Source: a virus. From it: DNA of 25,949 nt. The notes below the pieces were generated by a model. That model was not told the origin of the DNA, searched no databases, and saw nothing but the letters and a program-made list of their open reading frames with translations. The stretch lies in IMG/VR virus record IMGVR_UViG_3300010354_000558, positions 1-25,949 of that record; one strand, written 5' to 3'. A program made the position numbers and the translations under genes. Positions within the stretch are counted from its first letter, which is position 1. Each line of letters opens with the position of its first letter. Shown here in pieces: positions 1 to 25,949 of the stretch.

Positions 1-393
1 CACATGTCTAACTTCCATGAAATTTCTAGCAGGATCTAAATTGCCTGTAGTCTGAGGATCAATAATTTTATAATAGGTTTGATTATATAATGCAGCGTTA
101 ATACCGCTGGTATTTGGGGTTAGGTAAGTTATTACACCAGTATCATCAACCAGCGTCCCTCCGTTACCAAATGCCATTTCTGAAATAAAGCCAAAGCCCT
201 GATTGCTTACACCCCTTGCCAATGCAAGGCTAAAATTTTCATAGTGAATAGCATTACGCTTATCCACAAAAATTTCCTTGGTTTTTGGATCAAATATTTT
301 TAGGTGTCCTTGGATTTTCACTGAGCCCTGCTCATTAGGCTTAGAACTAGCCGTGCTAGGGGCTGCTGATTGGCTGGGATTTTTGTTCTGCAT
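1..393 (-). CDS. Phage protein of unknown function, N-terminal part (runs off the window)
   Basis: Not in frame with any stop from base 393 to the window edge, giving 131 residues and no C-terminus. It starts MQNKNPSQSAAPSTAS. The first 25 residues or so are a Ser/Ala/Pro/Asn-rich tail, followed by a more regular segment containing VKIQGHLKIFDPKTKEI, FVDKRNAIHYENFSLALARG and ISEMAFGNGGT. ATG at 393 is the first possible start, because an in-frame TAA lies just upstream at 412-414. No Shine-Dalgarno sequence is visible, but a GCTAAATA box (399-406) sits five bases before the start. The DPxTxEIFVDKxNAIHYEN and EMAFGNGGT blocks look familiar from conserved proteins in structural regions of aquatic T4-like phages. 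That is an impression from memory, so only a virion-associated role is inferred. It is divergent from the next gene at 479. Confidence 0.7.
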   Translation of the reverse strand, partial: MQNKNPSQSAAPSTASSKPNEQGSVKIQGHLKIFDPKTKEIFVDKRNAIHYENFSLALARGVSNQGFGFISEMAFGNGGTLVDDTGVITYLTPNTSGINAALYNQTYYKIIDPQTTGNLDPARNFMEVRHV

Positions 394-444
394 GAATATA
401 TTTAGCAGAGATTAAAAATGCCTGTTTTGAAAAACCTGCTGTTG

Positions 445-452
445 TATAAATA
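445..452 (+). promoter_or_regulatory. T4-type late promoter box TATAAATA
   Basis: The exact T4 late-promoter consensus TATAAATA lies 26 bases before the ATG at 479, in the 85-base gap between two divergent genes. Late promoters of T4-like phages consist of this single -10 element, recognised by the phage gp55 sigma factor with the sliding clamp. The position would give a short leader containing the GAGGA ribosome-binding site at 465-469. A sigma-70-like reading also exists: TTGAAA at 427-432 and TAAATA at 451-456, 18 bases apart. The late-promoter reading fits better because the downstream genes look like virion genes. Confidence 0.72.
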
Positions 453-478
453 AATACAAACGATGAGGACGAACTCGG

Positions 479-979
479 ATGCCTACATATACTAATCAGC
501 AACAGTTAGGGAACAATTTTTTAAGAGCATTGGGTGATACCATGTTTACATCCACTGCATCTATTACTATATATGCTGGTTCACAACCCACTGCAACTAC
601 TGTTGCCACTAACTGGAACAGCTATAAATCCAGCAATGCTGATTGTCTAGCACACTTTGTTGTTGGTCCTAACTGGGCCTACAATGCAGGAACACTGACT
701 TGGTATAACACTAATAATACCAGTACTACTCTAACGTTTAACACTGGCACAGCAACTTGGGCTATTTTATGGAACGGTAGCAGTGCATTGGGATTCACAG
801 ACGGGCAAGTAACTTCTGTAGAACTTTCAGGTTCAACCTTACCTAATAGCGGAGCATTTGAAGTTGTGCCGGTATCAAACAGCACAGGCACAGGCGTTAT
901 TAGAATGGTTGACGTTAATATTGTACCTGGTACAACTGCTACTATGACAAGTAGCGGAATGTCTTTTGTTTTTGGTTGA
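479..979 (+). CDS. Small beta-rich probable virion protein
   Basis: 166 residues, rich in Thr, Ser, Asn and Gly, with no signal peptide, membrane segment or coiled coil. After a short N-terminal segment it shows alternating strands: ASITIYAGSQPTAT (about residues 28-41), a TGTATWAILWNGSSALGF block (about 90-107) and a Gly/Ser-rich C-terminal half ending TMTSSGMSFVFG. The pattern 'I-Y-x-G-x-Q-P ... G-x-A-T-W ... D-G-x-V' resembles small beta-sandwich proteins seen in many phage structural operons, so a decoration, fibre-tip or tail-accessory role is inferred, not shown. GAGGA at 465-469 is spaced nine bases from ATG 479. It is the first gene of a two-gene plus-strand unit and runs against the baseplate operon. 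The minus-strand frame at 679-891 is a shadow. Confidence 0.8.
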   Translation: MPTYTNQQQLGNNFLRALGDTMFTSTASITIYAGSQPTATTVATNWNSYKSSNADCLAHFVVGPNWAYNAGTLTWYNTNNTSTTLTFNTGTATWAILWNGSSALGFTDGQVTSVELSGSTLPNSGAFEVVPVSNSTGTGVIRMVDVNIVPGTTATMTSSGMSFVFG

Positions 980-982
980 GTT

Positions 983-989
983 AAAGGAG
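983..989 (+). promoter_or_regulatory. Strong Shine-Dalgarno site AAAGGAG
   Basis: AAAGGAG lies in the 20-base gap after the first plus-strand gene, ten bases before ATG 1000. It fixes the start of the 229-aa gene. It is also the best ribosome-binding site in the window, compared with plain AGGA or no match for the minus-strand genes. Confidence 0.8.
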
Positions 990-999
990 TAATATTTTT

Positions 1000-1689
1000 A
1001 TGGCAACATTTACTGTAAGTCCGGCTGTAGTATCTGCATTGACAGCTAGAGCAACTAATCCTAGTTTAGGCGTATATACCCTAACCAGTCCGTACAGTTC
1101 CGCTAGTTTGTCTTTTTTAAATCTAGGCGGGATACAGTTTTTAAATTCAGGCCTAAGTGTATTGGTAGGATTTGGATTTCACGAAGTTAATTATAGTTTA
1201 TGGAATAACACTGTAACATTTTCCGGAACCACTATTGGTTCTCAGGCAACGTTTACACATACAGCAGGCAGACCAGATATCTATCCTGGTTTGAGGGTAC
1301 TCTGTGGTCCAGGATTATACGAGGTTGTCAGTTACAATGTGGGAACCGGCGCAGTTGTAATGCAGTTGATCAGCGGAGCAGGATATTCAGGTAGTATTTC
1401 TGCAAATCTACAAATTGCCAGCGGTGTAGCAAGTAGATCCAGCGATAGTTCAACTGGTTATGTAACATTCAACAATTTTCCTGCCTTGACTCCAATACTT
1501 AGCGGCACTATTGATTATGTATTGTTAAGAGACGCTGCGAACAATTTTGGAATAACATTCACTGCTGGCGACATCGGTAGTGGTGCTGATATTGAAATTA
1601 GTGATCGAACAGTTACAACTGCACAACCGTGGCAGTTGTCGGGCAGCATAAGAGTAAGACTGCCGATGTCATATAATTATACATTGTAA
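1000..1689 (+). CDS. Beta-rich probable virion protein of unknown role
   Basis: 229 residues, starting MATFTVSPAVVSALTAR. I do not recognise the family. The sequence is dominated by short beta strands and Gly/Ser/Thr turns, without Cys clusters, coiled coil or membrane helix. Its last third contains GDIGSGADIEISDRTV followed by a final strand run. This recalls the 'G-x-D-I-x-I/L-S-x-x-x-V' edge of small phage beta-sandwich proteins and may be a distant relative of the C-terminal half of its upstream neighbour. Start is set by AAAGGAG ten bases upstream. The gene follows its neighbour by 20 bases and ends 18 bases before a hairpin terminator, so the two genes form a compact cassette. A structural or receptor-contact role is inferred from context only. 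Confidence 0.78.
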   Translation: MATFTVSPAVVSALTARATNPSLGVYTLTSPYSSASLSFLNLGGIQFLNSGLSVLVGFGFHEVNYSLWNNTVTFSGTTIGSQATFTHTAGRPDIYPGLRVLCGPGLYEVVSYNVGTGAVVMQLISGAGYSGSISANLQIASGVASRSSDSSTGYVTFNNFPALTPILSGTIDYVLLRDAANNFGITFTAGDIGSGADIEISDRTVTTAQPWQLSGSIRVRLPMSYNYTL

Positions 1690-1707
1690 TTATTTTGAGC
1701 CTAAAAT

Positions 1708-1733
1708 AAAAAAGGGCGTTGAACGCCCTTTTT

Positions 1734-1735
<2 letters not shown>
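1708..1735. terminator. Bidirectional rho-independent terminator between convergent genes
   Basis: A run of six A (1708-1713) is followed by GGGCGT (1714-1719), loop TGA, ACGCCC (1723-1728) and seven T (1729-1735). The G/C stem is six perfect pairs and the A and T runs extend it. Read on plus it ends the two-gene cassette (stop at 1687-1689). Read on minus it ends the long baseplate and fibre operon, whose last stop codon (1734-1736) overlaps the T run. Confidence 0.93.
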
Positions 1736-3194
<1,459 letters not shown>

Positions 3195-3195
3195 C

Positions 3196-6100
3196 TTAAC
3201 TTAGTCCTATAATTGGATTACCATCATCATCTGTTAATGCTTCCCCAGTGCCGTCATAAATTTCAAAATTGCCGCCGTAGTAATAAGCATCCGGCAGTTC
3301 TGCAGGCTTAGCCTTGAGGAATTTAGCTGGATTGCTATCACTGTCTAACAACGATTCTCCGTTATTCCAAAGTTTAGCAGCAGAAAATTCTTTCTTAACC
3401 ACTGTTAAGCGTACACCTTCTGCAACTCCTCCCTCAATATTAAGAGTAATCTGTTGCGTAGCTGTATTTAATGTAAATTCAGGATCTTTTCTCATCAATC
3501 CTCTATACACATATCCTGATATAGCATTCTCTTCTAGAGATTTTTCGTATACCCAAACTTGATTAGTAGCCGTCACAACGTAGGTAGTTCCTAGCACTGT
3601 TGTAACAGAAGGTAATCCCAATGTTGTAGCAGTGGTGTTTATCAGCGTTACACCGTCAACTATCCTTAATGATTGATTGTCGTAAGCAACTGCAGGATCT
3701 TGTACAAATCTATAACTCTTTTCTAATCTACGTCCGCCATAATAAACTTCTATTTGATTTGAGGGATTTACAAGATTAGATAGAATAATACCATTATTCA
3801 TCCATGTAGCTGTGGAATTTGTAGCTGTGTTTACATAGTAATAGTTGCTTGCAGTAGATATTGTATAAGTTTCAATTGATTCTTCTGTTAATAAACTTTG
3901 ACGTAAAATTCTGTCAGTAAATGGCACTGTCTGCGCTGTTCCTTGGTCAATTACCTTGGTTCCAATTTGATTGTACACTTTTGGTGCAGTACCTAGGGTT
4001 GCTCTTCTTAGCTGTGCTAGCACAGAATTTGCCACTACACTAATTGCAAATGTTGCGCTGGTTCCTACTCCGCTTGTTGTATTAAACGTAGACAATAAAG
4101 GTGCAGCATTTCCATTGTAAATACCGCCTTCAAATGTTAAACTGACTATCGCCCCAGAGCCGTTAGCGGTAACTGTTGCTACCAACGGTACAATCCAGTT
4201 TCCTCCCGAGAATGTAATTGTATCACCAGATTCAAAGGCATTGCCTGCATCTACAATTTCAATCTCATTAGCCAAACTATAAATTTTAAAGAATTCAATT
4301 CTTTCTCCGCTAATCATAACTGCACCAGGAATATTTGACTCAACAATTGGTCTTGTCAACACACTGGCATCTTCAACATAGATATAAGAATCTACTTCCG
4401 TAAACGCTGCTGTCAATTCAGTTGTGCTGTCTTTTGAAAGACGCTTATAGTTGTATCTATTGAAAATATCGTTGAATATTCTATAACCTAAAATATCTTC
4501 TGTAGTTTTATTGCTGGCAAAAGATCTAATTGTTATTAGGTCTCCGGGAGTTAAGTTATAAGTGTTGGTTAACTGTACTGTCATACCGTCATCTAACACT
4601 TCAAAGTCGTAGTAGTTAGCTAGAGGGACACCGTTTAAAGCCACCCATACGTAGCTTTCGTTTAGAATTGGTCGACTAATTTTAAACCTACCTGACGAAT
4701 TACCATCAAAAGTTTCAGTTCTCATGAATAAGTTATCATGAGTGTTGTAGGTAATAGTTTTTATTTCTCCCTTCCATTCTACGTTCCAACCTTCTGTTGC
4801 AACGGTAAATGATGTGGCATAGGGATTTCTCCTTTGCTGCGCTGCCGACGCGCACAGTAATAATTTTTGATTGTAAACATCGTATTCGTAATCTTGTTCG
4901 CCACCACCGCTTGCAGAACCAGGCTTGTTTAATATTGCAACAACATCACCTACAGATAATAAAGCTGTGTCAATTTTTACAATATTTGAAACAGTGTAAA
5001 GTATATAATCAAATCCTCTACGCAATTCTGAACCGTTTAGATATACACGAATTTCGTTTATATTCAACGGATTTTTTGTACCGTTACTGCGTTTGTTGGT
5101 AATAGCAAAACTGTTGTTTGAAGGATTATCAACCGAATAATAATTAATTTGCGGAGGAATAAGTTGTCTTCTAGATCCACTAAAATCATTTTTAAATTCA
5201 ATAATAGAATTCGCTAATTGCGGTTCAACCGTTCCAGTTACTGGTGCATCAGCAAAGATTATTTCCTGATAGCCTGAAATTACAATTTTACCTTCAACAA
5301 TAGTAGTTGTCGGATAATATGACGGGAACGACACAGAGGTATTAAGAGTTATTGTAGATGTAGTAGTACTAACAACTCCATAAAATCTATTTTCTAATAT
5401 ATCACCAACATTATTTCTAAAATAAATCGTAGTTACACCTGCTGTAATTCCCGCTACACTACTGACATTAGTTAATGTAAAATTAGATGCGGTTGCTACA
5501 GCTGAGAATGTAGCTACATAAGGTGTAACTGTTTTAATTTCTTCGCTAATCTCATTCCATAGCTGTTGCTCAGTACCAAAGAACCAACTACTCAGTACTG
5601 TTGTGCTAGTTGCAAGATTATAAATCTTAACCACGGCTCTTCTGTTTAACTCGTTTGCATATGTCAACGTATAATAGGCTGTGGAAGTTGATGTAGATGC
5701 AATGCTAACTCCATTAACTGTAACATAGGCTGACTTTACTGTGTCTATAGTTGATGCACTTTCTAACTCTGCCATAGTAACACCTTCTACTATAACAGTT
5801 TCTTTGTCAATAAATCCAGTTTGATTTGTGGTGCTGCCGCCGCCCATATCGATCACAGTGTAGGCCAATTTACCTATATAAGGTTGAGGTGCTACAATTA
5901 GTAAAGGCATGAGTCCCGATTCATTTTGCCAATCGATAGTAAATTGATTGGCTGCGGTAAATGAAGTATATGTACCTGTATAAGTTACATAATCAAAGAT
6001 ACAGGGAGTGTTGGGCTTAAGAACCTGTATAACTGTGCCGCTACTGATGGTTGAAACAACAGGATTGCTGATTATTATACCATTAGTACCGGTTAATCCT

Positions 6101-9100
6101 ATGATACTTGTACCGTCTTGTAAACCACCCATAGGATAGATAGAATTACCAACTTGGAATCCTGTTGTAGTTGATAGATATAGTGTAGATGTCAATGCTG
6201 CTGCAGTTGTAACAATAGTAGCAGTTACCACTGAATTGTCGTAAGTTACCATTACTGCTGCTGCATTAGGGGGAACCACAGTTAATTCTCTAGTAACCGT
6301 GGTATATGCCGTTATGATGTCTATATATGATGCAACAATGACCGGTGCTTGAATTGGAGCTTTGGTATAAACATTTATACCAATACTTTCGTGCATTTCA
6401 CCTGGGATTAATTCTTCTGGCCCGTAGCTACTATCGGGTGTTATAAATCCTGCTCCGTTTAATTCTATTGCACCTGTAGCCGTACTTACAACATAGCTAA
6501 AGTCGCCGCCAATATATTGTGTGTCTATACCTGAAGGATTTTGATTATAACTCCAAAATTCTATCTTAGAACCGGCGGGGATTGTTCCATTAACTATTTT
6601 ATTAACATTTATTGTTTTAGTTGCTGTCGTTACACTGTAAACTCTAGGTTCATCATAAACACCTGTGGTTACAAAATAGGTGCCAGTTGAAGAAATTACA
6701 TTCACAGTTTGTCCTGCAACTATTCCGCTAACACTGTGTAACACCAATGCTGTCAGTGTGCTAGAAACTGTTGTAGATACTGCTGTAGAAGTTGTAAATG
6801 TGTAGCTATCTATTTCATCTTCGTAACCGGCATCGTCAAATCCAACAACTCCATCACTCCATCTTGTGTTATAATTTAAGGATAATCCTTCAACTGATAA
6901 TTTACTATATTCTAAACCTGTCATTAATTGGGCTAGTTCCTTGCCAGGCATTTCTGCAGTTGGGGAATAGTAATGCAATATTCTATCAATAGCTGTTAAT
7001 AGTTCTGTACTCTTAGTGTATTCTATTGTAACAAGCTGTTCAATCTCAGGAACAACTTCAGTAAATCTTAACTTACAAAATTTCTTTGAATAACCATTTA
7101 CATCTGAAGTATAATATAAAATTTCGTATTCAGATGAAAGAATTTTATTGTTGTCTAAGAATACGCTTATTAATTCGTCCTGAGGTTGCGCTACCCAAGA
7201 CAAAATAAATTCTGATTTTAATCCGTCTCCTACAAAGTTATCAATTACTGAAAGGTCTTCTAAGTCTTGACCTCTTGATACTCTGTCGTATTTCATTGTA
7301 ATAATATTAGATCTTATGGTAGTGGTAGAACCATAATTTTGTGCCCAAGACTTCCAAGGCCATTGTGACAAATAAGAACTGCCGCTGGTTACTGGGATTA
7401 CCGCATTTTGATCTTCATCAAACACTGGAGGTAGATCAAAGTCTGTAGTATATGTTCTGCTGTTATCTACGAGATTATATTTTGTAGTAAAACTTCTAAT
7501 CTGAGTGTGATAGGGTTTAGCTTCTGCTACATAATCTTCATAAAATTTTGTATCTGCTAGCTTATACACAGGAATCTGTGTTAGTGTTCCTGCAAAATTT
7601 GTTACACTTATAAATGAAGTTTTAAATGCCCAGTCTAAAAACATCTGTTCAGACAACGCATATCTTACACATTTAAAGAATGAAAGATTCCAGTATTTCT
7701 TTAATTCTCCTATAAAGATATCTTTCTTTAGTGCATCTAAAATATATTGCAATTCTAAATCAGGTGCTTGAGCGAACAGTGTTTGATCAAACGCATTTGC
7801 ATCATAGCCTAAATTATTATTGGTAAGGTCCCATAGATTGTTGCTAAGTTGAATTGTACCGTTTTCGCTATAAACTACATCATAATTTGCATCAAACGTT
7901 CCTAATCCCGTGGTTATTTTTTGTAGAATTAGATAATTTCCCAATCCATTGTCTTTGACTTTTACATAGTCGCCGGCATCTGGAAAAATACTATCTAGAT
8001 CTGTTGCTTCATTAACAACATACAGTACTTCTTTGAACTTATCATAAGAAGATGATATCCAATCAACGTACTGCCAATAGAGAGGAGTATTATATAACTG
8101 TGTTTTTGATCTAACCCAAGTACCTTGCACTTCAGTTAGTGTTAATAGATTCCAATCACTTGGATCAAACTGTGTGTTTGAGTCAATATAATATTTTGAA
8201 CTGTAGAAATTATTGTTATATTTTACTTTTTGTCCGTAGAGATATTTTTTGTCTAGTGTCCACGTAATAACATCTGCATTATTCCATACATACTTTGTCC
8301 ATTTTCCATTATAGGTTGAATCTGCTAATACTAATACAGTATAAGGTCTTACAGTTAATAACGGCGCAGTTCCAAAAGCCTTTCCAGGATACGCTATCGA
8401 TGCTGCAGTAACCTGCCCTAACTCGTTTATCTCTGTAGTAATTTTTGCATTATGTAAATTATTTTCAATTTCAACTGTGGGTGCTATACGATATCCATAA
8501 CCTGAATTATCGATAGAAACTGCTACAATCTTTCCATTGCTTACAATGCAAGATAACATAGCAGGCTCTATTCCATCAGTATCGATTGCGTCTAAATCTG
8601 TTTCATCTTCAACAATTTGATCAAACTCGCCGCTGATTTCTAAAGGTGTTGGATCTTGTTTGTTTAAATTTTCAAAACTGTAGACACCGGTTATTCTTTG
8701 ATCAATTAAAATACCGTTGACATACTCTATCAAATTTCTAAGTGCTGCCCATCTATCCTTAAACATACTCTGTCTTGGGCGTATTTCAATACCGTATTTT
8801 TCTCTCTTGGAGAGAGTTGGATCGGGAACTAAGTTTCCTAACTTGTCTGTACCTTTCAAACTGTCTAACATTTTTTGTTCTAATGCCGCAGGAGGACCCT
8901 GAGTTTCTGATCCTTCCTGTAGTATCAACCATTCAGTGTGCCTTGGGGTAGGATTATCGATTGAATTATAAACTACATTTAGACTGACCTTATCACCTAC
9001 CAATAAGTTTGAACAATTTGCCACCGCTAGAGCATTAGCTGACAGTATTTCAATATATCTTTCACCTTGCAATTTTGGATTTTCTATAAGTTTACTGACT

Positions 9101-12100
9101 TGGAATCCACTTATTCTACGATTTTTTGCTGCAGGTACAATAAGCGGATTCTTTACCCAGTAGTAATAATAGTTTATAAAATTACCACTGTTAGAATCGT
9201 ATACCTGTTTTACAGCCAAAGTAGAATTGTCTACAAACTTAGGTGTACCACTCACTCCCTGTGACAGACCTTCTTGTGATCTTGCTAAGTTAACCCACTG
9301 TGATGGTAAGAAAGTGGTTTTGACCCATTCGTAAACGTCTATAGTAGAACCTGGAAACGGTGTTCCCCAATAATTTTTTCTATATTCTAGTTCTCCCTGT
9401 TCGTACCAAGGATACTTGACAGTGCTAAGATCCCACCACAATTCACCCACATGTTCATCTAACCAATTGGTGTTTAGATTTACATTAACTGCAGATCCTC
9501 CTATAGAATACACTGCAGGATCATAGGCCATTTTGTAAGAAATTTCTTGATCTGCTATTCCTAATACCTTGCCCTTAAGAGGATCAACCACATCAAGATA
9601 GTCAATAACTTCATCCTTGTCTGTGTTTATTAATGATACCTTACTTACAGAATCAACACTGATTAAGTCATCTTGATGGCGCAGCAATTTCCAACTGTCT
9701 GCTGTTTGATCAATTTTGTAAAATTGATGGAATGCGCTGATTACTGAGGAGTTATTTTCGTTCACCACTGCTGGCGCACCAACGAACAAATTGTTATTTT
9801 TCAGTGCAACACTATATCCATAATTTGTACCAGAATTAATGTTCACTGGAGATAATTCGTCTGCTGCTCTAAACAAAGTATTTTTTCTATTATAGATATA
9901 TACAGATCCAGAAAATGCTACTCTGTCTAAGAAATTAGTTGAGTCAACATCGTAACTAGTTTCGCTTAGAGAAAAGTCGCTGTTGAAATCGTTGTCGTAC
10001 TCTTCAGTTGTAGCTAGGTCTAGTTCAGTTCTATCATCAAACGACAGCGGTATACGTCTGTTTGTACCTAAAGCTGAAATTACTAGCTCTTCTTCATCTT
10101 CACTAATATCTAAGGATTGTCCAAACTTCATACCTACACCGGGTACAGGATTAGAAATAACCTGTGTCAATGTAAAGTTTTGAGTTGATGATTCCCTATA
10201 ATATACAGCAACTTTTCCGTATCCCTGACTAGATGTTCTTGCGTTAGGTGCAGCAACAAATATGTATGAACCGCTAGGGCTAATTGAAATAGAGGATCCA
10301 AAATTTGAATTGTTTTCAAACACACCTTGTATAGTTTGACTTATAAGGGTGCCTGTACCTGTGTAGATAGCAATTAATCCCTTGCCATTAGCAAATCCTG
10401 GAGCACCTATAACAAATACACCCCTTCCTCTATCTGTTCCTGCAAGAGACTGACCCCATTGACTGCCCTGTTCAGTACTAAGAACAACATTCACCGTTAG
10501 CCCGGTTCCTGTATTAGTTGCGGTAGTTGAAACTGAATTCAACACTGAACCTGGCAGCGCAGAGAAGATTACAGAATTGTCTAAAGGATTAGAAAATGAT
10601 CTTACTGAACCATTCGCGTTAACTTTTGTAATTCTTGCTACCAAAGGCTTAGAAGCAGTTGCAGGTGAGACATAGACTAAATCATCAACCTTGTAATTTG
10701 TTCCAGAGCTTACAATTTCTAATCTTTGTACTGTAGAAGATGTTAAAATAATTGTGGATGTTGAAATTACAGTGCCGCTGGAATTTAATAAGTGCTTGTA
10801 AACCGTACCGGTTCCCAACGTTTGCGTATACGGAGCCCCAACAAATAATGTTTTATAATGTCCTAGAGGATTACTGACATGTAAACTAGAACCATATCGT
10901 TCATAACTTACAGAGTTAGGACTTTTAATAACATTGACTACCTGTTCTTCTAGAGTATCCGGTGCTATAGCACTAATTTTTACTATTCCCTGTTCAATTA
11001 ATGAACCACTAGGGATTGCCGCAGCCGGAATAGTTATTTTACTGGCCAATGGGCCGCCGGCAAACAGCAGACCGTAACCGCTTTCATTGTATTCTGTAGC
11101 ATCATAAAACAAAGAGTTACCAAAACCGCTAGGCAACGACTCGTCGTAATATGTCGCTGTGCTTACATTATTAATTCCATATCTAAACAATAAACTGCTA
11201 GAAGCTACTCCTGGTTTATAGACAAAAACATTTCCATAATTAAAATTAGATTGCACATATCCTGGATTTCCCACCATTAATAATGTGCTGTCTTTTTGTT
11301 TGTTAATGTTAAATCCTAGACTTTGCTCGACAGGGGACGTTGCAGATTGTATTGTATAATTTTTATAATTTTTAACTTTTTGATAGACTGCCCAACGATT
11401 GTTATCATCATGATCTACCCAAATTTTTGCATTTCTTGGAAATCCTAACAGAACACTATCTTCTGGTAGGTCATCAAAATTATTAAATCTACTATTAGTA
11501 AATTTAAAAATTAGTCCTGGAAGAGATTCAATTGTGTCTGTAACCGCTGTGGTTGTTGAAATTACTGAAAAGGTATCTCTATCTACAACAGAATTAATCT
11601 TATAAATTCCATTTACTAAAGGATCAAATTGCTCAACGCTTACAATTTCTTCAGCGGAGAATCCGTGTGGTTTATCTGTAGTAAAGTTTAATACATCTGC
11701 GTTTAGAGAATCTAATTCTACTTTAACTAATTTTACTGCCGCTAATCTTTTTCTAAGAACACTCCAATCGTTTATCTTTGTATTTGCTAACCAGATTGTT
11801 TGTCCAGTCTTGATAACATCTGTGCTGGTAAATGCTAATAAAGCATTTTCGTTAAAGGCATTAAATTCAACATCATCAAATCTAGCATAACCCGCATTCT
11901 GTACAGAAAATACATCGTTATAGTCTGCGTCAGTTGTTACAAAAGTCTGTGTTGTAGAATAATTTAAAGGTTTAGCTAGTAAATCTGTAGATTTAACAGA
12001 TATTCTTAAATTGGTGACTGTAGAAACTGTATTAGTAAATTCTATAATTTGCGGATTGTCATAGAAAGAGCCCTCTTGTACAGTAAATTCTATTTCTTTT

Positions 12101-15100
12101 CGAGAAGAATATGAACCGTAGTAACCCATACGGAACGCCCATTCTTCATTATAATCTAATTTTGCGTTTAGAGTTTGTACAGTTGCTCTTTGTAACTTTG
12201 TTATAGAATTTTTTGTGCCTTTTTCTTTGATGAAACCTTGATAGAACTTATATTGAGCAATTGGATCTGCAAAAATGTTGTTTAGATACACTCTAGGAGT
12301 GTAACCAACTAAATGCTGTGCAGCCTTTTGCTGACCTTCGTCAAAGTTACTAATATCCAAACTATAGAAATCTTCAAATTGACTTATTTTATAATCAAAG
12401 TTTGGTATTAAAGAAGCTACCGGTTTCTTTCCTAGCAGTCGCCAATCGTCAAAATTGAAGGCCAATGTACCAACAATATTTTTATTAGCGGCATAATAAT
12501 TTCCGTTAAACTTTACAACATCTTCAAATTTATAATCCTTATACTGTTTCCAGTCGCTTATAATTGCTGTATCATATACAAAGCCTGGACTGAAGTAATC
12601 TCCGTTCCAATTGCTGGTTCTAAAACCAGACACTTTCATTCTCTGTTGACGATAGCCTGTATCTAAATTTAATATTGAATCATTGAATATTGTTGTATTA
12701 TTGAAAACAATAGCATGTTCTTTTTGCACAGAATATAGTCTTGCAAAATAAATTCCTCTATCAGCAGATATACATTTTATAGTACACTTACCTTCATCTC
12801 TTACCACATTCAAAAATTTCTGTGGCATTGCCAACCCGCTGGCTTCTAGAATATTATATTCATAAAAACTATTAAAAATATTATCTACAACTGAATCAGT
12901 AAATTTAACTGTCAGTTCGTTAGCAAATGGACTGAGTGCAATAACACTGTTAGTTTGCCAATTTTGTGTTGTCCAATATAAAAATTCTTTGGCTGTAAAA
13001 TTCCAATCTAAGGTAGATTGTAAGTCATTGTTAAATTCGTTAAATTCAAATCCTTGATCAATCAACCATTGTCCGTATCCCACAATCAAATCATAAACTT
13101 CTTGAGTGGTGTTATAAACTGTTCCGTAGGGAATGATTACCGTAGAATTTTTATCAAATATTTCTGCTGCCTGTACTGTGGTTCCGCCTCTAATAGGTAG
13201 TTCTGGAACTCTTTGAAAATATTGATCTTCAAAATTACTGCCACTTCTATGACTTACAGTTGTTATATAAAAATTGTTGTTATACTGTACATACTGTCCT
13301 TTTTGATAGAATACACCAACAGGTGCTGTTGAAGCACTGGTAGTATCGGTAGTAGCAGCTTCTGCTCCACCTGTTTCATTACCTGCGGTCCATTTAACAA
13401 ACTTTTCTGCGACCCCTCCCACAGTTATTGTAACTGTGTCTTGATTGCGAATAGGTGTGTAGACAGTAAAGTAGGGACTTTGATCGTCTAATCCCTTTAC
13501 TAGAAATTTATTATCTTCTTTCTGTACTACAACACCCGATATAGAAGTCTTACGAATAGGATTGCTGGTGTTTAAAATTAACTTGTAATCTTCTGGTTGC
13601 AATACAGAACCAGCGGCTGTGCTTAATGGATCAAAGGCATCTATACTGACTTGGAACTGACTTTTATCGATAAATCCACCAACTTTATAGAACAAACTAA
13701 TATCTGCATTGGCTAAATCCTCAGATAACTCGGTGTTATAACTGAATGATCTCTGTCTACCGGCTTCACTTACAAACACACTGTACCCCGATGTAGCATA
13801 ATCATTTACACCTTGCACAGGCATTTGCCTTAGATCAAGTAAAATATTATCTTGGCCGTAAATCCATTGTCCAGAAAGATTTTGTGTAAGTCTTATTGGA
13901 TCGTAAAATAAAGATGCATAGGTTGCCGGCTTGCATAGAGCCATAATTTTTTGTACAATAAATGGCCAATGACTGCTCTTTCTCCACGCTGCTTCAGCCG
14001 GACCCCAATCGTTAAATTCCCAGTTGGCCTGAACGTTGGAGATAGTGAGATTTATTACAAATGTATCAGGATCTTTCAAATCACCGCTGCTGTCAACAGG
14101 AATAAAACTTGCTAGCTGACTTCTAGCGTATACAGTGTCTATGCCCTCTCTAGATCCTTGTCTAATGCGGCCAAGTCTTAGATCTGTCCACAACTTTGTA
14201 TTTGTGCTTAGATAAGGAGCTGCTCCATATTCTTCTTCCCACCAGCTGGGCTGAACAGTGAATCCCAACATTCTCCAAGGGTACAAGTCTGGTCTGTCAG
14301 TGTCATAGAGATAGGTATAAAGCCATCTCCAAGATCCGTGAGTAAGAACATTTAACGGTTGAATATACCCGCCCTTGTAATTCCAAGTGTAAGAATTAGC
14401 ACTGTCGTAAGAACTATTGGTTTTCCAATCTACGCCATTTGTGCTTATCCAACGGAGGAAATCTCCTTGAACAATATTATTGATGTCATTAACTGAAAAA
14501 TCAGTGGTTCTAAATGCTCCAGGAATTAGAGATTGATAATCTAAAATATCTTTTCTGTACTGACCTTTAATATTATTATAGATTCTTTTTTCTAATTCTA
14601 ATATTACAGCATCTCTATAGTCTCCAAACGCTACTGTAATGCTGCCATCATGTCCTTGTATTACGTCTACAGGTGTTACATAAGAATCATCTTCAAACAT
14701 CATCGGTTCATACTTAGGATATAAACCCAATTTAGATGGCGTGGATGGAATATAGCATCCCTTAGTATCAGTGTAGTCTTTGATTACTATGCGATCGTTG
14801 AGATAAAGGCCAACATTAATTCTTACATAAAAATCATTAGTTAAAAATTCGTAATCCTTACCATAAACTAGTTGCTCATCGTTTATGTATACTAACACAC
14901 TTCTAAAACTTATATCATTGAGATTATACTCACTTGATATTGGATAGGTATCTACCGTTGTATCATCAACAACATAAACAGTTTCCTTAAAATTGTCTCC
15001 GTAGGCAACCATATCTGACAAGAAATATGGGAAGGATTGATTTTTACTTAAATTGATAGTTTTTAACGCTTCGTCAACTGCTCTTACAGGATCAGTTTGA

Positions 15101-16980
15101 ATGTCTAAATCTGTAATTTGTTTTATAAAGGCGAGTTTGAATAGATTATATTGATCAGCAGCTTTTGTAACTGCATCAATAATATTGTGATCTTTTTTGC
15201 CAATAAACATCAACGCAAAAGACAATGGATTGTCGCTAGTGATTAATCTTGTTTCGTTACTAGCGGTACTGATATGGTCAATTATGTCACTACGTGTAAG
15301 ACTAGCTATTGGACCATTAAATGGATTATTTGTTAAACCCAAAGGCAGATTATAAAATTCAGATGATGTAATCGCACTATAAGTTTTAGTAATTGCATTG
15401 TTAGTTACTACAGATTTCCAAGCATTTGCGTAACTGTTGTCTTTTTTAATATAGGCAACCGATGATGAAATTTCTGTAGATGCATTAGCAGCGTCTGATA
15501 GCGTAATTGTTTCTGCTGTAAGATAATTTTTAAACAGATAACTACCAACACCTACACTGTTCCTGTAGTTGAGAGGAAATCCTAAAACTGTATCATTTGG
15601 TCCTGTACCTAAGTCATAACCAAAAACTTTGTTACCTTTAAAATCTGAATTATAAAAATCTTGATCCGAATAGCTATTTCCGTCTTTGTCAAAAAGATCA
15701 AACAACGGAGGTTGATTTAATTTATTGTGTTGCTGTGAAAATTTCCAAGCAGTTCCAGTATACCACCAACTGGTGCCGCCGTAATTGGTTCCGTAATTTA
15801 CATAGGTATTATCGCCAACCGCCGGTGATTCAACTTCTACCAGTGTCAGTCTTTGTTCACCGTTTATGGTTACAAAATTAACTTCATAAATTTTGCTTCT
15901 TACTGTAAGATCGGTTTCAGCAGTAAAAATAATTCTATAACCTTGCTGCAATGCTACACCGTCAGCGAAATGTCCAGCCGAACCTTCAACGACACTAAAG
16001 GCGTCTACGGTAACTGTGTCAACTACATCGATAGGCGCAAGTCCGTTACTACCAAAATTATACAACTTGATATTTGCATCAAATTCAATAATAGGTCTTT
16101 GAGCTCTTAGCTTACTGGGATAATATGGCTGAACATCGTTAACGCTGGAGCTAACTTCAATTACATCTTTATGTACCCATCTATTATATCTTGTCCAAGG
16201 ATTTAAATCATTGCTGGATCTATTAATAGTGATATAATCTGGAACGAGAGGCAGTTGCTTGTAGCTGTCAAAAGGATATTCATCAAACAGAGACTGATCA
16301 AAACTGTCATCATAGATATCTGCTATGTTTTCTGAAACTTTTAATACCGCATCATCTACTAGTTTAATACTACTACCAACTCCTTCAACCCAATACACTT
16401 TATTTTGATAAGAGATAGGTGATGCATTACCAGTAAATCTTATCTTCATTCCGTTTAGCAATGGCTGATTTAAAGTGGGGATAGTGTAATCGGTTTGCCC
16501 GATAATAGACGTAGTTACTGTAACGGTGTTTGCTATGTCTATTGTTGGAGGACCGTTGACTAACCAATAGTATTCTTGATACTTTTCAAATTTGCGTGTG
16601 TCAATATGTAAATCATAAGAATGATAATGTGTTCTAAATAACTTGTCAAAATTTTCAACATTACCACCGCTTAGACTTATATCGTTAATTAAATCATTGA
16701 TTCCAACAACATCCTTTACATTTCCTTCTTCATCTTTAACAATCAAAGAAGGAGTTAATTGATAATTGGCTCGCAGATCGCTGTTTTCAGTTACGTAACT
16801 ATCGCTGCTTTGATAACTTTTAACTTGAGTAGATGTAGATGATCCAATATAAGCATCTAATCTTTCTAGTTCAGGCTTTTGTATCAGCTGATCGAGAGTG
16901 CTGGCAAGAAATTTTGCGTTCTTACCTGTCTGTAAAAACTCAGGTAAAAACTTAACACTTTTTATAATCTTTTCTGCCAT
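3196..16980 (-). CDS. Giant (4594-aa) baseplate- or tail-associated structural protein with FG-GAP-like propeller
   Basis: One unbroken frame of 4594 residues, starting two bases after the gp6 stop. The N-terminus (about 118-146) carries [16 protein letters not shown] and [11 protein letters not shown], which I associate with very large structural proteins of aquatic myoviruses. Residues about 1884-2424 hold seven FG-GAP-like repeats (Y/F-G-x-S ... hGAP ... V-x-V-Y). Three G-x-G-Y-type beta modules lie near 2085-2165, 2809-2880 and 4236-4318. At least five 'V-x-V-x-x-N-G ... D-Y' modules lie near 694, 3267, 3974, 4107 and 4407. Conserved-looking blocks include [11 protein letters not shown] (about 2730), [16 protein letters not shown] (about 3145) and [15 protein letters not shown] (about 3340). 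No signal peptide, membrane segment or protease motif is evident. T4 has genes 7 to 10 after gene 6; here this single protein follows gp6, so a peripheral wedge or fibre-network role is inferred. Virion location is likely; exact function unknown. Confidence 0.75.
9705..11335 (-). other. Region encoding a seven-repeat FG-GAP-like beta-propeller domain
   Basis: Within the giant protein (residues about 1882-2426) seven units share an N-terminal 'G-x-S' strand, a central hydrophobic strand ending in GAP or a variant, and a closing V-x-V-Y strand. Markers in order are [21 protein letters not shown] with LFVGAP, QWGQSL with FVIGAPG, NFGSSI with IFVAAPN, KFGQSL with LVISALG, and NYGYSV with LFVGAP. 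This is the layout of integrin-alpha-type FG-GAP propellers. The DxDxDG calcium loop typical of integrins is not clear in any unit. A G-x-Y-type beta module is inserted between units 3 and 4. Confidence 0.75.
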
Positions 16981-16982
16981 CT

Positions 16983-19900
16983 TTAATTTCCAGCACTAGT
17001 GATAATATTTTCTGACTGTAATTGACTGGCAGTGACTGCATCAATTATGTCTATTTGAGAAACTGTAGCTCCATTTATAAAAACTTCGTTGCTTAGACAT
17101 GTTACTTCATATAGACTGCCAAAACTGTTTGGATAATTTGGAACTATAATAAAATTTGTGATGTCCGGGGTTAGCAGATTCATCACATAGGTAGATAATT
17201 CACTAAAGTAAAATGATTGGCCAAAGTTCCAATTTTGCAGTGCAAAAAAATTGTTAATTGCTGTAAGAATTTTGCTCTTTAATGCACTGTCACTTAACAG
17301 ACTACTGCTGTTTCTCACTGCCTTAAATCTAGCTCTCAATGTAGTAGGAGCTTTGTCACCAAACAAAATTTTGTATCTTGCTGGCTGAAAAACTATTTCA
17401 TCGCTGATTGTTTTGATAGCATTGAGCTTAGACAGATACTGTTTTTCTAAAGCTGAAGTAGTTGGTGGAAGAGGCTCATTGCCTACTCCTGTTGACAACC
17501 AGTATCTATAAGCAGTGTCATAAGTTGCTGTCATTAGATAAACATCTATGATATTTGATTTGCTTGGATCAATTCTTCTTTCTTCACCGCTATTATGTAC
17601 ATATTGAAATTTTATAGCATCTCTTCCGGGGTAAGCGAGATACGATGAAGCTGTAGTGTTATAAACAAATTCGTCTGTGTCTTCGTTGTAGATATTAACA
17701 ACATCTTCATTGTAGAAATAATAAAAATAACCATCAAATTTTTCAGCAGAAGGAACATCTGTCTCAGATCCATATATAATGAAATCTAAACTAGACACAG
17801 GTTGTGTGGTTTCTCCGTCCTCTTGAATTTGAAAGAATACATAACTGCTTGTTGAAACTAGGTTAGTATAAGCATCAGGGTCTGAAATTTCACCGCTGTT
17901 GTCGCTGTCATAAAAACTTATCTTAATTTTTGACGGATTAACATAACCGTCAACTTCAACTACATTACCATCAATCTGCCATAGGTAGTCTTTGTCTAAT
18001 CCTATGCTAGTAGAAGTACTGATAGAATTTACAGACAGTACCTTAATTTGATCTTTTACAATAGTGTTTGTATAGTAGTCATAGTTAATGTTTGTTGGAT
18101 CTGTATAAAAAGCAGTTTCCTTTGCACTTTCAAACGTGAATTGTGCATATCTATATCTAACTTTGTAACTAGATCCTTGCCATTCAAATGCTATCAACCA
18201 ACTAGCATCATTGTTTAGTCCAGAACCATCACCTTGGTTTACAAGACTAAAATCGCTAGTTAGATCAAGATTGGTTTCGCTGATAAACGACCATTCTCTA
18301 GAAAGTGTATCAAACTTTAAACCAAAGTTTTTTTGTGTTAAACAAATATTAACTATTTCATTTTCAAAAACATATTTGAATGAATTTAAAAATTGCGGTA
18401 AAATTTCTACAGGTATAGCGTCACTATCTACAACTGTGGATAAGACAATTGGCCCCGTGCCGTCTTCTAGTAATCCTAAACCAGTATTAGATCCATCGCC
18501 TATTACATTCTTAACTGCTGCCCATAGATACTGACTACCATTTGATCCTTTCACAGCACTCAGTGTGCCGTTGGGTTTAAAATACTTTTTGCTAGCATCA
18601 TACCTAGCATCAGTAGTTGGCAGCATACCTGGGGGAATAAATTTGATTAAAGATCCAGGCTTGGCATATTTTAATGAATTAGAGACAAATATACCTGTGC
18701 TAACTGGTCCTTCACTGGTTTCAAAGTATCCTGTGCAGGAAATTGCGTTGGTGTTTGCCTTTACCCAAGTTAGTTCTAATGAATTTAAATCAGGACGAGG
18801 ATACTGATCAATATAAAAAGAACGCAGAGATTGTAGTTTTACAATTGACGCTAGGGTAGTCTTTACAAAAACCCAAATTTGATTTTTGTTTGCAAAACTA
18901 AAATCTATTTGAGCTTCTTCTATATCTTTGTAAAGTATACCGTCAGAGGCAAAAATATTTGTAGAACTATATTTTCCGCTCACATCGGATAATTCAAAAT
19001 ATCTACTTACGCCGCTGGTAACTCTTGCTACACTCTTGACTTTTAAAATATCGCTGCCTAAATTTAAAGGCGCAATATTGTAATCTTCCGCAGTGACCAT
19101 TCTATTTTGTGTATAGAAAGACTGAGGAGCTTTCAATTGAATATCTGCATTGGATTCTGTTGGAGCACTATTAGATACAGAATACTGCAAATTCATTGTC
19201 AAAGTTAGTACGTGTTCTCTTCCTGCTTTGTTCCTGTAAGGAATTTTAATAATCACACCGCCCATCTGCTGCGGTGTAATAACGTAACTCAAACCATTGC
19301 TCTGTCTATAAAATAGACCAAACGTGCCTTGAGGCAAATTACCAAAGCTACCATCTGCAAAATTTAAATCAATCTGATCATTGTCTCTTGTTGAAACACT
19401 GTAGATATTTCTGTCATTGGCATCTATGCTGTTGTAAATTACACTACTACCAGTGATTGCTGGCACTTTGTTCCATAGCGTGGAATAGTTGCCGCTGGAA
19501 TCCAATTGCCACAACCATACATCAGAGTCGTTAATGTTTGAAATATTAACTCCAATTAATTCATTAGCTACAGGATTTTGAACAGTGAAATTTGAAAAGC
19601 CTAGCTGACCCTGTTTAAAATAAACAAAGAAACCTGTGTTAGGGCTAGAGTTGCCTTGGTTATCTGACTGATAGAGTAAATTAAAACTTTTACCTGGCTT
19701 TGGGGTATCTTCTTGCACTGCATTGTCTACAAAAGTAGAAGCTACAATCTCAAAATTCATTGCTGTACCGTTGATATTTTTTGTGAAAGCAAATACCGGT
19801 ACATCTGTATTAGCCGAATCAATCAAATATTTTTCTGTTACTATGCCGGAGATTGTGGCTCTATCGTTGGGTATTCCAAAACTAAAGTTTGAGAACAAAG

Positions 19901-20387
19901 AAGAATTAACAATAGAAATAAATTGTTCGTACCAGTTGTTATTGGTAGGATCATTCCACAACACCGTGCTGTTTGCTAAGTTATTGCCCGCACTGTCAAA
20001 CACTGAATCTGTGGTAGATATTGCTGATAGCTTTAGCATACCTGTAGCCGCAGTGTTTCTCTTTGGTACGTAGCTTATAAGCTGTGCTAAACGCAGAATA
20101 CTGTCTCTACGTTGTGCTGTTTCTAGAAAATTTTCTCTAGCATTAAGGTCAATTCTAAAGCTTAGATTTTGTCCTAAGTACGCAATTAAATCTACCAGCG
20201 CAACATATTCGCTTGAATCGATATAGTCGTTGAAATCTTCAGGATAATTTTCCTGCAAATAGCTGATTAGTATTCGTCTTAGTGTATCAAAGTCGTAGCT
20301 TTGAAACTCTGCATTTGGAAAAGATGCGTAGATCTTTTTCCAATCCTCTGTAACTAATAGCCTAGAATTTGTTGTTGGAATGGTCAT
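16983..20387 (-). CDS. 6: Baseplate wedge subunit, T4 gp6-like
   Basis: 1134 residues. The N-terminal 110 residues match the gp6 pattern well: an EYVALVDLIAYLGQNLSFRI helix, then DLNARENFLETAQRRDSILR and LAQLISYVPKRNTAATG. A second typical block near residues 425-480 has TAEDYNIAPLNLGSDILKVK and SGVSRYFELSDVSGKYSSTN. The C-terminal block near 1040-1115 has FFALQNWNFGQSFYFSEL. In T4, gp6 dimers clamp neighbouring wedges into a ring around the hub and bind gp7, gp25 and gp53. T4 gp6 is about 660 residues, so this copy carries some 470 extra, mostly between about residues 480 and 1000, a pattern I associate with aquatic T4-like phages. It starts 43 bases after gp25, with no Shine-Dalgarno site but an AATAAATA box at 20403-20410. 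Confidence 0.93.
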   Translation of the reverse strand: MTIPTTNSRLLVTEDWKKIYASFPNAEFQSYDFDTLRRILISYLQENYPEDFNDYIDSSEYVALVDLIAYLGQNLSFRIDLNARENFLETAQRRDSILRLAQLISYVPKRNTAATGMLKLSAISTTDSVFDSAGNNLANSTVLWNDPTNNNWYEQFISIVNSSLFSNFSFGIPNDRATISGIVTEKYLIDSANTDVPVFAFTKNINGTAMNFEIVASTFVDNAVQEDTPKPGKSFNLLYQSDNQGNSSPNTGFFVYFKQGQLGFSNFTVQNPVANELIGVNISNINDSDVWLWQLDSSGNYSTLWNKVPAITGSSVIYNSIDANDRNIYSVSTRDNDQIDLNFADGSFGNLPQGTFGLFYRQSNGLSYVITPQQMGGVIIKIPYRNKAGREHVLTLTMNLQYSVSNSAPTESNADIQLKAPQSFYTQNRMVTAEDYNIAPLNLGSDILKVKSVARVTSGVSRYFELSDVSGKYSSTNIFASDGILYKDIEEAQIDFSFANKNQIWVFVKTTLASIVKLQSLRSFYIDQYPRPDLNSLELTWVKANTNAISCTGYFETSEGPVSTGIFVSNSLKYAKPGSLIKFIPPGMLPTTDARYDASKKYFKPNGTLSAVKGSNGSQYLWAAVKNVIGDGSNTGLGLLEDGTGPIVLSTVVDSDAIPVEILPQFLNSFKYVFENEIVNICLTQKNFGLKFDTLSREWSFISETNLDLTSDFSLVNQGDGSGLNNDASWLIAFEWQGSSYKVRYRYAQFTFESAKETAFYTDPTNINYDYYTNTIVKDQIKVLSVNSISTSTSIGLDKDYLWQIDGNVVEVDGYVNPSKIKISFYDSDNSGEISDPDAYTNLVSTSSYVFFQIQEDGETTQPVSSLDFIIYGSETDVPSAEKFDGYFYYFYNEDVVNIYNEDTDEFVYNTTASSYLAYPGRDAIKFQYVHNSGEERRIDPSKSNIIDVYLMTATYDTAYRYWLSTGVGNEPLPPTTSALEKQYLSKLNAIKTISDEIVFQPARYKILFGDKAPTTLRARFKAVRNSSSLLSDSALKSKILTAINNFFALQNWNFGQSFYFSELSTYVMNLLTPDITNFIIVPNYPNSFGSLYEVTCLSNEVFINGATVSQIDIIDAVTASQLQSENIITSAGN

Positions 20388-20402
20388 ATGTTGCTATACC
20401 AG

Positions 20403-20410
20403 TATTTATT
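20403..20410 (-). promoter_or_regulatory. Possible late-promoter-like box AATAAATA before gp6
   Basis: Read on minus, CCAATAAATAC lies in the 43-base gap between gp25 and gp6, 15 bases before ATG 20387. It differs from the T4 late box TATAAATA only at the first base. A promoter here would leave a leader of only some ten bases, and no AGGA-type site is present. The same ten bases, CCAATAAATA, recur before gp25. Confidence 0.45.
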
Positions 20411-20430
20411 GGAAAAATTAACCAGGTATT

Positions 20431-20871
20431 TTATACCGTAGCAATACCAATTTCTTGATTGAATTTAATTTTCATGCTTGCAGATTCATTAGTTGCTTTT
20501 AATACCAGTGTCAACTCTAAAATGTATCCGTTACTGTATTCAGTTAGATCCATCTGTGTAGGAACTACCCTAGAATCTGCTGTGCATACTGCCTTTATAT
20601 CTGCAACTAGAACATCCCTAGTTTCAGCAGTAAGAGGCTCCATAAGTAAATCCCAGATTCTGCTACCAAAGTTTGGATTCATTACTCTAGTGCCTTTTCT
20701 AGTGTTGAAATGATTGAGAATATCCTGTTTGATTAGATCCAGGTCAAATAGTTTAGCTGTAGGATTGTCCTCATTTAGACTTGAAAATCCTTTATATAAA
20801 TGCGACTGTTGTAGAACCGGCTCTTGATAGATAGCGTTGGCGCTGGTTACTGTAAGTGATTTATAAGGCAT
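20431..20871 (-). CDS. 25: Baseplate wedge subunit gp25 (TssE/gp25 family)
   Basis: 146 residues, close to the 132 of T4 gp25. The N-terminal 40 residues lead into DLDLIKQDILNHFNTRKGTR, followed by the family hallmark VMNPNFGSRIWDLLMEPLT at about residues 64-82, with the Glu-Pro that contacts the sheath-initiating handshake region in this family. Strands YILELTLVLKATNESASMKI lie near the C-terminus. The old label 'gp25 lysozyme' is not supported: no catalytic pattern is visible, and the family is known as a structural wedge component shared with type VI secretion TssE. It lies between gp5 and gp6, 18 bases after the gp5 stop. No Shine-Dalgarno site is seen, but AATAAATA is only five bases before the start. 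Confidence 0.95.
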   Translation of the reverse strand: MPYKSLTVTSANAIYQEPVLQQSHLYKGFSSLNEDNPTAKLFDLDLIKQDILNHFNTRKGTRVMNPNFGSRIWDLLMEPLTAETRDVLVADIKAVCTADSRVVPTQMDLTEYSNGYILELTLVLKATNESASMKIKFNQEIGIATV

Positions 20872-20876
20872 ACTGT

Positions 20877-20884
20877 TATTTATT
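20877..20884 (-). promoter_or_regulatory. Possible late-promoter-like box AATAAATA before gp25
   Basis: Read on minus, ACCAATAAATAACAGT ends directly at the gp25 ATG, inside the 18-base gap after gp5. The box is identical in ten bases (CCAATAAATA) to the one before gp6. With only five bases between box and ATG, a transcript from it would be nearly leaderless or start inside the gene, so promoter function is uncertain. Confidence 0.38.
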
Positions 20885-20889
20885 GGTAG

Positions 20890-23046
20890 TTATACCACCG
20901 GTTTACCTCCAGCTTTCTTAAATTCCGCAAGCAAGGTTTTTGCTTGCTGCATGGGTTGGTTCTTGTAATTTGCTCCCGGTAGACTGGCCCAGGTTTTTTT
21001 GTTTCTATCCAACGCTTCGTAAAATCTACCTTGCTTGATTAGGTCGATAGAATTGTTTCTAGCTAAAAGGAAAATACAAGCTTTATCCTGATTTGCAGGA
21101 CCAAAATCTGTTAGACCAAGAGCTGTTTTGCATTCGTCCCAAGTATCCGTTAAAAATTGATATGCTCCGGCTGCACTAGAAGGAATACCGTTTGCTCTTC
21201 TTACTTCTCTCGGATGATCCTTAAAGCCTAGGGCGATGTTATCAACTTCTTTACCGTAGACATTTTTAATTTTTGCTGATTTAATATCAAATTCTCTATC
21301 AGGCCATTGTCTTTGATACCCTATTGGTCCTGTAGTTCCTTCAGCAAATCGTATCATATACAAAAACGCTTGTAGATTATCTTGCTCTTGATTTCCAGTT
21401 GATCTAGGAGGTGTACCCTGTGTGTTTGGAGGCAGTTTAAAAATTTCTGTGATCTTTTTAGCAGCCTCTACACTTAATTTTTTATAAGAAGCACTTCCTG
21501 GATTGTTGTTTAAATTTACTGCATTGAACTCGGTTGGATTTACGCTTTCGTGCTGATCATAAGGTTCGTGCGTGGGAACTCTTGTCATTATTGTAAGTAA
21601 ATCTTCAACCTTATAGAAATTATTTTCCCACGATCCGTAAACGGACCTATTGGGTAAACTGAATCTAGCTAGAGGAGATACCGCTGTGGTTGATGCATCA
21701 CCGGCTGTAGATGTTGGAGTTGCAGGAACAGCATTTTGATGTATTTGACCTCCAGAGGTCATAAAAATATCTACGTTGGATTTTAAATGAATGTTTTCTG
21801 CGGTTTCTAAAATATCTGCATCAGAATATAAACTGAGATTTCCGTTACTACTTAATTTTAAGGTTGCATTATTGCTTTTTAAATTAAAACTGTCATCGGC
21901 TTCAAAATTTACAATAGAATTTGATTTTAGATTCATACCAGATTCTGCATATACAGACAGCGAATTATTACTTTGTATATTGAAATCTAACCCGCTGAGT
22001 AAATTAAAATCAGCTCCGCTTTCTATTTGTGTAGACATGTTTGAAGAAATGTTTACATTTCCGCCAGCTTCTAAATTTATATTTCTATCTGCTCTAAAAT
22101 TTAAATCTTGCTCAGAATGAATAGATACGCTGTCTGCTGCATAGATATCAATTTTACCCTGTGATGTAAGTTCAATCCAGGCTGTGCCTTTAGCATTACC
22201 GATGTAAATTAAATCTTTGGTATTGTGTAAAAGAATCTGATGTCCGGTCCTTGTTCTTATACGAACTAATTCATTTTCTCCATCAATATCCCCATCATCC
22301 ATTACAAAAGTTGATCCGCCCAATCTGCTTACAGGTGACGGTGTTGTTGCCAGCTTGTTTAATGGTTTCTTTGGTCCGTTTTTATCTAAGGGGCCCGGCG
22401 TGCTGATTCCAAAAACATAGCTGGGAATTTCTCGCCTTGCGCTGCTAGTAGTAGTGCCTCTAGCATCATCTAACAATAGACCTTGTTCTAATAATCTATC
22501 TGCAAAAGGATGCACAGGTTTGGCCAGCTTGTCTACCAATGGCCCTTTTTCACCCGTTCTAGTAGATTTTAAAGGCTCTGCTACAGGTAGGTTACTGGTC
22601 TTATATTTTGCTAGTTGCGAAGCAGTCATTGCTGTGTTTTTTGTTGCAGCAATGCCGGGCACCATAAAATTCTGTTGTTCATCCCATAAAAATCCAATTA
22701 TATATCCTTGGTTAAAATCAGAATTGGCGAATGCAACCAGCACCCTAGTTCCGATATCTGGAGGAATCATCCACATGCCGTAGCTTTTCTGTACATCGTC
22801 GTATTTGTTTTCGTTAGTGCCTTCATACAATACGTTGGTGTTTCCTGCGAAAGGACTGACATATCTAACTACATAGGTTTGTTCTTTGATATTAGGGTCG
22901 CCAGCAATTAGAAATTTTACAGAAACCTCAACCATACCTTGCTTGGTAGGATCAAGGTGATTGGTAATTATGCCTTCGTAAATGTAAGAAGGCAAATGTG
23001 AAGGACTTAAACCTCGTTGCAGTTGTGGAGCTTGCGCTGCTGACAT
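20890..23046 (-). CDS. 5: Baseplate hub/spike protein gp5-like with C-terminal lambda-R-type lytic transglycosylase
   Basis: 718 residues. The N-terminal part (about 15-140) is the gp5/VgrG-like OB-fold region, with YIYEGIITNHLDPTKQGMVE and later GFLWDEQQN. Residues about 243-437 form the spike beta-helix, visible as short alternating repeats such as VSIHSEQDLNFRADRNINL and EAGGNVNISS. The last 160 residues match lambda endolysin R in order: FLYMIRFAEGTTG, DHPREVRR, SSAAGAYQFLTDTWD, LGLTDFGPANQDKA and WASLPGANY. Glu569 corresponds to catalytic Glu19 of lambda R, an anhydro-forming transglycosylase (GH104). In T4 gp5 the lytic domain is a T4-type lysozyme placed between OB fold and beta-helix; here it is another family, placed last. 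AGGA lies nine bases before the start. It punctures the cell envelope at injection. Confidence 0.93.
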   Translation of the reverse strand: MSAAQAPQLQRGLSPSHLPSYIYEGIITNHLDPTKQGMVEVSVKFLIAGDPNIKEQTYVVRYVSPFAGNTNVLYEGTNENKYDDVQKSYGMWMIPPDIGTRVLVAFANSDFNQGYIIGFLWDEQQNFMVPGIAATKNTAMTASQLAKYKTSNLPVAEPLKSTRTGEKGPLVDKLAKPVHPFADRLLEQGLLLDDARGTTTSSARREIPSYVFGISTPGPLDKNGPKKPLNKLATTPSPVSRLGGSTFVMDDGDIDGENELVRIRTRTGHQILLHNTKDLIYIGNAKGTAWIELTSQGKIDIYAADSVSIHSEQDLNFRADRNINLEAGGNVNISSNMSTQIESGADFNLLSGLDFNIQSNNSLSVYAESGMNLKSNSIVNFEADDSFNLKSNNATLKLSSNGNLSLYSDADILETAENIHLKSNVDIFMTSGGQIHQNAVPATPTSTAGDASTTAVSPLARFSLPNRSVYGSWENNFYKVEDLLTIMTRVPTHEPYDQHESVNPTEFNAVNLNNNPGSASYKKLSVEAAKKITEIFKLPPNTQGTPPRSTGNQEQDNLQAFLYMIRFAEGTTGPIGYQRQWPDREFDIKSAKIKNVYGKEVDNIALGFKDHPREVRRANGIPSSAAGAYQFLTDTWDECKTALGLTDFGPANQDKACIFLLARNNSIDLIKQGRFYEALDRNKKTWASLPGANYKNQPMQQAKTLLAEFKKAGGKPVV

Positions 23047-23052
23047 TTATTA

Positions 23053-25674
23053 CTATCCTATTAAATTATTTTTATAAATTTCTGCTAATCTAGCTTCTCT
23101 TTCTTCGCTAGTTTCAACTTTGGTTTCATCTAATTTATCTTTGGTATTTGCAGGAGGAGTAGTTTTTATCTTGTCTCTCGACACAATTATACCTCTGTTT
23201 TCTATATCGCCTATGCTGACATTATCCGGCAGTAATTTTGAAATGGTTAGCATAGCTGCAATTTCTCCAGCAGATAGACTCCCCAATTGAGCAGTACTTA
23301 ATCCTAACCTGTCAGCAGCATCAGTCACCACATCATCTATGCCCTGTAGTGCTCCAGTAATTTTATTCACCGATCGACCAACTATCTGCACAGGAGCTGC
23401 TACGGCTTCGGCAACTGAATTTACTGCACCTTCAATGGCATCGGTGATATTGCTTTCTAAATTTTCAAGAGAATCTGCAAACTTGTTTACTCCACTTAGT
23501 AACTCTTTCAAAGACGAACGTTCGTTGGCCGGAACATTTTCATTTGCTCCAGAATTCTCTAAAACTTGTGCATCAGGATTTGGTACTGTTTTAAATGCTT
23601 TTTTAGTGTCGACAGCTGATCCTTTAAAGTCATTTTCATTTAAGTCAACAGGTATTCTGTTTAATTTCAATTTTTGACTAAATTCGCCGTCTTTAAAAGA
23701 TGATATTGCCTGTGTTAACAGATAGTACCCAGATAAGTTATATCTCTGATTAAATTTTAAAAGTCCGGTGCCGCCGTTTTCTAAACTTTGATCATCTATA
23801 TCCATACCACTTCTAAAATATATTTTTATAAAAATATTTTTTCCAAGAAAGTTTGCCTCGCCATCAGTAGTGAGAACAGCATTTACTGATGTATTGTCGT
23901 CAGATTCACGTAAAAGAGAAGGAAGATAATTTCCCAATCCCCCTGTCATTAAGAACACAGGATCTCCTACGATATCTGCTTCTAATTTTATCATACTGTA
24001 ATTGCTTAATATAATTTGATTGAAAGAATCTCTAGCAAATGCATTTACGTTACCTGTAGATGCCGCCTCACCTCCTGCAGCTCCAGATGATGTACCCGGT
24101 GCCTTTGGTGCTAGTTGGCGATCTGCCTGCGCTGCAGCCGTTGCCGGATCATATTGAGCAAGGTTGCCCCCGTCTGGATTTTGATTAACAGCCTTAGCAG
24201 CTTGATCTGGGTTGGCTAATTTCCAAGGGAATCTTTCATAAAACAACTTATCAAAACTGATGTTTAATTTTTTGATATCTACATTTTGACCGGTATAGAT
24301 GTAGTTGTATTCTCTAACAACATTGATATTTCCGCTATCTTTTTGTTCTACTGTTCGATAACCTGTAACCTGACTTACATGAATTTTGCTTTGAATGACT
24401 TTGTAGGTAATTTTATAGCGTGGTCTACCTCTTACAGGATTATGCTCTCCTTGCTCAATTTCAGCAACAATTTTCCAAAAATTAACTTCCTCTCCCACCG
24501 TTTTAACCGCATTTCCGTTACCTGGATCAATTTGTTCTCTCCAGTATTCGCTGTCTCTAATTATACCGTCTATGATACCCTGTACATAGGTACCTGGACC
24601 AAAATTAATAGAAAATTTAGAAGGTTCATAGGTAGTTACAGAAACTGCTGATGTGGCTGTAGTTGCCGCATCTTGTAGTTGATACGCATTTCTAATTTGA
24701 GTTTTATCAACCTCGGCAAAGTTTATTAAACCGCTGTCGGAGTAGAGATTTTTAAGAGGTTTTTTAGCTATATCGTTATCAGTAGCAACGTCATATGTAC
24801 CGTCTTCTTTTAAGGTTGGAAATTCAATTACATACTCATCAATTTCTGTTGACTTTGGTTCTTTGACAGTTTTTGCAGCTTCGTCTTTGAGAGCTGTATT
24901 CATTCCTGTAACGAGATTGGTTAAAATTTCTTTTACTGTTAAACCAGATAGAGATATAGGAGTTTTAATACTGCCGTATACGTCAGTAAACGCAAGGTCG
25001 CTGCTGGGGAAAGCTTCGCACCTATACTTGGTTCCAGATTCATCAAAATCAACATCTACTTTACTAAATTTAAAAGGAATAAATCTTGTGGTTAGGTCTA
25101 TTGGTTCTGGGGCGACTTGCTCTCCGTCAATATCGTCTTTGTATCCAATAAATTCAATCTTTAATAAAAATGTAGCGTCTAGGTAAGTTTTATAACCTGC
25201 AGCTCTTGACGCTACTGTCAGTGCTTCAATAAATCCAACAATGCTGTAAGGCTCAAAAACATCAAATCTTAATTTAGTTATTAATGCTGTGCCTGTAATT
25301 CTTTGAGGTGTAGGAAAAGTTTCAATTTCAATGTTATTGATATATAAATTAAATCTTCCTGCACTTTCTTCATTAAAAAAATCAATCTCTTTCTGTGTTT
25401 CGCCGTCAACTGTAGTCAACGGTAAAAACTTTGTGGTTTTGTCTCCGGGAACTTTACCGCTAGATTTTAGAATAATATTTCCTAAATCTCCCTTAGTTCT
25501 ATAAACTTCTGGTTGCGATGCAGACACTCTGTCTAAACAAGACATTGTGGTAATATAGGAATAGGATCTATATTTGTTTAAAACATTATAGAAATTTTTC
25601 TTAGCCAGTTTTTCTTTAATTGGTAAGTCTGGCGGAGCAGTTACTCGACTTCTTACTATTTCACCGCTTGCCAT
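23053..25674 (-). CDS. Probable baseplate hub protein (gp27 position)
   Basis: 873 residues, between gp53-like and gp5-like genes; its start is one base after the upstream stop. The N-terminal third is beta-rich, with RFNLYINNIEIETFPTPQR and FDVFEPYSIVGFIEALTVAS. Residues about 496-545 are a Gly/Ala/Gln-rich linker. Residues about 555-690 contain KLEADIVGDPVFLMTGG and GYYLLTQAISSFKDGEFSQK, which resemble hub barrel domains of contractile machines (the 'GDP' loop and 'Y-x-x-T-x-x-x-S-x-F-x-x-G-x-F' strand pair). The C-terminal 150 residues are Ala-rich and probably helical, ending in a charged tail. Position next to gp5 suggests the gp27-like trimeric hub that caps the tube and holds the spike. 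It is over twice the 391 residues of T4 gp27, and I see no direct sequence match to that protein, so the symbol is withheld. Confidence 0.68.
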   Translation of the reverse strand: MASGEIVRSRVTAPPDLPIKEKLAKKNFYNVLNKYRSYSYITTMSCLDRVSASQPEVYRTKGDLGNIILKSSGKVPGDKTTKFLPLTTVDGETQKEIDFFNEESAGRFNLYINNIEIETFPTPQRITGTALITKLRFDVFEPYSIVGFIEALTVASRAAGYKTYLDATFLLKIEFIGYKDDIDGEQVAPEPIDLTTRFIPFKFSKVDVDFDESGTKYRCEAFPSSDLAFTDVYGSIKTPISLSGLTVKEILTNLVTGMNTALKDEAAKTVKEPKSTEIDEYVIEFPTLKEDGTYDVATDNDIAKKPLKNLYSDSGLINFAEVDKTQIRNAYQLQDAATTATSAVSVTTYEPSKFSINFGPGTYVQGIIDGIIRDSEYWREQIDPGNGNAVKTVGEEVNFWKIVAEIEQGEHNPVRGRPRYKITYKVIQSKIHVSQVTGYRTVEQKDSGNINVVREYNYIYTGQNVDIKKLNISFDKLFYERFPWKLANPDQAAKAVNQNPDGGNLAQYDPATAAAQADRQLAPKAPGTSSGAAGGEAASTGNVNAFARDSFNQIILSNYSMIKLEADIVGDPVFLMTGGLGNYLPSLLRESDDNTSVNAVLTTDGEANFLGKNIFIKIYFRSGMDIDDQSLENGGTGLLKFNQRYNLSGYYLLTQAISSFKDGEFSQKLKLNRIPVDLNENDFKGSAVDTKKAFKTVPNPDAQVLENSGANENVPANERSSLKELLSGVNKFADSLENLESNITDAIEGAVNSVAEAVAAPVQIVGRSVNKITGALQGIDDVVTDAADRLGLSTAQLGSLSAGEIAAMLTISKLLPDNVSIGDIENRGIIVSRDKIKTTPPANTKDKLDETKVETSEEREARLAEIYKNNLIG

Positions 25675-25675
25675 A

Positions 25676-25949
25676 TTAAATTCCCAATGCCGATCTTAAT
25701 ACACTCAACTTTGGCAAATATATGCTGACTCCTGCCTGCATGTCAAAGACTGGATCTTTGAGAATTGAAGGATTACGTACAGAAAACACCCACCATAGAG
25801 AAGAATCGTTATAAAGTTTGTATGCTAATAGGTCTGGCCTATTTTCAAATTCCTTTTGTATTGTGTATTTTGTATCGTCTGCCTGTGCGGGAAAGTTTCT
25901 AAAGGTAGCAACATCAAGATAACCTTTGGCTAATGATGTTGTAAAGTAA
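25676..25949 (-). CDS. 53: Baseplate wedge protein gp53-like, C-terminal part (runs off the window)
   Basis: The last 90 residues and TAA stop are present; the start lies beyond base 25949. The visible part begins YFTTSLAKGYLDVATFRNFP and contains TIQKEFENRPDLLAYKLYND, then SSLWWVFSVRNPSILKDPV, then AGVSIYLPK. This 'RPDLLAYKLY ... WWVFxxRNP ... DPV ... G..I.LP' layout is the LysM-like fold signature I associate with gp53 of aquatic T4-like phages. In T4, gp53 strengthens wedge contacts and is needed to join six wedges round the hub. Its stop codon is one base from the start of the hub gene, which implies translational coupling. I translated this end by hand. Confidence 0.78.
   Translation of the reverse strand, partial: YFTTSLAKGYLDVATFRNFPAQADDTKYTIQKEFENRPDLLAYKLYNDSSLWWVFSVRNPSILKDPVFDMQAGVSIYLPKLSVLRSALGI

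Follow-up and report, generated by a model that had tools for sequence, protein, structure and literature searches.

Sequence profile, predicted fold and blade count strongly support a seven-bladed FG-GAP propeller with the fold of the integrin alpha head at about residues 1870-2433 of a giant protein encoded in a phage baseplate operon. The DNA analysed here (the window) is an IMG/VR virus record of 25,949 bases, and all features given below lie on its minus strand. As shown by computation, the propeller is an insertion into the turn of a small beta-hairpin of the giant protein. Integrin-like propellers are familiar mainly from animal cells, where they form adhesion heads, and from surface proteins of bacteria. 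One is now placed in a tail baseplate protein of large phages belonging to a widespread group, in which it appears to have had a single origin. Propellers suspected of a receptor role are already known in phages; what is new is the FG-GAP type, its carriage by a giant protein in the position of gp7 and its insertion into a hairpin. No paper on FG-GAP in phage tails was found in the open-access literature searched.

Seven FG-GAP-like blades and their predicted fold

The propeller proper comprises residues 1871-2427 (9700..11370), as delimited with AlphaFold2, VIA-align and hmmsearch, and together with its flanking stem strands it spans 9673-11397 of the window. The preliminary description, made by reading the sequence, had proposed seven consecutive units at residues 1882-2426 (9703-11337), and these were recovered by the unit HMM count and by AlphaFold2. 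On the basis of unit HMMs and the AlphaFold2 model, blade 1 covers residues 1885-1934 (11179..11328), blade 2 residues 1949-2019 (10924..11136), blade 3 residues 2025-2077 (10750..10908), blade 4 residues 2171-2218 (10327..10470), blade 5 residues 2223-2276 (10153..10314), blade 6, which has a long 2-3 loop, residues 2283-2376 (9853..10134) and blade 7 residues 2383-2427 (9700..9834). The units start at G1889, G1954, G2030, G2176, G2228, G2287 and G2388. An 'hGAP' landmark had also been described for them: a GAP-like turn does occur in the units, whereas the exact GAP is found in only three of the seven (at 2048, 2192 and 2401), the remaining four reading GNP, GGP, AAP and ALG. In terms of a looser FG/GAP-like pattern, an aromatic residue or leucine followed by G is present in all seven units and the P in six.

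For each unit, an HMM was built from the remaining six unit types as they occur in the homologues (alignment A2, 54 propeller homologues), and the score of the unit was compared with those of 1000 shuffles. Units 1, 3, 4, 5, 6 and 7 of the window outscore all 1000. Unit 2, the most degenerate in the window, is not significant alone in this test (54 of 1000 shuffles reach its score); the key G and P of this unit are nevertheless kept in 54/54 family members. With one HMM built from all units, the window yields exactly seven. Pfam FG-GAP_2 reaches its cut-off with one unit of the window protein (23.7 versus 23 bits) and, with E allowed up to 0.1, matches 52 of the 54 homologues (best 2.9e-14). 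Since this single marginal match is all that Pfam gives for the window protein, the name FG-GAP is easily overlooked there. The homologues mostly keep the seven units: among 311 related loci the counts obtained with the all-unit HMM cluster at 0 or 6-7, with 83 loci lacking any unit. Five loci score eight units; in the one that was inspected (L102) an eighth blade was rejected, the seventh unit being split by an insert.

Structure prediction and a profile search, two of the checks that the preliminary description had put forward, gave concordant results. AlphaFold2, run on residues 1838-2445 with the 54-member alignment, returned a beta-propeller (mean pLDDT 80.6, pTM 0.81, most blade strands at or above 90) with four strands per blade, matching closed integrin propellers. 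Among the best Foldseek matches listed against the PDB, every one is an integrin alpha chain (lowest E 1.9e-13). With VIA-align 2 the best match is integrin alpha-M (Z 39.1, 3.1 A over 370 residues, 17% identity, model residues 33-597), and integrin heads overall give Z 36-39 over 360-384 residues at 16-19% identity. By an independent sequence route, hmmsearch with the 54-homologue profile against PDB sequences retrieved integrin alpha-4 at 2.4e-16, along with numerous further integrins. Only the family profile brought this out; a single-sequence PDB search had yielded nothing but an acetyltransferase match, which was rejected as due to chance. An N-terminal strand at residues 1872-1878 (11347..11367, by DSSP) probably closes blade 7 in the model as in integrins, because it starts where integrin residue 1 aligns (the alignment begins at model residue 33).

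Shared with the integrin alpha head (Pfam FG-GAP PF01839 and FG-GAP_2 PF14312; alpha-M, alpha-V and alpha-4) are the seven blades of four strands each, the FG of strand 1, the (G)AP that follows strand 2 and the N-terminal strand that aligns from integrin residue 1. A strict integrin-type propeller has in every blade a cage motif, namely an aromatic residue followed by G, P 13-20 residues further on and then G within 2-15 residues, and in several blades a DxDxDG calcium loop between strands 1 and 2 (PMC3192720, PMC8023676). In the window, by contrast, the strict cage motif is found in four of the seven blades (1, 3, 4 and 5); in blades 2 and 6 no P stands at the required spacing, and in blade 7 the following G is missing. 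The lack of an evident DxDxDG loop had been noted before, and indeed there is none in the window propeller, and similar strings occur in 3/54 homologues. For these two reasons the domain is an integrin-like FG-GAP propeller and not a strict integrin-type domain, so that of the earlier 'integrin-type' label the seven-bladed, integrin-like part stands on profile, fold and count and the strict part does not. It further differs from the integrin alpha head in being an insert of a phage baseplate protein, not a secreted membrane receptor, and in having no partner beta chain.

The separate beta module earlier described between blades 3 and 4 is real. This lineage-specific insert in the blade 3-4 loop (residues 2080-2169, 10474..10743) has a low-confidence predicted fold (pLDDT 29-67) and is detected by sequence only in the window and its near relative L002. 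It weakly resembles residues 4234-4319 of the same giant protein (i-E 0.0012). Sub-threshold matches to Pfam Gp18_dom_I were obtained both for the insert and for a stretch preceding the scaffold block in phage Atu_ph07. For the insert, identity with Gp18_dom_I was rejected, the match being below the cut-off; the stretches concerned may represent a recurrent phage beta module.

Insertion into a hairpin of a giant baseplate-operon protein

The carrier of the propeller is a single ORF of 4594 aa (3196..16980) that matches the virion structural protein family PHROG 10938 at E 8.6e-288. In the order of minus-strand transcription, the genes are a gp53-like wedge protein truncated by the window end (25676..25948; PHROG 7145, E 4.6e-22), an 873-aa virion protein, a gp5-like baseplate hub/tail lysozyme (20890..23046; PHROG 13211, Phage_base_V), a gp25-like wedge protein (20431..20871; Pfam GPW_gp25, E 3.7e-9), a gp6-like wedge protein of 1134 aa (16983..20387; PHROG 10646, E 4.4e-285), the giant protein and, immediately downstream, a collagen-like fibre protein (1734..3194; Pfam Collagen 4.4e-12, PHROG tail fibre families). 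In the latter, a (GPT)n protein, a cupredoxin-looking stretch beginning HPLWIQT lies between two collagen blocks. T4 baseplate genes run 53-5-...-6-7 and the window order is 53-5-25-6-[giant]; given this match over 53-5-25-6, the giant protein occupies the position of gene 7. Nothing significant linked it to T4 gp7 in searches with a single sequence, with a seven-member gp7 profile, with the scaffold block and by profile-profile comparison, and 'gp7-like' therefore describes gene position only. The gp53, hub/lysozyme, gp25 and gp6 neighbours, together with the mass-spectrometry note in the record of the PA5oct homologue, which marks it as a virion protein, support the earlier suggestion that the propeller is carried in the baseplate.

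Cultured jumbo phage relatives of the giant protein include PA5oct gp355 (3857 aa), Atu_ph07 gp180 (4449 aa), RaK2 gp465 (3326 aa), SCTP-2 gp140 (3807 aa) and others. According to tblastn and blastp against the PA5oct, RaK2, Atu_ph07 and SCTP-2 members of PHROG 10938, homology extends across the N-terminal half and a conserved scaffold block directly after the propeller (residues 2437-2765, 8686..9672, alignment A1). The scaffold block is 27-39% identical to those of the four cultured jumbo phages and 47-62% identical in the 80 nearest virus contigs. When profiles of the N-terminal half and of the scaffold block were searched against the PDB, the matches were either weak ones of carbohydrate-binding type or due to chance. 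A CBM5/12-like stretch at about residues 1222-1248 (13237-13317) scores 22.1 versus 26.2 bits, below the Pfam cut-off; W/Y-rich stretches resembling CBM5/12 were noticed by eye near residues 1497-1540 and 2895-2935, and a Pseudomonas phage homologue of the giant protein is annotated as chitin-binding type-3.

The propeller lies between two stem strands, RWAVYQK (residues 1862-1868, 11377..11397) and DSWKLLRHQ (residues 2428-2436, 9673..9699), which are also present in propeller-less relatives. In the window the resulting pattern W-x-V-Y ... W-x-x-x-R-x-Q has its strands about 560 residues apart. The stem is well conserved, with W1863 kept in 53, W2430 in 48 and R2434 in 50 of the 54 members. 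The giants of PA5oct, RaK2, Atu_ph07 and SCTP-2 have the same position after gp6 and homologous flanks, but none has a propeller at the insertion site of the window. PA5oct has there the bare hairpin KVWIDSINSDNDWAVAVVSGSTITNIRSRQNLVDS (WAV-AVVSGSTITNI-RSRQNLVDS) and SCTP-2 the bare hairpin NRWAVYYFNSGKWNLDYKEQDVID (WAVY-YFNSG-KWNLDYKEQDVID), as do many uncultured relatives, such as AWTVYKRAQGRWTAFRQQEYKVD in L174 and YWAVYSRSTSGWDQIRRQNRKVD in L184. Atu_ph07 differs, with a 1500-aa stretch of other modules ahead of the scaffold block and no propeller. In the model of the propeller-less L174 protein (pLDDT 84.8) the two stem strands are adjacent (residues 185-190 and 193-199). This clean comparison with propeller-less proteins makes the propeller a defined, removable domain of the baseplate giant. 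Domains plugged into hairpins and loops would partly explain the 4000-5000 residue size of these baseplate proteins.

The stem is preceded by a small beta domain, at residues 66-147 of the L174 model and about residues 1745-1835 of the window protein (11476..11748, equivalence aligned by eye). In L174 it has an E1 FCCH-like fold (VIA-align Z 10.5 to Uba6 and 8.3 to LKA1 gp49), a fold that phage tailspikes and endosialidases also contain (Z 6.6-8.3 to the L174 domain). This domain dominated the fold search with the L174 scaffold model, the remainder of which covers about residues 150-575.

Distribution and evolutionary history

From 158 scaffold blocks a tree was computed (338 columns, quick method), the domain being coded as present where four or more units were detected. 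All 115 rows with at least four units fall in one clade of 121 rows (SH-aLRT 99), the remaining rows of which are four with partial counts and two without a propeller. Presence and absence require two changes on the 158-row tree, best read from these sequences as one gain and one loss, and the putative loss (L186 and L189) sits on a long branch. The pattern shown by this computation is one of vertical inheritance of the propeller within a single clade of mostly uncultured phages, not of swapping. The loci were picked by similarity (best 80 per scan), so the domain frequencies are not unbiased. Clade contigs reach 322-328 kb (L019, L112), consistent with jumbo genomes. No cultured phage with a propeller in its homologue of the giant protein was found by tblastn with the propellers of three members against 50,697 phage records; the sole match was rejected as a different protein, of Sinorhizobium phage Phosso.

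Several loci deserve mention on their own account. The propeller-less giant protein of L186 has a GDSL/SGNH hydrolase domain upstream of the scaffold (L186:5883-8018, Pfam 1.2e-10), i.e. an enzyme built into a baseplate protein. In L136 (2842-4977) a long array of Gly/Thr-rich repeats of ~48 residues interrupts the propeller region between blades. Eight marine-looking MAG contigs (L320-L327; Rickettsiales, Pelagibacter, Porticoccaceae and other bins) contain the scaffold block; these are probably phage contigs co-binned with bacteria and give no reliable hint of the host.

Loop variation, selection and possible role

In integrins, the 4-1 and 2-3 loops by convention form the ligand face of the propeller and the 1-2 and 3-4 loops its calcium face. 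The top and bottom faces were assigned here by analogy with this topology. Across the 54 members, loop-length variation is concentrated on the ligand (top) face (14 top versus 14 bottom loops, Mann-Whitney p = 0.0003). The largest inserts (98, 136 and 159 residues) are all on this face, and its largest loops range from 7 to 159 residues between members; the insert 2080-2169 of the window falls there too. Such one-sided variation plausibly fits a receptor- or partner-binding head, if the analogy holds. The exception to the variable ligand face is the 2-3 loop of blade 6 (residues 2341-2350, 9931..9960), with the consensus TTFDxxSTxF and with D2344 and T2348 kept in 54/54 members. Compared with its 93% relative L002, the window has a dN/dS of 0.044 in the first propeller part (residues 1870-2079) and of 0.009 in the second (residues 2170-2365), both as low as in the scaffold, and of 0.094 in the insert. 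In this comparison the propeller is under strong purifying selection with no sign of diversifying selection. A rapidly evolving receptor domain is not supported by these values, and the strong constraint, together with the vertical inheritance, speaks against a receptor domain that is swapped rapidly.

We see about an even chance that the propeller is an exposed binding head, acting as an accessory adhesin that engages the host surface. It would project from the baseplate on its two-strand stem and serve as a binding platform, with the variable face of 4-1 and 2-3 loops exposed like the ligand side in integrins and the invariant blade 6 loop supplying a fixed contact. Its most likely task would be to engage a host polysaccharide or surface protein once the tail nears the cell, as an accessory adhesin and not as the main host-range fibre. 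Phage precedents, by analogy, count in favour of an adhesin. Propellers with a suspected receptor role are those of phi11 Gp45, PRD1 P2 and PhiKZ gp131C (PMC4901313). By its description, PhiKZ gp131C is a seven-bladed propeller at the baseplate periphery of a jumbo phage, proposed to bind a receptor (PDB 4GBF; PMC4901313); it is, however, the C-terminal domain of its own protein, whereas the window propeller is a hairpin insert in a giant protein at the gp7 position. The platform of the phi11 receptor-binding protein Gp45 has five blades, is trimeric and best matches glutamine cyclotransferase (PMC4901313). It shares with the window a propeller in the baseplate, in its case as a host-recognition device, but Gp45 is a separate trimeric protein and the window propeller a seven-bladed insert. 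Also in favour of an adhesin are modules for binding or catalysis at other places in the protein family (the GDSL domain of L186 at 1.2e-10 and the CBM5/12-like stretch of the window, under its cut-off). Against it stand the dN/dS values of 0.044 and 0.009 and the vertical inheritance, unlike many host-range domains, which are swapped between phages.

Purifying selection and single vertical inheritance would fit a conserved structural partner equally well. The propeller may bind another baseplate or fibre protein, the adjacent collagen-like fibre or a neighbouring wedge being candidates, and so hold the baseplate together or attach fibres; we give this docking within the virion a substantial chance, though one short of even. 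Its very low dN/dS, its persistence in almost every member of a deep clade, the invariance of TTFDxxSTxF across 54 members and the collagen-like fibre gene directly downstream all point in this direction, and propellers commonly act as scaffolds for macromolecular interactions (PMC8023676). Yet top-face loops of 7-159 residues would be unexpected over the whole face of a conserved internal interface, and relatives with the same scaffold manage without a propeller. Exposed variable loops thus favour the accessory adhesin, and constraint, vertical inheritance and the invariant loop a fixed partner in the virion.

A passive decoration or spacer, i.e. a tolerated insertion without specific ligand that adds only bulk or stability, is improbable: relatives have only a short hairpin turn at the insertion point, and the giant protein takes many other inserts, e.g. 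the repeat arrays of L136, but purifying selection, seven units kept across the clade and an invariant loop misfit a neutral spacer. That the propeller is itself catalytic, for example degrading capsule or slime as a glycosidase or lyase, is very improbable, since, although other seven-bladed propellers are enzymes and L186 has a true enzyme domain, its closest matches, by fold as well as by profile, are integrin heads throughout, which have no enzymatic function, and no invariant acidic or nucleophilic cluster was seen in the propeller besides D2344 of the blade 6 loop.

Returning to the accessory adhesin, a bolder and rather doubtful proposal is that the hairpin acts as a socket which, in one jumbo phage lineage, received an integrin-type adhesion head. 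A wedge, not a fibre, would then have the recognition head, with ligand-side loops diversifying by insertion on fixed blades.

Similar predicted folds were found in a viral structure library among giant viruses of eukaryotes and a few phage proteins. The 'Hemagglutinin protein' A0A2L0UZX4 of Atu_ph07 (Foldseek E 1.6e-14) and H6WG31 of cyanophage S-TIM5 (E 6.2e-14) are predicted to share the fold of the window propeller; unlike this insert, they are stand-alone proteins of about 400 residues in their models.
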